From: Labrys wisconsinensis
GTDB lineage: Bacteria; Pseudomonadota; Alphaproteobacteria; Rhizobiales; Labraceae
Length of the DNA: 64,000 bases
Reading direction: 5' to 3'
NCBI RefSeq assembly: GCF_030814995.1
Contig: NZ_JAUSVX010000023.1
Coordinates: 1-64,000 of the forward strand
Shown: positions 1-64,000 of the stretch, one piece after another
How positions within the stretch are numbered: the stretch's first letter is position 1
How the letters are laid out: each line of letters opens with the position of its first letter
Translations under genes and position numbers: made by a program
The notes under the pieces: generated by a model
What the model saw: only the letters and a program-made list of their open reading frames with translations
Told to the model about the DNA's origin: nothing
Databases searched by the model: none

Positions 1-20
1 GGCTCGAAGGCTCTGCTCAT
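1..20 (-). CDS. 5' end of an unidentified minus-strand gene (runs off the window)
   Basis: Read on the minus strand, an ATG at 18-20 is preceded by an AGGAG Shine-Dalgarno sequence about 7 nt upstream. Only six codons (M-S-R-A-F-E) lie inside the window, so no function can be assigned. It would be the next gene downstream of pal, but about 290 nt of repeat-bearing DNA separates them, so it is probably transcribed on its own. The start could be fortuitous. Confidence 0.3.
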
Positions 21-94
21 CGGGCGCTCCTGTCGCTGTCGTGGAAAACCGCTCAGGATCTCAGATCCGCAACCGCCACGCCCCATAGAATCTT

Positions 95-226
95 GTTCCG
101 CCCATCCACGCGAACACCGCCGGCTGAAGACAGAGCGGCGGTATCGGGTGCGAAATGCCGCTATCTTCAGTGTTCGCATGGATGGCCGGGTCAAGCCCGG
201 CCATGACGGAACCGTTACGGCAAGAA
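95..226. repeat. BIME-like paired palindromic repeat, copy 1
   Basis: The core ATGGCCGGG (182-190), TCAAG, CCCGGCCAT (196-204) is a perfect palindrome. It is flanked by GTTCGCATGGATGG on one side and ATGACGGAACCGTTACGG on the other. An inverted partial unit (CATCCACGCGAACACC) lies at about 103-118, and CTGAAGA (124-130) pairs with TCTTCAG (164-170). The same unit recurs near 34189, 37450, 42811 and 44670. The rest of 1-311 shows no credible gene. Confidence 0.8.
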
Positions 227-311
227 CGGCAACGGTCGCGCGACCCGCGACGGCCCCCCACGAAAACGGCGCCCGCAGGCGCCGCTCTCTTCATCCGTCG
301 GGCGGCCCGCC

Positions 312-830
312 TCAGGAGGCGGCGGCGCCGTTCAGCACGGTGACGGCGCGGCGGTTCTGCGTCCAGCAGGATTCGTCGTTGCAGGTCGCCACCGGGCGCT
401 CCTTGCCGTAGGAGATGGTGCGCATGCGCCCGGCCGGGATGCCCTGCGCCATCAGATAGTCGCGCACCGCCTGGGCGCGACGGGCGCCGAGGGCGATGTT
501 GTACTCGCGGGTGCCGCGCTCGTCGGCATGGCCCTCGACGGTGATGGTGTAGCGCGGATATTGCCGCAGCCACTGCGCCTGCTTGGAGAGCGTCGACTGG
601 GCCTGGCCGGTGAGGTCCGACTGGTCCTCCAGGAAGAAGACGCGGTCGCCGACGTTGACGACGAAGTCCTGCTGGCTGCCCGGCCGCGCCACCCCGCCCG
701 CGCCCAGTCCGCCGGCGCCGTCGAGGCCGCCATTGGCCGCGGTGTTCTTGGCGCAGGCGCCCAGCGCCAGGACGGTGGACAGCACGGCCACAAAGCGCAG
801 GCCGCGCACGATACGCAGGGAATTGAGCAT
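312..830 (-). CDS. pal: Peptidoglycan-associated lipoprotein Pal
   Basis: Outer-membrane lipoprotein of the Tol-Pal complex, which links the outer membrane to peptidoglycan and helps it invaginate at division. The 172-residue product has a lipoprotein signal ending LALGAC, then a Gly-rich linker and a C-terminal OmpA-like domain with VEGHADERG and the conserved ALGARRAQAVRDYL helix. The ATG at 830 is chosen because GAGGAG lies about 8 nt upstream and the signal peptide begins there; an in-frame extension to 935 has no such features. pal is not contiguous with tolB: an Rrf2 regulator, sulfate transport genes and vapBC lie between, although the usual order is tolQRAB-pal. Confidence 0.95.
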   Translation of the reverse strand: MLNSLRIVRGLRFVAVLSTVLALGACAKNTAANGGLDGAGGLGAGGVARPGSQQDFVVNVGDRVFFLEDQSDLTGQAQSTLSKQAQWLRQYPRYTITVEGHADERGTREYNIALGARRAQAVRDYLMAQGIPAGRMRTISYGKERPVATCNDESCWTQNRRAVTVLNGAAAS

Positions 831-1120
831 TCCGGTCACTCCTCGGGGGGCTCGAATGTGGTGAACGAGGATTAGCGAAGCGCGGTTAATCGAAGGTTCT
901 GGAAACTCTGCCCGCAGGCCGCACGACCGCGTCACAGCCCTGCAACGGGTCTCGATCGATGGCTTTCAACGACCGTGGTTAATGGAATGCTAACCAAATC
1001 GGGCGGCAAGGTGGCCGCCGGGCGGCAGCCCCGCGACGGCGCGCCAGCGCCGCTGACTGTTGCATAAATGCATCACTCGCGGCAGTGGTCCGCGGCGGCG
1101 CGCTCCTGTAGATCAGAGGC
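831..1120. promoter_or_regulatory. Divergent pal / rrf2 intergenic region with CtrA-like TTAA-N7-CTAA motif
   Basis: This 290-nt gap separates divergent pal and the Rrf2 gene and so must hold both promoters. Bases 979-993 read TTAA-N7-CTAA inside a wider TGGTTA-N9-TAACCA inverted repeat (976-996). That is one mismatch from the TTAA-N7-TTAA consensus known for the alphaproteobacterial cell-cycle regulator CtrA. A similar motif precedes tolQ (14749-14763). CtrA control is inferred only. Confidence 0.4.
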
Positions 1121-1579
1121 ATGATTTCCCAGAAAGCCCGCTATGCCTTCAAGGCGCTGTTCGCCCTGGTCCGCGCCGGCGACCGCGTGGTGCAGGCCCG
1201 CGAGATCGCGAGCACCGAGCAGATCCCGCAGAGCTTCCTGGAGCAGATCCTGCTCGATCTGCGGCGCGGCGGCCTCGTCGGCAGCCGCCGCGGCAAGGTC
1301 GGCGGCCACTACCTGGTGAAGGACCCGGCCGAGATCAGCTGCGGCCAGGTGCTGCGCCTGATCGACGGGCCGATCGCCCCGCTCCCCTGCCTCTCCAAGA
1401 CCGCCTACCGCCGCTGCGACGACTGCCGCGACGAGCGGGCCTGCGCCGTCCGCCACCTCTTCGCCGACGGCTATGCCGCCATGATCGGCGCGCTCGAGAA
1501 CGCCTCCCTGCTGGAAGCCTCGCGCCGGGCCGACGGCACGGCCGCAGCCGAGACCATCATCGCCGGCGCCTATATCTGA
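1121..1579 (+). CDS. Rrf2-family transcriptional regulator with cysteine cluster
   Basis: Winged-helix regulator of the Rrf2 family (relatives: IscR, NsrR, CymR). The 152-residue product opens with the family signature [10 protein letters not shown], then the recognition-helix region (about residues 28-60). Five cysteines occur, at 74, 90, 99, 102 and 108. The last four form C-x8-C-x2-C-x5-C, suggesting Fe-S or thiol sensing, although the spacing differs from the three-cysteine IscR set. It sits 89 nt upstream of the first sulfate-binding-protein gene on the same strand, so control of sulfate uptake in response to sulfur or cysteine status is a reasonable inference. TTGACAAT-type motifs before both sbp genes are candidate targets. 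Confidence 0.85.
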
Positions 1580-1609
1580 GCGGCGGCCACGACGGCAGGC
1601 CGATCTATA

Positions 1610-1635
1610 TTGACAATTCCGATCGACATTATCGA
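1610..1635 (+). promoter_or_regulatory. Putative promoter/operator before the first sulfate-binding protein
   Basis: TTGACAAT (1610-1617) is followed by TCGACAT (1623-1629). Both words recur before the second sbp gene (2970-2998), although the genes are separate paralogues. Sharing suggests a common regulator, plausibly the adjacent Rrf2 protein. No convincing -10 box at ideal spacing was found. Confidence 0.4.
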
Positions 1636-1668
1636 AGGTACCGGCACCTTCCCTTCCCGGAGCTGCCC

Positions 1669-2694
1669 ATGTCGCTTCCCTTCCCCATCGGCCGCCTGGC
1701 GCGGCTGGCGCTGGCGGCCGGCCTTGCCGCAGGCCTGGCCGGCGCCGCGCCCGCCGCCGAGCTGCTCAACGTCTCCTATGATCCGACGCGCGAGCTCTAC
1801 AAGGAGATCAACACCGCCTTCGCCGCCAAATGGAAGGCCGAGACCGGCGAGGACGTCACCATCCGGCAGTCGCATGGCGGCTCCGGCAAGCAGGCCCGCT
1901 CGGTGATCGACGGCCTCGAGGCCGACGTGGTGACGCTGGCGCTCTCCAACGACATCGACACCATCGCCAAGGAGACGGGCAAGCTGCCGGCGACCTGGCA
2001 GGCGCGCCTGCCGCACAATTCCGCGCCCTATACCTCGACCATCGTCATCGTGGTCCGCAAGGGCAACCCCAAGGGCATCAAGGACTGGGCCGACCTCGCC
2101 AGGCCCGGCCTCAGCCTGGTCGCCGCCAATCCCAAGACCGGCGGCGGGGCGCGCTGGAACTATCTCGCCGCCTGGGGATCGGCCATCGCCGCCGGCGGCG
2201 ACGAGGCCAAGGCCCGAGAGCTGGTCGCCGGCATCTACCACAACATGGCGGTGCTCGACAGCGGCGCCCGCGGCGCCACGGTGAGCTTTGCCCAGCGCGA
2301 GATCGGCGACGCCCTGATCGGCTGGGAGAACGAGGCCTTCCTGATGCTGAACGAGTTCGGCGCCGACAAGTTCGAGATCGTCGTGCCTTCGGTGTCGATC
2401 CTCGCCGAGCCGCCGGTGGCCGTCATCGACGCCAATGTCGACGCCAAGGGCACGCGGAAGGAGGCCGAGGCCTATCTGAGCTTCCTCTACACGCCGCAGG
2501 CCCAGAAGATCATCGCCCGCAACTATTACCGCCCGATCGACGCCGCGGCCGCCGATCCCGCCGACACCGCCCGCTTCCCCAAGCTGAAGCTCATCACCAT
2601 CGACGACCCGATGTTCGGCGGCTGGGCCAAGACCCAGGCCAAGCACTTCGCCGACGGAGGCATCTTCGACCAGATCTACAAGCCGAAGGGGTGA
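1669..2694 (+). CDS. Sulfate/thiosulfate ABC transporter, periplasmic binding protein (copy 1)
   Basis: Periplasmic receptor of the Sbp/CysP family, delivering sulfate or thiosulfate to CysTWA. The 341-residue product has a Sec signal peptide ending about residue 27 ([11 protein letters not shown]). The family hallmarks [26 protein letters not shown] and [11 protein letters not shown] follow. Length matches E. coli Sbp and CysP (329-338 residues). The ATG at 1669 follows GGAG and precedes the signal peptide; the frame stays open further upstream but that part overlaps rrf2 and lacks a signal sequence. A close paralogue follows 335 nt downstream. Whether the specificity is sulfate or thiosulfate cannot be decided from the sequence. 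Confidence 0.93.
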
Positions 2695-3029
2695 GGTCGA
2701 GGCGCTCCGAAGAACGCACGCGACGCCTGCCGATCCCCTCCCCCTTGCGGAAGGGGAATGGCTGACGTCGAGCTTCGCCGGCCGACCCGGGTCACACGCC
2801 TCACCCCTCCCGAACCGCCCCGCGCCCCCTCGCGTTGTGTTTTGCGAAGATTGCACGCCGGCGATCGGCTTTTTCCGGCATCCGGGCCCAGAAGAGAAAA
2901 TCCTTTTCGAATCCCGGCACTTCCGCCCGTCCCGCGACGATTCTCTTCCCCGGTTGGGAAAAGTTGATGTTGACAATGTCGACTGAGTTAGTCGACATAA
3001 GGCTCGACACCGCTTCTCGGGGGACTGCC
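2695..3029. other. Intergenic region between the two sbp genes
   Basis: The gap of 335 nt contains a degenerate half copy of the CCCCTCCCCC...AGGGG repeat at about 2735-2760. AT-richer promoter DNA starts near 2850. A strong inverted-repeat operator lies at 2977-2997, described separately. No gene is supported in it. Confidence 0.6.
2970..2999 (+). promoter_or_regulatory. Promoter/operator of the second sulfate-binding protein with perfect inverted repeat
   Basis: TTGACA (2970-2975) gives a consensus -35 element. It overlaps a perfect 8-bp inverted repeat, TGTCGACT (2977-2984), spacer GAGTT, AGTCGACA (2990-2997). An operator placed between -35 and -10 fits repression. The adjacent Rrf2 protein is the best candidate ligand, because TTGACAAT and TCGACAT also occur before the first sbp gene. 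Confidence 0.55.
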
Positions 3030-4067
3030 ATGACCGTCTCGTTCCGTTTCGCCCGCCTGCGCGACCTCGTGCTGGTCGTGCTCGCCTTCGGCTTCGTCGT
3101 CTGGCTGACGCTGGGCGCCCATGCGGCCGACCTGCTCAACGTCTCCTATGATCCGACGCGCGAGCTCTACAAGGCGCTGAACCCGGTCTTCGCCCAGAAG
3201 TGGAAGGCTGAGACCGGCGAGGACATCACCATCAAGCAGTCGCACGGCGGCTCGGGCAAGCAGGCCCGCTCGGTGATCGACGGGCTCGACGCCGACGTCG
3301 TCACCCTGGCGCTCGCCGCCGACATCGACGCCATCGCCGAGATCTCCAAGAAGATCCCGGCGAACTGGCAGTCGCGCCTGCCGCACAATTCCGCGCCCTA
3401 CACCTCCACCATCGTCTTCGTGGTCAAGAAGGGCAATCCGAAGGGCATCAAGGACTGGGACGACCTGATCAAGCCCGGCGTCGCCGTGATCACCCCGAAC
3501 CCGAAGACCTCGGGCGGAGCGCGCTGGAACTATCTCGCCGCCTGGGCCTATGCCTCGCACAAGTTCGGCGGCGACGAGGCCAAGGTGCGCGAGTTCATCA
3601 CCGCCCTGTTCAAGAACGTGCCGGTGCTCGACAGCGGCGCCCGCGGCGCCACCGTCAACTTCGCCGAGCGCGACCTCGGCGACGTGCTGATCTCCTGGGA
3701 GAACGACGCCTTCCTCGCGGTCAACGAGTTCGGCCCCGACAAGTTCGAGATCGTGGTGCCGCCGACCTCGATCCTGGCCGAGCCGCCGGTCTCGATCGTC
3801 GACGGCAATGTCGACGCCAAGGGCACGCGCAAGGTGGCCGAGGCCTATCTGAGCTTCCTCTACACGCCGCAAGCCCAGAAGATCATCGCCCACAACTACT
3901 ACCGCCCGATCGACGAGGCCGCCGCCGATCCCGCCGACCTCGCGCGCTTCCCCAAGATCAAGCTCGTCACCATCGACGACCCGATCTTCGGCGGCTGGAC
4001 CAAGACGCAGGCCACCCATTTCGGCGACGGCGGCATCTTCGACCAGATCTACAAGCCGAAGTCCTGA
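3030..4067 (+). CDS. Sulfate/thiosulfate ABC transporter, periplasmic binding protein (copy 2)
   Basis: Second Sbp/CysP-type periplasmic receptor, 345 residues, with an N-terminal hydrophobic signal (about residues 10-30, cut near AHAAD). The mature part follows copy 1 almost position by position: [40 protein letters not shown] and the C-terminal [11 protein letters not shown] are shared, while the signal peptides differ. This is a tandem duplication followed by divergence. It has its own promoter/operator and is followed by a hairpin with a T tract (4144-4174) before cysT. The start has GGGGGA upstream. Confidence 0.93.
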
Positions 4068-4143
4068 CGCGGCGAAAGGGCTTCGGCTCGGAGGCGTTCA
4101 CCACGAAGTCCGGAGACCTTCCCTCTCCACCGACTTCGAACCT

Positions 4144-4174
4144 GCGGCCGGCTCGCGCCCGGCCGCTTCTTTTT
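4144..4174 (+). terminator. Hairpin with T tract between sbp copy 2 and cysT
   Basis: GCGGCCGG (4144-4151), a 7-nt loop and CCGGCCGC (4159-4166) form a perfect 8-bp stem, followed by TTCTTTTT. This is a canonical intrinsic terminator inside an apparent operon. It probably acts as a partial terminator or RNA-stability element that keeps binding protein in excess over CysTWA. Confidence 0.8.
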
Positions 4175-4236
4175 AGCCTTGCATCCCGGCCGCGCCTGGA
4201 GAACCCTCCGCGCCGGATGCATCAGGAGGCCTCTTG

Positions 4237-5118
4237 ATGGCATCGACCCTGGCGGCACCGGCCGCGCCCGCCGGCCGGCTGTTCCCGGGCGGCCTGGTCA
4301 AGCCGAGCGCCCTGCCCGGCTTCGGTCCAGCGCTCGGCTATACGCTGGCCTATCTCGGCCTGATCGTGCTGATCCCGCTCGGCGCGCTGGCGCTCAGGGC
4401 GAGCGGCCTCGGCCTCTCCGGCATCTGGGCCATCGCCCGCGACGGCCAGGTGGCGGCGGCGCTCAAGATCACCTTCGGCATCTCGCTGGCGGCGGCGCTG
4501 GTCAACGTCGTGTTCGGCCTCATCGTCGCCTGGGTGCTGACCCGCTACGACTTCCCCGGCCGCCGCCTGCTCGATGCCGCCGTCGACCTGCCCTTCGCCC
4601 TGCCGACCGCGGTCGCCGGCATCGCGCTGTCCTCGCTCTATGCCGGCAACGGCTGGGTCGGCTCGCTGCTCGCGCCCTTCGGCATCAAGGTCGCCTACAC
4701 CCCGCTCGGCATCGCCGTGGCGCTGGTGTTCATCGGCCTGCCCTTCGTGGTGCGCACCATCCAGCCGGTGCTGGCCGACCTCGACAGCGAGGTCGAGGAG
4801 GCCTCCGCCTCGCTCGGCGCCGACCGGCTGACCACGGTCGGGCGCGTGGTGCTGCCGCCGCTGATCCCGGCCGCCCTCACCGGCTTTGCCCTCGCCTTCG
4901 CCCGGGCGGTCGGCGAATACGGCTCGGTGATCTTCATCGCCGGCAACATCCCCTATGTCTCGGAGATCGCGCCGCTGGTGATCGTGCAGAAGCTGGAGGA
5001 GAACAACTACGCCGCCGCCACCGCCATCGCGGTGATCATGCTGCTGATCTCCTTCGCCATGCTGCTGCTGATCAACCTGGTGCAGGCCTGGAGCCGCAGG
5101 AGGTCCGGCCATGTCTGA
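4237..5118 (+). CDS. cysT: Sulfate/thiosulfate ABC transporter permease CysT
   Basis: Inner-membrane permease (293 residues) pairing with CysW. Six hydrophobic segments are visible. The binding-protein-dependent permease EAA loop reads [23 protein letters not shown] in part (about residues 187-210) and contacts CysA. The motif [14 protein letters not shown] is typical of CysT/CysU. The ATG at 4237 is chosen because AGGAGG lies 7 nt upstream; a TTG one codon earlier is less likely. It overlaps cysW by 8 nt, implying translational coupling. Confidence 0.93.
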
Positions 5119-5998
5119 GCTCGCCATTCCGCTCTATCGCGAGCCGCCGGTCACCCGCGAGCACCGCGTCACCACCGAGACGCGCTGGGTGCGCCTGGCG
5201 CTGATCGGCGTCGCCGTCGCCTTCCTCGGCCTGTTCCTGGTGCTGCCGCTGGTCTCGGTGTTCTACGAGGCGCTGCGGCGCGGCTTCGGCCCCTATGCCG
5301 CCGCGGTCGCCGACGCCGACACCCTGTCCGCCATCCGCCTCACCCTGCTGATCGCCGCCATCGCCGTGCCGCTCAACCTCGTCTTCGGCGTGGTCGCGGC
5401 CTGGTGCGTCGCCAAGTTCGACTTCAAGGGCCGGAGCCTGCTGGTCACCCTGATCGACCTGCCCTTCTCGGTCTCGCCCGTCGTCTCCGGCCTGGTCTAC
5501 GTGCTGCTGTTCGGCGCCCAGGGCTATTTCGGTCCCTTCGTCAAGGCGCACGGCATCCCGATCATCTTCGCCGTGCCCGGCATCGTGCTGGCGACGATCT
5601 TCGTCACCTTCCCCTTCGTTGCCCGCGAGCTGATCCCGCTGATGGAATCCCAGGGCAAGGCCGACGAGGAGGCGGCGCTGACGCTCGGCGCCTCGCCCTG
5701 GCGCATGTTCCTCACCGTGACGCTGCCCAACATCAAATGGGGCCTGCTCTACGGCGTGCTGCTCTGCAATGCCCGCGCCATGGGCGAGTTCGGCGCCGTC
5801 TCGGTGGTCTCCGGCCACATCATCGGCGGCACCAACACCATGCCGCTGCACATCCAGATCCTCTACGAAGGCAATGATTCCGTCGGGGCCTTCACCGTCG
5901 CCTCGCTCCTCGCCCTGCTCGCCCTGGTCACGCTCGTGCTCAAGACCGCCCTGGAATGGCGCTATGGGGACGAGCTGGCCGCCGGCCGCAAACATTGA
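5111..5998 (+). CDS. cysW: Sulfate/thiosulfate ABC transporter permease CysW
   Basis: Second permease subunit, 295 residues, with six membrane segments. It has the CysW-typical [19 protein letters not shown] and an EAA loop around [21 protein letters not shown]. Near the end [15 protein letters not shown] is also characteristic of the family. It starts inside the end of cysT and stops 11 nt before cysA, so cysTWA is one translational unit. No regulator or extra gene is inserted. Confidence 0.93.
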
Positions 5999-6009
5999 AA
6001 GGGTCCGCC

Positions 6010-7128
<1,119 letters not shown>

Positions 7129-7235
7129 AGCCCGCTTCGCCCTTCGCCAGCCTTTCCTCGGCCCGCCGCAATCTCCAAAGCGTTTTGCGATTTGGCGGAA
7201 TCGCCAAGCGTCGCAAAGACGCGTCGAAACAAGGA

Positions 7236-7280
7236 ACTAGAGCAAAGCAGCGTTTCCGTCCAAACGCGCTTTGCTCTAGT
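7236..7280. repeat. Long imperfect palindrome in the cysA-symporter gap
   Basis: ACTAGAGCAAAGC (7236-7248) pairs with GCTTTGCTCTAGT (7268-7280), and the loop itself pairs GCGTTT with AAACGC around CCGTCC. That gives 19 paired positions with one bulge. There is no U tract, so it looks more like a REP-type element than a terminator. CTAGAGC-type palindromes are frequent between genes in rhizobial genomes. Confidence 0.7.
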
Positions 7281-7311
7281 GTGCGGCGCTCCCCGTCCCA
7301 CGCAGGTTGCC

Positions 7312-8298
7312 GTGCTCGCTCGTCTGAGGATCGACCCCTTCACCGTCGCCATCGTCGCCGCCGTGCTGCTGGCCAGCGTCCTGCCCGTCACCGGCCAGGC
7401 GGCGCATGCCTTCGGCATCGCCACGAACCTCGCCATCGCGCTCCTGTTCTTCCTGCACGGCGCCCGCCTGTCGCGCGAGACGGTGATCGCCGGCGCCACC
7501 CATTGGCGGCTGCATCTCACCATCCTCGCCTGCACCTTCGTGCTGTTCCCGGTCCTCGGTCTCCTCTTCAACACGGTGCTGCCCTCGGTGCTGACGCCGG
7601 CGCTGGCGACGGGCCTGCTCTATCTCTGCGTGCTGCCCTCCACCGTGCAGTCCTCCATCGCCTTCACCTCGATCGCCCACGGCAACGTGCCGGCCGCGGT
7701 CTGCGCCGCCTCGGCCTCGAATATCCTCGGCATGTTCCTGACGCCGCTGCTGGTCGGCCTGCTGTTCCACACCGCCGGGGTCGGCTTCTCCGCCGACGTG
7801 CTCGTGACCATCCTGCTGCAGCTGCTGCTGCCCTTCGTCGTCGGCCAGGCGCTGCAGCCCTGGATCGGCGACTTCGTGCGCAAGCACCGCAGGGCGCTGA
7901 GCTTCGTCGACCGCGGCTCGATCCTGATGGTGGTCTATCTCGCCTTCAGCGAGGCGGTGGCCAACAATCTCTGGCACCAGTTCTCGGCAACGGCGCTCGC
8001 CGGCATGGCCGCCGCCGACCTGGTGCTGCTCGGGCTGGTGCTGACCATCAGCACCTGGGTCAGCCGGCGCCTGGGCTTCTCCCGCGAGGACGAGATCACC
8101 ATCGTGTTCTGCGGCTCCAAGAAGAGCCTCGCCAGCGGCGTGCCCATGGCCAACGTCATCTTCGCCGGCCAGAACATCGGCGCCATCGTGCTGCCGATCA
8201 TGCTGTTCCACCAGGCCCAGCTGATGGCCTGCGCCTGGCTGGCCCGCCGCTACGCCGAGCGCTGGGCCAAGCGGCAGGAGGTCGCCGCGGCGGAGTAG
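7312..8298 (+). CDS. Bile acid:sodium symporter (SBF-like, YfeH type) family transporter
   Basis: Polytopic inner-membrane protein of about 328 residues with roughly ten hydrophobic segments. It resembles the SBF-like (YfeH/Rch1) group of the bile acid:Na+ symporter superfamily: LFFLHGARLSRETV, LPSTVQSSIAFTS, FCGSKKSLASGVPMANVIF and GAIVLPIMLFHQAQL are characteristic. Bacterial substrates are poorly known. The GTG at 7312 (MLARLRIDPF) is preferred, since the in-frame sequence upstream runs through the palindrome at 7236-7280; that start is uncertain. It may be read through from the cys operon or have its own promoter. Confidence 0.8.
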   Translation: MLARLRIDPFTVAIVAAVLLASVLPVTGQAAHAFGIATNLAIALLFFLHGARLSRETVIAGATHWRLHLTILACTFVLFPVLGLLFNTVLPSVLTPALATGLLYLCVLPSTVQSSIAFTSIAHGNVPAAVCAASASNILGMFLTPLLVGLLFHTAGVGFSADVLVTILLQLLLPFVVGQALQPWIGDFVRKHRRALSFVDRGSILMVVYLAFSEAVANNLWHQFSATALAGMAAADLVLLGLVLTISTWVSRRLGFSREDEITIVFCGSKKSLASGVPMANVIFAGQNIGAIVLPIMLFHQAQLMACAWLARRYAERWAKRQEVAAAE

Positions 8299-8343
8299 GC
8301 GGGCCCCGATCTCCGCCGCCCCTCGCTTCCCTGGGCTTGAGCA

Positions 8344-8389
8344 GCAGCACTCAGGAGTATATACTCTTGCATATACTCCTGAGTGCTGC
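8344..8389 (+). promoter_or_regulatory. VapB operator: perfect 18-bp inverted repeat
   Basis: GCAGCACTCAGGAGTATA (8344-8361) and TATACTCCTGAGTGCTGC (8372-8389) are exact reverse complements with a 10-nt spacer. The right arm ends one base before the vapB ATG. TATA-rich sequence inside the repeat supplies promoter-like DNA, so bound VapB(C) would block initiation. No separate Shine-Dalgarno sequence exists between the repeat and the start codon. Confidence 0.8.
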
Positions 8390-8390
8390 C

Positions 8391-8660
8391 ATGTCCGAAA
8401 CCCGCATCGCGAAACTGTTCAAAAACGGGGCCAGCCAAGCCGTCCGCCTGCCGGCGGAGTTCCGCTTCGAGGGTGACGAGGTTTACATTACCCGCGATGA
8501 ACGGACCGGTGACGTCATCCTGTCGAAACATCCGGGAGCCCGGGCCTGGGCTGATTTCTTCGAGCTGATGAAGACGATTGACGTTCCCGCCGACTTCATG
8601 GCGGAGCGCCCGATGAACACCCTGCCGGTCGAACGCGATCTTTTCGCCGACGAGGCGTGA
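8391..8660 (+). CDS. vapB: VapB-type antitoxin (AbrB/SpoVT fold)
   Basis: Antitoxin of 89 residues. The N-terminal half is a swapped-hairpin AbrB-like DNA-binding domain (ETRIAKLFKNGASQAVRLP, then EFRFEGDEVYI). The C-terminal half, with WADFFELMKT and an acidic tail, should wrap around the toxin. It autoregulates through the adjacent inverted repeat by analogy with the family. Its stop overlaps the toxin start (GTGA). The gene has slightly lower GC than its neighbours and may have been acquired. The start lacks a Shine-Dalgarno site, so translation is leaderless or weak. Confidence 0.9.
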   Translation: MSETRIAKLFKNGASQAVRLPAEFRFEGDEVYITRDERTGDVILSKHPGARAWADFFELMKTIDVPADFMAERPMNTLPVERDLFADEA

Positions 8661-9076
8661 TCGTGCTCCACATGCTCGATACCGACATGGCCAGCTACCT
8701 CATCAAGGGACGCTCGCCTGCCGTTGCCGCCAGGGCCGCCGAGATCGCTCCTGCCGATTTGTGCATTTCAATAATCACGCGCGCCGAACTCCTCTACGGA
8801 TTGAAACGACTGGCGCCGGATCACCGCCTGCATCTCGGCGTCCGACGCTTCCTGAACCTCGTTCGGACTCTGTCCTGGGATGCCGAGGCCGCCAAACATT
8901 ACGCGGATATCCGCCACAGGCTGGTGTCATCCGGTCAGCCGATCGGAGAGCTCGACATGATGATCGCCGCGCATTGCCTGTCGGCCGGCGCGGTCCTCGT
9001 GACCAACAACATCCGGCACTATGATCGGATCGGCAGCCCGTTGGTCCTGATCAACTGGGCAACCGGGCAAGCCTGA
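8657..9076 (+). CDS. vapC: VapC-type PIN-domain ribonuclease toxin
   Basis: Toxin of 139 residues with a single PIN domain, expected to cleave a specific RNA (often tRNA or rRNA) when free of VapB. The acidic metal-binding set is intact: D8 and D10 (MLDTD), E44 (TRAELLYG), D100 (GELDMMIAAH) and the C-terminal VTNNIRHYDRI. Translation begins at a GTG overlapping the vapB stop, which couples toxin to antitoxin synthesis. Length is typical of VapC. The GTG is preferred over an in-frame ATG five codons in (M6), which would still retain D8. Confidence 0.9.
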   Translation: MIVLHMLDTDMASYLIKGRSPAVAARAAEIAPADLCISIITRAELLYGLKRLAPDHRLHLGVRRFLNLVRTLSWDAEAAKHYADIRHRLVSSGQPIGELDMMIAAHCLSAGAVLVTNNIRHYDRIGSPLVLINWATGQA

Positions 9077-9092
9077 CGCGGCCGCCCTGCCC

Positions 9093-10301
9093 TCACCGTC
9101 CGCTGCGCAACCGCTCCACCAGCTCCGGCGTCGGATAGGAATCGGCCGGCAGGCCGAACTTCAGCTGCGCCTTCTTGACGCCGTCCCGCGTCACGGCGCC
9201 GAGCTTGCCGTCGACCTCGCCGACCTCGTAGCCGCCCTTGACGAGCAATTGCTGCAAGGCCTTGATCTCGCGGTAGTCCATCGGCGCCACCGGGCCGTTG
9301 CCGCGCGACACCGCCGGGGCGCCGGACAGCCGCGTGGCGAAATAGGCGGCGGTGGTGGCATAGATCAGCGACTGGTTCCATTTGAGATAGACGCGGAAAT
9401 TGGGGTAGGCGAGGAAGGCCGGGCCGTTGCGCCCCATCGGCAGCAGCAGCGAGGCCGGCATGGCGTCGGCGGGCAGCGCGCCGCCCGCCGCCTTGACGCC
9501 CCAGGCCGCCCATTGCGAGCGCGGATGCTCGATGGCGAGGTCCGCCTCCTCCCACCGCATCTCGGCCGGCACCCGCACCTCCTGCAGCCAGGGCTGGCCG
9601 CGCTGCCAGCCCAGGCTCGCCAGGAAATTGCCGGCGGAGGCCAGGGCGTCGGGCGTCGAGCGGATCAGGTCGCGCCGGCCGTCGCCGTCGAAGTCGACGG
9701 CATATTTGACGTAGTAGGAGGGCTGGAACTGAAACTGCCCGAGCTCGCCGGCCCACGGCCCGACCATCTCGGCCGCGGTCAGGTCGCCGCGCTCGATGAT
9801 CTCCAGCGCATCGAGGAGCTCGGCCCGGAACATCTGCGGCCGGCGGCAGTCATAGGCGAGCGTCGCCAGCGAGCGCAGCGTCGGCAGGTTGCCCATGACC
9901 GCGCCGAAATCGGTCTCCAGCCCCCAGAACGCCGCGATGACCGGCGCCGGCACGCCGTATTGCTGCTCGATGCGGGCGAAGATCCGGGCATTGGCCTTCA
10001 TCAGGCTCGCCGCCTTCTGCAGCCGGTATCGCGCCACCATGCGGCCGGCGAACTCCAGGAAGGTCTGGGAGAACACGCTCTGGCCGCGGTCGCGCGACAC
10101 CACGGCAGGATCGAAGGTGATGCCGTCGAGCGCCGCGGCGATCGTGCCCTGCGAGATGCCCTTGGCCGCCGCCTCCTGCCGCACGCCCTGCAGCCATGGC
10201 GCGAAGGGCTGCGGCTGGCAGCTCGCCGCCTGCGCCGGGCCGGCCGCCGTGGCGAAGGCGAGGAGCGCGCCCGCGACCAGTCCCCCTCCGATCCGTCCCA
10301 T
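9093..10301 (-). CDS. Lytic murein transglycosylase, MltB family, with C-terminal peptidoglycan-binding domain
   Basis: Periplasmic peptidoglycan lyase of the GH103 (MltB) type, 402 residues. A Sec signal ends near PAQAASCQP. The catalytic domain (about residues 30-320) has FWGLETDFGAVMG with the predicted catalytic Glu, and GELGQFQFQPSYY. A PG_binding_1 module (about 335-402, starting REIKALQQLL and including EVDGKLGAVT) ends the protein. There is no lipobox, so it is probably soluble. The ATG at 10301 follows GGGGAGG; an in-frame ATG at 10355 would place basic residues before the signal. The gene lies just downstream of tolB (57 nt), so it may be cotranscribed with the tol genes. Confidence 0.9.
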   Translation of the reverse strand: MGRIGGGLVAGALLAFATAAGPAQAASCQPQPFAPWLQGVRQEAAAKGISQGTIAAALDGITFDPAVVSRDRGQSVFSQTFLEFAGRMVARYRLQKAASLMKANARIFARIEQQYGVPAPVIAAFWGLETDFGAVMGNLPTLRSLATLAYDCRRPQMFRAELLDALEIIERGDLTAAEMVGPWAGELGQFQFQPSYYVKYAVDFDGDGRRDLIRSTPDALASAGNFLASLGWQRGQPWLQEVRVPAEMRWEEADLAIEHPRSQWAAWGVKAAGGALPADAMPASLLLPMGRNGPAFLAYPNFRVYLKWNQSLIYATTAAYFATRLSGAPAVSRGNGPVAPMDYREIKALQQLLVKGGYEVGEVDGKLGAVTRDGVKKAQLKFGLPADSYPTPELVERLRSGR

Positions 10302-10358
10302 CCTCGGCCTCCCCTGCCGCCTCTCCTGCCGGCCCTTCGGGCGCGGGGTCTCCACGGC

Positions 10359-11687
10359 CTATTTCGACAGGAGCGGCGACCAGGCCGGATCCGAGGCGAA
10401 GCCGGGCGTCGGCACGCGCTGCTCGGGGAAGCCCATGATCGAGATCTGCCAGAGCTGCGGCCCCTGGCCGAGGTCGCGGAAGAACATCAGGTAGAGCCCG
10501 TTCGGCGCCCAGGTTGGCCCCTCGTTGTGGAAGCCCTCGGTCAGCACGCGCTCGCCCTTGCCGTCCGGGCGCATGACACCGATGGCGAACTTGCCGGCGG
10601 CCTGGCGGGTGAAGGCGATGAGGTCGCCGCGCGGCGACCAGACCGGCGTGGAATAGCGCCCGTCGCCATAGGAGATGCGCTGGGCGTTGGAGCCGTCCGC
10701 GCCCATCACGTAGATCTGCTGGTTGCCGCCGCGGTCGGATTCGAACACGATCTGCGAACCGTCCGGCGAATAGGACGGAGCGGTGTCGATCGAGGAATCG
10801 TTAGTGAGCTGCTGCACGGCGCGCGACTGCAGATCCATCGCATTGATGTTGGCCGAGCCGTTCTGCTCCAGGCTCATGATGACCCGCCGCCCGTCCGGCG
10901 AGAAGCGCGGCGAGAAGGTCATGCCCGGGAAATTGCCGACCACCTCGCGCTGGCCGGTCTCGATGTTCAGGAGGTAGACGCGCGGGTCCGACTGCCCGAA
11001 CGACATGTAGGTCACTTCCTGGTTGGTCGGCGAGAAGCGCGGCGTCAGCACCAGGTCGTCGCCGCGGGTGAGGTAGCGCACATTGGCGCCGTCCTGATCC
11101 ATGATGGCGAGGCGCTTGCGCCTCGCCTCCTTGGTGCCGGATTCGTCGACGAAGGCGATGCGCGTGTCGAAGCAGCCCTTCTCGCCGGTCAGCGCCTCGA
11201 AGATGGCATCGGCGATGATGTGGGAGATGCGCCGCCAGTTGCCGGGATCGGCGAAATATTGCTGGCCGGCGATCTGCTGGCCCGAGGCGATGTCCCACAG
11301 GCGGAACTGCGCCCGAAGGCGCCCGTCGCCCTCCTTCGACACGCGCCCGGCCACCAGGGCCTGGGTGTTGATCACCCGCCAGTCCTGGAAGCGCGGCGCC
11401 GCGTCGGGGTTGGTGACCTGCTCGATGAAGGCCTTGCGGTCCACCGGCTGGAACAGGCCGGAGCGCTTGAGGTCGTTGGTGATCACCCCCGACACGTCGG
11501 TGCCGGACTTGTCGCCGGCGACGAAGTCGGTGACGGCGATCGAGATCGGCTGGATCGAGCCTTGGGTGATGTCGACATGCAGGCGCCCGCTCTCCTGGGC
11601 ACGCGCAGGAGAGCGGAAGCCGACCGCGGCGGCAGCGGCCATGCCCGAAAGGAAGGTTCGGCGGGTGGGGATGAGGAGGGTCATCAT
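10359..11687 (-). CDS. tolB: Tol-Pal system protein TolB
   Basis: Periplasmic beta-propeller that binds Pal and TolA. The 442-residue product has an N-terminal domain (about 35-165) and a C-terminal six-bladed propeller with repeated blades such as [23 protein letters not shown] and [11 protein letters not shown]. The signal region reads [17 protein letters not shown], a twin-arginine-like motif ending ARAQ. The start is one of two adjacent ATGs (11685-11687 and 11682-11684); upstream in-frame sequence overlaps the preceding gene. No strong Shine-Dalgarno sequence is visible. It lies 34 nt after the TolA-domain lipoprotein gene. Confidence 0.93.
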
Positions 11688-11721
11688 CGGGCTCGGAAGG
11701 ACTGTCGCGGCCGTCGCCGGT

Positions 11722-12159
11722 CTAGACATGAGGGTCGAAGGTGATCTCGATCGCTTTCCAGGAGGCATAGAGATCGGGCGGAAGTTTGAGCGGATCCTCG
11801 GCGGTGACGCAACGTTCGACGGCATTGACCGCAGCTTTCGCAAGCGCCGGCCCGTCGGGCGTCGCAGGATATTGCAGAACCTGCGGCTTGCCCGCCAACA
11901 TACCGTCCCTGTTTAGGTCGACGGCGAGGAGCACCCGGTACGCGCCAGTCGCATGCGGCGGATTCCAGCACCGGACGACGTGCCGTCGGATTGCCGCTGC
12001 GATTTCAGGCCGATCCCTCGGCCCCATTGGAAAGGACGCTCCCTCCTGGCATCCCAGCAGGGCGGCCGCCGCCATGGCGGCAGTCACGGCCATGCCGAAC
12101 AGCCGCCACCGGCGCGCCGGTTTCCGCGTCGTCACGACCGGAGCCATCCAACCCGCCAT
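11722..12159 (-). CDS. Small lipoprotein carrying a TolA C-terminal (domain III) homologue
   Basis: A gene of 145 residues between tolA and tolB. Residues 1-37 are a lipoprotein signal (basic KPARRWR, hydrophobic stretch, AALLGC with Cys37). The rest aligns with TolA domain III: HVVRCW against [15 protein letters not shown] against [29 protein letters not shown] against LKLPPNLYAGWKEIEVTFDP. Both TolA cysteines are kept (C64 and C117). Its ATG overlaps the tolA stop (TGATG), so it is translationally coupled. It lacks the TM helix and linker of TolA. A decoy, modulator or second Pal/TolB contact are possible roles. I know of no established name. Confidence 0.85.
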
Positions 12160-13367
12160 CAGCCGCCCATCTCGCGCGGGTCGAAGGTGACCTCGATCTC
12201 CTTCCAGCCGGCATAGAGATTGGGCGGCAGCTTCAGCGGGTTGGTCTCGGTGACGCAACGCAGCACGGCGCGCATCGCCGCATTGGCCGCCGCCGCACCC
12301 TGCGGCCCTGCCCCGTACTGGATCACGACAGGCTTGGCCGAGAGTGTGCCGTCGAGATTGAGATCGAACTGCATCGTCGTGATCAGCTTGCTCGGGTCCG
12401 CCGCCGGCGTCGGGCTCCAGCACTTGCCGACATGATCCTTGATCGCGCCGGTCAGCGCATTGCGCTCCGACAGCGACAGCTTGACCGAGGTGCCGCGCGC
12501 CGAGCCGAGCGCGGCCGTCGTCGAAGTCTGCGCGTCCGCCCTGGCGGCGCGGGCCGGCGGCTCCTTGCTGGCAAGGGCCGCGGCGGGCGAGCCCGGCTTG
12601 CTGCCGAGCAGCTTGCTGATGTCGGCGACGTTGAACTCGCGCTGCTTTTCCGCCGGCTTCGCCGGCTTGCTGTCCTGAGCCTCGGCCAGGGCCTCGGCGG
12701 CGAGCTTGGCGAGCTGGTCGGCCGCCTTCTTGTCGACGGGCTTGGCCTGGGCCGGCTTGTCCACCGGCTTGGGCGGGTCGGGCTTCTTCTCCTGGTCGAC
12801 CGGCTTGTCCTGGTCGAGCGCCTTCAGGGCGAGCTCGTCCAGCTTCTGCGTGTCGGCCTTCGGGATCGGCTTCGGATCGGGCTTGGGCGGCTCGACCTTC
12901 TTGGGCTCGGGCTTGGGCGGCTCAGGCTTGGGCGGCTCGACCTTGGCCACGGGCTTCGGCGGCTCGGGCTTGGCCGGCTCGGCCTTGGCGGGCTGCGAGG
13001 GCGGCGGATCGGGCTGCTTCGGCGGCTCCGGCGGCGGCGCCGGCTCGAGCTTGGCCTCCTGCTGGGGCTCGGGCGTCGGCGGGCGCGTCGGCGGCAGGGC
13101 GACGGCCTCGCGCTTGACGGTCTCGACCGGCGTCTCCTGCACGGGCGTCGCTTCCGCCACCTTGTCGGCGCGGGTCTGCGGCTTCTCCTGCGGCTTGGCC
13201 GTCTTCTCGCCCTTGGTGAGGGCGTCGAACTGCTGCTGGGTCATGATGTCGACCGGCAGGCTCTCCACCGCCGGCGGCAGGGGCTCCGCCCCGGGCAGGG
13301 CGAACAGCGCCGCTGCCAGGAGCAGGGCGTGCGTCGCCGCCGAGACGGGAAGCCCGTAGTCCTTCAT
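12159..13367 (-). CDS. tolA: TolA, inner-membrane-anchored energy transducer of the Tol-Pal system
   Basis: Product of 402 residues: one N-terminal membrane helix (about 8-27), a long periplasmic linker (about 60-260) built of PPKPEPPKP-like repeats with an Ala/Lys-rich helical stretch (about 210-245), and domain III (about 295-402). Cysteines 316 and 371 probably form the domain III disulfide. Known role: spans the periplasm and, powered by TolQR, contacts TolB/Pal. The ATG follows tolR by only 6 nt. Unusually, the linker is proline-rich rather than purely the long alanine-rich helix of the enterobacterial protein. Confidence 0.95.
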   Translation of the reverse strand: MKDYGLPVSAATHALLLAAALFALPGAEPLPPAVESLPVDIMTQQQFDALTKGEKTAKPQEKPQTRADKVAEATPVQETPVETVKREAVALPPTRPPTPEPQQEAKLEPAPPPEPPKQPDPPPSQPAKAEPAKPEPPKPVAKVEPPKPEPPKPEPKKVEPPKPDPKPIPKADTQKLDELALKALDQDKPVDQEKKPDPPKPVDKPAQAKPVDKKAADQLAKLAAEALAEAQDSKPAKPAEKQREFNVADISKLLGSKPGSPAAALASKEPPARAARADAQTSTTAALGSARGTSVKLSLSERNALTGAIKDHVGKCWSPTPAADPSKLITTMQFDLNLDGTLSAKPVVIQYGAGPQGAAAANAAMRAVLRCVTETNPLKLPPNLYAGWKEIEVTFDPREMGG

Positions 13368-13373
13368 GATCCC

Positions 13374-13820
13374 TTACTTCTCCGGGTCGGTGATCAGCGC
13401 GACCTTCTTGAAGCCGGCGCCGGAGATCCGGCCCATCACCTGCATCACCTGGCCGTAATTGACGGCCTTGTCGCCGCGCACGAAGACGCGCTCGTCATAG
13501 CCGGCCTGGGCGATGGAGGTGAGCCGCGGCACCACCTCGTCGAGCGAGACCTTGGTCTCCTGCAGATAGATGTCGCCCTTGCCGTCGACGGAGATCGTGA
13601 GCGGATCCTTGTCCTGGTTGAGGGCGTTGGCCTCGGCCTTGGGCAGGTCGAGCGGCACGCCGGCGGTGAGCAGCGGCGCCGCCACCATGAAGATGATCAG
13701 GAGGCACAGCATCACGTCGATGAACGGCGTCATGTTGATGTCGGCGATCGGCCCCTTGCGACGCCCGCGCTTGCGCCGGCCGCCGGATCCGCCACCCGTA
13801 CTCGCAACACTTGCACCCAT
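13374..13820 (-). CDS. tolR: TolR, ExbD-family proton-channel subunit
   Basis: Product of 148 residues with a Gly/Arg-rich cytoplasmic N-terminus and one TM helix (about 34-52, FIDVMLCLLIIFMVAAPLL). The helix carries the conserved proton-conducting Asp in PFIDVML. The rest is a periplasmic ExbD/TolR domain. With TolQ it converts proton motive force into TolA motion. GAGGAG precedes the ATG. It lies 12 nt after tolQ and 6 nt before tolA. Confidence 0.95.
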   Translation of the reverse strand: MGASVASTGGGSGGRRKRGRRKGPIADINMTPFIDVMLCLLIIFMVAAPLLTAGVPLDLPKAEANALNQDKDPLTISVDGKGDIYLQETKVSLDEVVPRLTSIAQAGYDERVFVRGDKAVNYGQVMQVMGRISGAGFKKVALITDPEK

Positions 13821-13832
13821 CGTTCAGTCTCC

Positions 13833-14558
13833 TCAGGCCGCCAGCCGCTCGTCGATCTGACGGGACAGGATGGCAGAGAATTCATCGGCAAAGCCTTCAA
13901 GCCGCGCCTGCTGCTTGACCACCTCGGCGTTGAACTTGTTGTAGGCGATGACGGCGGGAATGGCCGCCACCAGGCCCATGGCGGTGGCGAACAGCGCCTC
14001 GGAAATGCCGGGCGCCACCGCCGCCAGCGAGGTGTTCTTCGAGGCGGCGATCGACTGGAACGCCGTCATGATGCCCCACACCGTGCCGAACAGGCCGATG
14101 AAGGGGCCGGACGAGCCCACCGTCGCCAGGACGAGGAGCTTCGATTCGAGCCGTTCGACCTCGCGCTGGATGGTGACGTCCATCACCTTCTCGATGCGCG
14201 CCTGCAGGCCGAGGAAGGAGCGGCCCTGCGATTCCAGCGAGCGCTTCCATTCGCGCATCGCCGCGACGAACAGCGCCCCCATGCCGGTCGCCTCGCGTTG
14301 CGTCAGCGCGCGGTAGAGCTCTTCCAGGCTCTGGCCGGACCAGAAGGTCTGCTCGAACCGGTCCATGGCGCGGCGCGACCGCGTGTAGAGCACCGACTTG
14401 TCGAAGATGATGGCCCAGCACCAGATCGACGCGCCCAGGAGGCCGAGCATGACCAGCTTCACCACCCAGTGGGCCTGCCAGAACAGCGCCCATAGCGACA
14501 CGTCGCTGGCCGCCAGGGCCGTCGAGGCGATTTCAGGGGTTGCGTTCATGACATCCAT
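13833..14558 (-). CDS. tolQ: TolQ, ExbB/MotA-family proton-channel subunit
   Basis: Inner-membrane stator subunit of 241 residues with three TM helices. The first is near WVVKLVMLGLLGASIWCWAI; the second and third are in the C-terminal half, around GPFIGLFGTVWGIMTAF and ISEALFATAMGLVAAIPAV, which are family signatures. Two starts are possible: ATG at 14558 (used here, AGGA upstream) or ATG at 14549. In-frame sequence further upstream to 14720 lacks support. It heads tolQRA-lipoprotein-tolB. Confidence 0.95.
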   Translation of the reverse strand: MDVMNATPEIASTALAASDVSLWALFWQAHWVVKLVMLGLLGASIWCWAIIFDKSVLYTRSRRAMDRFEQTFWSGQSLEELYRALTQREATGMGALFVAAMREWKRSLESQGRSFLGLQARIEKVMDVTIQREVERLESKLLVLATVGSSGPFIGLFGTVWGIMTAFQSIAASKNTSLAAVAPGISEALFATAMGLVAAIPAVIAYNKFNAEVVKQQARLEGFADEFSAILSRQIDERLAA

Positions 14559-15044
14559 ATCCTCGTCCTGGCACCGCAGAGCCAGGATCGCGTCGATTGA
14601 AACGATGCGGGATCGCGGGGTCTTATTGTGCAGCGCAACAAAGGCCGACCCATAATCTCTTTCATCGCCGTTGAATGTGACCGCAGTACGGCGCGAGCCT
14701 GACGCCGCAATGGGCGGCACACCTGGGCTCTAAAGACGATTCCTGCGGTTAACAATCGGTTACACCTCTACAATTTTCAGATATTTGTCACTATGCTGCA
14801 CTGCAAAACGCACACCGCCGGCCGCCCGCAAAAGCAGGCCCCGAATGGAACCCGGATGTCATGGCCGAAACACGGTCAACCGTGATTCCCGGATTCAACG
14901 CTTTCGCCCGGCTTCTTTCAATGTCTTTGCGGCCGGCTGAAGGCCTGCTTTCGTTTTTGAACTGACCTGAGCTTATGGAGCAACAGTGAGGCCGTCGCCG
15001 GCTGGCCGCCTTTGCATGCCTATGCTGGGATTCGGCACCGCTCT
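14559..15044. other. ybgC-tolQ intergenic region with tolQ promoter candidates and a CtrA-like site
   Basis: The region is 486 nt long. Near 14749-14763 it reads TTAA-N7-TTAC, one mismatch from the CtrA consensus. On the minus strand TTGCAG, a 17-nt spacer and TATCTG (about 14785-14815) make a plausible sigma-70 promoter for tolQ. The separation from ybgC argues for a separate tolQ promoter. I see no gene in the stretch. Confidence 0.45.
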
Positions 15045-15485
15045 TCAGGCTTGCCGCCCGCGAGCCCCGCGCATTGCTTCGGGCAGGCGCTGCGGCCGTC
15101 CGCCACGGATGCAGACCACCAGCACGTCGGCGCTGGCCAGCACCTCGCCGTCCCGGCGCAACGCCTGCTCCAGCTGCAGCGAGGCGCCCGAGGCCGCGCC
15201 GATGCGCGTCTCCACCACGACGACATCGTCCATCAGCGCCGGCTTGAGGTAGTCGATCGTCAGCCGCCGCACGGCGAAGGACGTGCCGGTCTGCGCATGC
15301 AGCGCCTTCTGGTCGATGCCGAGCGCCCGCACGAACTCGGTGCGCCCGCGCTCGAAGAACCGGAGGTAGCTGGCATGGTAGACCACGCCGCTGAAATCCG
15401 TGTCCTCGTAGTAGACGCGCAGCGGCAGGACATGGCGCACGCCGTCGAAGGCGCCGCCGGCCGGGCCCTGAAAAATCTCGGTCAT
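15045..15485 (-). CDS. ybgC: YbgC-like acyl-CoA thioesterase of the Tol-Pal cluster
   Basis: Hotdog-fold thioesterase, 146 residues. The 4-hydroxybenzoyl-CoA thioesterase-like motif YEDTDFSGVVYHASYLRF contains the catalytic Asp. Family members hydrolyse short-chain or acyl-ACP thioesters and are usually the first gene of the tol-pal operon; here about 490 nt separates it from tolQ. The ATG at 15485 (MTEIFQGPAGG) is chosen because the upstream extension is unlike the family. No strong ribosome-binding site is visible. It is divergent from cpoB, 98 nt away. Confidence 0.92.
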   Translation of the reverse strand: MTEIFQGPAGGAFDGVRHVLPLRVYYEDTDFSGVVYHASYLRFFERGRTEFVRALGIDQKALHAQTGTSFAVRRLTIDYLKPALMDDVVVVETRIGAASGASLQLEQALRRDGEVLASADVLVVCIRGGRPQRLPEAMRGARGRQA

Positions 15486-15583
15486 GACGGGCAAATAGCA
15501 TGCGGCCGCAGGAATATTCAAAGTTTCGCCGAACTCGCGCGTTGTGCTATCGGACGAAAACCTTGCCGATCCGCTGGTCAATC

Positions 15584-16624
15584 ATGAGCCGCTCCATGCT
15601 TCGCTCCGCCGCGACGAGCCTCGCGATGATGTTTGTCTTGTCCGCCGCCCCGGCCCTGGCCGGGCCGTTCGATTCGACTCTGCTGCCGCCGGCGCCGGTC
15701 GGCGGATCGGACGGCTTCGTGCTGGCCCAGACCGACGGCACCATCGGCGACCTCGTCGCCCGCGTGCAGCGCCTGGAGGGGCAGAACCGCCAGCTCACCG
15801 GCCAGGTGCAGGAGCTGCAGAACCAGTTGCGCCGGGCGCAGGACGACTTCAACCGCTATCGCGAGGACACCGAGTTCCGGCTCCAGGCGGTCGAAGGCGG
15901 CAAGGGACCGGCGCCGCGGCCGCAGAAGAAGGTCGAGGCCGCCCCGCCCCCGCCGCAGCAGCAACAGGCAGGCCTCGGCGTGCCGCCCCAGACGCTGGGC
16001 ACCATTCCCGTCAATCCCGGCCCGCCGGCGCTCGATGACGGCGGCCAGCCCGGGCCCGACGACCAGCAGGTGATGGCCGATCCCAACGCCCCGATGACGC
16101 TGCCCGGCGGCGGCTATCCCGCCGACGGCCAGCCGCGCTCCTCGCTCACCCCGCCGGGCCTGCCGGGCGTCGCCGTCAACACCGCCGCTCCGCCCCCGCT
16201 CTCCCAGCAGGCCGCCCTCTCGCCGCAGGCGCCGGGGCCGCGCTCGGCGGAGGACGAATATTCGGCCGACTATCGCCTGATCGAGAGCGGCAACTACGAG
16301 GCGGCGGAAGCGGCCTTCCGCAAGTTCCTCGCCGCCTATCCCAAGGACAAGCGCGTGCCCGACGCCATCCACTGGGTCGGCGAGAGCCTGTTCCAGCGCA
16401 AGCAGTACCGCGACGCCGCCGAGCAGTTCCTCACCGTGACCAAGAACTATTCGGGCTATCGCCGTGCGCCCTCGAGCATGTACCGCCTCGGCATGTCGCT
16501 GGCCGCTCTCGGCGAGAAGGAGGCGGCCTGCGCCACCTTCCAGGAGATCGGCCGCAAATATCCCAACGCCGCCGCCACGGTGAAGAGCGGCGTGCAGCGC
16601 GAGACCCAGCGCAACGGCTGCTGA
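15584..16624 (+). CDS. cpoB: Tol-Pal system coordinator CpoB (YbgF)
   Basis: Periplasmic protein of 346 residues that in E. coli binds TolA and PBP1B and coordinates outer-membrane constriction with septal peptidoglycan synthesis. It has a Sec signal (cut near PALAG), then a coiled coil (about 48-95, VARVQRLEGQNRQLTGQVQEL in part). A long Pro/Gln-rich linker (about 108-225) and three C-terminal TPR-like repeats (about 230-346: YRLIESGNYEAAEAAF, FQRKQYRDAAEQF, LAALGEKEAACATF) follow. The linker is longer than in the enterobacterial protein. The gene is divergent from ybgC and followed 4 nt later by tilS. Confidence 0.92.
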   Translation: MSRSMLRSAATSLAMMFVLSAAPALAGPFDSTLLPPAPVGGSDGFVLAQTDGTIGDLVARVQRLEGQNRQLTGQVQELQNQLRRAQDDFNRYREDTEFRLQAVEGGKGPAPRPQKKVEAAPPPPQQQQAGLGVPPQTLGTIPVNPGPPALDDGGQPGPDDQQVMADPNAPMTLPGGGYPADGQPRSSLTPPGLPGVAVNTAAPPPLSQQAALSPQAPGPRSAEDEYSADYRLIESGNYEAAEAAFRKFLAAYPKDKRVPDAIHWVGESLFQRKQYRDAAEQFLTVTKNYSGYRRAPSSMYRLGMSLAALGEKEAACATFQEIGRKYPNAAATVKSGVQRETQRNGC

Positions 16625-16628
16625 CGCG

Positions 16629-17699
16629 ATGGCGCCGACGGGCGCGGCGGCGCCGGCCGGAGCCGCGATCGCCGACCCCGAGCTCGACGCGCTGCTGCGC
16701 GGCTTCGAGGCCCGCCCCGGCCTGGTCCTCGCGGTCTCCGGCGGCGCCGATTCGACCGCCCTCATGCTGCTGGCGGCGCGCTGGCGCGCCCTTGGCGGGG
16801 CGACCCCGATCATCGTCGGCACGGTCGACCACGGCCTGCGGGCCGAGGCCGCGGCCGAATGCGAGGCCGTGGCGGCGCAGGCGGCACGGCTGGCGCTGCC
16901 CTGCCGGATCCTGCGCTGGGCGGCGGCCAGACCCGCCTCGCGCCTGCAGGAGCGGGCCCGCGCCGCCCGCTACGCCCTGCTCGCCGGCCTGGCGCGCGAG
17001 GTCGGGGCCGATGCCCTGGCCACCGCGCACACCCTCGACGACCAGGCCGAGACCGTGCTGATGCGCCTCGCCCGCGGCTCCGGCATCGACGGGCTGGCGG
17101 CGATGCGGCCTTCGACCCCGCGGCTCGGCCTGACGCATCTGCGCCCGCTGCTCGCCTGCCCCAGGGCCGGGCTGGTCGCGACTCTGCGCGAGGCGGGCCT
17201 GTCCTGGGTCGAGGACCCCTCCAACGCCGATCCTCGTTTCGAGCGCGTGCGCGCCCGCCGCCTGCTCGCCGGCCTCGCCGGGGCGGGGCTGACGGCGCCG
17301 CGCCTCGCCGTGCTGGCGGCGCGGGCCGGCCGGGCGGCCGAAGCGCTGGACCGGACGGCGCGGGCACTGTTCGCCGAGATCGTCTCGGCCGACGGGACTG
17401 GCCTGCGTATCGCCGCAGCCGGCTTTGCCGCAGCCGCGCCGGAGCTGCGCCTGCGCCTGATCGCCCTCGCGGCCGAGGCGGTGGCGCCGGCGGCGACGGA
17501 CGAGGCCTATCCCCCCCGCCTGGAGCGGCTGGAGGCGCTGGGAGCGGCGATCGAGGTGGCGCGGGCGGCGGGCCGGCCGCTGCGCCGCAGCTTCGCCGGC
17601 GCCGTGCTCGGCCTGGACCGCAGCGGCGCCCTCGCCGTCGCCGCCGAGGGGCCGCGCCGGCGCGGCAGCGCCGTCAACGCCGCCGTAAGACGAACATGA
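16629..17699 (+). CDS. tilS: tRNA(Ile)-lysidine synthetase TilS
   Basis: Converts the wobble C34 of the CAU-anticodon tRNA-Ile to lysidine, changing codon reading from AUG to AUA; essential in most bacteria. The PP-loop SGGADST is at residues 37-43. VDHGLR, ATAHTLDDQAETVLMRL and WVEDPSNAD, all family-specific, follow in order. At 356 residues it lies toward the short end of the family. The cpoB-tilS-ftsH order is typical of Rhizobiales. The start is 4 nt after the cpoB stop. Confidence 0.94.
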   Translation: MAPTGAAAPAGAAIADPELDALLRGFEARPGLVLAVSGGADSTALMLLAARWRALGGATPIIVGTVDHGLRAEAAAECEAVAAQAARLALPCRILRWAAARPASRLQERARAARYALLAGLAREVGADALATAHTLDDQAETVLMRLARGSGIDGLAAMRPSTPRLGLTHLRPLLACPRAGLVATLREAGLSWVEDPSNADPRFERVRARRLLAGLAGAGLTAPRLAVLAARAGRAAEALDRTARALFAEIVSADGTGLRIAAAGFAAAAPELRLRLIALAAEAVAPAATDEAYPPRLERLEALGAAIEVARAAGRPLRRSFAGAVLGLDRSGALAVAAEGPRRRGSAVNAAVRRT

Positions 17700-17803
17700 C
17701 AATGCTTCACCTTGGCATTTGGCGCCCGCATGCCTAAATTACCGGGCGATGGTTGGTGGAGCTCCCGGCACCAGCAGGGCTGTCCGCCGCGAAAAGGCTC
17801 GAG

Positions 17804-19732
<1,929 letters not shown>

Positions 19733-19758
19733 GGCCGCGACGAACGAAACATTGCCGA

Positions 19759-19790
19759 GGGCGGGTCGCAGGACCCGCCCTTTGCTTTTT
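19759..19790 (+). terminator. ftsH intrinsic terminator
   Basis: GGGCGGGTC (19759-19767), loop GCAG and GACCCGCCC (19772-19780) form a perfect 9-bp stem followed by TTTGCTTTTT. It is 26 nt after the ftsH stop. Confidence 0.92.
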
Positions 19791-20296
19791 GGCTTGTCGG
19801 CAGGGACGAGCCCCATAGAGGCGCGACACAAGCTGGGGAAGGTGCCGGCCGGCGGATGGGGGTGGCGCGCAGGCCTGAGGTGGTGTTCGGCTTGCACATC
19901 CCGTTCGTGCAGGGCTTGCAGGCAGCGAGCCCCGCGGACCACACCCCATCCGACCCGACTTCGTCGGGCCACCTTCCCCAGCTGCGTGGGGAAGGCTTTT
20001 GGCGCCTCCTTCTGCTCCGGCTCCGTTCTTCTGCGCTTCTCTTGGCGCCCCATGGGGTCAAGCCCGGCCATGACGGAAACCCTCGCGGCAGGAAGCACGA
20101 CGGCTCCCCCCACGCGCGATCGTCATGGGCTACCTCGTTCCGCCCACCCCGCGGATCGTCTTCGATCGCGCCGCCAACTCGGACAGAGGCTGGATAAGCC
20201 AGAACGGCGGTCAGGCCTTTCGATCCTCTCGGCGTGTTCGCCGACAGGACATGGATGAACGGCCGCGCAGCGTCACGATCGTGCGGGCCGCTCCCT
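19791..20296. repeat. Repeat-rich noncoding region after ftsH
   Basis: About 500 nt without a credible gene. AGCTGGGGAAGGTG (19831-19844) and CACCTTCCCCAGCT (19970-19983) are a perfect 14-bp inverted repeat 125 nt apart. Smaller hairpins are nested at its right end: CCCGAC-TTC-GTCGGG (19954-19968) and CCTTCCCC/GGGGAAGG (19972-19995). A half copy of the BIME-like unit (GGTCAAGCCCGGCCATGACGG) lies near 20057. The layout suggests a decayed composite repeat or MITE-like insertion. Confidence 0.6.
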
Positions 20297-20920
20297 TCAC
20301 GGCATCAGGCTGCCGACCGCCTCGCCGAGGCCGCGCACGCGCTTCACCACGTCGCTGCCGCGGGGGATGATGTCCGGCACCGCCACGCCGAGGATCGTCT
20401 GCTCGGGCTTGGCGGCCGGCGGCGGCACGGCAGCCGGCGGGGCCGGATCGGCCGGCCGGTCGGGCGTGCCGCTGTCGAGCTGCATCAGCACCGGCACCGG
20501 ATCATCGGGCGCCGCCGGTTCTGCGACGGGCACGGCCTGCGCCAGCTCGGGCCGGGTCGGCAGGACCTTGGCCGGTGCGGCGGCGATCCGCGGCCGCGGC
20601 GGCGGCAAGGCCACGGGCCGGACCTGCGCCTGCACCGTGGCCGGCACGCTGCCGGTGACCGTGACGCTGCCGCTCGCCGGCGCCGCCGTGGCGGCCGGGA
20701 CGAGGAAGTGCGTGGCGCCGGCATCCGGGATCGGCGACAGGAGATTGCCGACCGGGATGCTCGCCACCGGACGGGGCGCCGGCGTGTCGGCGTAGCGCAG
20801 ATAGGTGGTGGTGGCCGCGGCCACGCAGGCCGTGACGATGGCCGAGGCCAGCACTTCCAGGATGAAGCGCCGCACGAACAGGCCGAGTCGCTCGACCCAC
20901 AGGATTGCGAGACTGACCAC
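20297..20920 (-). CDS. Hypothetical single-pass membrane protein with Pro/Ala-rich periplasmic tail
   Basis: Not recognised as a known family. With the GTG at 20920 (GGAG about 7 nt upstream) the product is 207 residues. A basic/aromatic N-terminus and a hydrophobic helix (about 15-40, ILEVLASAIVTACVAAA) are followed by a long Pro/Ala/Val-rich tail without cysteines. The C-terminus, IIPRGSDVVKRVRGLGEAVGSL, looks helical. A further in-frame extension to 21082 has no start signals. Composition resembles periplasm-spanning linkers, but no partner is suggested by the neighbours. Confidence 0.5.
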   Translation of the reverse strand: MVSLAILWVERLGLFVRRFILEVLASAIVTACVAAATTTYLRYADTPAPRPVASIPVGNLLSPIPDAGATHFLVPAATAAPASGSVTVTGSVPATVQAQVRPVALPPPRPRIAAAPAKVLPTRPELAQAVPVAEPAAPDDPVPVLMQLDSGTPDRPADPAPPAAVPPPAAKPEQTILGVAVPDIIPRGSDVVKRVRGLGEAVGSLMP

Positions 20921-21126
20921 GCGGCGCTCCACCACTCTTCGCTGTGGGCGCGAGTTAGACCAGCGGTTCGGGGCCGCATTGCGGCGTGGGATGGCCGATT
21001 TCACGGAGAAACGGCTGAGCGGATTCTCTCGAACCCGACTTGCGCCCGTGAAGCGAAGCAGCCCCGAGTCTGCATCGAACATGCAAAATCAGGGAATGGC
21101 TGAAGCCACGAGAAGGCGCTTGGGCG

Positions 21127-22941
<1,815 letters not shown>

Positions 22942-23303
22942 GCTCGAAACGACCTCACGATAAAACCGCGGGACAATGCCGCGCCGGGCGGCGGACCGCA
23001 ATCTTTGGAACGATTTCAAGCCGCTTCAGTTTGCCACGCCGTGGGAAAACGCACGCGGCGAGAAAACCCGCGCGGCGGGAAAACCCACGCCGTGCTTTTT
23101 GCTTGACGCCACGCGGGAACAGGCGCAATTCGTCACAGTCCGTACGCAAGGTCCGTCCTGCGTCGGGCCTCACAGGAACACCCCCATCAATGCCTAGCGA
23201 CAGTCACAGTCGATTGTTCGTGCCGTCGTCGGCCGCCGTGATCTGACCGCGCTAGCGGCTCACCACGATCGGCCGGCGGCGGCCGGTCGAAAGGAAGTGA
23301 GCC
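22942..23303. other. Divergent ABC exporter / mgtE intergenic region with 17-bp direct repeats
   Basis: This 362-nt gap separates the divergent exporter and mgtE genes. At 23036-23052, 23053-23069 and 23070-23086 three contiguous 17-bp units share the frame (A/G)CGCNG(C/T)G-GGAAAACNC, and a partial fourth (ACGCCGTGC) is followed by TTTTT. I found no riboswitch-like fold that I would defend ahead of mgtE. A purine-rich AAGGAAG site precedes its ATG. Confidence 0.5.
23036..23100. repeat. Three tandem 17-bp direct repeats
   Basis: The units begin ACGCCGTGGGAAAACGC, ACGCGGCGAGAAAACCC and GCGCGGCGGGAAAACCC, in exact 17-bp register. They end with ACGCCGTGC and a T5 run. Regular spacing of near-identical GGAAAAC blocks suggests multiple binding sites for one protein, or a small unstable repeat. 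Confidence 0.7.
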
Positions 23304-24707
23304 ATGGAAGACCTCGTCAAGACGCCGGCCCCGGTCGTCGACGCTAAGAATTCGGCCCATGACGGGTCTCAGGACGACGTGCTGGCAGCCTGCCTGGCGA
23401 TGGAGCACGTCGCCGACGTCGTCGAGCTTCTCAACGAGCACGATCTCGAGGACCAGGCCCACGTCCTCGTCCACCTGCCGGACGAGCGGGCGATCGAGGT
23501 GCTGGACCAGCCGGGCCTCGACGATCCGGCCGGCCTGATCGAGGCCCTGCCGGCCGAGCGGGCGCTCACCCTGATGGCCGGCATGTCGGCCGACCGGGTG
23601 GCGGAAGTGTTCCGCTACATGAACGACCCGCCGCGCGGCGACCTCCTGCGCCGTCTCGATCCCGAGACCCGGGCGGCGCTCGACCGCGTGCTCGCCTATC
23701 CCGAGAACACCGCCGGCAGCCTGATGACGACGGAGTTCGTCAGCGTGCCCGCCAGCTGGACCGTCGAGCAGACGCTCGACCACATCCGCCGGGTCGAGCG
23801 CACGCGCGAGACGATCTACGCCATCTATGTGCTCGATCCGAAGACCCGCAGCCTGGTGAAGGCGGTCGCCCTGCGCCGCCTGATCACCGCCGACCCCAAG
23901 GCCCTGGTCACCACCGCGGCGCGCTACGACAAGCCGGTGACGGTCTCCCCCCTCGCCGACCGCGAGGACGTCGCCCGCCTGATCTCCAAATACGACCTCC
24001 TGGCCGTGCCTGTCGTCGACGAGTCGCGCCACGTCATCGGCATCGTCACGGTCGACGACGTCATCGACGCCATCGTCGCCGAGAACACCGAGGACGTGCA
24101 GAAGTTCGGCGGCATGGAGGCGCTCGACGAGCCCTACGACCAGATCGGCTTCTTCCAGATGATCAAGAAGCGGGCCGGCTGGCTGTGCGTGCTGTTCCTC
24201 AGCGAGATGCTGACCGCCAGCGCCATGCAATATTTCGAGACCGAGCTGGAAAAGGCCATCGTCCTCACCCTGTTCATCCCGCTGATCATGTCCTCGGGCG
24301 GCAATTCCGGCTCGCAGGCGACCTCGCTGCTGATCCGTGCCCTCGCCCTGCGCGAGGTGAAGCTGGGCGATTGGTGGCGGGTGGCGATGCGCGAGTTCCC
24401 GACCGGCATGGTGCTCGGCGCCATCCTCGGCGTCGTCGGCGTCATCCGCATCGTCATCTGGCAGAAGGCGGGCCTCTACGACTATGGCGAGCACTGGATC
24501 CTGATCGCGGCGACCATCGGCGCTGCGCTGACGGCCATCGTCACCTTCGGCTCGCTGGCCGGCTCCATGCTGCCCTTCATCCTCAAGCGCGTCGGCTTCG
24601 ACCCCGCCAGCGCCTCCGCCCCCTTCGTCGCCACCCTGGTCGACGTCACCGGGCTGATCATCTATTTCAGCGTGGCGCTGATCATCCTGCGCGGCACGTT
24701 GCTGTGA
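23304..24707 (+). CDS. mgtE: Magnesium transporter MgtE
   Basis: Mg2+-selective channel of 467 residues in family order. The N-terminal superhelical domain (about 25-135) has HLPDERAIEVLD and NDPPRGDLLRRL. Two CBS domains (about 140-265) follow. The membrane domain with five helices (about 290-467) contains the pore motif PLIMSSGGNSGSQATSLLIRA in part and ends LVDVTGLIIYFSVAL. The cytoplasmic domains gate the channel when cytosolic Mg2+ is high. An AAGGAAG ribosome-binding site precedes the ATG. A hairpin at 24713-24739 follows. Confidence 0.95.
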   Translation: MEDLVKTPAPVVDAKNSAHDGSQDDVLAACLAMEHVADVVELLNEHDLEDQAHVLVHLPDERAIEVLDQPGLDDPAGLIEALPAERALTLMAGMSADRVAEVFRYMNDPPRGDLLRRLDPETRAALDRVLAYPENTAGSLMTTEFVSVPASWTVEQTLDHIRRVERTRETIYAIYVLDPKTRSLVKAVALRRLITADPKALVTTAARYDKPVTVSPLADREDVARLISKYDLLAVPVVDESRHVIGIVTVDDVIDAIVAENTEDVQKFGGMEALDEPYDQIGFFQMIKKRAGWLCVLFLSEMLTASAMQYFETELEKAIVLTLFIPLIMSSGGNSGSQATSLLIRALALREVKLGDWWRVAMREFPTGMVLGAILGVVGVIRIVIWQKAGLYDYGEHWILIAATIGAALTAIVTFGSLAGSMLPFILKRVGFDPASASAPFVATLVDVTGLIIYFSVALIILRGTLL

Positions 24708-24712
24708 AATGG

Positions 24713-24739
24713 GGGGAGGCGGCGTTCGCGCGCCTCCCC
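24713..24739 (+). terminator. Hairpin after mgtE
   Basis: GGGGAGGCG (24713-24721), a 9-nt loop and CGCCTCCCC (24731-24739) form a perfect stem six nt after the mgtE stop. It has no T tract, so it is a possible factor-assisted terminator or 3' stabiliser. Confidence 0.5.
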
Positions 24740-24825
24740 GTCCGTTGGAAGTCGCGAGACGCTCCCGCCTTGGCCGGCGCGCCGTTCGATGTTACCCCTG
24801 CGGAAGGCATTTGCCGGGGGGCATC

Positions 24826-25461
24826 GTGCGGACGAGAACGGTCATTCCAGCGGCCTTGGCGCTCCTGTGCTGCGCCTGGCTGACGACACCGGCGGCGAGC
24901 GGCCAGTTTCGGCGCATCCTGCATCAAGGCACCTATGTCCACCAGGGAAGCGGCTTTGCTTTCCCGGAAGCGGTCGGCGGATTCCAGCGAACCGGCATCA
25001 CCGTCTTCAACGACGGCGCCACGGATGTCGGCATCGGCTATGAGACCGGGGCAGCCGGCAGGACGATCGTGACGACGGTCTTCGTGTATCCGGCGCCGGC
25101 GACCGCCGAGACGGCTTCGTCGCGGGCCGCCACGGAAGCCGCACGGAGCCGCGCCTGCGCCGAGCATTTCGTGGAGATCAAAGCCGGTATCGAGACGCTG
25201 CATCCCGGAGCTCGGCTGATCCGGGAGGGCGCAGTGGCTTCGCCGTCCCCGGCTCATGCGAAGCCGGGACTGAGGGCGGTCTTCGAATTCGGTCAGGTCC
25301 TGGACGGACGCCGGCAAACTCGCCGGTCCGAGGCGGACCTTTACTGCTACTTCGGCGGTGAATGGCTGGTGGCGTATCGGACGACGGCATCTCCAGGCGT
25401 CCGGCATGAAGCTGCGCTCGCCCGATTGATGCGTGCGCTCACCTGGCCGTCCAGGCCCTGA
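24826..25461 (+). CDS. Secreted hypothetical protein
   Basis: Unrecognised family. The 211-residue product begins at a GTG (24826) preceded by a run of G. It has a signal peptide (RTRTVIPAALALLCCAWL, cut near ASGQF). The mature part opens QGTYVHQGSGFAFPEAVGGF and contains two spaced cysteines (in RSRACAEHF and DLYCYFGG), which could form a disulfide. The central DVGIGYETGAAGRTIVTTVFV and C-terminal ADLYCYFGGEWLVAYRTT regions look beta-rich. It may be cotranscribed with mgtE (118 nt upstream), but a hairpin lies between. Confidence 0.65.
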   Translation: MRTRTVIPAALALLCCAWLTTPAASGQFRRILHQGTYVHQGSGFAFPEAVGGFQRTGITVFNDGATDVGIGYETGAAGRTIVTTVFVYPAPATAETASSRAATEAARSRACAEHFVEIKAGIETLHPGARLIREGAVASPSPAHAKPGLRAVFEFGQVLDGRRQTRRSEADLYCYFGGEWLVAYRTTASPGVRHEAALARLMRALTWPSRP

Positions 25462-25621
25462 CCACGGCCGGCGGGCGAATAGGCTCCCCGACGACCGCCG
25501 GGAAGGGCCGCCTCGGCGTGATACCGCCCCTCTTGGCGAGCGCCCAGTCGCGGAGAGCAGGCCCGGCGTCGCTGTGATCGGGCTGGTCATGAGACTCGGT
25601 CACAAAATCGTCTCCTTTAAG

Positions 25622-25649
25622 TTGACTAATATTATAGACTATATATTTT
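25622..25649 (+). promoter_or_regulatory. AT-rich promoter/operator upstream of the tau-like operon
   Basis: TTGACT (25622-25627) with TATTTT (25644-25649) at 16-nt spacing gives a likely promoter. Within it are TAATATTA (25627-25634) and the odd palindrome TATAG-A-CTATA (25633-25643), an obvious operator candidate for a sulfur-starvation regulator. The island is strikingly AT-rich against its surroundings. Confidence 0.55.
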
Positions 25650-25722
25650 GACCTGAGGCGGCCGACACCGGCGGCCCGTCCCCTCCCGGTTCAGCGCCTG
25701 GCGCCCACTCAAGGATCCCCGC

Positions 25723-26715
25723 ATGACTTCCCTCAAACTCCTGGCCGCGGGCGCAGCGCTGCTGCTCGCCGCCCATGCCCAAGCCGCCGAGACCGTGCGC
25801 ATCGGCTATCAGACCGCGCCGGATCCTTCGCAGGTGGCGATCGTCGACGGCGAGTACGACAAGGCGACGGGCGCCAAGATCGAATGGCGCAAGTTCGATT
25901 CCGGCGCCGGCGTCATCGCCGCCCTCGCCTCCGGCGGCATCGACATCGGCTATGCCGGCTCGAGCCCGCTCGCCGCCGGCGTCACCCGCGGCGCGCCGAT
26001 CCAGGCCTTCCTCATCGCCGGCCTGATCGGCGAGGCCGAGGCGCTCGCCGTGCGCAACGGCTCCGGCATCCAGGAGCCCAAGGACCTCGTCGGCAAGAAG
26101 GTCGCCGTGCCCTTCGTGTCGACGACGCATTACAGCCTGCTGTTCGCCCTCAAGCACTGGGGCATCGATCCCGCTGAGGTCAACATCCTCAACCTGCAGC
26201 CGCCGGAGATCGCCGCTGCCTTCGCCCGCGGCGACATCGACGCCACCTATGTCTGGGATCCCGCCCTGGCCAGCGCCAAGAAGACCGGCAAGGTGCTGAT
26301 CACCTCGGCCGAGGTCGCCAAGCTCGGCGGCCCGACCTTCGTCGCCTGGATCGCCCGCGACGATTTCGCCAAGGCCCATCCCGACATCGTCACCGCCTTC
26401 ACCAAGGTGACGCTGGCCGCCTTCGCCCGCTACCGCGGGGATCCCGCCGCCTACGGGCCGGGCACGGCGCTGGCCAAGAAGATCGCCGACTTCACCGGCG
26501 CCAAGCCGGAGGAGGTCTCCGAGCAGGTCGCCGGCAACTATTATCCCCTTGCCGACGAGCAGGCCTCCGACCAGCTCCTCGGCAAGGGCACGGCCGAGGC
26601 GATCGCCGCCACCTCCGCCTTCCTGAAGGACCAGAAGAAGGTCGACGCCCTGCTGCCGGACTATCGCCCCACGGCGACGGCCGCGTTCGTCAAGGCCGCC
26701 GCCGCGGTCAACTGA
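25723..26715 (+). CDS. tauA: Taurine-type sulfonate ABC transporter, periplasmic binding protein
   Basis: Periplasmic receptor of 330 residues. It keeps long stretches known from E. coli Tau[71 protein letters not shown]. The signal peptide is cut near AQAAE. The resemblance favours taurine or a close aliphatic sulfonate as ligand. It is followed by a strong hairpin (26722-26750), then tauB. The upstream AT-rich operator suggests control by sulfur supply. Substrate is inferred from family resemblance. Confidence 0.88.
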
Positions 26716-26721
26716 GCCGAA

Positions 26722-26750
26722 GGCGGCGCGCCGCAGTCCGGCGCGCCGCC
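26722..26750 (+). promoter_or_regulatory. Intercistronic hairpin between tauA and tauB
   Basis: GGCGGCGCGCC (26722-26732), a 7-nt loop and GGCGCGCCGCC (26740-26750) make a perfect 11-bp GC stem without a T tract. Position directly after the binding-protein gene suggests mRNA stabilisation or partial termination favouring tauA. Confidence 0.75.
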
Positions 26751-26768
26751 CCTGCCGGAAGGATCTGC

Positions 26769-27563
26769 ATGTCCAGTCTCGAGGTCCGCGATGTCGTCGT
26801 CCGCTACGACGCCGCCGCCGGCGCGGTCACCGCGCTCGACCACGTCTCCCTGTCGATCGCGCCCGGCGAGTTCGTCGTGGCGCTCGGCGCCTCCGGCTGC
26901 GGCAAGACCACGCTGCTCAACCTGATGGCCGGCTTCCTCAGCCCGACCAGCGGCACCGTGAGCCTCGACGGGCACGCCGTCACGGGCCCGGGCGCCGACC
27001 GCGGCGTGGTGTTCCAGCACGGCGCGCTGCTGCCCTGGCTCGACGTCATCGACAATGTCGCCTTCGGCCTCCGCCTGCGCGGCGTGCCCGAGGCCGAGCG
27101 GCGCGAGCGCGCCCGGGCCATGCTGCGGCTGGTCGGCCTGGACGGCGTCGAAACTCGGCGCATCTGGCAGCTCTCCGGCGGCATGCGCCAGCGCGTCGGC
27201 GTGGCGCGGGCGCTCACCGCCGATCCCGACTTCCTCTTGATGGACGAGCCGCTCGGCGCCCTCGACGCCCTGACCCGCGAGCAGATGCAGGAGCTGATCC
27301 TCGACATCTGGGGCCGGACGCGCAAGGGCGTCTTCTTCATCACCCACGGCATCGAGGAGGCGGTATTCCTGGCGAGCCGCCTCCTGGTGATGTCGCCGCG
27401 GCCGGGACGCGTCGTCGCCTCGATCCCGCTCGATTTCGGGCGCCGCTACGCCGCCGGCGAGAGGCCGGACGCCCTCAAGGCCGACCCGCGCTTCCTAACG
27501 ACGCGCGAGCGGGTCAAGGCGCTGATCTTCTCCCATCGCCAGCCCCTGGAGACCGCGGCATGA
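26769..27563 (+). CDS. tauB: Taurine-type sulfonate ABC transporter ATPase
   Basis: Importer ATPase, 264 residues, of the nitrate/sulfonate/taurine subfamily. Walker A is GASGCGKTT, the Q-loop [13 protein letters not shown], the signature [15 protein letters not shown], Walker [13 protein letters not shown] and the H-loop ITHGIEEA. The PWLDV stretch and the C-terminal MSPRPGRV are typical of the group. It overlaps tauC by 4 nt (ATGA). Confidence 0.92.
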
Positions 27564-28402
27564 GCGAGGCGACCGCATCCGCGCCGGATCTGGCGCCGGC
27601 CGCCCGGCCGGGGCGCCGCCGTTTCGCTTTTCCCCGGCCGACGCGCATGGTGGGCACCGCCATCGCCACGTTCCTGGTGCTGATCGCCCTGTGGTGGCTC
27701 GCCGCCAGCCTCGAGGTCGTGCCGGCCCTGTTCCTGCCCTCGCCCGGCGCGGTGCTGGCCAAGGCGGTGCTGGTGTCGACCGATGGCTTCGAGGGCGCCA
27801 CCCTGCTGCAGCATCTGGTGGCCAGCGTCTGCCGGGTGGCCGTGGCCCTCGCCGCCGCGGCCGTCACCGGCGTCGCCGTCGGCTTTGCCATCAACCTCAA
27901 CCAGACCGCCCGCGGCATCCTCGAGCCGCTGCTCGAATTCTACCGGCCGATCCCGCCGCTCGCCTATCTGCCGCTGGTGATCATCTGGTTCGGCATCGGC
28001 GAGTTCGCCAAGGTGCTGGTGATCTATCTCGGCATCTTGCCGTCCATCGTCATCGCCACCACCGACGGGCTGCGCTCGGTCGCCCAGGACAAGATCCATG
28101 CGGCGCGCTCGCTCGGCGCGACCCGGGGCCAGGTGGTGCGGCTCGTGCTCCTGCCCCATGCGCTGCCGAGCATCCTCACCGGCATCCGCATCGGCCTCGG
28201 CACGGGCTGGGCGACGCTGGTGGCGGCCGAGCTGATCGCCGCCACGCAAGGCCTCGGCTTCATGATCAAGGGCGCGGCGGATTTCCTCGTCACCGACGTC
28301 GTCATCCTCGGCATCATCGTCATCGCCCTGGTCTCGATCGGCATGGAGCTGGCGCTGCGCCTGCTCCAGCGCATGATCGTGCCCTGGCAAGGCCACGACT
28401 GA
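27560..28402 (+). CDS. tauC: Taurine-type sulfonate ABC transporter permease
   Basis: Inner-membrane permease of 280 residues with about six TM helices. The family motif [19 protein letters not shown] and the EAA loop [19 protein letters not shown] are present. It is coupled to tauB by a 4-nt overlap and followed 21 nt later by the RidA gene. In E. coli the next gene is tauD, a 2-oxoglutarate dioxygenase; here that place is taken by ridA and a flavoprotein-ferredoxin set. Confidence 0.92.
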
Positions 28403-28423
28403 GCCTCCACAGCGAGACAACCG

Positions 28424-28825
28424 ATGATCCAGCGCCATTTCGTCGCCGCCGCGCCGCCGCCGCCCAAGGGCGTCAAGTACCACCATGCCAGCGCCGCGGC
28501 CGGCTGGCTCCACGTCACCGGCCAGCTTCCCACCGATCCCGCCGCGCCGGACGCGCCCTTTCCCGAGGGCATCGAGGCGCAGACCGCGCAGACCTTCCGC
28601 AATCTCGCCACCATCGTCGAGGCCGCCGGCTATTCCTTTGCCGACACCGTGTTCGCACGCATCTACCTCAGCGACTTCGACCGCGACTATGACGGCCTGA
28701 ACCGGGCCTTCTACCGCGTGTTCACCGACGAGGCGGCCGTGCCCTCGCGCACCACGGTGGGCGTCGCCAGGCTCGGGCGCGGCGCCCTGGTCGAGATCGA
28801 CCTCGTGCTCCATCGCGAGCCCTGA
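28424..28825 (+). CDS. RidA/YjgF-family imine or enamine deaminase
   Basis: Product of 133 residues with the RidA fold: GWLHVTGQLP near the N-terminus, then the helix TAQTFRNLATIVEAAG and the C-terminal PSRTTVGVARLGRGALVEIDL. Arg109 and Glu124 correspond to the substrate-binding Arg and acidic residue of deaminating RidA proteins, so activity is likely. RidA proteins hydrolyse reactive imines made by amine or amino-acid oxidation. Its position between transporter and oxidoreductases suggests that the pathway passes through an imine. The stop overlaps the next start (TGATG). Confidence 0.88.
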   Translation: MIQRHFVAAAPPPPKGVKYHHASAAAGWLHVTGQLPTDPAAPDAPFPEGIEAQTAQTFRNLATIVEAAGYSFADTVFARIYLSDFDRDYDGLNRAFYRVFTDEAAVPSRTTVGVARLGRGALVEIDLVLHREP

Positions 28826-30387
28826 TGCCCCGCCCCTCGCAGATGGCGGCCGAGATCGACCTCGCCGCCGACGTCCTGGTCCTCGGCGGCGGCCCGGCCG
28901 GCGCCTGGGCGGCGCTCGCCGCGGCCGAGGCCGGCGCCCGCGTCGTCCTCGCCGACAAGGGCCGGGTCGGCACCAGCGGCGCCAGCGCCGCCGCCAACAC
29001 CGCCGTCATCGCAGCGCCGGATGCCGCCACCCGCGCCGTGGTGATGGAGCGCCGCCTCGCCCGGGGCTTCGGCCTGGTGCAGGCGGAGACGGTCGAGCGC
29101 GTCCTCGACGAGGCCCATGGCCGCCTGCTCGACCTCGGCGCGTGGGGCTACGCCTTCGCGCGCGACGATGCCGGCGCGATCTATCGTGGCACCTTGCGCG
29201 GACCGGACTACCTCCAGCTCCTGCGCCGGCGGCTGCACAAGGCCGGCGTGCGCATCCTCGACCACAGCCCGGCGCTCGCCCTCATCGGCGACCGCGCGGG
29301 CGCGGCCGGCGCCTGGGGCGTCGCCCGGGCCGGGGGCGCGCGCTGGCGCGTGCGGGCCGGCGCGGTGGTGATCGCCACCGGCGGCTGCGCCTTCCGCAGC
29401 AAGGCGCTCGGCACCCACGGCCTCACCGGCGACGGGCTCCTGATGGCCGCCGAGCTCGGCGCCACGCTCTCGGGCATGGAGTTCTCCGGGCAGTACGGCA
29501 TCTCCCACGTCGCGGCGACCGTCACCAAGAACCTGATCTATGGCTGGGCCAGCTTCACCGACGCGACCGGCCGCCGCCTCGAGGGCGAGGACCCCTTCGA
29601 GATCCTGGCGCGCCACCTCCCCGAGGGCCCGGTCTATGCGATGATCGACCGGGCCTCCCCGGCGATCCGCGAAGGGTTGCGCCGCGGCCAGCCCAACATC
29701 TTCCTGCCGCTCGACCGCCTCGGCATCGATCCCTTCACCGAGCGCTTCCCCGTGACGCTGCGCTACGAAGGCACGGTGCGCGGCGTCGGCGGCCTGAGCA
29801 TCGACCCGCGCGGCGCCACCGGCGTTCCCGGCCTTTTCGCCGCCGGCGATGCTGCCTCCCGCGAGAGCCTGGTCGGCGCCACCAGCGGCGGCGGCGGCCC
29901 GAACGCCACCTGGGCCATCGCCTCGGGATGCTGGGCCGGAGCCGCCGCAGCAGCCTTCGCGGCCGGCACCGATGCCCGTCCGGACGGCGGGCCGGTAGCG
30001 GAGATGCCGCTCCTCGACGATGCCGGGCTGGCCGAGGGCCTTCGCCTGGTGCAGGACGAGCTGTTCCCGGTCGAGCGCAATTTCATCCGCGACGGCGCGG
30101 CGATGCGCGGCGCCCGCCAGCGCCTCGGCGAGGGCTGGCGACGGCTGCGCCGGGCCGGGCGCGCGCCGGCGGCCGGGCTCGACGCCGCTCGCCTGCTGCG
30201 CGGCCGCGAGCTCGCCGCCATCACGGCGACGGCGCGCTGGATCAATGCCGCCGCCCTGGCGCGGACAGAATCGCGCGGCATTCATCGCCGCCGCGACTGC
30301 GCCGCGACCGACCCGGCGCAGGCGCGATCCCTTTCCGTCAGCGGCCTCGACCATCCCGTGGCCACCAAGTCCGAGGCCGTGCGATGA
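28825..30387 (+). CDS. FAD-dependent oxidoreductase of the AprA / fumarate reductase flavoprotein superfamily
   Basis: Product of 520 residues. The Rossmann motif GGGPAGAWAAL begins at about residue 21, a TSGASAAANTAV segment at about 50, and the C-terminal FAD-contact motif GLFAAGDAASRESLVGATSGGG at about 340 in part. The fold is that of SdhA/FrdA, L-aspartate oxidase and AprA. The immediate coupling to a dicluster ferredoxin recalls AprAB, but no sulfate-activation genes lie nearby. I infer a dehydrogenase acting on the imported sulfonate or a derivative, passing electrons to the ferredoxin. It overlaps both neighbours (TGATG and ATGA). Confidence 0.8.
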   Translation: MPRPSQMAAEIDLAADVLVLGGGPAGAWAALAAAEAGARVVLADKGRVGTSGASAAANTAVIAAPDAATRAVVMERRLARGFGLVQAETVERVLDEAHGRLLDLGAWGYAFARDDAGAIYRGTLRGPDYLQLLRRRLHKAGVRILDHSPALALIGDRAGAAGAWGVARAGGARWRVRAGAVVIATGGCAFRSKALGTHGLTGDGLLMAAELGATLSGMEFSGQYGISHVAATVTKNLIYGWASFTDATGRRLEGEDPFEILARHLPEGPVYAMIDRASPAIREGLRRGQPNIFLPLDRLGIDPFTERFPVTLRYEGTVRGVGGLSIDPRGATGVPGLFAAGDAASRESLVGATSGGGGPNATWAIASGCWAGAAAAAFAAGTDARPDGGPVAEMPLLDDAGLAEGLRLVQDELFPVERNFIRDGAAMRGARQRLGEGWRRLRRAGRAPAAGLDAARLLRGRELAAITATARWINAAALARTESRGIHRRRDCAATDPAQARSLSVSGLDHPVATKSEAVR

Positions 30388-30758
30388 TCGAGCTCGTCAG
30401 CGCCGCGCGCTGCATCCGCTGCGATTCCTGCGTCGATGCCTGCCCCGACCACGTCTTCGATGCCGTGCCCGGCGGCGTCCCGGTGATCGCCCGGCTCGAC
30501 GACTGCCAGACCTGCTTCCTGTGCGAGCTCTACTGCCCGGTCGACGCGCTCTATGTCTCGCCCCTGAAGGACGATCGCGAGAAGGTCGACGAGGCGGCCC
30601 TGATCGCCTCCGGCACGCTCGGCAGCTATCGCCGGGCGCTTGGCTGGCGCGGCATCAAGGCGGCCGGCACCGAGGGCGACCTCAGCCACCGGCTGTTCGA
30701 GCCCGACGGCACGCCGCATGCGGCGAGCGCCGCCCTGTTCGCCGGCGGCGAGCCATGA
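30384..30758 (+). CDS. 2x[4Fe-4S] ferredoxin-family protein
   Basis: Product of 124 residues with two complete cluster motifs, C10-x2-C13-x2-C16-x3-C20-P and C41-x2-C44-x2-C47-x3-C51-P. A 70-residue C-terminal tail beyond the ferredoxin fold could dock onto the flavoprotein, like the tail of AprB. It should carry electrons between the flavoprotein (upstream) and the FAD/NAD(P) protein (downstream). It overlaps both neighbours by 4 nt, so equal expression of the three is likely. Confidence 0.88.
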   Translation: MIELVSAARCIRCDSCVDACPDHVFDAVPGGVPVIARLDDCQTCFLCELYCPVDALYVSPLKDDREKVDEAALIASGTLGSYRRALGWRGIKAAGTEGDLSHRLFEPDGTPHAASAALFAGGEP

Positions 30759-32149
30759 TCGCGGGGCCTGTGGCGCAGCAGCCGCTGCGCATCGCCGTGG
30801 TCGGCTGCGGCTTCACCGGCGCGGCCTTCATCGTGCACGCCCTGCGCAGCCTGCCCGGCCCGCTCGCGCTCGAGGTGGTCGAGCCTGCCGCCGAGCTCGG
30901 CCTCGGCGTCGCCTATGCCGCCACCGACCCGCTGCACCGCATCAACGTGCCGAGCGATCGCATGAGCCTCCATCCGGAGGATCCCGGCCATGCGACGCGC
31001 TGGCTGTTCCAGGCCGGCATCCTGCCCGGCGACGGCGCCAGCACCGACGCCGCCGGCCATCACTACGTGCCGCGCCGCGCCTATGGCGCCTATGTCGGCG
31101 ACGTGCTGGCCGAAGCGCTGCGCCAGGCCGGGCCGCGGGTCCGGCTGCGGCACCACCGCGCCGTTGCGCTCGGCGCCCGGGCGCTGCCGGACTGGTCGCT
31201 GCGGCTCTCCGACGGCACGACGGTGGCGGCCGACCGGCTGGTGCTGAGCTTCGGCCATGGCGCGCCGGCCGCGCCCTTCCCCATCGCGCCGGAGGCTGCC
31301 GCCGATCCGCGCCTGATCGCCAATCCCTGGCAGCCCGACGCCGTGGCCGCCCTCGACGGCGATACCGCCGTGCTGATCGTCGGCACCGGCCTCACCATGG
31401 CCGATATGGTCGAGACCCTGCTGGCGCGCGGCCATCGCGGCCCGATCACCGCCGTGTCCCGGCGCGGCCTCATCGCCCAGCCGCAGGGCCTCTACCGCGA
31501 CGATTTCGACCTGCTCGAGGGCGGGCCGCCGCCTTCCACCGCCCTGGCGCTGCTGCGGCTGGCGCGGCGCCGGGCCGCGGCGGCGAGCCGTGCCGGCCTC
31601 GGCTGGGCGCCGGCCGCCGACGCCCTCCGCTTCGAGCTGCCCCGGCTGTGGCCGGCCCTGCCGGCAGCGGAGCGCCGGCGCGTGGTGCAGCGCCTTCTGC
31701 CGTTCTGGGAGTCGCACCGCTTCCGCATGGCGCCGCAGCCGCACCGGACGCTCTCCCGGGCCGTCGAGACCGGCCGCGTCCGGGTGGAGCGGGCCGGGGT
31801 GCGCTCGGTCGAGGTCGCGGACGGCCGCCTGGTGGCGACGCTGCGCCGGCCGGGCGGCGCGCTCGAAAGCGCGGCCTTCGGCGGCATCGTGCTGTGCATC
31901 GGCCCGGACCGTGATCCGACGCGCCATCCCCTGGTCCGCGACCTCGTCGCCGCGGGCCTGGCGCGGCTCGACGCGCTCGGCATCGGCCTCGACGTCGACC
32001 AGGGCAGCCGGCTCCTCGACCGGGACGGACGGGCGCAGGCGGGCGCCCTCGCCCTCGGCCCGATGACCCGCGGCACCTTCGGCGAGATGACCGGCGCGCC
32101 CGACATCGTCCGCCGGGTCGCGGCCCTCGCGCCGACGCTGGCGCCGTGA
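30755..32149 (+). CDS. FAD/NAD(P)-binding oxidoreductase of the ferredoxin-linked cluster
   Basis: Product of 464 residues with an N-terminal FAD/NAD(P)-binding fold (RIAVVGCGFTGAAF at about 12-25, then GLGVAYAATDPLHRINVPSDRM in part) of the PF13454 type. A second nucleotide motif occurs at VLIVGTGLTMADMV. The region SRRGLIAQP is typical of the group. No membrane segment is evident. Plausibly it links ferredoxin electrons to NAD(P)H. It closes the seven-gene tau-like operon; no terminator with T tract is visible after it. The exact reaction is unknown. Confidence 0.78.
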   Translation: MIAGPVAQQPLRIAVVGCGFTGAAFIVHALRSLPGPLALEVVEPAAELGLGVAYAATDPLHRINVPSDRMSLHPEDPGHATRWLFQAGILPGDGASTDAAGHHYVPRRAYGAYVGDVLAEALRQAGPRVRLRHHRAVALGARALPDWSLRLSDGTTVAADRLVLSFGHGAPAAPFPIAPEAAADPRLIANPWQPDAVAALDGDTAVLIVGTGLTMADMVETLLARGHRGPITAVSRRGLIAQPQGLYRDDFDLLEGGPPPSTALALLRLARRRAAAASRAGLGWAPAADALRFELPRLWPALPAAERRRVVQRLLPFWESHRFRMAPQPHRTLSRAVETGRVRVERAGVRSVEVADGRLVATLRRPGGALESAAFGGIVLCIGPDRDPTRHPLVRDLVAAGLARLDALGIGLDVDQGSRLLDRDGRAQAGALALGPMTRGTFGEMTGAPDIVRRVAALAPTLAP

Positions 32150-32305
32150 GCCGCCCCCGCGCCCCGGTTCTCCCGCATGAAGCGGGTGCCAAGCCGTGAT
32201 ACGCCTTGTGCCGGCCAAGGTTTTGCGCTATCGACCGCGCGAATTTCCCAACAGCGCAGCGCGCGATCTCCGGGCCGGTCCCGGGCCCGAACCAGGATTG
32301 CATCG

Positions 32306-32533
32306 ATGAAGGACAAGATTCACCCCGACTATCATGACATCAAGATCGTCATGACCGACGGCACCGAGTTCGTCACCCGCTCGACCTATGGCAAGCCGGG
32401 CGACACGCTGCAGCTCGACATCGACCCCAAGACCCATCCGGCCTGGACCGGCGGCTCGCAGCAGCTCCTCGACCGCGGCGGCCGCGTCTCCAAGTTCAAC
32501 CAGCGCTTCGCCGGCATCAGCTTCAAGCGCTGA
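32306..32533 (+). CDS. rpmE: 50S ribosomal protein L31
   Basis: Ribosomal protein of 75 residues in the zinc-free alphaproteobacterial form: [20 protein letters not shown] in part, [32 protein letters not shown]. No CxxC zinc ligands occur. The 156-nt gap after the preceding gene should hold its own promoter. A classical terminator follows at 32559-32587. Confidence 0.96.
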
Positions 32534-32558
32534 TCCCCGGAGCCGTTTCGGCCGACGG

Positions 32559-32587
32559 AGGCGGGCTTTCGGCCCGCCTTTTGTTTT
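32559..32587 (+). terminator. rpmE intrinsic terminator
   Basis: AGGCGGGC (32559-32566), loop TTTCG and GCCCGCCT (32572-32579), followed by TTTGTTTT, make a strong intrinsic terminator 26 nt after the rpmE stop. Confidence 0.92.
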
Positions 32588-32677
32588 GGGCAGAGCGGTC
32601 GGGCCGGACCGGAGCATCGGATGCGGACACCCGTCGCTCGCCGCCGATACCGTGCAACTCGTTACGCGTCTACGCCC

Positions 32678-33160
32678 TCATCCCTGAGCTTGCCGGTCCT
32701 CTTCTCGCGGCGCGAATTCCACGCAGGCGTGATCGAGCTGCGCCAGTTCTTCGTCGATGATGCTGCTGATGATCGACCAGTCGCCTCCCGCCAGCCCCGC
32801 GCCGATCCTGGGGTAGCCGATCCGACCATCGGCAAAGCGCGCGGCAATGGTGCGCATGACCTTGCGGATCGCGTCGTAATCGGCCTTCACGCCGTTTCCC
32901 CGCCAATGGAACTGCGTGTAGGCATTGACGACGATGAAGGAGCGGCCGTTCCGTTCGACCTCGGCCATCGAAAAGCTGCCGAGCTTTTCCCGGCTCCCCT
33001 TCGGCGTCCGGCAATCGGCCGCATAGGCTTCGGGGAACTGCTGCTTGATCGACAGCGCGATCCCCCGCCCCATCTGGCATTGGCAATTGCAGCCATGGAT
33101 GATCACGTCGAAGGCGCCGTCGCAGGCCAGTTGCAAGAGATCGCCGCGGATGATGCGCAT
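32678..33160 (-). CDS. Macrodomain protein (ADP-ribose binding / hydrolase family)
   Basis: Single macrodomain, 160 residues. MRIIRGDLLQLA and GCNCQCQMGRGIA form the N-terminal ADP-ribose loop and Asn-containing catalytic region. GYPRIGAGLAGGDW is the second, glycine-rich phosphate loop. Family members bind ADP-ribose or remove it from proteins, nucleic acids or O-acetyl-ADP-ribose. GGAGG precedes the ATG. The gene stands alone on the minus strand, converging with rpmE; no ADP-ribosyltransferase or NADAR partner is next to it, so a toxin-antitoxin role is not supported here. Confidence 0.88.
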   Translation of the reverse strand: MRIIRGDLLQLACDGAFDVIIHGCNCQCQMGRGIALSIKQQFPEAYAADCRTPKGSREKLGSFSMAEVERNGRSFIVVNAYTQFHWRGNGVKADYDAIRKVMRTIAARFADGRIGYPRIGAGLAGGDWSIISSIIDEELAQLDHACVEFAPREEDRQAQG

Positions 33161-33265
33161 GGGAGTATCCTCCGTCTCTCGGGCGAAAGGCCCGTATGGA
33201 GCGCGTCTCTGGCAGATGCATCCTCGGCGAGCCCTCCGGCTCGCCGTCCCTTTCGCCGGTGCCGC

Positions 33266-34003
33266 TCAGTTGCTCCAGCCGCCGTCGATGACGTGCGCCT
33301 GGCCGGTGGTGAAGGTCGCGCCGGCGAGATAGACGACGAGGTCGGCGATCTCCTCCGGCCGGCCGATGCGGCCCATCGGCTGGCGCGCCGCGAAGGCGGT
33401 GCGGGCGGCCTCGAAGTCGCCGGTGGCGCGCAGGCGATCCTGCAGGGACGGGCTCTCCACCGTGCCGGGGCAGATGGCGTTGCAGCGGATGCCCTGGGTG
33501 ACGTAGTCCGCCGCCACCGACTTGGTGATGCCGACCACCGCCGCCTTCGAGGCCTGGTAGGCGAAGCGGTTCGGCACGCCCTTCACGCTCGAGGCCACCG
33601 AGGACATGTTGACGATCGCGCCGCCGCCGCGGGCGATCATGCCCGGCAGGACGGCGCGGATCATGTGGAACATGGCGGTGACGTTGAGGTCGAAGGCGAA
33701 GCGCCAGTCCGCCTCCGAGCATTCCAGGATCGTGCCGGCATGCACCACCCCGGCGCAGTTGAACAGGATGTCGACCCCCTCGGGGAAGCCGCCGACGAAA
33801 TCCGTGATCGCCTCGTTCGACAGAACGTCCAGCCGCGCCGTGCGCACGCCGGGCACGCCGTCGAGCGCGGTGAGCTTGTCCCCGGCGATGTCGGTGGCGT
33901 GCACGCTGGCGCCGGCGGCGGCCAGGGCCAGGGCGGAGGCGCGGCCGATGCCCTGGGCCGCGGCGGTGACGATCGCGGTCTTGCCGGTGAGATCGATGGT
34001 CAT
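33266..34003 (-). CDS. SDR oxidoreductase of the DHRS6 / 2-keto-3-deoxy-L-fuconate dehydrogenase type
   Basis: Short-chain dehydrogenase of 245 residues. The cofactor loop TAAAQGIGRA, the catalytic MSSVASSVKGV serine region, YQASK and QGIRCNAICPGTVESPSLQ closely match the DHRS6-like group. That group includes 2-keto-3-deoxy-L-fuconate dehydrogenase and 4-oxo-proline/3-hydroxybutyrate reductases. The ATG at 34003 has AAAGGAA upstream. It diverges from the sugar-catabolic genes that start at 34441, so a role in sugar-acid oxidation is likely. Confidence 0.87.
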   Translation of the reverse strand: MTIDLTGKTAIVTAAAQGIGRASALALAAAGASVHATDIAGDKLTALDGVPGVRTARLDVLSNEAITDFVGGFPEGVDILFNCAGVVHAGTILECSEADWRFAFDLNVTAMFHMIRAVLPGMIARGGGAIVNMSSVASSVKGVPNRFAYQASKAAVVGITKSVAADYVTQGIRCNAICPGTVESPSLQDRLRATGDFEAARTAFAARQPMGRIGRPEEIADLVVYLAGATFTTGQAHVIDGGWSN

Positions 34004-34440
34004 GCAGGCGTTTCCTTTCGCTGAGCGGGCGAGGCGTGCGCGGGCGCATGCCCCTCCTGCGCGCCGGGGCTGGGGGAAGGCCTTCGCCCGCGGCCGCCGC
34101 GGCTCGCATCCAAGCCGAAAATCACAGGCAAGGAGGCCTGTCAATCGGGGGGCGAGCCGGTCCGGTTCCTTGGTGCAACGGTTCCGTCATGGCCGGGCTT
34201 GACCCGACCATCCACGCGACCACCGCGCCGGCCGGCATCGGCTCGCCGTTGGCCGGTGCTGCAGCCGTTGCCCTCTTTCCCGCAACCGTCCCGTCATGGC
34301 CCAGTTGGCACAGCCGGCAGGCTCCAAACACCTCTTGAAAATTTGCTCATCGCAAAATATGATTTTTCAGAACCTGGACTGACAGTTTGTTCGCCGCTGG
34401 CGGCGAATCCGGTCGGATGCAAGAGCTTGGGAGGACACCG
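34004..34440. other. Divergent promoter region with BIME-like repeat and operator candidate
   Basis: Bases 34189-34211 hold ATGGCCGGG-CTTGA-CCCGACCAT, a copy of the BIME-like palindrome with one arm mismatch; a decayed partner (CCCGTCATGGCC) lies near 34288. Beyond it is an AT-richer stretch with TTTGC-TCATC-GCAAA (34342-34356), flanked by TTGAAAA and TTTTTCAG. No gene is seen. Confidence 0.65.
34342..34356 (+). promoter_or_regulatory. Operator candidate TTTGC-N5-GCAAA
   Basis: TTTGC (34342-34346) and GCAAA (34352-34356) are inverted around TCATC, inside an AT-rich patch 85 nt before the oxidoreductase start. It is the best regulator-binding candidate for the 34441-37378 genes; the SorC protein at 37636-38634 is the nearest candidate ligand. 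Confidence 0.4.
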
Positions 34441-35766
34441 ATGGCCCTTACGCAACTCGCGGCGGAGTTGGTCGAGCGCGCGGAGCGCCTCGGACCGATC
34501 ACCATCGGCCTCGCCGGCGCCGGCCAGATGGGCACGGACATCGTCGTGCAGGTGGCGCTGATGCCGGGCGTGCGCATCGGCGCCATCTCCGAGGTCCGGC
34601 CGCAGGCGGCGCTCGACGCGGCGCTGCTGGCCGGCCACGACCGCGGCGACATCGTCGAGGCCGGCACGGCGAGCGCCATCGACCGCGCCATCGAGGCCGG
34701 CAAGATCGCCGTCACCTCGGATCTCTACGCCCTCGCCGCCGCCGGACGGATCGACGTGGTGATCGACGCCACCGGCAACCCCAACATCGGCACGCTGTTC
34801 GCGCTCGAGGCGATGAAGAACGGCAAGCACATCGTCATGCTCAATGTCGAGGCCGACATCACCATCGGCCGCTTCCTCAAGGAGGAGGCGCGCAAGGCCG
34901 GCGTGGTCTATACCGGAGCGGCGGGCGACGAGCCGGCCTGCACCATGGAGATCATCGGCTTCGTCCAGAGCCTCGGCTTCGACATCGTCGCCGCCGGCAA
35001 GGGCAAGAACAATCCGCTCAATTTCGCCGCCATGCCGGAGGCGTACGAGGCGGAGGCGCGCGAGCGCAACATGAACGCCCGCATGCTGGTCGAGTTCGTC
35101 GACGGCTCCAAGACCATGATCGAGATGGTGGCCATCGCCAACGCCACCGGCCTGGTGCCCGACGTGCCGGGCATGCACGGCCCGACCGCCGGCCGCGACG
35201 AGCTCGCCTCGGTGCTCTGCCCCAAGGCCGACGGCGGCGTGCTCCACAGAAAGGGCGTGGTCGACTATTCCATCGGCAAGGGCGTCGCGCCCGGCGTCTT
35301 CGTGGTGGTGGAGACCCGCCACCCCCGCATCCTGGAGCGCATGGTCGACCTCAAGGTCGGCAAGGGGCCGTACTTCACCATCTTCCGGCCCTATCACCTC
35401 ACCAGCCTGGAGACGCCGCTGTCGGCGGCGCGGGCCGTGGCCCACGGCCGCGCCGACATGCAGCCGCTCGACCACCCCGTCGCCGAGGCGACGGCGCTGG
35501 CCAAGCGCGACCTCCATCCCGGCCAGCTCCTGGAGAAGATCGGCGAGCACGACTATCGCGGCTGGGCCATGACCTGGGCCGATGCCCGCCGCGCCGGCGC
35601 GCTGCCCATCGGCCTGGCCGAGCGTGCCAAGGTGCTGAAGCCGATCAAGGCGGGCGAGCCGCTCACCTACGAGAACTGCGCTCCCGACGATTCCATGGTG
35701 GTGACGCAGATCCGCCGGCGCCTCGACCAGTCCGACGCGCGCTTCGTCACCGGCGACGCGGCCTGA
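34441..35766 (+). CDS. NAD(P)-dependent oxidoreductase with C-terminal SAF domain (homoserine dehydrogenase-like)
   Basis: Product of 441 residues. The N-terminal Rossmann fold has GLAGAGQMGTDIV (about 23-35), then DVVIDATGNPNIG and the catalytic-like domain with AAGKGKNNPLNF. The C-terminal 90 residues (from about 350: ATALAKRDLHPGQLLEKIGE and IGLAERAKVLKPIKAGEPL, in part) form an SAF domain, common in sugar-acid enzymes. The exact reaction is not known to me. It is not a housekeeping homoserine dehydrogenase: no ACT domain or threonine gene is nearby. GGGAGG precedes the ATG. It is followed 97 nt later by an FGGY kinase. Confidence 0.8.
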   Translation: MALTQLAAELVERAERLGPITIGLAGAGQMGTDIVVQVALMPGVRIGAISEVRPQAALDAALLAGHDRGDIVEAGTASAIDRAIEAGKIAVTSDLYALAAAGRIDVVIDATGNPNIGTLFALEAMKNGKHIVMLNVEADITIGRFLKEEARKAGVVYTGAAGDEPACTMEIIGFVQSLGFDIVAAGKGKNNPLNFAAMPEAYEAEARERNMNARMLVEFVDGSKTMIEMVAIANATGLVPDVPGMHGPTAGRDELASVLCPKADGGVLHRKGVVDYSIGKGVAPGVFVVVETRHPRILERMVDLKVGKGPYFTIFRPYHLTSLETPLSAARAVAHGRADMQPLDHPVAEATALAKRDLHPGQLLEKIGEHDYRGWAMTWADARRAGALPIGLAERAKVLKPIKAGEPLTYENCAPDDSMVVTQIRRRLDQSDARFVTGDAA

Positions 35767-35863
35767 GGCCGCGGCCGTCGACGCGGCGGGCAGGACCGGG
35801 CGGGTAGGCGCCGGCCGGCTCGCCGGGCTATAGACGACCGCCCGACATTTCTCTGGACCTCCC

Positions 35864-37378
35864 ATGCGCGACCTCGTCATCGGCGTCGATGCCTCGACCA
35901 CCGGCGTCAAAGCCATCGCGTTCGACCGCGGCGGCGCGCCGGTGGCCGAGGCGCGCGCCGCCTATCCCCTGTCCATGCCCCTGCCCGGCCATGTCGAGCA
36001 GGACGCGGAGGACTGGTGGTCCGCCCTGAGCGGCGCCTTGCGGACGCTGGTCGCCGAGGTCGGCGCGGCGCGGATCGGCGCCCTCGCCATCGGCCACCAG
36101 CGCGAGACCTTCGTCTTCGTCGATGCGGCGGGGCACCCGCTCGCTCCCGCCATCCTCTGGCTCGACGAGCGCGCCCGGCCGCAGGTCGCCCGCCTCTCCG
36201 CCGCGGTCGGCCGCGAGCGCCTGCGCGACCTCAGCGGCAAGCCGCCGGACCCGACGCCGGCGCTCTATGGCATCGCCTGGATGGCCGAGCACCGGCCGCA
36301 GGTCGTCGCCGCGGCCCATGCCGTGCTCGATGCCGGCGGCTTCCTGATCCGCCGCCTGACCGGGCGCCTCGCCACCAGCGTGCCCAGCGCCGACCCGCTC
36401 GGCCTCGTCCATGTCGAGACCGGCGCCTGGGACGAGACGCTGGTCGCGGCCGCCGGCCTGCGGCCGGCGCAATTGCCGGCCCTGGTTGCGCCGGGTGCGG
36501 TCATTGCCACGCTGACGGCCGAGGCCGCGGCCCTGACCGGCCTGGCGCCGGACACGGCGATCGTCGCCGGGGCGGGCGACGGCCAGATGGCCGGCCTCGG
36601 CGTCGGCGCCATCGACGAGGCCACCGGCTATCTCTCGCTCGGCTCGGGCGTGGTCACCGGCCTGTTCGGACGCGACTACCGCACCGCCGATGCCCATCGC
36701 ACCCTGGCGAGCCCGACCGGCCGCGGCTTCATGTTCGAGACCGTGCTGCGCTCCGGCATGCAGCTGGTGGAATGGACGGTGCGGACGCTGCGCCCGCCCG
36801 CAGCCGGCGCGGCGAGCGATCTGGAGGCCCTGCAGGCCGCCGCCCTGGCGGTCCCGCCCGGCAGCGGCGGCCTGATGGTGCTGCCCTACTGGGCCGGGGT
36901 GATGAACCCCTATTGGGACGAGGCGGCGCGCGGCGTCGTCCTCGGCCTGACCCTGGACCATACGCCGGCGCACCTGTTCAGGGCGGCGCTGGAGGGCATC
37001 GCCTACGAGCAGCACGTCACCACCCATCTGCTCGAGGCGAGCGTCGGCCGCCGGCCGGAGCGCTTCATCGCCTGCGGCGGCGGCACGAAATCGCCGCTGC
37101 TGATGGCTGTCATGGCCGCCGTGCTGGAGCGCCCGCTGGCGGTCTCGCCGGTGAACGAGGCCGTCGCCCTCGGCGCCGGCGTGCTGGCGGCCGCCGCGCT
37201 CGGCTGGCACGGCTCGATCGAGGCGGCAGCCGCCGCCATGGTGGCGCCGCCCACCCGCATCGTCGAACCCGACCCGGCCCTGACCGCGGCCTATGCCCCG
37301 CGCATCGCCATCTACCGCGACGTCTTCGCGGCGACGAGCGGGGTGGCGCAGCGGCTCTACGCGCTGGGGACCGGCTGA
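35864..37378 (+). CDS. FGGY-family carbohydrate kinase (xylulokinase-like)
   Basis: ATP-dependent sugar or polyol kinase, 504 residues. The N-terminal phosphate loop is GVDASTTGVKAIAFD; the first FGGY domain has IGHQRETFVFVD and ILWLDERA. The second has GAGDGQMAGLG (catalytic Asp) and the ATP-binding CGGGTKSPLLMAVMAAVL. The C-terminal VNEAVALGAGVLAAAALG is typical of XylB-type kinases. The substrate could be xylulose, another pentulose or a tetritol. It is convergent with the SorC regulator, with a BIME-like repeat between them. Confidence 0.87.
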   Translation: MRDLVIGVDASTTGVKAIAFDRGGAPVAEARAAYPLSMPLPGHVEQDAEDWWSALSGALRTLVAEVGAARIGALAIGHQRETFVFVDAAGHPLAPAILWLDERARPQVARLSAAVGRERLRDLSGKPPDPTPALYGIAWMAEHRPQVVAAAHAVLDAGGFLIRRLTGRLATSVPSADPLGLVHVETGAWDETLVAAAGLRPAQLPALVAPGAVIATLTAEAAALTGLAPDTAIVAGAGDGQMAGLGVGAIDEATGYLSLGSGVVTGLFGRDYRTADAHRTLASPTGRGFMFETVLRSGMQLVEWTVRTLRPPAAGAASDLEALQAAALAVPPGSGGLMVLPYWAGVMNPYWDEAARGVVLGLTLDHTPAHLFRAALEGIAYEQHVTTHLLEASVGRRPERFIACGGGTKSPLLMAVMAAVLERPLAVSPVNEAVALGAGVLAAAALGWHGSIEAAAAAMVAPPTRIVEPDPALTAAYAPRIAIYRDVFAATSGVAQRLYALGTG

Positions 37379-37449
37379 GGTATCGGATGGGCGACCCCGG
37401 GCGGCCACGGGCTGCCCGGTCGGTTGCTGCCTTGCCCTGACGGAGCAGT

Positions 37450-37568
37450 GTTCGCGTGGATGGACGGATCAAGTCCGTCCATGACGGCTGCGGGTGGTGC
37501 AGCCGTCGCCTTTTCTTGCCGCTACCGTTCCGTCATGGCCGGGCTTGCCCCGGCCATCCACGCGAACA
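37450..37568. repeat. BIME-like paired palindromic repeat, copy 3
   Basis: Two units face each other: TTCGCGTGGATGGACGG...CCGTCCATGACGG (from 37451) and CCGTCATGGCCGGG...CCCGGCCATCCACGCGAAC (to about 37567). The first unit carries a compensatory change in both arms (GGACGG/CCGTCC), so the stem is kept. It lies between convergent gene ends. Confidence 0.85.
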
Positions 37569-37635
37569 TCGGCCTGTCAGAAAGAGCAATCAGCCGGCAT
37601 GCCAACGCGGCCGACGAATAGCATCCGTAGAGCCC

Positions 37636-38634
37636 TCACCCCGCCAGCAGCCCCAGTGCCGCGGTCTCGTCGGTGATCAGCACCGAGGCGCGGGTCAGCG
37701 CCAGCGCCGCGCGCAGCACGCCGACCTTCTCGTAGCCGCCCGAGGCGATCACCACCTTGGGGATGCGCGAGAGCTCCTCCGGCGGAAAGGCGCAGACCCG
37801 CCGGTTGACGGGATGGTCGATCAGCCCGCCGTCCTCGCCGAGGAAGGAGCACAGGATGTCGCCGGTGGCGCCCAGCGCCTTCAGCTCCTCGAACTCCTCG
37901 ATGTCGAGGAAGCCGTAATTGGAGATCGTGCCCTCCGGGCCGAGGCTGCCGACGCTGACCAGCGCCATGTCGGCGCGGCGGGCGCGGTTGATCACCTCCT
38001 GCACCGCGCGCTGGCTCATGAAGGCATCGCGCATCTCCGGCCGGTCGGCATAGGCGGGAACGGGCAGGAGATAGCAGGCGGCGTCGATCTTCTCGGCCAG
38101 CTCCCAGGCGCATTCGGTCGGGTTGAGCGGCTGGGCCTTGGTCAGTCCGCCGAGCAGCGAGACCACCGTCGCCTGCTTCAGCGGGCGCGCCGTCATGCGG
38201 CGCAGCGCCTGGTTGAGGGTGCGGCCCCAGCCGACGCCGATGGTCATGGCGTCGGCCGCGGCGTTGGCGAGGTAGAGCGAGGCGGCCTGGGCGACGAGCA
38301 GGTGCACGGCGGCGGCCTCGGCCGGCCTCGGCACCACGATCGCCTCGGTCAGGCCGAAGCGCTTCAGCAGCTGCTCCTCCAGGAGGAAGCAGGAATCGGC
38401 CTTGTCGCGGATGCGGAACTGGATCACGCCCTCCTCGCGCGCCGCCACCAGCAGGCGGTGGATCTTCATCCGGCTGACGGAGAGCTGCTCGGAGATCCGC
38501 TCCTGGGTGTTGCCCTCGACATAGTAGAGCCAGGCGGCGCGGATCTTCAGTTCGTCTTCGGAATAGGCCGTCACGGGCGTTCCATCGGGTTGCGGCCGGG
38601 CCTGGGCGGCGGGGCTCGCCGTCTGCTTGTACAC
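37636..38634 (-). CDS. SorC-family sugar-binding transcriptional regulator (block A)
   Basis: DNA-binding N-terminus (HTH: AAWLYYVEGNTQERISEQL then VSRMKIHRLL) and a C-terminal sugar-binding domain (about 90-330, with TIGVGWGRTLNQALRRM and KVVIASGGYEKVGVLRAAL). The family responds to phosphorylated sugars, and EryD of erythritol catabolism belongs to it. The GTG at 38634 (332 residues) is used; a GTG at 38574 giving 312 residues is equally possible, and the frame is open to 38712. It diverges from the importer genes, whose promoter lies at 38663-38691, and probably regulates them. Confidence 0.85.
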   Translation of the reverse strand: MYKQTASPAAQARPQPDGTPVTAYSEDELKIRAAWLYYVEGNTQERISEQLSVSRMKIHRLLVAAREEGVIQFRIRDKADSCFLLEEQLLKRFGLTEAIVVPRPAEAAAVHLLVAQAASLYLANAAADAMTIGVGWGRTLNQALRRMTARPLKQATVVSLLGGLTKAQPLNPTECAWELAEKIDAACYLLPVPAYADRPEMRDAFMSQRAVQEVINRARRADMALVSVGSLGPEGTISNYGFLDIEEFEELKALGATGDILCSFLGEDGGLIDHPVNRRVCAFPPEELSRIPKVVIASGGYEKVGVLRAALALTRASVLITDETAALGLLAG

Positions 38635-38662
38635 CCATGCACGGGCCTGTGCATCTCGCCTG

Positions 38663-38703
38663 TTGACAGAAAGCTTTCCCGCCTTTAGCGTGAAAAAAAT
38701 CAC
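38663..38703 (+). promoter_or_regulatory. Importer promoter with two operator-like palindromes
   Basis: TTGACA (38663-38668), a 17-nt spacer and TAGCGT (38686-38691) form a good sigma-70 promoter for the block A importer. GAAAGCTTTC (38669-38678) is a perfect palindrome in the spacer, and GTGA-N6-TCAC (38690-38703) covers the likely start point. Both are candidate SorC sites. Confidence 0.55.
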
Positions 38704-38834
38704 AATCAACAATACGAAATTTCAGGGATGGTTGCGCGAGCCAGACAGAAGGTCAGTGGATTGAGCGGCGCCCGCCGGCCGCCGAGGCCGCGCCGTGGCG
38801 AACGCTTCCAGCCGGCACCCGAGAGACCCTGGGC

Positions 38835-39788
38835 ATGAAGCGTCTGTCTTCCTGGTATGCGTCGCTGGGCGCGGTACGTGGGCCGCTGATCGGCCTGGTG
38901 GCGCTGTGCCTGGCGCTGAGCCTGTCCACCGACACCTTCTTCACCACGCGCAACGTCCTCAACGTCATGGACCAGATCACCGTCCTCGGCGTCATGGCCA
39001 TCGGCATGACGCTGGTGATTCTGATCGGCGGCATCGACCTGTCGGTCGGCTCGGTGCTGGCGCTGTCGATGATGGTGATGGGCTATCTCGCCAACGAGAT
39101 GGGCCTGCCCTTCGGCCTCGCCATCGTCGTCGCCATCCTGGTCTCGGCCCTGTGCGGCCTGGTCTCGGGCCTGATGATCACCGAGGCGGGGCTGCCGCCC
39201 TTCATCGCCACGCTGGCGATGATGTCGGTGGCCCGCGGCATCGCCAGCATCATCACCGACGGCCAGCAGATCGTCGGCTTCCCCGACTGGTTCACCGACC
39301 TCGCCATCACCCGCCACTTTTCGGTCCTGTCGGTGACGGTGGCCGTCATGGTGGTGCTGTTCGCCATCGCCTGGATCGTGCTGCGCTACCGCGCCGCCGG
39401 CCGCAACCTCTATGCCGTGGGCGGCAGCGTCGAGGTGGCGCGCCTCGCCGGCATCAAGGTGCAGCGCACCACCAACTGGGTCTACACCCTGTGCGGCGCG
39501 CTGGCGGGCCTGGCCGGGGTCATCCTGGCGGCGCGGCTCGACTCGGCCCAGCCGAGCTCGGGCCTGGGCTACGAGCTCGACACCATCGCCGCCGTCGTGA
39601 TCGGCGGCACCAGCCTGTCCGGCGGCGTCGGCGGCATCGGCGGCACCATCGTCGGCGTGCTGATCATCGGCTTCCTGCGCAACGGGCTCAACCTGCTGCG
39701 CGTCTCCCCCTTCGTCCAGCAGATCGTCATCGGCGTCGTCATCGCCCTGGCCGTGGCCGGCGATACCTGGCGCCGGCGCATGCGATGA
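38835..39788 (+). CDS. Ribose-type sugar ABC transporter permease (block A)
   Basis: RbsC-family inner-membrane permease, 317 residues with about eight to ten hydrophobic segments. ILIGGIDLSVGSVLAL near residue 62 and the EAA-like loop VGGSVEVARLAGIKV are family signatures, as is [18 protein letters not shown]. It forms the channel of the importer with the next two genes. The order permease-binding protein-ATPase differs from the common ATPase-permease-binding protein order. Confidence 0.92.
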   Translation: MKRLSSWYASLGAVRGPLIGLVALCLALSLSTDTFFTTRNVLNVMDQITVLGVMAIGMTLVILIGGIDLSVGSVLALSMMVMGYLANEMGLPFGLAIVVAILVSALCGLVSGLMITEAGLPPFIATLAMMSVARGIASIITDGQQIVGFPDWFTDLAITRHFSVLSVTVAVMVVLFAIAWIVLRYRAAGRNLYAVGGSVEVARLAGIKVQRTTNWVYTLCGALAGLAGVILAARLDSAQPSSGLGYELDTIAAVVIGGTSLSGGVGGIGGTIVGVLIIGFLRNGLNLLRVSPFVQQIVIGVVIALAVAGDTWRRRMR

Positions 39789-39932
39789 GATCCGCCGCTC
39801 CCGGCCCGCCCGGGGGACGGCATGAGGCAAGACCGCCCGCGGGCGGACAGAACGGGCTCAGGTGAGCTCAGGGAAACGGTCCGGCAGGCAGCGCAACGAC
39901 CGCGCCGGGCCATCACCAACGGAGGAAAGCAC

Positions 39933-40871
39933 ATGTCGCATCGTCGTACCGTCCTGCTCGCGGCCGTGGCCGCCGCCGCGCTGGTCGCCGCGCCCGGGCT
40001 CGGGCAGGCCAAGGAGGCCAAGAAGATCGGCCTCGCCGTCGCCAACCTGCAGGCCAACTTCTTCAACCAGATCAAGCAGTCCGTGGAAGCCTACGGCAAG
40101 GAGAAGGGCCTGGAGGTGATCACCGTCGACGCCAAGGGTGACGCCGCCACCCAGGTCAGCCAGGTGCAGGACCTGATCACCCAGAACATCGACGCGCTGA
40201 TCTACATCCCCGCCGGCGCCACCGCCGCCGCCGTGCCGGTCAAGGCCGCCAAGGCCGCCGGCATCCCGGTGATCAACGTCGACCGCAACGCCGACGGCGC
40301 CCCGGGCGACACCTTCATCGCCACCGACAGCGTCGCCTCGGCCAAGCAGGTCGGCGAATGGGTGTGCAAGCAGACCGGCGGCACCGGCAAGGTCGCCATC
40401 ATCCACGGCCAGAAGGGCACCACGCCCGAGGTCGACCGCACCAAGGGCTGGGGCGAGATGAACGCGGCCTGCCCGGGCCTCAAGACCGTCGCCGAGCAGT
40501 GGAGCCAGATGTGGGCCCAGGACGAGGGCTTCAAGATCGCCCAGGACTTCCTGCAGGCCGATCCCACCATCACCGTGATCTGGGGCCAGGCCGACGCGCT
40601 GGCGCTCGGCGCGGCGCAGGCGGTGAAGGTCGCCAATCCCGACCATAAGATCCTGGTCGCCGGCTTCGACGGCGACACCGCGGCGCTGGTCGCCCTCAAG
40701 AACGGGGTGTTCGACGTGACCGCCACACAGAAGACCCAGGCCATGGGGCGCCTCGCCGTGGATTCGGCCATCGCCCTGGTCGCCGGCAAGGACGTCCCGG
40801 CCCTGCAGCTGCAGACCGCGACGCTGACGACGAAGGAGAACGTCGAGCCCTTCATCGAGAACCACCCCTGA
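39933..40871 (+). CDS. Ribose-type sugar ABC transporter substrate-binding protein (block A)
   Basis: RbsB-family periplasmic receptor, 312 residues, with a Sec signal (HRRTVLLAAVAAAALVAAP, cut near GQAKE). The mature part has GLAVANLQANFFNQIKQSV, the hinge motif VINVDRNADGAPGD and ILVAGFDGDTAALVAL. The ligand is unknown, but the linked kinase and SDRs suggest a sugar or polyol. GGAGGAAAG precedes the ATG at 39933; an in-frame extension to 39822 lacks a signal peptide. The gene is followed by a cluster of hairpins (40890-41000). Confidence 0.92.
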   Translation: MSHRRTVLLAAVAAAALVAAPGLGQAKEAKKIGLAVANLQANFFNQIKQSVEAYGKEKGLEVITVDAKGDAATQVSQVQDLITQNIDALIYIPAGATAAAVPVKAAKAAGIPVINVDRNADGAPGDTFIATDSVASAKQVGEWVCKQTGGTGKVAIIHGQKGTTPEVDRTKGWGEMNAACPGLKTVAEQWSQMWAQDEGFKIAQDFLQADPTITVIWGQADALALGAAQAVKVANPDHKILVAGFDGDTAALVALKNGVFDVTATQKTQAMGRLAVDSAIALVAGKDVPALQLQTATLTTKENVEPFIENHP

Positions 40872-41207
40872 AGGTCTGGACGACGGCTTGTCGCGTTAGA
40901 CGCGACGCCGGCCAATCCCCTCCCCCTAGCAAGTCGGATGTTTCCGACTTGCCTCGCTGAGTGGTCGATCTCGGGAACACCCGAGATCGACGGGGAGGGG
41001 TGAGGGGTGGGGGTCCATCAGGATTAAGCACGACGCCGGTCGAAGGGCCTTGTGACGGGATTTCCATCCGTCGAGGCGGACGTCACGACCCCACCTCGTA
41101 CTCCTCCCCGCAAGGGGGAGGAGAGCGGCTGGCGTCGCGCCCGAAGCATCAATCGCCGGTTGGGTCTAACCTGCCTCAACCGTCGCTCTTCAAGACAGGA
41201 TACGCCC
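40872..41207. repeat. Composite hairpin element after the block A binding-protein gene
   Basis: GTCGCGT/ACGCGAC (40890-40906) is a first hairpin. CCCCTCCCC (40917-40925) pairs with GGGGAGGGG (40992-41000) and encloses two perfect hairpins: CAAGTCGGA/TCCGACTTG (40930-40951) and GTCGATCTCGGG/CCCGAGATCGAC (40964-40991). As RNA this would be a three-way junction. TGAGGGGTGGGGGTCCATCAGGA follows, in part; an inverted unit with CTCCTCCCCGCAAGGGGGAGGAG lies at about 41100-41124. Related elements are at 49800-49950 and 62925-63115. Confidence 0.75.
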
Positions 41208-42716
41208 ATGTCCGTCCCGCCTGCCGCGACCGGAAACGCCCCGACGGGCCTTTCCATCCGCGGCATCAAGAAATCCTTCGGCGACGTCGACGTGCTGTTC
41301 GGCATCGACCTCGACGTTCGGCCGGGCGAGGTGGTGGCGCTCCTGGGCGAGAACGGCGCCGGCAAGTCGACGCTCTCCGGCATCATCGCCGGCGCGGTGC
41401 GCCCCTCCGCCGGCACGATGACCTGGAACGGCGCGCCCTATGCGCCGCACCAGCCGGGCGACGCCATCGCCGCCGGCATCGGCATGATCCACCAGGAGAT
41501 GCGCCTCCTGCCGCACCTCTCCATCGCCGAGAACGTCTTCGTCGGCCGGCTGCCGCTGAAGGGCGGGCGGATCGATCGCGACACCATGAACCGGCTCGCC
41601 AGCGCGCAGTTGCGCCGGCTCGGCCTCGACGTCCCGCCCACCCGGCTGGTCGGCACCCTGACCATCGCCGCCCAGCAGCAGGTCGAGATCGCCAAGGCGC
41701 TGGTGCTGCAGGCCAAGCTCCTGATCCTCGACGAGCCGACGGCAGCCCTCGGCGGGCACGAGACCGACCTCCTGTTCGAGCAGATCAACCGCCTCAAGGC
41801 CGAAGGCTATTCGTTCATCTACATCTCGCACCGGCTGGAGGAGATCGCCCGCATCGCCGACCGCGTCGTCGTGCTGCGCGACGGCCATCTCGTCGCCACC
41901 CACGACACGGCGCAGCTGCCGGTCCGCACCTTCGTCGAGGCCATGGTCGGGCGCAGCGTCGAGCGCATGTTCCCCGACCTGCCCGCCCCCGGCGGCGACG
42001 TCGTCCTGGAGGTGCGCGGCCTGACCTCCGCCCATGGCGCCTTCCGCGATGTCGGCTTCGAGGTGCGCAAGGGCGAGATCCTCGGCTTCGCCGGCCTGAT
42101 CGGCGCCGGCCGCACCGAGGTGATGCGCGCCATTTCCGGCGCCGACCCGCGCCGCGCCGGCGAGATCCTCGTCGACGGCAAGCCGGTGGCGATGAGAAGC
42201 CCGGCCGACAGCATCGAGGCCGGCATGGTGCTGGTGCCGGAGGACCGCAAGGCGCAGGGCGCCATCCTCGACCATTCCATCGCCGAGAATCTCTGCCTGC
42301 CCAACCTCGACACGGTCGCGCCTGACGGCTGGGTGCGGCCGGCCCGGGTGCTCGCCTTCGCCCGCGAGGGCATCCGCAAGCTCGGCGTCAAGGGCGTGCC
42401 GGACCAGGCGATCCGCAACCTTTCCGGCGGCAACCAGCAGAAGGCGATCATCGCCAAGTGGATCGCCCGCAGCCCGAAAGTGTTCATCCTGGACGAGCCG
42501 ACCCGCGGCATCGACGTCGGCGCCCGCGCGGCGATCTACGACGTCATCGCCGACCTCGCCCGGGCCGGCATGGCGGTCATCGTGGTGAGCTCGGATCTGG
42601 AGGAAGTGCTGGGCCTGTCCCACCGCGTCGTGGTGATGAGCCGCGGGCGGCAGATGGGCATCCTGCCGAAGGAGAAGGCGACCAGCGTCGCCGTGATGGA
42701 GCTGGCCACGGCGTGA
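41208..42716 (+). CDS. Ribose-type sugar ABC transporter ATPase with two nucleotide-binding domains (block A)
   Basis: RbsA-family protein, 502 residues, with two fused ATPase domains. Domain 1 has Walker A GENGAGKST, a degenerate signature (LTIAAQQQVEIAKAL) and Walker B LLILDEPTAALG. Domain 2 has a degenerate Walker A (GLIGAGRTEV) but a canonical signature LSGGNQQKAIIAKW and Walker B VFILDEPTRGIDVG. This asymmetry is usual in the family. The ATG at 41208 (MSVPPAATG) follows the repeat element, which separates the ATPase from the binding-protein gene by 336 nt; it may have its own promoter. Confidence 0.92.
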   Translation: MSVPPAATGNAPTGLSIRGIKKSFGDVDVLFGIDLDVRPGEVVALLGENGAGKSTLSGIIAGAVRPSAGTMTWNGAPYAPHQPGDAIAAGIGMIHQEMRLLPHLSIAENVFVGRLPLKGGRIDRDTMNRLASAQLRRLGLDVPPTRLVGTLTIAAQQQVEIAKALVLQAKLLILDEPTAALGGHETDLLFEQINRLKAEGYSFIYISHRLEEIARIADRVVVLRDGHLVATHDTAQLPVRTFVEAMVGRSVERMFPDLPAPGGDVVLEVRGLTSAHGAFRDVGFEVRKGEILGFAGLIGAGRTEVMRAISGADPRRAGEILVDGKPVAMRSPADSIEAGMVLVPEDRKAQGAILDHSIAENLCLPNLDTVAPDGWVRPARVLAFAREGIRKLGVKGVPDQAIRNLSGGNQQKAIIAKWIARSPKVFILDEPTRGIDVGARAAIYDVIADLARAGMAVIVVSSDLEEVLGLSHRVVVMSRGRQMGILPKEKATSVAVMELATA

Positions 42717-43016
42717 GCAGGGCCATGCAGACGAACCTCGACGCATTCCGAGGCAGACCTGCCGGCCGGCACGGCACCAGCGTTGCCGGGAGAATATCTC
42801 GCGTCGCGATCGCGTGGATGGCCGGGACAAGCCCGGCCATGACGGTCGCGGGTGTCGCGACCGTTGCCATCCCTCGCGCAACCGTTCCGTCATGGCCGGG
42901 CTTGTCCCGGCCATCCACGCGCACACAGGCGGCGCAGAATGAGGCACCGCCATGATCGTGGCCGGCCGCCGATACGCGCTGAACCGAACCGGCATCGTTC
43001 GACAGGAGAGCAGCCC
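42717..43016. repeat. Intergenic region with BIME-like repeat, copy 4
   Basis: Units CGCGTGGATGGCCGGG-ACAAG-CCCGGCCATGACGG (from 42811, written here in parts) and the inverse ending CCCGGCCATCCACGCG (to about 42921) form a perfect inverted pair about 45 nt apart. The repeat lies between the ATPase gene and the first SDR. A GACAGGAGAG ribosome-binding region ends the gap. No gene is seen. Confidence 0.85.
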
Positions 43017-43778
43017 ATGACCCTCTTCCGCCTCGACGGCAAGGTCGCCTTCGTCACCGGCGCGGGCAGCGGCATCGGCCAGGGCATTGCCGTCGGCCTC
43101 GCCGAGGCCGGCGCCGACGTCGCCTGCTTCGGCCGCTCCGAGGCCGGCCTGGCCGAGACGGCGGAGCGCATCGCGGCGCTCGGCCGCAAGGCGCTGGTGC
43201 TGACCGGCGACGTCACGGACGCCGCCCGGCTCGCCGCCGCGGTCGGGGAGACGGAGCGCGCGCTCGGCCCGCTCGAGCTTGCGGTCAATTCCGCCGGCGT
43301 CGCCGCGGCTACCCCGGCCGAGGCGATGGCGCAGGCCGACTTCCAGCGCATCATCGACATCAACCTGACCGGCACGTTCCTGAGCTGCCAGGCACAGGCG
43401 CAGGTGATGCTGCCGCGCCGGCGCGGCGCCATCGTCAACATCGCCTCGATGTCCGGCACCATCGTCAACCGCGGCCTGACCCAGGTGCACTACAACGCCT
43501 CCAAGGCGGCGGTGATCCACCTGACCAAGAGCCTCGCCATGGAATGGGCGGACCGCAACATCCGCGTCAACGTCATCAGCCCCGGCTACACCCTGACGCC
43601 GATGAACCGGCGGCCGGAAGTGGCCGAGCAGGTCAAGCAGTTCGAAGCCGACACGCCGATGGGCCGCATGGCCAGCGTCGAGGAGATGGTCGGCCCCGCC
43701 GTCTTCCTGCTCAGCCAGGCCTCGTCCTTCTGCACCGGCATCGACCTCCTGGTCGACGGCGGCTTCTCCTGCTGGTGA
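43017..43778 (+). CDS. SDR oxidoreductase (polyol/sugar dehydrogenase-like), block A
   Basis: Classical short-chain dehydrogenase, 253 residues. The cofactor motif TGAGSGIG is at about 15-22, NSAGV near 90, the catalytic Ser in NIASMSGT and Tyr-Lys in YNASK. The C-terminus VDGGFSCW resembles arabinitol/mannitol and threitol dehydrogenases, which suggests a polyol substrate. The ATG at 43017 has GGAGAG upstream. It is followed 41 nt later by a second SDR, which may perform a successive oxidation. Confidence 0.85.
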   Translation: MTLFRLDGKVAFVTGAGSGIGQGIAVGLAEAGADVACFGRSEAGLAETAERIAALGRKALVLTGDVTDAARLAAAVGETERALGPLELAVNSAGVAAATPAEAMAQADFQRIIDINLTGTFLSCQAQAQVMLPRRRGAIVNIASMSGTIVNRGLTQVHYNASKAAVIHLTKSLAMEWADRNIRVNVISPGYTLTPMNRRPEVAEQVKQFEADTPMGRMASVEEMVGPAVFLLSQASSFCTGIDLLVDGGFSCW

Positions 43779-43819
43779 CGCCGCCGTCCGACCCCATTGT
43801 CCCGAGAAGGAACCGATCC

Positions 43820-44602
43820 ATGACCCGCTTCGCCGGAAAGACCGCCGTCGTCACAGGCGCCAGCCGCGGCATTGGCCTCGCCATCGCCGAGCGCTTCGCC
43901 TCCGAGGGCGCCAGCGTGCTGCTCAGCGCCAACGAGGAGCGCGTGCACGAAGCGGTCGAAGGCCTGAAGGCCAAGGGCTGGGCGGCGGCCGGCTTCGTCG
44001 GTGACGTCACCGATGCCGCCTCGGTCAAGGCGCTCTACGATGCGGCGGAGCAGCAGTTCGGCCGCGTCGACATCTCGGTGCAGAACGCCGGCGTCATCAC
44101 CATCGCCCGCATCGAGGCGATGACCGAGGCCGAGTGGGACAAGGTGATGGACGTCAACACCAAGGGCGTCTTCCTGTGCTGCCAGGAGGCCATCCGCCGC
44201 ATCCGCAAGCACGGCGGCGGCGGCCGGCTGATCAACACCGCCTCCGGCCAGGCCCGGCAAGGCTTCATCTTCACCCCGCACTACGCCGCCTCGAAGTTCG
44301 GCGTCGTCGGCATCACCCAGAGCCTCGCCAAGGAAGTGGCCAAGGAAGGCATCACCGTCAACGCCTTCTGCCCCGGCATCATCGGCACCGAGATGTGGGC
44401 CTATAACGACAGCGCCTGGGGCAAGCTGCTCGGCGACTACAAGCCCGGCGAGCTGATGGCCGAATGGGTGCGCGGCATCCCGATGGGCCGCGCCGGCACC
44501 GGCGCCGAGGTCGCCGCGCTGGTGGCTTTCCTGGCGAGCGCCGATGCAGCGTACATCACGGGGCAGACGGTGAATGTGGATGGCGGGCTGATCATGTCGT
44601 GA
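43820..44602 (+). CDS. SDR oxidoreductase, sorbitol dehydrogenase-like, block A
   Basis: Short-chain dehydrogenase of 260 residues. TGASRGIG, NTASGQAR (catalytic Ser) and YAASK are intact. The segment CPGIIGTEMWAYNDSAWGKLL followed by GELMAEWVRGIPMGR resembles sorbitol/L-iditol 2-dehydrogenases of the SDR type, and the end NVDGGLIMS agrees. AGAAGGAACCG precedes the ATG at 43820. It is last in block A and followed by a BIME-like repeat. Confidence 0.85.
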   Translation: MTRFAGKTAVVTGASRGIGLAIAERFASEGASVLLSANEERVHEAVEGLKAKGWAAAGFVGDVTDAASVKALYDAAEQQFGRVDISVQNAGVITIARIEAMTEAEWDKVMDVNTKGVFLCCQEAIRRIRKHGGGGRLINTASGQARQGFIFTPHYAASKFGVVGITQSLAKEVAKEGITVNAFCPGIIGTEMWAYNDSAWGKLLGDYKPGELMAEWVRGIPMGRAGTGAEVAALVAFLASADAAYITGQTVNVDGGLIMS

Positions 44603-44669
44603 GGGGGTGGCGGCGAGGTCACACGCCGGAATCGCCGCGACAGTTGCGCTGAACAATGATGCCGCCGCG

Positions 44670-44785
44670 TTCGCGTAGATGGCCGGGTCAAGCCCGGCCA
44701 TGACGGTGGCGGGTGGTGCGACCCTTGCCGTCCTTGCTGCAACCCTCATGGCCGGGCTTGACCCGGCCATCCACGCGACCACTGT
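44670..44785. repeat. BIME-like paired palindromic repeat, copy 5
   Basis: TTCGCGTAGATGGCCGGG-TCAAG-CCCGGCCATGACGG (about 44670-44705, given in parts) faces ATGGCCGGG-CTTGA-CCCGGCCAT (about 44748-44770), which continues CCACGCGACC. It lies between convergent SDR genes. The ends match copies 3 and 4. Confidence 0.85.
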
Positions 44786-44823
44786 CAATGCCGGAAGATC
44801 AAGTCGACGCGCCGGCGCAGATC

Positions 44824-45594
44824 CTACCCCGCCAACGCCCGCAACCCCGCCGCCTCCCGGAACGCCGCATCCCTGATGTCCACCTCGCCGCCGGCGAAGG
44901 CATCGCCCGCCGGGGTGCACAGGAAGGCGATCGCCGCGGCCGGCTCCTCGACGGCGGCCAGGGACTCGCGCGGGATCCGGCTCACCGGGTTGATGCCGGA
45001 GGCGCGGATCTCGGCCTGCATGCCGGTATCGACCACGCCCGGCGCGAAGCCGAAGGCGAGGATTCCCTGCCCGGCATAGTCCGTCGCCAGGGAACGCGTC
45101 AGCATGGTCAGGCCCGCCTTGGCGCAGCAATAGGCGCTCCAGCCCTCCAGCGGCTTGTGCGCCGCGCCGGAGGACAGGTTGACGATCCGCCCCCCGCCCC
45201 GCGCCAGCATCCCCGGCAGCACGGCGCGGGCGGCCAGCGCCGCGCCGGTCAGCGTCGTGGCGATCCCCGCCGCCCAGGCCTCGGCCTCGACCGCGTGCAG
45301 CGGGCCGATCGGGGCGATCACGCCGGCATTGTTGACCAGGATGGTGGGATCGCCCGCCCGCTCGCGGGCCTGAGCGACCATGGCCGCGATCCCGCCGGCA
45401 TCGCCGACGTCGCAGGCCAGCGCCAGGCCCCGGCCGCCGGGCAGCGCCGCCGCCACCCGCTCCGCGTCTTCGAGCCGGCGCGCGGTGACCACCACCCGCG
45501 CGCCCGCCCGTGCCAGGGCCCCCGCCGTGGCAGCGCCGATGCCGCGCCCCGCGCCGGTGACGACGGCGACCTCCCCGTCGAGCCCGGCGCTCAT
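44824..45594 (-). CDS. SDR oxidoreductase, last gene of block B operon
   Basis: Short-chain dehydrogenase of 256 residues with TGAGRGIG, NNAGV, NLSSGAAH and YCCAK (Tyr-x-x-x-Lys kept). The C-terminal part departs from typical family members: no GG-rich VDGG motif, but VDIRDAAFREAAG. The ATG at 45594 overlaps the stop of the decarboxylase-like gene by 4 nt, so they are translationally coupled. The substrate is unknown. Confidence 0.83.
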   Translation of the reverse strand: MSAGLDGEVAVVTGAGRGIGAATAGALARAGARVVVTARRLEDAERVAAALPGGRGLALACDVGDAGGIAAMVAQARERAGDPTILVNNAGVIAPIGPLHAVEAEAWAAGIATTLTGAALAARAVLPGMLARGGGRIVNLSSGAAHKPLEGWSAYCCAKAGLTMLTRSLATDYAGQGILAFGFAPGVVDTGMQAEIRASGINPVSRIPRESLAAVEEPAAAIAFLCTPAGDAFAGGEVDIRDAAFREAAGLRALAG

Positions 45595-46409
45595 GGCGTT
45601 CTCCCTGCTTCGGCGAGATAATCGTGCACGATCCGGCCCGGGACCAGGGTGAAGTCGGCGCGCCAATGCAGGCCGTCGAGCATGTCGATGACCGGCAGGC
45701 GGTGCACCGGCACCTGCGCATGCGGCCGGAGCTCCACCGTGCAGGGCCCGCCCCAGCATTCGTGCACCGTCACATCGGCGAGGCGCCGCGCCGTGAGCTG
45801 GCGGATGGCGGGCCGGCCGTCGATATGGTCGATCGCCTTGAGGTTGATGTTCTCGGCGAAGTCGAAATGCGCGGTCAGGCTGGCGAGCGTGTCGCGCCGC
45901 TGCTTATACGCCATGGTGCCGGTGAGGATGTCGATGCCGTTGCGGGCGACGAGGCCGACCACGAGGTCGCCGCGCAGCTCCAGCTTCGGCTCGCCCAGCT
46001 TCTTGGGTTGGCCGTGCACCTCGCGGCCATGCACCACGCCGACATCCGACCCGAGCACGAGATAGGGCGAATAGGAGCCGGCGACATCGGTACCCGGCAG
46101 GCGGCAGCCGACCGAGACGTTGCTCTCGAAATAGGGGCCGAGCCAGTCGGTGTCGGTCATCCGGTAGATATGGGCGAGCACCACGTCGCTCGCCGGCTCC
46201 AGCGGCGGCGGCAGGATGCGGGCGACGGCCGCCTCGCTGGTACGCCAGGCCAGCGTCAGCACCTCGACATTGCGGAAGGCGAAGGGGAAGGGCGGCACCG
46301 TCGGCGCGTCCCAGGGCGTGGAGAAGCCGGGCAGGAGGATGTCCTTCACCGTCAGCCGGTCGAGGCCGCCGCGTCTCAGGTCCTTGCCGGTGCCGTCGGG
46401 CTCAGCCAT
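45591..46409 (-). CDS. Acetoacetate decarboxylase-like superfamily protein
   Basis: Product of 272 residues of the ADC fold. The active-site segment GREVHGQPKKLGEP keeps the two adjacent lysines (K136 and K137); in acetoacetate decarboxylase the first makes the Schiff base. Distant members catalyse aldol-dehydration or other beta-keto chemistry, so decarboxylation of a 3-keto acid sugar derivative is only one possibility. It sits between two SDR genes, overlapping them by 4 and 8 nt. An oxidation next to a carboxylate followed by decarboxylation would be logical. Confidence 0.85.
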   Translation of the reverse strand: MAEPDGTGKDLRRGGLDRLTVKDILLPGFSTPWDAPTVPPFPFAFRNVEVLTLAWRTSEAAVARILPPPLEPASDVVLAHIYRMTDTDWLGPYFESNVSVGCRLPGTDVAGSYSPYLVLGSDVGVVHGREVHGQPKKLGEPKLELRGDLVVGLVARNGIDILTGTMAYKQRRDTLASLTAHFDFAENINLKAIDHIDGRPAIRQLTARRLADVTVHECWGGPCTVELRPHAQVPVHRLPVIDMLDGLHWRADFTLVPGRIVHDYLAEAGRTP

Positions 46410-47199
46410 GGTCCGGCTCCGTGAAGCGCGCTTCCGTCGGCGGCGCGAGGCCGTAGCCGACGAAGCCGCCGGTGACGTTGATCATCTCGCCGGTGACGAA
46501 GGAGGCGGCCGGCGACACGACATAGGCGACCGCCGCCGCCACGTCGGCCGGCCGGCACCAGCGGCCGACGGGAATCGTCTTCAGCACCTGCGCCTCGAAC
46601 GCGTCCCAGGTGAGGCCGAGCTTGTCGGCCTTCTCGCGGAACTGCTTCTCCATGCCGGTACCGGGCCCGACATGGCCGGGCGCCACGGCGTTGACGGTGA
46701 CGCCATAGGCGGCGAGCTCGACGGCGAGGCACTGGGTCAGGCCCCAGAGCGCGTTCTTGGAGGCGATATAGGCGGAGGAGTAGGGATTGCCGAAGCCGAG
46801 CCGGGTGACGATGTTGACGATCCGGCCGCTCCGCGCCCGCATCATCGCCCGCGCAGCGGCGCGGCAGGTCAGGAACGGGCCGCGCGCGTTGACGCGCTGG
46901 ATGCGGTCCCACTCCTCCGGCTCGGTGTCGACCACCAGCTTCTGCAGGTGGATGCCGGCGCAATTGACCAGCACGGCGAGGTCGTGCCGCTCGGCCACGC
47001 CGCCGATGCCGGCCTGGACCGAGGCCTCGTCGGTGACGTCGAGGGCGAGCCCCTCGCCGCCGAGCCCGGCCGCGACCGCCTGCGCCGCCGCGCCGTCGCG
47101 GTCGGCGACCACGACGTGATAGCCGTCTGCCGCCAGCCGTCGCGAAATCTCCGCGCCGATGCCGCCGGCGCCGCCGGTGATGAGCGCCGTGCCGCTCAT
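46402..47199 (-). CDS. SDR oxidoreductase with Ser-to-Thr change at the catalytic position, block B
   Basis: Product of 265 residues with TGGAGGIG, NCAGI and YIASK. Where other members have a catalytic Ser (NIAS or NLSS), this protein reads NIVTRLGFG, giving Thr, although further Ser residues follow in NPYSSAYIASK. The C-terminal NVTGGFVGYGL is otherwise normal. Overlaps of 8 nt with the decarboxylase-like gene and 4 nt with the isomerase gene indicate one operon. It might be a less active or altered-specificity enzyme. Confidence 0.83.
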   Translation of the reverse strand: MSGTALITGGAGGIGAEISRRLAADGYHVVVADRDGAAAQAVAAGLGGEGLALDVTDEASVQAGIGGVAERHDLAVLVNCAGIHLQKLVVDTEPEEWDRIQRVNARGPFLTCRAAARAMMRARSGRIVNIVTRLGFGNPYSSAYIASKNALWGLTQCLAVELAAYGVTVNAVAPGHVGPGTGMEKQFREKADKLGLTWDAFEAQVLKTIPVGRWCRPADVAAAVAYVVSPAASFVTGEMINVTGGFVGYGLAPPTEARFTEPDHG

Positions 47200-48008
47200 G
47201 CCAGCCAGGCCCTGATCTGGTCGCGCAGCTGAATCGTCTCGGTCAGCACGTCGTCGTAGAGCGTTCCCATATAATCCTGATGCACATATTCCAGGGATAG
47301 ATAGCCGGCATAGTTTGCCGCCTTCAACGTGGCGAGCTGCGCCGCCATGTTGATCGTGCCCTCATGGCCCTTGGTCTGCAGCGCGCCCGGCTTGCCCTGG
47401 CGCACATGCATGTGCGCGGCATGGGGCGCCAGAACGTCGATCTCGTCCTGCCGCCAGCCGAGGCAGACGAAATGGGCATAGTCGAGCGTCAGCTTCAGCC
47501 CGGGCACGCGCTCGATCAATTCGAGCGCCAGCGCCGGGCTTTCGAGATAGGAATGCACATGCGGCTCGACCGTGAGCGTCACCCCGGCCTCGGCCGCGAT
47601 CGGCAGCAGCCGGTTGAGGCTCGCCGCGGACTGCGCCAGCGCCTGCGCCCGGCCCTGCCCCGGATTGACCACGCCCGGCAGCACGAACACCGTCGGGATG
47701 CCGGCCGCGCGGCAGAAGCGCGCGACCTGGCGGAAATCCGCGACATTGGCGTCGAGATGCCCGGCATCGGCGAGGTTGCGGGCCGCCAGGCTGTCGCCGA
47801 AGAGGTGGTAGAAGCTCGGCACGGTGACGCCGAGCCGCCGCACCCGCTCGGCCGCCTTGTCGGGGTCGGCCAGCAGCGCCGCCTTGTCGAGGGCCGGCCC
47901 GTAGAAATAGCCGAGGTCGAGGGCGCCGATGCCGAGCACATGGGCGATCCCGGCGGCCTCCTCCAGGCTGCAGGCCCGCAGCGACCAGGATGTCAGCGAC
48001 AACTTCAT
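47196..48008 (-). CDS. Sugar phosphate isomerase/epimerase-like TIM-barrel protein
   Basis: Xylose-isomerase-like / AP endonuclease 2 fold, 270 residues. The metal-binding set looks complete: Glu in LTVEPHVHSY, Asp/His in LTLDYAHFVC, His in HMHVRQG and Glu in LSLEYVHQD. Family members include tagatose 3-epimerase, hydroxypyruvate isomerase and inosose dehydratase or isomerase. Pairing with a Gfo/Idh dehydrogenase, as here, is common in inositol and 3-keto-sugar pathways. The ATG at 48008 overlaps the Gfo/Idh stop by 4 nt. Confidence 0.87.
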   Translation of the reverse strand: MKLSLTSWSLRACSLEEAAGIAHVLGIGALDLGYFYGPALDKAALLADPDKAAERVRRLGVTVPSFYHLFGDSLAARNLADAGHLDANVADFRQVARFCRAAGIPTVFVLPGVVNPGQGRAQALAQSAASLNRLLPIAAEAGVTLTVEPHVHSYLESPALALELIERVPGLKLTLDYAHFVCLGWRQDEIDVLAPHAAHMHVRQGKPGALQTKGHEGTINMAAQLATLKAANYAGYLSLEYVHQDYMGTLYDDVLTETIQLRDQIRAWLA

Positions 48009-49045
48009 CGCACCTCCTCCATCGTCCCGCTCGCCGCCGACCGGTACAGCGCGTCGAGCACCTCCACGGCCCGGAGGCCGACGATGCCCGGCGCCGGGTT
48101 ATCCACGGGCAGGCCGCGGCAGATGTCGACCAGCGCCTTGACCGGCGCGACGCATTCATAGGCGCCGTCCCCGGCCGCGATCTGGCCGGTGACGCTCTCG
48201 CCGTCGCGCCGGTGCAGCTCCAGCCGCTCGCGCTCGATGTCGAGCAGCAGCATGCCCTCGCTGCCGAAGATCCGCATGTCGATCTGGAAACCGCACTGCT
48301 TCGGCACGGTCGCGGCGCCGGAGAGCGAGCCCGTCGCGCCATTGGCGAAGCGCACCACCGCGGCGTCGTAATAGTCGACGCCGGCGGGCGACTGCCCGGT
48401 GCAGGCGAAGACCTTAGCCGGCTCGAGATCTGCGATGCGGAAGAGGAGGCCGAGGGCGTGGACGAGCTGGCCCCAGCCATAGCCGCCCGCCCGCTTCGGG
48501 TCGGCCCAGGTCGAGGGCGGCGGCCGGAACATGGCGCCTTCCGTCTCCTGCATCGGCCGGCCGGCCATCAGGTCGTCGAGGGCGGAGGCCATCTGCAGCA
48601 CCACGTGCTCGATCCGCCCGACCCGCGGCGCCAGCGCCCGAGCCCGGGCGGCGAAGGCCTTGAAGTTCCAGCCGTAGGGCACCACCACCTGCCGCCCGGC
48701 GGCCGCAGCGGCGTCGACGATCGCCCGGGCATCGGCGGCAGTGGTGGCGAGCGGCTTCTCCACCAGCACGTGGCAGCCCTTGGCCAGCGCCGCCAGCGCG
48801 TGCTCGTGGTGCAGCACATGCGGCGAGGCGATGATGACGCCGTCCATCGGCACCGTATCGAGCATCTCGCGATAGTCTTCGAAGGCGTGCGGCACGTCGA
48901 AGGCCTGCTGCAGCCGAGCCAGATCCTCGGCCCCGAGGCGGTTGACGGCGACCACCTCGCAGTCCGGGTCCGCCTTCAGCGCCGGCAGGTGGTTGGCGGC
49001 GGCCCACCAGCCGGCGCCGATCACGCCGATGCGGGCCCTGCTCAC
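48005..49045 (-). CDS. Gfo/Idh/MocA-family NAD(P)-dependent oxidoreductase
   Basis: Product of 346 residues. The Rossmann motif GVIGAGWWAAANHLPAL starts at about residue 7. HVLVEKPLATTAADARAIV holds the EKP signature. The C-terminal alpha/beta domain is of the usual type. Members oxidise sugars, inositols or sugar-nucleotides at C1, C2 or C3. Its position second in the operon, after the regulator and overlapping the isomerase gene, suggests that it makes the keto-sugar used by the isomerase. Confidence 0.9.
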   Translation of the reverse strand: MSRARIGVIGAGWWAAANHLPALKADPDCEVVAVNRLGAEDLARLQQAFDVPHAFEDYREMLDTVPMDGVIIASPHVLHHEHALAALAKGCHVLVEKPLATTAADARAIVDAAAAAGRQVVVPYGWNFKAFAARARALAPRVGRIEHVVLQMASALDDLMAGRPMQETEGAMFRPPPSTWADPKRAGGYGWGQLVHALGLLFRIADLEPAKVFACTGQSPAGVDYYDAAVVRFANGATGSLSGAATVPKQCGFQIDMRIFGSEGMLLLDIERERLELHRRDGESVTGQIAAGDGAYECVAPVKALVDICRGLPVDNPAPGIVGLRAVEVLDALYRSAASGTMEEVR

Positions 49046-49758
49046 GGCCGGCCTCCCATGGCGGCGACGGTCGATCGGTGCACATTGGCCATATGGGTCT
49101 CCATGGCGCGCGCGGCCGCCTCGGCGTCGTGCGCCGCGAAGGCCGCGAGGATGGCCTGGTGGTCGGCGAAGGACTGCTGGATCGCCCCGGGCGTCTCCGC
49201 GGCGATGCGCCGGTATTCCAGGCCGAGGATGTAGAAGGACTGCGACACCCGCACCAGGAACGGGTTGCCGCAGACGGCGGCCATGATGCGATGGAACTCG
49301 GCGTCGGACTCGCGGAAGGCCAGGGGATCGGCGAGGGTGCCGCGCTGGGCCTCGAGCACCGCGCCGAGCCGGGCGATGTCCTCGTCCGTGATCTTCTCGG
49401 CGACGATGCGCGCCATGCCGGCCTCGGTCAGGCGCCGCGCCTCGTAGAGGGCGTTGACGTTCTCCTCGTTGAGGGTGATCAGCATCTGGAACGGCGCCAG
49501 CAGGTCGGAAGCGTCGAGCGAGGACACGACGATGCCCCCGCCCTGCCGCGCCTTCAGCACGCCGAGGATCTGCAGGCCGCGCAGGGCTTCGCGCAGGCTC
49601 GGGCGGCTCACCTGCATCAGCACGGCGAGCTCACGCTCCGGCGGCAGCTGGTCGCCGGGCCTGAGGTTCTTGGTGCGCACCAGGTCGAGCAGCCGCCGCG
49701 CCACCTGTTCGGCGAGGGAGCTGCGCTCGATCGGCGCGAAGGGGCTGGCCAGGGTCAT
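49042..49758 (-). CDS. FadR-subfamily GntR transcriptional regulator, first gene of block B
   Basis: Product of 238 residues. The winged HTH (about 12-75: AEQVARRLLDLV, LRPGDQLPPERELAVLM, VSRPSLREALRGL) is followed by an FCD ligand domain (about 90-225) with metal-type residues in the E-F-H pattern (ESDAEFHRIM and SFADHQAIL). FCD regulators sense organic acids. A near-consensus FadR/PdhR-like site (51299-51314) lies 1.5 kb away between block C genes and is a candidate target. Its stop overlaps the Gfo/Idh start. Confidence 0.9.
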   Translation of the reverse strand: MTLASPFAPIERSSLAEQVARRLLDLVRTKNLRPGDQLPPERELAVLMQVSRPSLREALRGLQILGVLKARQGGGIVVSSLDASDLLAPFQMLITLNEENVNALYEARRLTEAGMARIVAEKITDEDIARLGAVLEAQRGTLADPLAFRESDAEFHRIMAAVCGNPFLVRVSQSFYILGLEYRRIAAETPGAIQQSFADHQAILAAFAAHDAEAAARAMETHMANVHRSTVAAMGGRP

Positions 49759-50022
49759 CGCGTTCCGTCTCGGTTGCCTGTGGTGGCACGGAAGGCAAAT
49801 GCATCGGACACGACGCCGACCGATCCCCTCCTCCTTGCGGGGAGGGGTACGGGGTGGGGGTCCATCAGGACAGGGCGAACCCTACGCCCCCGACCCCCAC
49901 CCTTTATCCCTCCCCGCAAGGGGGAGGGAAGACCCATGCGTCGAGCCCAGTTCGACACGTGCGCACCTTGCTCCACCGAACCTCGTCCTCTCACAAATCG
50001 TCGAACCACGCCCGAGTCTGGC
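49759..50022. repeat. Composite CCCTCC/GGGAGG repeat upstream of block B
   Basis: Two inverted units are present: CCCCTCCTCCTTGCGGGGAGGGG (about 49825-49847, an imperfect hairpin, in part) with GGGGTGGGGGTCCATCAGGA, and CCCCCACCC-TTTATCCCTCCCCGCAAGGGGGAGGGA (about 49901-49928, in parts). GACGCCGACC and TGCGTCGAG border the element. It lies between the regulator start and the 3' end of the orphan binding-protein gene, so a block B promoter must be within or next to it. Confidence 0.75.
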
Positions 50023-51228
50023 TCAGCCGGGGATCGGCGGCAGCAGCACCTGGAAATTCCTGAACTCGTCGCGCTGATGCAGCGCCGCGACATAGGCGCG
50101 GTAGGCCGCCTCGTCGATGGCGGCGTCGGCCGGCTGCCAGTCCGGACGGGCGCGGCAGGCGACCGCCGGATCGACCTTGCAGGCAGTGTCCGGCTTCACC
50201 AGGTCGCTGAAGGCGAACACGCTCTTCGGCACCGGCCTGCCGGCCAGCATGGCGAGCGCCGTCGGCACCGCGGCATTGGCATAGCCCTTGGGGAAGAAGG
50301 ACATGGTGCCGACGAAGGCCGGGTCCTGCCCGAGCAGGTCGAGCCGCTCCCCGCCCATGCCGACGGCCAGCGTGCTCTCGCTCCGACCGGCCGCAGCGAG
50401 CGCGCGCAGCGCCCCGGCGAGCTGCTCGTCGCTGAAGGAGGCGACCAGCACGGGCTTGTCCGGATCGAGACGCCCCATGAGGTTGTTCATCGCCGTGAAG
50501 CCGCTGTCGGCGGTGCCCTGCATGTCGAGCCAGACGATCTGGCTCGCCGGCAGGTCCGGCATCACCGACTTGACCCCCGCCTCCTGCGACAGGTTGCGCA
50601 GCCGGCCATTCGGCCCGACGAGCGGGAAGGCGGCGATCACCAGCGTCGCCTCGCCGGCCTTGTCCTTGCCCCAGCGCTGCACCGCGGCCTCGGCCACATA
50701 GGTGCCGGCCCGGAAGCCGGCACGGGCATTGTCGACGCCGACCCAGGCGGCGCCGATGATCGGGATGTCGAGCGAGATGATCGGGATGCCGGCATCGTCG
50801 AGCGGCTTCTTCACCGCGCCGCCGAACTGCACGTCGAGCAGGCTGTTGATGACGAAATCGACGTTGCGCGTCGCGAAGGACTGGGCGTTGGCGACGTTCT
50901 TCTGCGGATCCCACTCGTTGTCGGCGGTCAGGAGCTCGATGCCGGCGGCCTCCGCGATCTCCTGCAGGCCCTGACGGTTGAGCTGGGAGAAGGGCGAGGA
51001 GCCGCCCCACATGGTGTAGCCGAACACATAGGCCTTGCCGTTGCGCGGCGGCGTCTTCGCCATGGCGTCCTTGACCATGGCGGCGAGCGCCGCCTTGTCC
51101 GGGTTGGCGGGGCCGACCTTGTCGGGATCGAAGCCGTGAAACGGTTCGGCCCGGGCGAGGCCGCCCAGCGCCGCGCTCGCGGCGACGGCGGCCGCCGATG
51201 CCAGGACTGCCCGGCGCGTGATGCCCAT
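50023..51228 (-). CDS. Orphan RbsB-type sugar ABC transporter substrate-binding protein (block C)
   Basis: Periplasmic receptor of 401 residues, larger than usual RbsB proteins (about 300). The signal has a twin-arginine-like start (MGITRRAVLASAAAVAA). The mature part includes GYTMWGGSSPFSQLNRQGLQ in part, ISLDIPIIGAAWVGVDNARAG in part and VASFSDEQLAGALRAL. GGGAGGG precedes the ATG at 51228. No permease or ATPase genes adjoin it, so it either feeds another importer (for example those of blocks A or D) or has a sensing role. It diverges from a dehydratase gene. Confidence 0.87.
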   Translation of the reverse strand: MGITRRAVLASAAAVAASAALGGLARAEPFHGFDPDKVGPANPDKAALAAMVKDAMAKTPPRNGKAYVFGYTMWGGSSPFSQLNRQGLQEIAEAAGIELLTADNEWDPQKNVANAQSFATRNVDFVINSLLDVQFGGAVKKPLDDAGIPIISLDIPIIGAAWVGVDNARAGFRAGTYVAEAAVQRWGKDKAGEATLVIAAFPLVGPNGRLRNLSQEAGVKSVMPDLPASQIVWLDMQGTADSGFTAMNNLMGRLDPDKPVLVASFSDEQLAGALRALAAAGRSESTLAVGMGGERLDLLGQDPAFVGTMSFFPKGYANAAVPTALAMLAGRPVPKSVFAFSDLVKPDTACKVDPAVACRARPDWQPADAAIDEAAYRAYVAALHQRDEFRNFQVLLPPIPG

Positions 51229-51298
51229 TACGACCCTCCCTCGTCCCGCCTCGCGCTCTGCGGCGCGATACCCCGGTTGACGTCTCTTCGGCCCGGCC

Positions 51299-51314
51299 AA
51301 TTGGCCTGACCAAT
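51299..51314. promoter_or_regulatory. FadR/PdhR-type GntR operator between divergent block C genes
   Basis: AATTGGCCTGACCAAT contains the perfect inverted repeat ATTGG-N5-CCAAT and differs in one half-site position from the AATTGGT-N3-ACCAATT pattern known for FCD-type GntR regulators (PdhR, LldR). It sits 70 nt from the binding-protein start and 135 nt from the dehydratase start. The regulator at 49042-49758 is the obvious candidate. Confidence 0.65.
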
Positions 51315-51449
51315 AATCCATGTTGACCACGTTAGCGCGGTCTCGCTAGCTTGCCAAGCTGTTCGCTGCCGGCATGAAACGACCGGCGGCGGCCAGGCGG
51401 GAGCTTCGCCGGCGGCAGATCCGGCGCCGGCCCGCCGAGGGAGGACGCC

Positions 51450-52574
51450 ATGAGGATCGCGAGCGTGCGCTGCCATGTGCTGCGCTGGCCCGAGCCGAAC
51501 GATTTCAACCATGACCGCATGACCGTGCTGGTGCGCGTCGAGAGCGCGGCCGGCATCTGGGGCTGGGGCGAGGCCATCGCCATGTGGCCGGAGGCCTGCA
51601 AGGCGACCGTCGCGGTGATCGAGGACGGCCTCGCGCCGCTGCTGGCGGCGGCGGGCGACATCGACGTCGACGCGGCCTGGCGCGCCATGAAGGCGCATAG
51701 CTGGTGGTATGGCGAGGGCGGCATCGCGGCGCTCGCCATCTCGGCCCTGGACATGGCGCTGTGGGACATCGCCGCCAAGGACCGCGGCGTGCCGCTGGTC
51801 GAGCTCCTCGGCGGCGCGGCGCACGCCGCCCTGCCCGCCTGCGCCAGCCTGCACGTCAACCAGCCGACGATCGAGGAGTCCGTCCGGGAGATCGCCGGCC
51901 ACGTCGAGGGCGGCTTCCGCTCGACCAAGCTCGGCCTCGGCAAGCGCGGCCTGTCGCGGGCCGGGCGCGATCCCGATTACGACATCGCCCTGGTCGGCGC
52001 GCTGCGCGGGGCGATCGGGCCGGGGCCCGGCATCATGGTCGACGCCGGCAACGGCACGACATGGGACATCGACACGGCGATTCGCACGGTCGGCGCCATG
52101 GCGGCCCATGACATCGCCTGGATCGAGGAGCCGTTCCACCCCGGCGCGATCGGCGCCCATCTCGCCCTGCAGGCGGCGGTGCCGACGCCGATCGCCGCCG
52201 GCGAGCGCGAATGGTCGGATGCCGGCTACCGGCGCTGGCTCGCCACCGGCGCCGTCGAGATCTTCGGCATCGATCCTGCCCGCGTCGAGGGCGTCACCGG
52301 CTTCCGCCGGGCGGCCGCGGCGGTCGAAGCAGCGGGCAAGACCGTCAACGCCCATGCCTGGAGCACGGCGGTGCTTACCGCCGCCAGCCTGCACCTGTCG
52401 CTGGCCTGCCCGGCGGCGAAGCTGTTCGAGCTGAAGCCCCTGCCCGGCCCGATGCAGTTCGACCTCGTCGACGAGCCGTTCTGGCACGAGGACGGCGTGG
52501 TCCGGGCCCCGGCCCGTCCGGGCCACGGCGCCGACCCGAAGGAGGCGGTGCTGAGGCGCTACCAGGCCGTGTGA
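51450..52574 (+). CDS. Enolase-superfamily (mandelate racemase group) acid-sugar dehydratase-like protein
   Basis: Product of 374 residues with an N-terminal capping domain (1-125) and a TIM barrel. Metal ligands are D198 (MVDAGN), E226 (WIEEPF) and E252 (AGERE). Lys160 (GFRSTKLGLG) and the D275/H302 dyad (FGIDPAR, NAHAWS) match the mandelate racemase-group acid-base arrangement; a KxK motif is not complete (K-L-G). Most such enzymes dehydrate aldonic or aldaric acids to 2-keto-3-deoxy acids. GAGGGAGGA precedes the ATG. It diverges from the orphan binding-protein gene over a GntR operator. Confidence 0.88.
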   Translation: MRIASVRCHVLRWPEPNDFNHDRMTVLVRVESAAGIWGWGEAIAMWPEACKATVAVIEDGLAPLLAAAGDIDVDAAWRAMKAHSWWYGEGGIAALAISALDMALWDIAAKDRGVPLVELLGGAAHAALPACASLHVNQPTIEESVREIAGHVEGGFRSTKLGLGKRGLSRAGRDPDYDIALVGALRGAIGPGPGIMVDAGNGTTWDIDTAIRTVGAMAAHDIAWIEEPFHPGAIGAHLALQAAVPTPIAAGEREWSDAGYRRWLATGAVEIFGIDPARVEGVTGFRRAAAAVEAAGKTVNAHAWSTAVLTAASLHLSLACPAAKLFELKPLPGPMQFDLVDEPFWHEDGVVRAPARPGHGADPKEAVLRRYQAV

Positions 52575-52666
52575 GGCGGCGCCAAGGCAGCTTTCCGGCG
52601 GCGGGTTGGCTGAAAAGCGGAAAACCTGTATGAGGCAAGAAGGGTCAACTGCTGGAAAGACGCACG

Positions 52667-53170
52667 ATGCTGCTTCGGCTCCTCCTTGCGGGCGCGCTTG
52701 CGACCGTGGCCAGCGCCGCCGCGATGGCGGCGGAAACCACCGCCAGGACGCCCGTGGATGCGCTGATCGTCAAGCATGCCGCCCGCTACAAGGTGCCGGA
52801 GAGCCTGATCCGCCGGGTGGTGCTGCGCGAGAGCCGCTTCAACCCTGCCGCACGTCACGGCCCCTATTGGGGCCTGATGCAGATGCGCCTCGATACCGCG
52901 CGCGGCATGGGCTATCGCGGCCCGGCGCCCGGCCTGCTCGACGCCGACATCAACCTGACCTACGGCGTCGCGTATCTCGCCAATGCCTGGCGGGTGGCGC
53001 GCGGCAATGAGAGCCGCGCCGTGGCGCTCTATTCCGGCGGCTATTATTACGAGGCCAAGCGCAAGGGCATGCTGGGCGAGCTCCTGAAGTCGGCTGTCGT
53101 CACCGACACGACGCCCACCCTGATCCCCGTCTCCGTCACCGGCAGCATCCCGAAGGCCAAGGCGCAGTAG
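52667..53170 (+). CDS. Lytic transglycosylase, SLT-domain protein
   Basis: Small periplasmic muramidase, 167 residues. The signal peptide ends near AAMAAE. The SLT fold follows: Glu in VVLRESRFNPAA (catalytic), GLMQM, and NLTYGVAYLANAW, with the C-terminal YSGGYYYEAKRK. A tail of about 30 residues, TPTLIPVSVTGSIPKAKAQ, is low complexity. GGAAAG lies 9 nt before the ATG. It sits between sugar-catabolism blocks without obvious functional connection and converges on the SorC gene. Confidence 0.88.
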   Translation: MLLRLLLAGALATVASAAAMAAETTARTPVDALIVKHAARYKVPESLIRRVVLRESRFNPAARHGPYWGLMQMRLDTARGMGYRGPAPGLLDADINLTYGVAYLANAWRVARGNESRAVALYSGGYYYEAKRKGMLGELLKSAVVTDTTPTLIPVSVTGSIPKAKAQ

Positions 53171-53191
53171 CGCCGGCGCCGTATCCGCGTC

Positions 53192-54196
53192 TCACCGGCG
53201 CGCGAGCTCGTCGAGCACGGCGAGCGCCGTGTCGCCGTCGATGATCAGGCCGCGCACCAGGCCGCTGCGCAGCAGCGCGATGATGGCGAGGGTCTTCTCC
53301 AGGCCCGCGGCGAGCAGGACGACGTTGCGCCCCCTGAGGTGCTCGGTGCCAACCGCCAGGCTGCGCCGGCTGAGGGGGTGCGGCACCTCGCGGCCGTGGA
53401 TGTCGTAGAGCTTGCCGAGCGTGTCGCACACGGCGCCGCTGTCGCGCACGCTCTGCATCTCCTCAGCCGAGATCATGTCCTGCAGCCGCAGCACCGCGCT
53501 CTCCTGCAGCTCGCCGACGCTGATGAGGTAGAGGTCGGCGGCGCGCGCCATCTCCACCGCGTCCACCACCATGCGCTGCGACATCAGCACCTGCTGGTCG
53601 GCCTCCGAATCCGCGATGAACGGCACGGGCAGGAAATGCACCTCGCCGCCGGTGCGCGCCGCGAAGGCCTGCACCACCTCGAACGGGTTCGAGGCGGAAT
53701 TGCGCGTCAGCGAGCCGATCAGCGAGACGAAGCGGGCCTGCGGATTGCGCACGCCCGAGAGCTGCAGCGCCACCTGCTCGATCGAGCGGCCCCAGCTCAC
53801 CCCGACGGTGATCGGCCCCGTCCCCAGCTTGCCCTTGAGGACATTCGCGCCGGCCGTGCCGACGGCACGCCGGGCGACCACGCTCTGGATCCGGACAAGG
53901 TCCGGATCCGCAGCCATGCGGGAGAAGCCGACCGGCGGCGTCGCCAGGCAGAAGTCGAGCCCGAAGGCGCGGGCGATCGCATGCTCGACGCCGATGTCGC
54001 GGGCCGAATCATGGTTGATGGCGATGCTGATCAGGCCGCGGTCGCGTCCCTCCGACAGGAGGCGGTTGACCCGCGAACGGTGCAGGCCGAGCCGCGCCGC
54101 CGTCTCCTCCTGGTTCAGCCCGGCGACATAGTAGAGCCACGCCACCCGCACGATCAGCGCGTCGTCGGTCTCATGGGCCAGGTTGAGGTTGAGCAT
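53192..54196 (-). CDS. SorC-family sugar-binding transcriptional regulator (block D)
   Basis: Product of 334 residues. HTH region: RVAWLYYVAGLNQEETAARL then LHRSRVNRLLSEG; the sugar-binding domain starts near 85 and has TVGVSWGRSIEQVALQL and VVLLAAGLEKTLAIIALL. It is paralogous to the block A regulator, with the same overall architecture. The ATG at 54196 follows GGAG at 8 nt. It diverges from the block D kinase; two inverted repeats lie in the 127-nt gap and are the predicted operators. The effector is probably a phosphorylated sugar made by the kinase. Confidence 0.88.
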   Translation of the reverse strand: MLNLNLAHETDDALIVRVAWLYYVAGLNQEETAARLGLHRSRVNRLLSEGRDRGLISIAINHDSARDIGVEHAIARAFGLDFCLATPPVGFSRMAADPDLVRIQSVVARRAVGTAGANVLKGKLGTGPITVGVSWGRSIEQVALQLSGVRNPQARFVSLIGSLTRNSASNPFEVVQAFAARTGGEVHFLPVPFIADSEADQQVLMSQRMVVDAVEMARAADLYLISVGELQESAVLRLQDMISAEEMQSVRDSGAVCDTLGKLYDIHGREVPHPLSRRSLAVGTEHLRGRNVVLLAAGLEKTLAIIALLRSGLVRGLIIDGDTALAVLDELARR

Positions 54197-54223
54197 CGTC
54201 GTCTCCGGCCGCGCCGTCGCATG

Positions 54224-54278
54224 TTGACAAGTGTCAGGAAACAAATCAAACGTACATCAAATGTCGCTGCAAGCGACA
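54224..54278 (+). promoter_or_regulatory. Divergent control region of block D with two inverted repeats
   Basis: TTGACA (54224-54229) overlaps TGACA-AG-TGTCA (54225-54236). Downstream, TGTCGCT (54262-54268), GCA and AGCGACA (54272-54278) form a second perfect inverted repeat. Both fit an autoregulated divergent promoter bound by the SorC protein. Confidence 0.6.
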
Positions 54279-54323
54279 AATGTGCAGATAGGGCCGACGC
54301 AGATCGGCGGTGGAGGGAGGAGC

Positions 54324-55829
54324 ATGAGCTTCGTCATCGGCATCGACGGCGGCACCGAGAGCCTTCGCGCCCGCGTCTATGATCTCTCCGGTACCTGCAA
54401 GGGCACCGCCGCCCATCCCTATGACACCGCCTTTTCCGCCGGCGCCCGGGCCGAGCAGGATCCGGAAGACTGGTGGCGGGCCGCCGGCCTTGCCGTGCGC
54501 CAGGCCGTCGCCGAGGCCGGCATCGCGCCCGAGGCGGTCGAGGCCATCGCGCTTGCCACCACGAGCTGCACCGTGGTGGCGCTCGACGAAGCCGGCCGGG
54601 CCCTGCGCCCCGCCATCATCTGGATGGACGTCCGGGCCGAGGCCGAGGCCGCCGACGTCCTCGCCACCGGCGACCCCGCCCTGGTGGTGAACTGCGCCGG
54701 CAAGGGACCGGTCTCGGCGGAATGGATGGTCCCGAAAGCCCTGTGGATCGCCCGGCACGAGCCGGACCTGTTCGCGCGCGCCGCGACGATCTGCGAATAC
54801 CAGGACTTCATGAGTCTGCGGCTGACCGGCCGGCGCTGCGCCAGCCTCGACAATGTCTCGATCCGCTGGCACTTCTCGACCCTGCGCGGCGGCTATCCCG
54901 CGAGCCTTCTCACGAAGCTCGGCCTGGAGGCGCTGCTCGCCAAATGGCCGGCCGAGGTGGTGGCGCCGGGCGAGGTGATCGGCACGCTCACCCCCGAGGC
55001 ATCGGCCCATCTTGGCCTCGGCACCCATGTCAAGGTCGCCCAGGGCGGCGCCGACGCCTTCATCGGCATGATCGGCCTCGGCGTGTCGCAGCCCGGCCAG
55101 CTCGCGCTGATCACCGGCTCCTCGCACCTGATGTTCGGCGTCTCGGCCAAGCCCGTCTCGGTCGACGGGCTCTGGGGCACCTATGCCGACGCCGTCTATC
55201 CCGGCCGCCACATCATCGAGGGCGGACAGACCTCCACCGGCTCGATCATCGCCTGGCTGCGGCGCCTCGCCGGCGGCTCGCTCGACTTCGCCGCGCTCAA
55301 CGCCGAGGCGGCGAAGCTGGAGCCGGGCTGCGACGGCCTGCTGGTGCTCGACCATTTCCAGGGCAACCGCACGCCCTATGTCGACGCGCTGTCGCGCGGC
55401 GCCTTCGTCGGGCTCACCCTCGCCCACGGCATGCCGCATCTCTTCCGCGCCGTGATGGAAGGCATCAGCTTCGGCACCCGCGCCATCCTCGATGGCATGA
55501 CCGCCGCCGGCTTCGCCGCCACCGAGATCACCATCGGCGGCGGCGCCACCTCGTCCGACCTCTGGCTCCAGATCCATGCCGACGCCGCCGGCCTGCCGGT
55601 GAGCGTGCCGGCGGCCAGCGAGGCGCCGGCGCTCGGCGCCGCCATCCTGGCCGGCGTCGCCGGCGGCCGTTTCGCCAGCATCGACGAGGGCATCGCCGCC
55701 ATGGTGCGCCCCGGCCGGCGCATCGAGCCGCGCCCGCGCGAGCGCGCCCTCTACGACGCGCTCTACCGGCGCTACGCCGAGCTCTATCCCGCCCTGAAGC
55801 CCTTCACGCCCAGGCGGGCGGACGCCTGA
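54324..55829 (+). CDS. FGGY-family carbohydrate kinase (block D)
   Basis: Product of 501 residues. The phosphate loop GIDGGTESLRARVYD, ALATTSCTVVALDE and IIWMDVRAEAEA are in the first domain. CEYQDFMSLRLTGR, AQGGADAFIGMIGLG (catalytic Asp) and ITIGGGATSSDLWLQI are in the second, with APALGAAILAGVAGG at the end. It resembles ribulokinase-like FGGY kinases more than XylB and is clearly different from the block A kinase. GGAGGGAGGA precedes the ATG at 54324. It leads block D and is followed 35 nt later by the dehydrogenase E1 genes. Confidence 0.88.
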   Translation: MSFVIGIDGGTESLRARVYDLSGTCKGTAAHPYDTAFSAGARAEQDPEDWWRAAGLAVRQAVAEAGIAPEAVEAIALATTSCTVVALDEAGRALRPAIIWMDVRAEAEAADVLATGDPALVVNCAGKGPVSAEWMVPKALWIARHEPDLFARAATICEYQDFMSLRLTGRRCASLDNVSIRWHFSTLRGGYPASLLTKLGLEALLAKWPAEVVAPGEVIGTLTPEASAHLGLGTHVKVAQGGADAFIGMIGLGVSQPGQLALITGSSHLMFGVSAKPVSVDGLWGTYADAVYPGRHIIEGGQTSTGSIIAWLRRLAGGSLDFAALNAEAAKLEPGCDGLLVLDHFQGNRTPYVDALSRGAFVGLTLAHGMPHLFRAVMEGISFGTRAILDGMTAAGFAATEITIGGGATSSDLWLQIHADAAGLPVSVPAASEAPALGAAILAGVAGGRFASIDEGIAAMVRPGRRIEPRPRERALYDALYRRYAELYPALKPFTPRRADA

Positions 55830-55864
55830 TCCCCCGCCCAGCAATCCCCTCCGGTGGTTCCCGC

Positions 55865-56881
55865 ATGCCCTCCAACACGCCTCTCCTGGACCTCTACCGC
55901 ACGATGCGGCGCATCCGCACGTTCGAGGAGCATGTGGGCGAGCTCTATGTCCGCGGCCTCTCCGCCGGCTCGATGTTGCATCTGTCCATCGGCGAAGAAG
56001 GCGCGGCGGCGGGCGTCTGCGCCGCCATGCAGCCGCAGGACAGCTTCACCACCCATCACCGCGGCCACGGCATCTTCCTCGCCCGCGGCGCCGAGCCGGA
56101 CCGGATGATGGCCGAGATCGGCGGCAAGGAGAGCGGCTATTGCCGCGGCAAGGGCGGCTCGATGCACATCGCCGACATGGCGCTCGGCCATCTCGGCGCC
56201 AATGCCATCGTCGGCGGCGGCATCCCCCACGTCGTCGGCGCCGGCCTCAGCTACAAGCGCCAGGGCCGCGACGCCGTCTCGGTCGCCTTCTTCGGCGACG
56301 GCGCCATGCAGCAGGGCGTCCTCTACGAGAGCATGAACATGGCGGCGCTCTGGGAGCTGCCGGTGCTGTTCGTCTGCATCAACAACCAGTACGGCATGGG
56401 CACGCGCATCGACCGGGCGACACGCTCCACCGCCTTCGACAAGCGTGCCGAGGCCTTCGGCCTCGAAGCCGCGATGGTCGACGGCGAGGATGTCGAGGCG
56501 GTGTTCCAGGCGGCGCAGGGCCTGATCGACGCCGCCCGCACCGGCCGGCCGGGCTTCATGGCGGTCTCCTGCTTCCGCTTCTTCGGCCATGGCCGCATGG
56601 ACAAGAGCCCTTATCGCAGCGCCGAGGAGGAGGAGGCCGGGCGCAAGCGCGACCCCGTCGCCCATGCCCGCGCCGCTCTCATCCGGCGCTCCCTGGCCAC
56701 GGCGCCAGAGCTCGACGCGCTCGATGCCGGGATCGCCCGGGAAATGAGCGCGGCCATCGACTTCACCGCCGCGGCGGAGGCCCCGCCGCCAAGCTCGATG
56801 TTCCGCGACGTCTATGGCCCCGGCGAGCCGGAGCCCGAGCCGGTGCGCACCCGCATCGACCGCATCCTGGCCAGGGCGTGA
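55865..56881 (+). CDS. TPP-dependent dehydrogenase E1 alpha subunit (AcoA-like)
   Basis: Product of 338 residues. The thiamine pyrophosphate motif GDGAMQQG (144-151) through INNQYGMGT (172-180) is complete. Family segments RGHGIFLARG, GYCRGKGGSMHIAD and GANAIVGGGIPHVVGAG are present. It resembles acetoin dehydrogenase and pyruvate dehydrogenase E1 alpha. With E1 beta it would oxidatively cleave an acyloin or decarboxylate a 2-keto acid, passing an acyl group to the lipoyl domain of E2. The ATG at 55865 has only a weak ribosome-binding site. The E1 beta gene follows after 8 nt. Confidence 0.9.
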   Translation: MPSNTPLLDLYRTMRRIRTFEEHVGELYVRGLSAGSMLHLSIGEEGAAAGVCAAMQPQDSFTTHHRGHGIFLARGAEPDRMMAEIGGKESGYCRGKGGSMHIADMALGHLGANAIVGGGIPHVVGAGLSYKRQGRDAVSVAFFGDGAMQQGVLYESMNMAALWELPVLFVCINNQYGMGTRIDRATRSTAFDKRAEAFGLEAAMVDGEDVEAVFQAAQGLIDAARTGRPGFMAVSCFRFFGHGRMDKSPYRSAEEEEAGRKRDPVAHARAALIRRSLATAPELDALDAGIAREMSAAIDFTAAAEAPPPSSMFRDVYGPGEPEPEPVRTRIDRILARA

Positions 56882-56889
56882 GGACGGAC

Positions 56890-57867
56890 ATGGTCGAGAT
56901 CACCTATCGCGACGCGCTGCGCCAGGCCCTGCACGACGCCATGCTGGCGGACGGCTCCGTCGTCGTCATCGGCGAAGAGGTCGGCGTCTATGGCGGCGCC
57001 TATGGCGTCACCAAGGACCTGATCCGCGAGTTCGGGCCGGAGCGGCTGATCGACACGCCGATCAGCGAGCCGGCGATCATCGGCGTCGCCGTCGGCGCGG
57101 CCATGACCGGCCTGAGGCCGGTGGCCGAGCTGATGTATGTCGACTTCCTCGGCCTCACCATGGACCAGGTCGGCAACCAGGCCGCCAAGATCCGCTACAT
57201 GTTCGGCGGCCAGATCGGCGTGCCGATGGTGCTGCGCACCCAGGGCGGCACCGGCCGCTCCGCCGGCGCCCAGCATTCCCAGAGCCTCGAGGCCTGGATC
57301 ATGCACACGCCGGGCCTGCGCCTGGCCATGCCGGCCACCGCCGCCGACGCCTACCACCTCCTGCGCCACAGCCTGACCCTGCCCGACCCCGTGGTGTTCA
57401 TCGAGCACAAGTCGCTCTATGCCCGGAAGGAGGAGGCGGACCTCTCCACGCCCGAGGCACCATGGGGCAAGGCCGTCATCCGCCGGCGCGGCGAACATGT
57501 GACGCTCGTCACCTATTCGCGCATGGTGCATGTCGCGCTGGAGGCGGCGGAGCGGCTGGCGGCAAGCGGCATCGGCGTCGAGGTCATCGACCTGCGCACG
57601 CTGAACCCGCTCGACATGGACACGGTCATCGCCTCGGTGAACCGCACCGGCCGGGCCGTGGCGCTGAGCGAGGGCGCCCGGACGGCCGGCGTCGCGGCCG
57701 AGATCGCCGCCCGCATCACCGAGGAATGCTTCGACTATCTCGAAGACCCGGTGATCCGCATCGCCGGCGAGGACATCCCGATCTCGGTTTCGCCCGACCT
57801 CGAAGGCGCCAGCATCCCGACCGTCGGCCTCGTGGTCGAGACCATCGCCCGGATGGTGTCGCGATGA
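56890..57867 (+). CDS. TPP-dependent dehydrogenase E1 beta subunit (AcoB-like)
   Basis: Product of 325 residues with the transketolase-like pyrimidine-binding domain (GEEVGVYGGAYGVTKDL at about 29-45, ISEPAIIGVAVGAAMTGLRP in part) and C-terminal domain (VEVIDLRTLNPLDMDTV). It supplies half of the TPP site. The ATG is just after the E1 alpha stop, and the stop overlaps the E2 start by 4 nt (ATGA). All three subunits are therefore coupled. No E3 (dihydrolipoamide dehydrogenase) gene is in the window, so a housekeeping E3 would be shared. Confidence 0.92.
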   Translation: MVEITYRDALRQALHDAMLADGSVVVIGEEVGVYGGAYGVTKDLIREFGPERLIDTPISEPAIIGVAVGAAMTGLRPVAELMYVDFLGLTMDQVGNQAAKIRYMFGGQIGVPMVLRTQGGTGRSAGAQHSQSLEAWIMHTPGLRLAMPATAADAYHLLRHSLTLPDPVVFIEHKSLYARKEEADLSTPEAPWGKAVIRRRGEHVTLVTYSRMVHVALEAAERLAASGIGVEVIDLRTLNPLDMDTVIASVNRTGRAVALSEGARTAGVAAEIAARITEECFDYLEDPVIRIAGEDIPISVSPDLEGASIPTVGLVVETIARMVSR

Positions 57868-59126
57868 CCGCCACCCTGACCCTGCCGCGCCTCGGCGAGA
57901 CCATGGAGGAAGGCCGCGTCGCCGGCTGGCTGAAGAAGCCGGGCGAGGCCTTCCGGCGCGGCGAGACCATCGTCGAGATCGAGACCGACAAGACCGTGGT
58001 CGAGCTGCCGGCGCTCGCCGACGGCGTGCTGGTCGAGATCCTGGCCGGCGACGGCGCCGCCATCAAGGTCGGCGAGCCGCTCTGCCGCTATGACGGCGCC
58101 GGCGAGGCGGCCGCGGCCGGGACGCCGGCAACCGAGACGCCTCCCGCACCCGCCCCCTCTCCCGCGGCACTCGCAGCGGCCGCTCCGGCCGAACCAGAGA
58201 CCGATCGCATCCGCGCGACGCCGCTCGCTCGCCGCATCGCCCGCCAGAACGGCGTCGACATCGCCACGGTGCCAGGCAGCGGCCGCCGCGCCCGCGTGCA
58301 GGCGCAAGATGTCGAAGACTTCGTCGCACAAGGCTCTGGGCGCGCGGACACGGTGCCCGCCGAGGGCCCCGTTCTCCTCGCCTGCGACCTCCCGGCGGGA
58401 CGCATCGCCTATCGCGAATGGAACGCCGCCGGCACGGCGCCGCTTCTCCTGCTGCACGGCTTCGGCGGCGACGCGGCGACCTGGCAGGGCTTCGCCGCCG
58501 GGCTCGCCCGCCAGGGACGGCGGGTGCTGGCGCCGGACCTGCCGGCGCACGGCGCCACGACGATCGCAGCCACCGGATTGGAGGATCTCGTCGAGGCGGT
58601 CGCCGCCTTCCTCGATCGCCTCGCCCCCGGCCCGGTCGAGCTCTGCGGCCATTCCCTCGGTGGTGCCGTCGCGGCGCGCCTTGCCCGGCACCCGGGCGTT
58701 GCGACCGGCCGCCTCACCCTGATCGCGCCGGCCGGGCTCGGCAGCGAGATCGACGCCGACTTCATCGACGGCATGGCTCACGCCTCCGCCGGCGGTGGCC
58801 TGGCGCACCTGCTGCGCCGCGTCGCGCTGCGCCCGCCGGCGCTCTCGTCCCGCCAGCTCGACGCCATGGCGGCCATGCTCGGCAGCAGCAGCCTCGAGGC
58901 GCTCGCCACAACGCTGGTGCGCGGCGGGCGCCAGCAGGTCGACATCACCGGCGATCTCGCGGCGTTGGAAGGCCGCGTCCGCCTCGTCTGGGGGCTGGAG
59001 GACCGCATCATCCCCTGGACGCAGGCCGTCCATGCCGGCAGCGCCATCCCCGTCCACTTCATCCCCGAAGCCGGCCACATGCCGCAATGGGACCAGCCGG
59101 TGAAGCTGGCGGCGCTCTTCGCCTGA
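57864..59126 (+). CDS. E2 acyltransferase subunit with lipoyl domain and alpha/beta-hydrolase catalytic domain (AcoC-like)
   Basis: Product of 420 residues in AcoC order. The lipoyl domain (1-78) has lipoyl-Lys43 in EIETDKTVVE; an Ala/Pro linker (80-112) and a peripheral-subunit-binding domain (about 113-153, ATPLARRIARQNGVD) follow. The alpha/beta hydrolase (about 175-420) has oxyanion segment HGFGG (198-202), nucleophile Ser264 in CGHSLGGAVA and His in PEAGHMPQW. Acetoin dehydrogenase E2 of pseudomonads has this architecture, unlike the usual CAT-domain E2. The linked kinase and sugar importer suggest that the substrate is an acyloin derived from a sugar rather than acetoin itself. Confidence 0.9.
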   Translation: MTATLTLPRLGETMEEGRVAGWLKKPGEAFRRGETIVEIETDKTVVELPALADGVLVEILAGDGAAIKVGEPLCRYDGAGEAAAAGTPATETPPAPAPSPAALAAAAPAEPETDRIRATPLARRIARQNGVDIATVPGSGRRARVQAQDVEDFVAQGSGRADTVPAEGPVLLACDLPAGRIAYREWNAAGTAPLLLLHGFGGDAATWQGFAAGLARQGRRVLAPDLPAHGATTIAATGLEDLVEAVAAFLDRLAPGPVELCGHSLGGAVAARLARHPGVATGRLTLIAPAGLGSEIDADFIDGMAHASAGGGLAHLLRRVALRPPALSSRQLDAMAAMLGSSSLEALATTLVRGGRQQVDITGDLAALEGRVRLVWGLEDRIIPWTQAVHAGSAIPVHFIPEAGHMPQWDQPVKLAALFA

Positions 59127-59182
59127 GCCCGCCCAACAAGAACAAGACATCCCAGAACCCCAAACCACGGAGGAGACCCGAG

Positions 59183-60283
59183 ATGGAAGACCAAGATGCC
59201 GTGAACCCGACCCGGCGGCGCCTCATCGGCGGCATGGGCCTGGCCGGCGCCGCCGCCGTGCTCGGCGGCTCGCAGCTGGCGCAGTTCACCCTCGGCAGCA
59301 CGCCGGCCTTCGCCCAGGAGGCCAAGCCCTTGAAGGTGGCGGTCGTCGCCCAGCAGATGGCGGCCCAGTCCGACCAGCGCTCCTGGGACGGGCTGCAGCA
59401 ATGGCTGAAGAAGACCGGCCTCGACAAGACCTGGCACATCACCCAGACCGACGCCAAGGGCGACCCCGGCCAGCTCGTCAGCCAGATCGAGGATGCGATC
59501 ACCGCCAAGTCCGACGCCATCCTGGTGATGTACGGCACGCTGACCGCCGCCAAGAGCGCCCTCGACAGCCTCACGAGCTCGAAGATCCCGTTCTTCAGCC
59601 TCGACTCCGGCTGGCAGGCGCCGGCCATCGCCGACATCACCAGCAACAACTACGCCATGAGCGCGCAGACCGTGCAGTTCATGATCGACACGCTGCTGGC
59701 CAAGGGCAAGACCTCGGCCAATATCTGCGCCATCGTCGCCAACTTCCATCACGGCACCCGCAAGCGCGGCAAGGTGATGAAGACCGCGCTCACCGAGAAC
59801 GAATGGATCTCGCTCAAGGCCGAGCGCGTCATCCAATATTCCGGCTTCTACGAGACCACCCAGAACACGGTCAGCGACTGGCTCACCACCTATGGCGAGG
59901 ACCTCGACGTGATCTGGTGCCCCTGGGACGAGCCGGCCATGGCCGCGGCCGAGGTCATCGCCGCCCGCGGCCTGCAGGACAAGATCTTCGTCATCGGCCA
60001 TGACGGCCATCCGACCGCCCTCGACCGCATGCGCAAGCCGGACTATCCGCTGCTCGCCACCACGGCCCAGGCCTTCGAAGTGTGGGGTGCCTATACCGGC
60101 TGGCTGATCAACGAGATCGTCGGCAAGGGCGGCGACGTCAAGAAGCTGGTGCCGGTGCCGACCGTCGAGTTCCCGGCGCCGCTCCTGGTCAAGGGCGTCA
60201 ACATCCCGCCGGCGGGCACGCCGACCTACAACGCCCAGGACCTCTACTACATCTACCGCGACCGCGCCCTCGCCGGGATGTAG
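59183..60283 (+). CDS. Sugar ABC transporter substrate-binding protein (block D)
   Basis: Periplasmic receptor of 366 residues. A twin-arginine-type leader (NPTRRRLIGGMGLAGAAAVLG) is cut near AFAQEA. The mature part has VVAQQMAAQSDQRSWDGLQQW in part, FSLDSGWQAPAIADITSNN in part and VIGHDGHPTALDRM. Export in folded form is suggested by the RR motif but not proven. GGAGGAGA precedes the ATG at 59183; the frame upstream overlaps the E2 gene. A strong hairpin (60303-60331) follows before the ATPase gene. Confidence 0.9.
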   Translation: MEDQDAVNPTRRRLIGGMGLAGAAAVLGGSQLAQFTLGSTPAFAQEAKPLKVAVVAQQMAAQSDQRSWDGLQQWLKKTGLDKTWHITQTDAKGDPGQLVSQIEDAITAKSDAILVMYGTLTAAKSALDSLTSSKIPFFSLDSGWQAPAIADITSNNYAMSAQTVQFMIDTLLAKGKTSANICAIVANFHHGTRKRGKVMKTALTENEWISLKAERVIQYSGFYETTQNTVSDWLTTYGEDLDVIWCPWDEPAMAAAEVIAARGLQDKIFVIGHDGHPTALDRMRKPDYPLLATTAQAFEVWGAYTGWLINEIVGKGGDVKKLVPVPTVEFPAPLLVKGVNIPPAGTPTYNAQDLYYIYRDRALAGM

Positions 60284-60302
60284 CCCTGACGCCGGTTATC
60301 TG

Positions 60303-60331
60303 GGCCGGCGGGCCGCCTTTGCCCGCCGGCC
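60303..60331 (+). promoter_or_regulatory. Intercistronic hairpin after the block D binding-protein gene
   Basis: GGCCGGCGGGC (60303-60313), a 7-nt loop and GCCCGCCGGCC (60321-60331) form a perfect 11-bp stem, the same geometry as the hairpin after tauA. There is no T tract. It probably stabilises the upstream message or dampens read-through. Confidence 0.75.
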
Positions 60332-60355
60332 GTTCCATCAGGTGGAGACCCGAGG

Positions 60356-61873
60356 ATGGACCGCATCGCGGCCCCGGCCGGACCGCGCCTCAGCGCGCGG
60401 GGCATCGGCAAGAGCTTCCACGGCAACCCGGCGCTGGCCGATGTCGACCTCGACCTGCGCGGCGGCGAAATGCTGGCGCTCGTCGGCGCCAACGGCGCCG
60501 GCAAGTCGACCCTGGTCAAGATCGTCTGCGGCGCGCTCGGCGCCGACCATGGCGAGATCCGCGTCGACGGCCGGCCCGTCTCGTTCCGCTCGGTGCGCGA
60601 CGCCCTGGCGGCCGGCATCGCCGTCGCCCATCAGCAGGTCGCGATCATCCCCTCGCTCACCGCCGCCGAGAACATCATGCTCGGGCGCGAGCCGCTGCGC
60701 GGCGGCCTGATCCGCAACGGCCCGCTCTATGCCGAGGCCGGCCGGATCGCCCGGCGCTTCGGCATCGACATCGCCCTCGACCGGGAATGCGGCGAGCTCG
60801 GGCTCGGCGAGAACAAGATCCTCGACATCCTCAAGGCGATGGAAAGCGGGCCCGCCATCCTGATCCTCGACGAGCCCACCGCCTCGCTGACGCTGAACGA
60901 GAGCCGCAAGCTGTTCGCCTTCCTCAGCGACCTCAAGGCGCAGGGCCTCGCCATCCTGTTCATCTCCCATCACCTCAACGAGATCTTCGAGCACTGCGAC
61001 CATGTCGTCGTGCTCAAGGACGGTCGCAAGGTGCATGACGGCCCCGTCGCCGCGACCACGCCGGCGGCGGTGGTGCAGATGATGGTCGGCCGCGCCATCG
61101 AGGACACCGACTGGTCGAGCTCGGCCGGGCGCGAGGCCGTGACGCTGCGCCTCAGGGACGTCACCATCGCCGGCCTCAAAGTGCCCGAGCTCACCGTCCA
61201 TGCCGGCGAGATCGTCGGCCTTGCCGGCGTGCTCGGCGGCGGCCAGACGCAGGTCCTCGAGACGCTGGCGGGCGATGCCGGGGCCCTGGCGGGCCGGGAC
61301 ATCCTGGTCAACGGCAAGCCCGGCTGTCCCGCCAGCGTCTCCGAGGCGATCGACCGCGGCGTCTATCTCGTGGCCGACGAGCGGCTGCGGAAGGCGCTGT
61401 TTCCCGGGCTCTCGGTCGAGGAGAACCTGCTCACCGCCTCGCTGGCGGCGAACAGCCGCTTCGGCTTCATGCAGGGCGGAGCGGTGGCCGCGGCGGCGCG
61501 GCAGGCGATCGGACGGCTCGCCATCAAATGCGCCGGCCCCGGCCAGGACATCCTGCAGCTCTCCGGCGGCAACCAGCAGAAGGTGGCGTTCGGCCGCTGG
61601 CTGATCCGCATGGCGGGCGCCGGCGGCGGGACGAAGCCGCTCCTGCTGCTCGACAACCCGACCGAGGGCGTCGACGTCGGCAGCAAGGCCGAGCTCTACG
61701 CCCTGATCCGCGACCTCGCGCGGGCCGGCGCCAGCGTGCTGATCGCCAGCGCCGAGTTCCCCGAAATGCTCAAGCTCTGCGACCGCATCTACTGCATCGC
61801 CCATGGCAGCCTCGGCCGCTGCCTGGAGCGGACCGAATTCTCCGAAGAACGACTGCTGCTCGAGGTGAACTGA
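60356..61873 (+). CDS. Sugar ABC transporter ATPase with two nucleotide-binding domains (block D)
   Basis: RbsA-like, 505 residues. Domain 1 has Walker A GANGAGKST and Walker B AILILDEPTASLT, but its signature region reads ELGLGENKILDILKAM, so the usual LSxGxxQ is lost. Domain 2 has the degenerate Walker A GVLGGGQTQV, a normal signature LSGGNQQKVAFGRW and Walker B LLLLDNPTEGVD, in which Asn replaces the catalytic Glu of DEPT. How the two composite sites share catalysis is therefore unusual. It ends 2 nt before the permease start. Confidence 0.9.
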   Translation: MDRIAAPAGPRLSARGIGKSFHGNPALADVDLDLRGGEMLALVGANGAGKSTLVKIVCGALGADHGEIRVDGRPVSFRSVRDALAAGIAVAHQQVAIIPSLTAAENIMLGREPLRGGLIRNGPLYAEAGRIARRFGIDIALDRECGELGLGENKILDILKAMESGPAILILDEPTASLTLNESRKLFAFLSDLKAQGLAILFISHHLNEIFEHCDHVVVLKDGRKVHDGPVAATTPAAVVQMMVGRAIEDTDWSSSAGREAVTLRLRDVTIAGLKVPELTVHAGEIVGLAGVLGGGQTQVLETLAGDAGALAGRDILVNGKPGCPASVSEAIDRGVYLVADERLRKALFPGLSVEENLLTASLAANSRFGFMQGGAVAAAARQAIGRLAIKCAGPGQDILQLSGGNQQKVAFGRWLIRMAGAGGGTKPLLLLDNPTEGVDVGSKAELYALIRDLARAGASVLIASAEFPEMLKLCDRIYCIAHGSLGRCLERTEFSEERLLLEVN

Positions 61874-61875
61874 CG

Positions 61876-62862
61876 ATGGCGACGCACGCACAGGCAACCG
61901 GCGCCTCCCGCGCCGATTTCGGCGGGCTCATCGCCCGCTACGGCACCGTGGCGGCAGCGCTCGTCATCTTCGTCGGCTTTGCCCTCGCCTCCGACCGGTT
62001 CCTCTCCGTCGGCAACCTCAGCAACATCCTGGTGCAGATCTCGGTGCTGATGGTGGTGTCCTCGGGCCTCACCGTGGCGGTGTCGAGCGGCGAGTTCGAC
62101 CTCTCCGTCGGCCAGGTCGCCAGCCTTTCCGGCGTGCTGGTCGCCGGCCTGATGATCTGGGCCGGCCTGCCCGTAGCCGCTGCCATCGCCCTGTCGATCC
62201 TCGCCGGCGTCGCCATCGGCGTGGTCAACGGCCTGCTCGTCACCTGGCTGCGCATCCCCTCGCTGATCGCCACGCTGGCCATGGGGCCGATCGCGCTCGG
62301 GCTCAACTACGCCTACACCAACGGCGATTCGATCTACGCCCAGATGCCGGACAGCTTCTATTACATCGCCAAGGGCAAGCTGTTCGGCGTCGTCCCGGTG
62401 CCGATCGTCATCGCCCTGGTGGTCGTGGCGGTGTTCTACGTCCTGCTCAACCGCACCCGCCTCGGCCGCAGCATCGTCGCGACAGGCGCCAACATCCAGG
62501 CCGCGCGCCTCTCCGGCATCAAGGTCAACCGCGCCCGCATCGTCGCCCTGGTGCTCTCGGCCCTCGGCGCCGCGATGGGCGGCATCATGCTGACCGCCCG
62601 CCTCGGCACCGGCCAATCCGGCGCGGGCGATGCCTATCTCATGGACAGCCTCACCGCCGTCTTCCTCGGCATGACAGCGTTCAAGCCCGGCCGCGCCACG
62701 GTGCAGGGCACGCTGGTCGGCGTCATCATCATCGGCATGCTCGACAACGGCCTCAACCTGCTCGGCGCCCCCTTCTATCTCCAGAACGAGGTGCGCGGCA
62801 TCGTCATGATCGCCGCGGTGAGCCTCGCCGTGCTGCGCAGCGAGATCCGCTTCTTCCGCTGA
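61876..62862 (+). CDS. Sugar ABC transporter permease (block D)
   Basis: RbsC-type permease, 328 residues with eight or more hydrophobic segments. The motif VSSGEFDLSVGQVASLSGV corresponds to the GGIDLSVG signature, with Glu in place of Ile. The EAA-like loop ATGANIQAARLSGIKVNRAR and DSLTAVFLGMTAFKPGRATV are typical. It completes the importer with the two preceding genes. It is followed by a composite repeat and then an SDR gene. Confidence 0.92.
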   Translation: MATHAQATGASRADFGGLIARYGTVAAALVIFVGFALASDRFLSVGNLSNILVQISVLMVVSSGLTVAVSSGEFDLSVGQVASLSGVLVAGLMIWAGLPVAAAIALSILAGVAIGVVNGLLVTWLRIPSLIATLAMGPIALGLNYAYTNGDSIYAQMPDSFYYIAKGKLFGVVPVPIVIALVVVAVFYVLLNRTRLGRSIVATGANIQAARLSGIKVNRARIVALVLSALGAAMGGIMLTARLGTGQSGAGDAYLMDSLTAVFLGMTAFKPGRATVQGTLVGVIIIGMLDNGLNLLGAPFYLQNEVRGIVMIAAVSLAVLRSEIRFFR

Positions 62863-63197
62863 GACGAGTGGGACACATGACCGATGTCGGAGAGAAGTTC
62901 CGGTCGAGCGAGACGCGCGTGTGTTCGATTGAACGCGACGCATGCGTCTTCCCTCCCCCTTGTGGGGAGGGATAAAGGGTGGGGGTCGTGCAAAATGAGA
63001 CGGATCGGCCTTCAACAGGCGCGCTGTGATGCCTACCGCGCCCCATCCTGATGGACCCCCATCCCTCACCCTTCCCCACAAGGGGGAAGGGAGTGGCCTG
63101 CGTCGCGCCCGGAAGGCTTAGCCCCGCAAGGCTCCTGATCTCCTAGCAGGATTTCCGAGCCCGAAATCCACGACAACCCACACCCAGGAGGAACCCA
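62863..63197. repeat. Composite CCCTCC/GGGAGG repeat between block D permease and SDR
   Basis: CCCTCCCCCTTGTGGGGAGGG (about 62954-62974, a hairpin, in part) with ATAAAGGGTGGGGGTC is followed 90 nt later by the inverse: ATGGACCCCCATCCCTCACC and CTTCCCCACAAGGGGGAAGG (about 63051-63089). The borders carry ACGCGACGC and GCGTCGCG. It matches the elements at 40872-41146 and 49796-49970. An AGGAGG ribosome-binding site ends the gap. No gene is seen. Confidence 0.78.
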
Positions 63198-63959
63198 ATG
63201 AGCAAACCATCGAACGGCCGCGTCGCCCTGGTCACCGGCGCCAGCCGCGGCATCGGCCGGGCCCTGGCGCTGGGCCTGGCGGCGGAGGGCTTCGACCTCG
63301 TCGTCAACGACATCGCCCGCCAGTCGGCGGACCTCGACGCGGTCGCCGGCGAGATCCGCGACCTCGGCCGCAAGGCCTTCCCCCTCCTCGCCGACGTCAG
63401 CCGCAAGGATGAGGTCGTGCGCATGGCCGGCGAGGCCCTCGCTCAGGCCGGCCAGGTCGACGCGGTCGTCAACAATGCCGGCATCCTCATTTCCAAACCG
63501 GTCGACGACCTCGAGGAGAGCGAGTGGGACGCCGTGCTCGACGTCAACGCCAAGGGCACCTTCCTGGTGATCCAGGCGCTGCTGCCGCACATGAAGGCCC
63601 GCCGCTACGGCCGCATCGTCAACATCGCCTCGATCGGCGGCAAGCACGGCGCCCCCAACCAGGCGCACTACTCCGCCTCCAAGGCCGCGGTGATGGGCTT
63701 CACCCGCGTGCTGGCGCAGGAGGTCGGCCCGTTCGGCATCACCGCCAACTGCATCTGCCCCGGCATCATCGTCACCGAGATGGGCCGCACCAACCTCGCC
63801 GACCAGGCCAATGTCGACCGCTGGGTGGCGATCACCGCCCTGCGCCGGCTCGGCCAGCCCGAGGACGTCGCCGGCCCCGTCTGCTTCCTCGCCTCTGACG
63901 CCTCCGCCTTCGTCACCGGCCAGAGCCTGAACGTCTGCGGCGGCATCAATCTGAGCTGA
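63198..63959 (+). CDS. SDR oxidoreductase (3-oxoacyl-ACP reductase-like), block D
   Basis: Short-chain dehydrogenase of 253 residues with TGASRGIG (about 13-20), NNAGI, NIASIGGK and YSASK intact. The C-terminal GQSLNVCGGINLS is close to FabG-like sugar dehydrogenases. A strong AGGAGG precedes the ATG. The gene lies in the same orientation as block D, 335 nt after the permease gene; it may oxidise the imported polyol before phosphorylation. A GC-rich hairpin follows at the window edge. Confidence 0.87.
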   Translation: MSKPSNGRVALVTGASRGIGRALALGLAAEGFDLVVNDIARQSADLDAVAGEIRDLGRKAFPLLADVSRKDEVVRMAGEALAQAGQVDAVVNNAGILISKPVDDLEESEWDAVLDVNAKGTFLVIQALLPHMKARRYGRIVNIASIGGKHGAPNQAHYSASKAAVMGFTRVLAQEVGPFGITANCICPGIIVTEMGRTNLADQANVDRWVAITALRRLGQPEDVAGPVCFLASDASAFVTGQSLNVCGGINLS

Positions 63960-63968
63960 GGGGAAGGG

Positions 63969-63994
63969 AGGCCCGGCGTCCCGCCGCCGGGCCT
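63969..63994 (+). terminator. Putative terminator hairpin after the last SDR
   Basis: AGGCCCGGCG (63969-63978), a 6-nt loop and CGCCGGGCCT (63985-63994) form a perfect 10-bp stem. Only six more bases lie in the window, so a T tract cannot be judged. Confidence 0.7.
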
Positions 63995-64000
63995 CTGGCT

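Follow-up and report, generated by a model that had tools for sequence, protein, structure and literature searches.

A recurring operon of Labrys wisconsinensis that probably serves aminosulfonate use through amine oxidation and imine hydrolysis

A seven-gene operon of Labrys wisconsinensis joins a taurine-type importer to a RidA-family hydrolase, a flavoprotein–ferredoxin pair, and an FAD/NAD(P) protein, and this arrangement is more than chance, because the families recur together in other genomes; their recurring co-occurrence suggests a route for aminosulfonate use. The reading that we favor, with a probability of roughly 40%, is that the operon serves the use of an aminosulfonate taken up by the importer, either taurine or one of its near analogs, whose amine is oxidized by two flavin systems and whose imine is hydrolyzed by RidA. 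TauABC would import this compound, an FzmM/PcxL-like N-oxygenase and an AsfA/AsfB-type pair would oxidize its amino group, giving an intermediate at the oxime or imine level, a dedicated RidA would turn the imine into a sulfo-aldehyde and ammonia, and Xsc, whose gene lies elsewhere in the genome, could desulfonate the sulfo-aldehyde. In this scheme, we infer which substrate is used, that its amine is attacked, in what order the steps occur, and what role AsfAB play.

Operon layout, recurrence, and host genome

All seven open reading frames were confirmed on contig NZ_JAUSVX010000023.1 of L. wisconsinensis, in the window (the whole stretch of DNA that was analyzed, 64,000 nucleotides):

25723–26715, + strand: TauA, taurine-type substrate-binding protein (TIGR01729, 393.7 bits, cut-off 304.25)
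26769–27563, + strand: TauB, ABC transporter ATPase (NF008421, 363.6 bits, cut-off 357)
27560–28402, + strand: TauC, ABC transporter permease (NF007545, 320.8 bits, slightly below the cut-off of 342)
28424–28825, + strand: RidA-family imine/enamine hydrolase assigned to a rare clade (PF01042; Arg109/Glu124)
28825–30387, + strand: putative AsfA-type flavoprotein of SdhA/NadB/AprA fold (PF00890; structure model; fold search)
30384–30758, + strand: putative AsfB-type dicluster ferredoxin (Fer4 families; eight Cys)
30755–32149, + strand: FAD/NAD(P) protein, probable N-hydroxylating flavin monooxygenase (PF13454; profile and Foldseek match 8cp2)

The tight junctions reported in the preliminary description were found again, frames and overlaps included, with 21 nt between TauC and RidA, TGATG between RidA and the flavoprotein, and ATGA at both the flavoprotein–ferredoxin and the ferredoxin–last gene junctions. 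The identification of tauABC homologs is likewise upheld, TauA and TauB exceeding their family cut-offs and TauC falling slightly under, and the operon TauA is the only protein of the whole genome above the TIGR01729 cut-off. No TauD, luciferase-type monooxygenase, or aminotransferase family appears among the matches listed for the nine frames spanning 24709–32533, no LysR family was found in the same nine frames, and an Rfam search of the window returned zero matches. The earlier statement that no monooxygenase is present is made doubtful by the last gene, which has a strong N-hydroxylase relative.

From a comparative perspective, the set formed by TauABC, AsfAB, and RidA, with or without the last gene, occurs in six genomes from the family to which Paraburkholderia polaris belongs, as well as on a plasmid of Paraburkholderia caribensis. 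The linkage of such an importer to a RidA/flavoprotein/ferredoxin/FAD–NAD(P) set, as first described, is thereby supported, and it is an uncommon one. All seven families are found together in two other genomes (L211 and L212). Of the seven other TauABC–AsfAB–RidA loci, five lack an N-oxygenase-like gene in the stretch that was fetched, so that the core set can do without this gene. The portions of the literature searched yielded, among the matches listed, no description of the seven-gene combination. The idea of an undescribed system is partly right, and is not supported for the flavoprotein–ferredoxin pair, which appears to be of the AsfA/AsfB type.

A tauD gene elsewhere had been named as a possible explanation for growth on sulfonates. 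The host turned out to have no canonical TauD, its sole PF02668 protein scoring 77.8 bits against a taurine dioxygenase cut-off of 313, which the E. coli control protein exceeds. This protein (at C7) was rejected as a TauD on its low NCBIfam score and its position next to PhnM-like and peptide/nickel-type transporter genes. None of 10 genomes passes the cut-off, and since other genomes with the module encode TauD-like proteins close to it (up to 287.6 of 313 bits), the lack of TauD is not general among carriers. The L. wisconsinensis genome further encodes two SsuD proteins above their cut-off, which could act as desulfonation enzymes, and one Xsc (866.6 bits), whose locus lies away from the taurine genes.

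The RidA clade and the last gene

In sequence comparison, RidA carries Arg109 and Glu124, as first noted, which we take to be the catalytic Arg105-type and Glu120-type residues of RidA hydrolases. It forms a single group with 18 relatives in the tree (support 100/99) and, by its sequence, is a member of a rare clade. Under a neighbor rule of at least 33% identity (at least 45% for TauA), TauABC–AsfAB accompany RidA in 7 of the 18 other clade members, an N-oxygenase-like gene lies within 123 bp of it in 7/18, and in 15/18 one or more of the genes for N-oxygenase, AsfA, TauA, and AllG are nearby, three members being devoid of all these partners; by the same rule, 0 of 18 comparators outside the clade have such partners. 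The comparator at L198 shows an AsfA-like match of 27%, under the 33% rule. Overall, the neighborhoods of the clade point to imine chemistry, and the notion of a generic housekeeping RidA is disfavored by both clade membership and neighbor genes.

At some loci, AllG adjoins the RidA and N-oxygenase-like genes, in a different nitrogen-compound setting, and at L229 these two genes are found with amidohydrolase and nitrilase genes and an NMT1-type importer. Such contexts, together with the identity of 46% between the operon TauA and E. coli TauA, would suit an importer whose ligand is not an aminosulfonate; the operon would then salvage a different small amine, or else an arylamine sulfonate, and the taurine label of TauA would be misleading. 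We consider this unlikely, given that TauA lies far above the TIGR01729 equivalog cut-off and that its relatives at 55–61% identity, four of them compared from other copies of the module, are accompanied by the same partners.

The last gene probably encodes an N-hydroxylating flavin monooxygenase, as judged from sequence and fold comparisons. Its product matches the aspartate N-hydroxylase 8cp2 with a profile E-value of 1.2e-22 over two stretches, N- and C-terminal, when the next solved match reaches 5e-10, and 8cp2 is also its top Foldseek match (9.9e-20, rmsd 9.6), from a structure model of moderate quality (pLDDT 70.9, pTM 0.66). The Asn62 positioned over the flavin (N64 in the last protein) is invariant (21/21 sequences); of the arginine cluster that binds the substrate, Arg13 of FzmM is not conserved in the aligned stretch, and the helical domain, which does contain conserved Arg, falls outside the alignment. 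The aspartate N-hydroxylase 8cp2 uses NADPH and O2, PcxL from the same subgroup acts on 2-aminoethylphosphonate, the phosphonate analog of taurine, and a sulfate sits in the substrate site of the solved N-hydroxylase. It is because of this NADPH/O2-dependent best solved relative, the kept Asn62, and the substrate of PcxL that the "oxygen-independent" and "no monooxygenase" parts of the preliminary description become doubtful, and the same relationship speaks against its passage of electrons to the FAD/NAD(P) protein.

In the oxygen-free scheme of the preliminary description, AsfA would dehydrogenate the amine, RidA would hydrolyze the imine, and the ferredoxin would transfer electrons to the FAD/NAD(P) protein for the reduction of NAD(P). 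It finds some backing in the fold family of AsfA, which includes L-aspartate oxidase, known for C–N bond oxidation, in the five loci where RidA and TauABC–AsfAB form one block without an N-oxygenase-like gene, and in the ferredoxin reductases that the last gene product matches less strongly (3ab1, at rank 8 in Foldseek; putidaredoxin reductase, 1.6e-7 by profile). We nevertheless deem it improbable, as the N-hydroxylase match stands about 12 orders of E-value above the next, with its Asn kept throughout, and as the last gene also occurs without AsfAB in the fetched stretch, either beside RidA (L153, L229, L230, L233, and L234) or, for its relatives, at the end of SsuD–transporter runs (L154 and L155). 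This distribution also makes it unlikely that the last protein works specifically with the ferredoxin. Relatives of the last gene were examined at 29 loci, spread over 27 further genomes of the host's class: within 1.5 kb flanks, 3 loci have transporter matches (L027, L028, and L054) and 2 have weak TauD-like matches, most loci having no sulfonate gene.

The flavoprotein–ferredoxin pair and its possible chemistry

The AprA/SdhA fold first proposed for the flavoprotein is borne out by its AlphaFold model (pLDDT 86.9, pTM 0.90) and by Foldseek, which place it in the SdhA/FrdA/NadB/AprA fold at 17–24% identity among the 50 matches listed. Its top NCBIfam match, L-aspartate oxidase, whose C–N bond oxidation also lends backing to the favored reading, remains at 87 bits, far under the cut-off of 452.75, and the residues that we take to be His355 and Arg390 of FrdA are not conserved in the flavoprotein alignments. 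The dicluster ferredoxin does possess its eight cysteines, in two CxxCxxCxxxCP motifs, and it immediately follows the flavoprotein in the operon, as a homolog does in 77 of 80 related loci. RidA of the operon type is near none of the 80 AsfA-related loci, and no RidA above 51% identity was found in 21 AsfA-bearing genomes searched whole; most AsfAB-type pairs are found without such a RidA, which counts against the favored reading.

Indirect evidence from sequence suggests that the pair is of the AsfA/AsfB type. On CHR2 of C. metallidurans CH34, tblastn returned a single place for the flavoprotein, where the pair shows about 47–49% (flavoprotein) and 53% (ferredoxin) identity to that of the operon. 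A distance of 205 kb separates this place from a frame with the QW motif, assumed to be sqhC Rmet_4148, and 186 genes of ~1.1 kb predict Rmet_4334 there; the match is one by position, from a gene-count estimate. Rmet_4334/5 are the published AsfA/AsfB of C. metallidurans. Another CH34 pair, at 793–796 kb, was rejected as the true AsfA/AsfB, its flavoprotein reaching only 19.9 bits to the AsfA profile. From their printed sequences, the 793–796 kb proteins presumably resemble TcuA/TcuB. No LysR gene was found among 10 nearby genes at four loci of asfA-named genera or their kin, nor among the five genes scanned beside the CH34 pair. A single origin of AsfA in the RidA–TauABC loci is neither supported nor rejected (AU test, p 0.285; L207, where only AsfA fragments were found, was left out of the tree).

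The neighbors of AsfA-related genes also suggest a possible, if rather doubtful, alternative, in which AsfA/AsfB would donate electrons to oxygenative C–S cleavage, catalyzed by an FMNH2-dependent monooxygenase whose gene lies elsewhere, a role already proposed for arylsulfonates, and in which RidA and the last gene would clear reactive by-products. AsfAB-type pairs indeed lie in sulfonate and organosulfur loci, with TauA- or TauC-like genes at 63 of 80 and SsuD/LLM/SfnB/TauD/2OG-like genes at 41 of 80, and the two SsuD proteins of the genome fit such a role. Moreover, a review assigns AsfAB a reductase/ferredoxin role and states that P. putida S-313 with an insertion in asfA can no longer use aromatic sulfonates but still uses aliphatic ones (PMC4267179). 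However, the RidA clade neighborhoods indicate imine chemistry, and 4 of the 7 other TauABC–AsfAB–RidA loci (L207, L208, L209, and L214) have no SsuD, LLM, SfnB, TauD, or 2OG match in ~19 kb, the remaining ones (L059, L211, and L212) having LLM or SfnB matches.

Returning to amine oxidation followed by imine hydrolysis, one specific version for taurine is a long shot: by analogy with PcxL, the PF13454 protein would form sulfoacetaldehyde oxime, AsfA/AsfB would cleave its N–O bond reductively to the imine, RidA would release sulfoacetaldehyde and ammonia, and Xsc would yield sulfite. If true, taurine would be used with no need for TauD, Tpa, or TauXY, and a pair of the AsfAB type would for the first time have a defined chemistry. 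More generally, if the amine is attacked, the routes of taurine use through TauD, Tpa, and TauXY would gain another. In work on sulfonate cycling in soil, AsfA is employed as a marker gene, and the passages available from this literature gave no defined reaction for it (PMC4267179; PMC9694294); a recurring operon in which such a pair is linked with a taurine-type importer, an enzyme for imine hydrolysis, and what is probably an N-oxygenase makes AsfAB chemistry directly testable.

Comparison with known systems

The closest parallel for the pair is asfRABC, for aromatic sulfonate desulfurization, where the AsfA/AsfB genes likewise encode a flavoprotein with a ferredoxin and lie next to ABC transporters of the sulfonate type. 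However, asfRABC has AsfC with its own transporter and the LysR regulator AsfR, whereas the present operon has TauABC, with TauA as binding protein, plus RidA and the PF13454 protein, and no LysR among its nine scanned frames; in the absence of LysR and AsfC, we do not call it asfRABC. With E. coli tauABCD, it shares the order of the tauABC homologs, but tauD is found neither in the operon nor, in canonical form, in the genome. Sulfoacetaldehyde and Xsc would be common to the proposed route and to taurine dissimilation by TauXY or Tpa, although neither of these two families is among those of the operon and the host Xsc is away from the taurine genes. As for the N-oxygenases FzmM, CreE, and PcxL, they share with the last protein a profile and fold match and the conserved Asn62, but sit in antibiotic clusters, when the last gene belongs to a transport operon and has not kept the substrate-binding Arg13 in the aligned stretch. 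Finally, the flavoprotein has its fold in common with NadB, AprAB, and fumarate reductase, at 17–24% identity among the fold matches listed, and AprAB likewise pairs a flavoprotein with a ferredoxin.

The operon and its genomic setting

The seven-gene set claimed in the preliminary description is present, with its frames, families and tight junctions all in place:

25723-32149, + strand: seven genes encoding TauA, TauB, TauC, RidA, a flavoprotein, a ferredoxin and a last, FAD/NAD(P)-binding protein of family PF13454
23304-24707: frame upstream of the operon, which we take to resemble MgtE

The family search assigns TauA, TauB and TauC to the taurine transporter families (TauC slightly below its cut-off), a gap of 21 nt separates TauC from RidA, and the junctions from RidA through the flavoprotein and ferredoxin to the last gene then overlap. 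RidA keeps Arg109 and Glu124, the two motifs of the ferredoxin contain eight cysteines, and the flavoprotein model (pLDDT 86.9, pTM 0.90) matches the folds of fumarate reductase, succinate dehydrogenase, PAPS reductase, L-aspartate oxidase and adenylylsulfate reductase. A small upstream frame gave no match in the family scan, and a ribosomal L31 gene lies downstream. G+C content is 77-78% in the flavoprotein and last genes versus 70% in the window, and no RidA match was found in four same-genus genomes, the pattern expected of acquired genes.

The operon's TauA is the only one over the family cut-off in its own genome. As for a tauD elsewhere in this genome, which could have accounted for growth on sulfonates, the sole PF02668 protein is ruled out as a taurine dioxygenase by its NCBIfam score; TauD-like proteins in other genomes bearing the TauABC-AsfAB-RidA module reach up to 287.6 bits, slightly below the cut-off of 313. 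The gene of this PF02668 protein, a TauD-superfamily member (G000:C7:326633-327463), is flanked by a peptide/nickel-type binding-protein gene and a PhnM-like phosphonate gene. One Xsc (sulfoacetaldehyde acetyltransferase) exceeds its cut-off (G000:C8:173865-175556); its five scanned neighbours (MnmA, a GGDEF protein, a thioredoxin-like protein, an MFS transporter and a sensor kinase) include no taurine genes.

The flavoprotein-ferredoxin pair

Indirect, homology-based evidence points to a pair of AsfA/AsfB type. In C. metallidurans CH34, tblastn (E up to 1e-3) found one place on replicon CHR2 homologous to the flavoprotein. Counting 186 genes of ~1.1 kb from a frame at 722.7 kb, which is 669 codons long, carries six QW motifs and is taken as sqhC (Rmet_4148), leads to 928 kb, where this homologue lies, so that its position fits the published pair (Rmet_4334/5) by a gene-count estimate, locus tags not being visible; no LysR gene stands among its five scanned neighbours.

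One scan of genome contigs confirmed at least 445 flavoprotein relatives. Among the best 80 of these, a ferredoxin homologue occurs at 78 loci (directly 3' in 77), TauA- or TauC-like genes lie near 63 (for scale, near 1/18 RidA comparator loci, L184), and SsuD, LLM, SfnB, TauD or 2OG-oxygenase-like genes near 41; the last gene's family is found near 4 and window-type RidA near none. For the AsfA proteins of the TauABC-AsfAB-RidA loci, the tree is compatible with one or two origins. AsfAB-type pairs also occur as two close copies within a single locus (L103, L122, L127, L022, Paenibacillus; L105, Bradyrhizobium).

A serious rival is that AsfAB is purely electron-donating, oxygenative desulfonation falling to an SsuD encoded elsewhere; two SsuD proteins exceed the cut-off in the operon's own genome. 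According to a review (PMC4267179), asfA mutants of P. putida S-313 lost aromatic sulfonate use and retained that of aliphatic sulfonates.

A RidA clade with recurrent neighbours

RidA is the telling component of the operon. Own genome excluded, relatives occur above 50% identity in 1/385 genomes of the window's class and at E up to 1e-36 in 6/397 of its order; 8/398 genomes in the family of Paraburkholderia polaris carry one at E up to 1e-38. Four plasmid records also gave a match, one of which (L060, 50% identity) was left out of the relative count. None above 51% was found in 21 AsfA-bearing genomes searched whole. A 100/99 branch splits 18 relatives and the window's RidA from 18 comparators of 41-50% identity (16 from 18 weaker-match genomes of the class search, two from AsfA-bearing genomes).

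With an identity threshold of 33% for calling neighbours (45% for TauA), one or more of N-oxygenase, AsfA, TauA and AllG surround 15/18 relatives, several of these loci being near copies of one another, and 0/18 comparators, four of which (L183, L186, L189, L191) sit on short contigs. None of the four surrounds L058, L231 or L232; in L058, an SfnB-like gene lies 82 bp from RidA. TauABC and AsfAB accompany seven relatives (L059, L207, L208, L209, L211, L212, L214; the broken AsfA and TauC frames of L207 were scored as pieces), and an N-oxygenase-like gene lies within 123 bp of seven (L153, L211, L212, L229, L230, L233, L234). All seven families meet in L211 and L212, where RidA, the N-oxygenase-like gene and a GntR gene diverge from TauABC-AsfAB. 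The TauABC-AsfAB-linked members fall in three places of the tree, which may reflect repeated linkage or losses.

AllG (PF06545, oxamate carbamoyltransferase subunit) accompanies six members (L229, L230, L153, L209, L210, L213), with the N-oxygenase-like gene also present in L153, L229 and L230, and with amidohydrolase and nitrilase genes and an NMT1-type importer in L229. This is a second, unexplained nitrogen-compound setting for the clade.

The last gene and possible routes to an imine

For a profile of 21 relatives of the last protein, the top solved protein is the aspartate N-hydroxylase 8cp2 (E 1.2e-22, over N- and C-terminal stretches; second-ranked, 5.3e-10). A Foldseek search, run on a model of moderate quality (pLDDT 70.9, pTM 0.66), likewise gives 8cp2 as its top hit (rmsd 9.6), followed by hydroxylases of ornithine and lysine; a ferredoxin-NADP reductase comes eighth. 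Asn62 of the solved enzyme, over the flavin, corresponds to N64, invariant in 21/21; its Arg13 is not conserved in the family alignment. Taurine is the sulfonate analogue of 2-aminoethylphosphonate. The paper on that enzyme (PMC10404684) describes NADPH and O2 as co-substrates of the solved enzyme, sulfate as an inhibitor occupying its substrate site, and PcxL, of the same subgroup, as an oxime-forming N-oxygenase acting on 2-aminoethylphosphonate. By profile and model, the last protein resembles an N-oxygenase; the match does not prove N-oxygenation, and this likeness to an NADPH- and O2-using enzyme argues against the oxygen-independent scheme first proposed. PF13454 relatives also close SsuD-transporter runs in L154 (G324:C5) and L155 (G227:C16), directly follow ssuD on an Aureimonas plasmid (L062) and follow a luciferase-like monooxygenase gene on a Caballeronia plasmid (L056), which suggests a broader part in sulfonate use.

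Family scores support TauABC as the putative importer of the substrate. RidA proteins with intact catalytic residues hydrolyse imines, and both family and residues predict this activity here; the imine would derive from the imported amine. Either AsfA, which shares a fold family with L-aspartate oxidase, would dehydrogenate the amine directly, or the last protein would N-oxygenate it, and the product would then be converted to the imine, AsfAB perhaps serving as reductant. In 5/7 other TauABC-AsfAB-RidA loci the fetched stretch contains no N-oxygenase-like gene, which favours AsfAB and RidA as the core; the adjacency of that gene to RidA elsewhere favours these two as a functional pair. No description of the combination of TauABC, RidA, an AsfAB-type pair and an N-oxygenase-like gene was found in the literature searched, and its components all come from known families.
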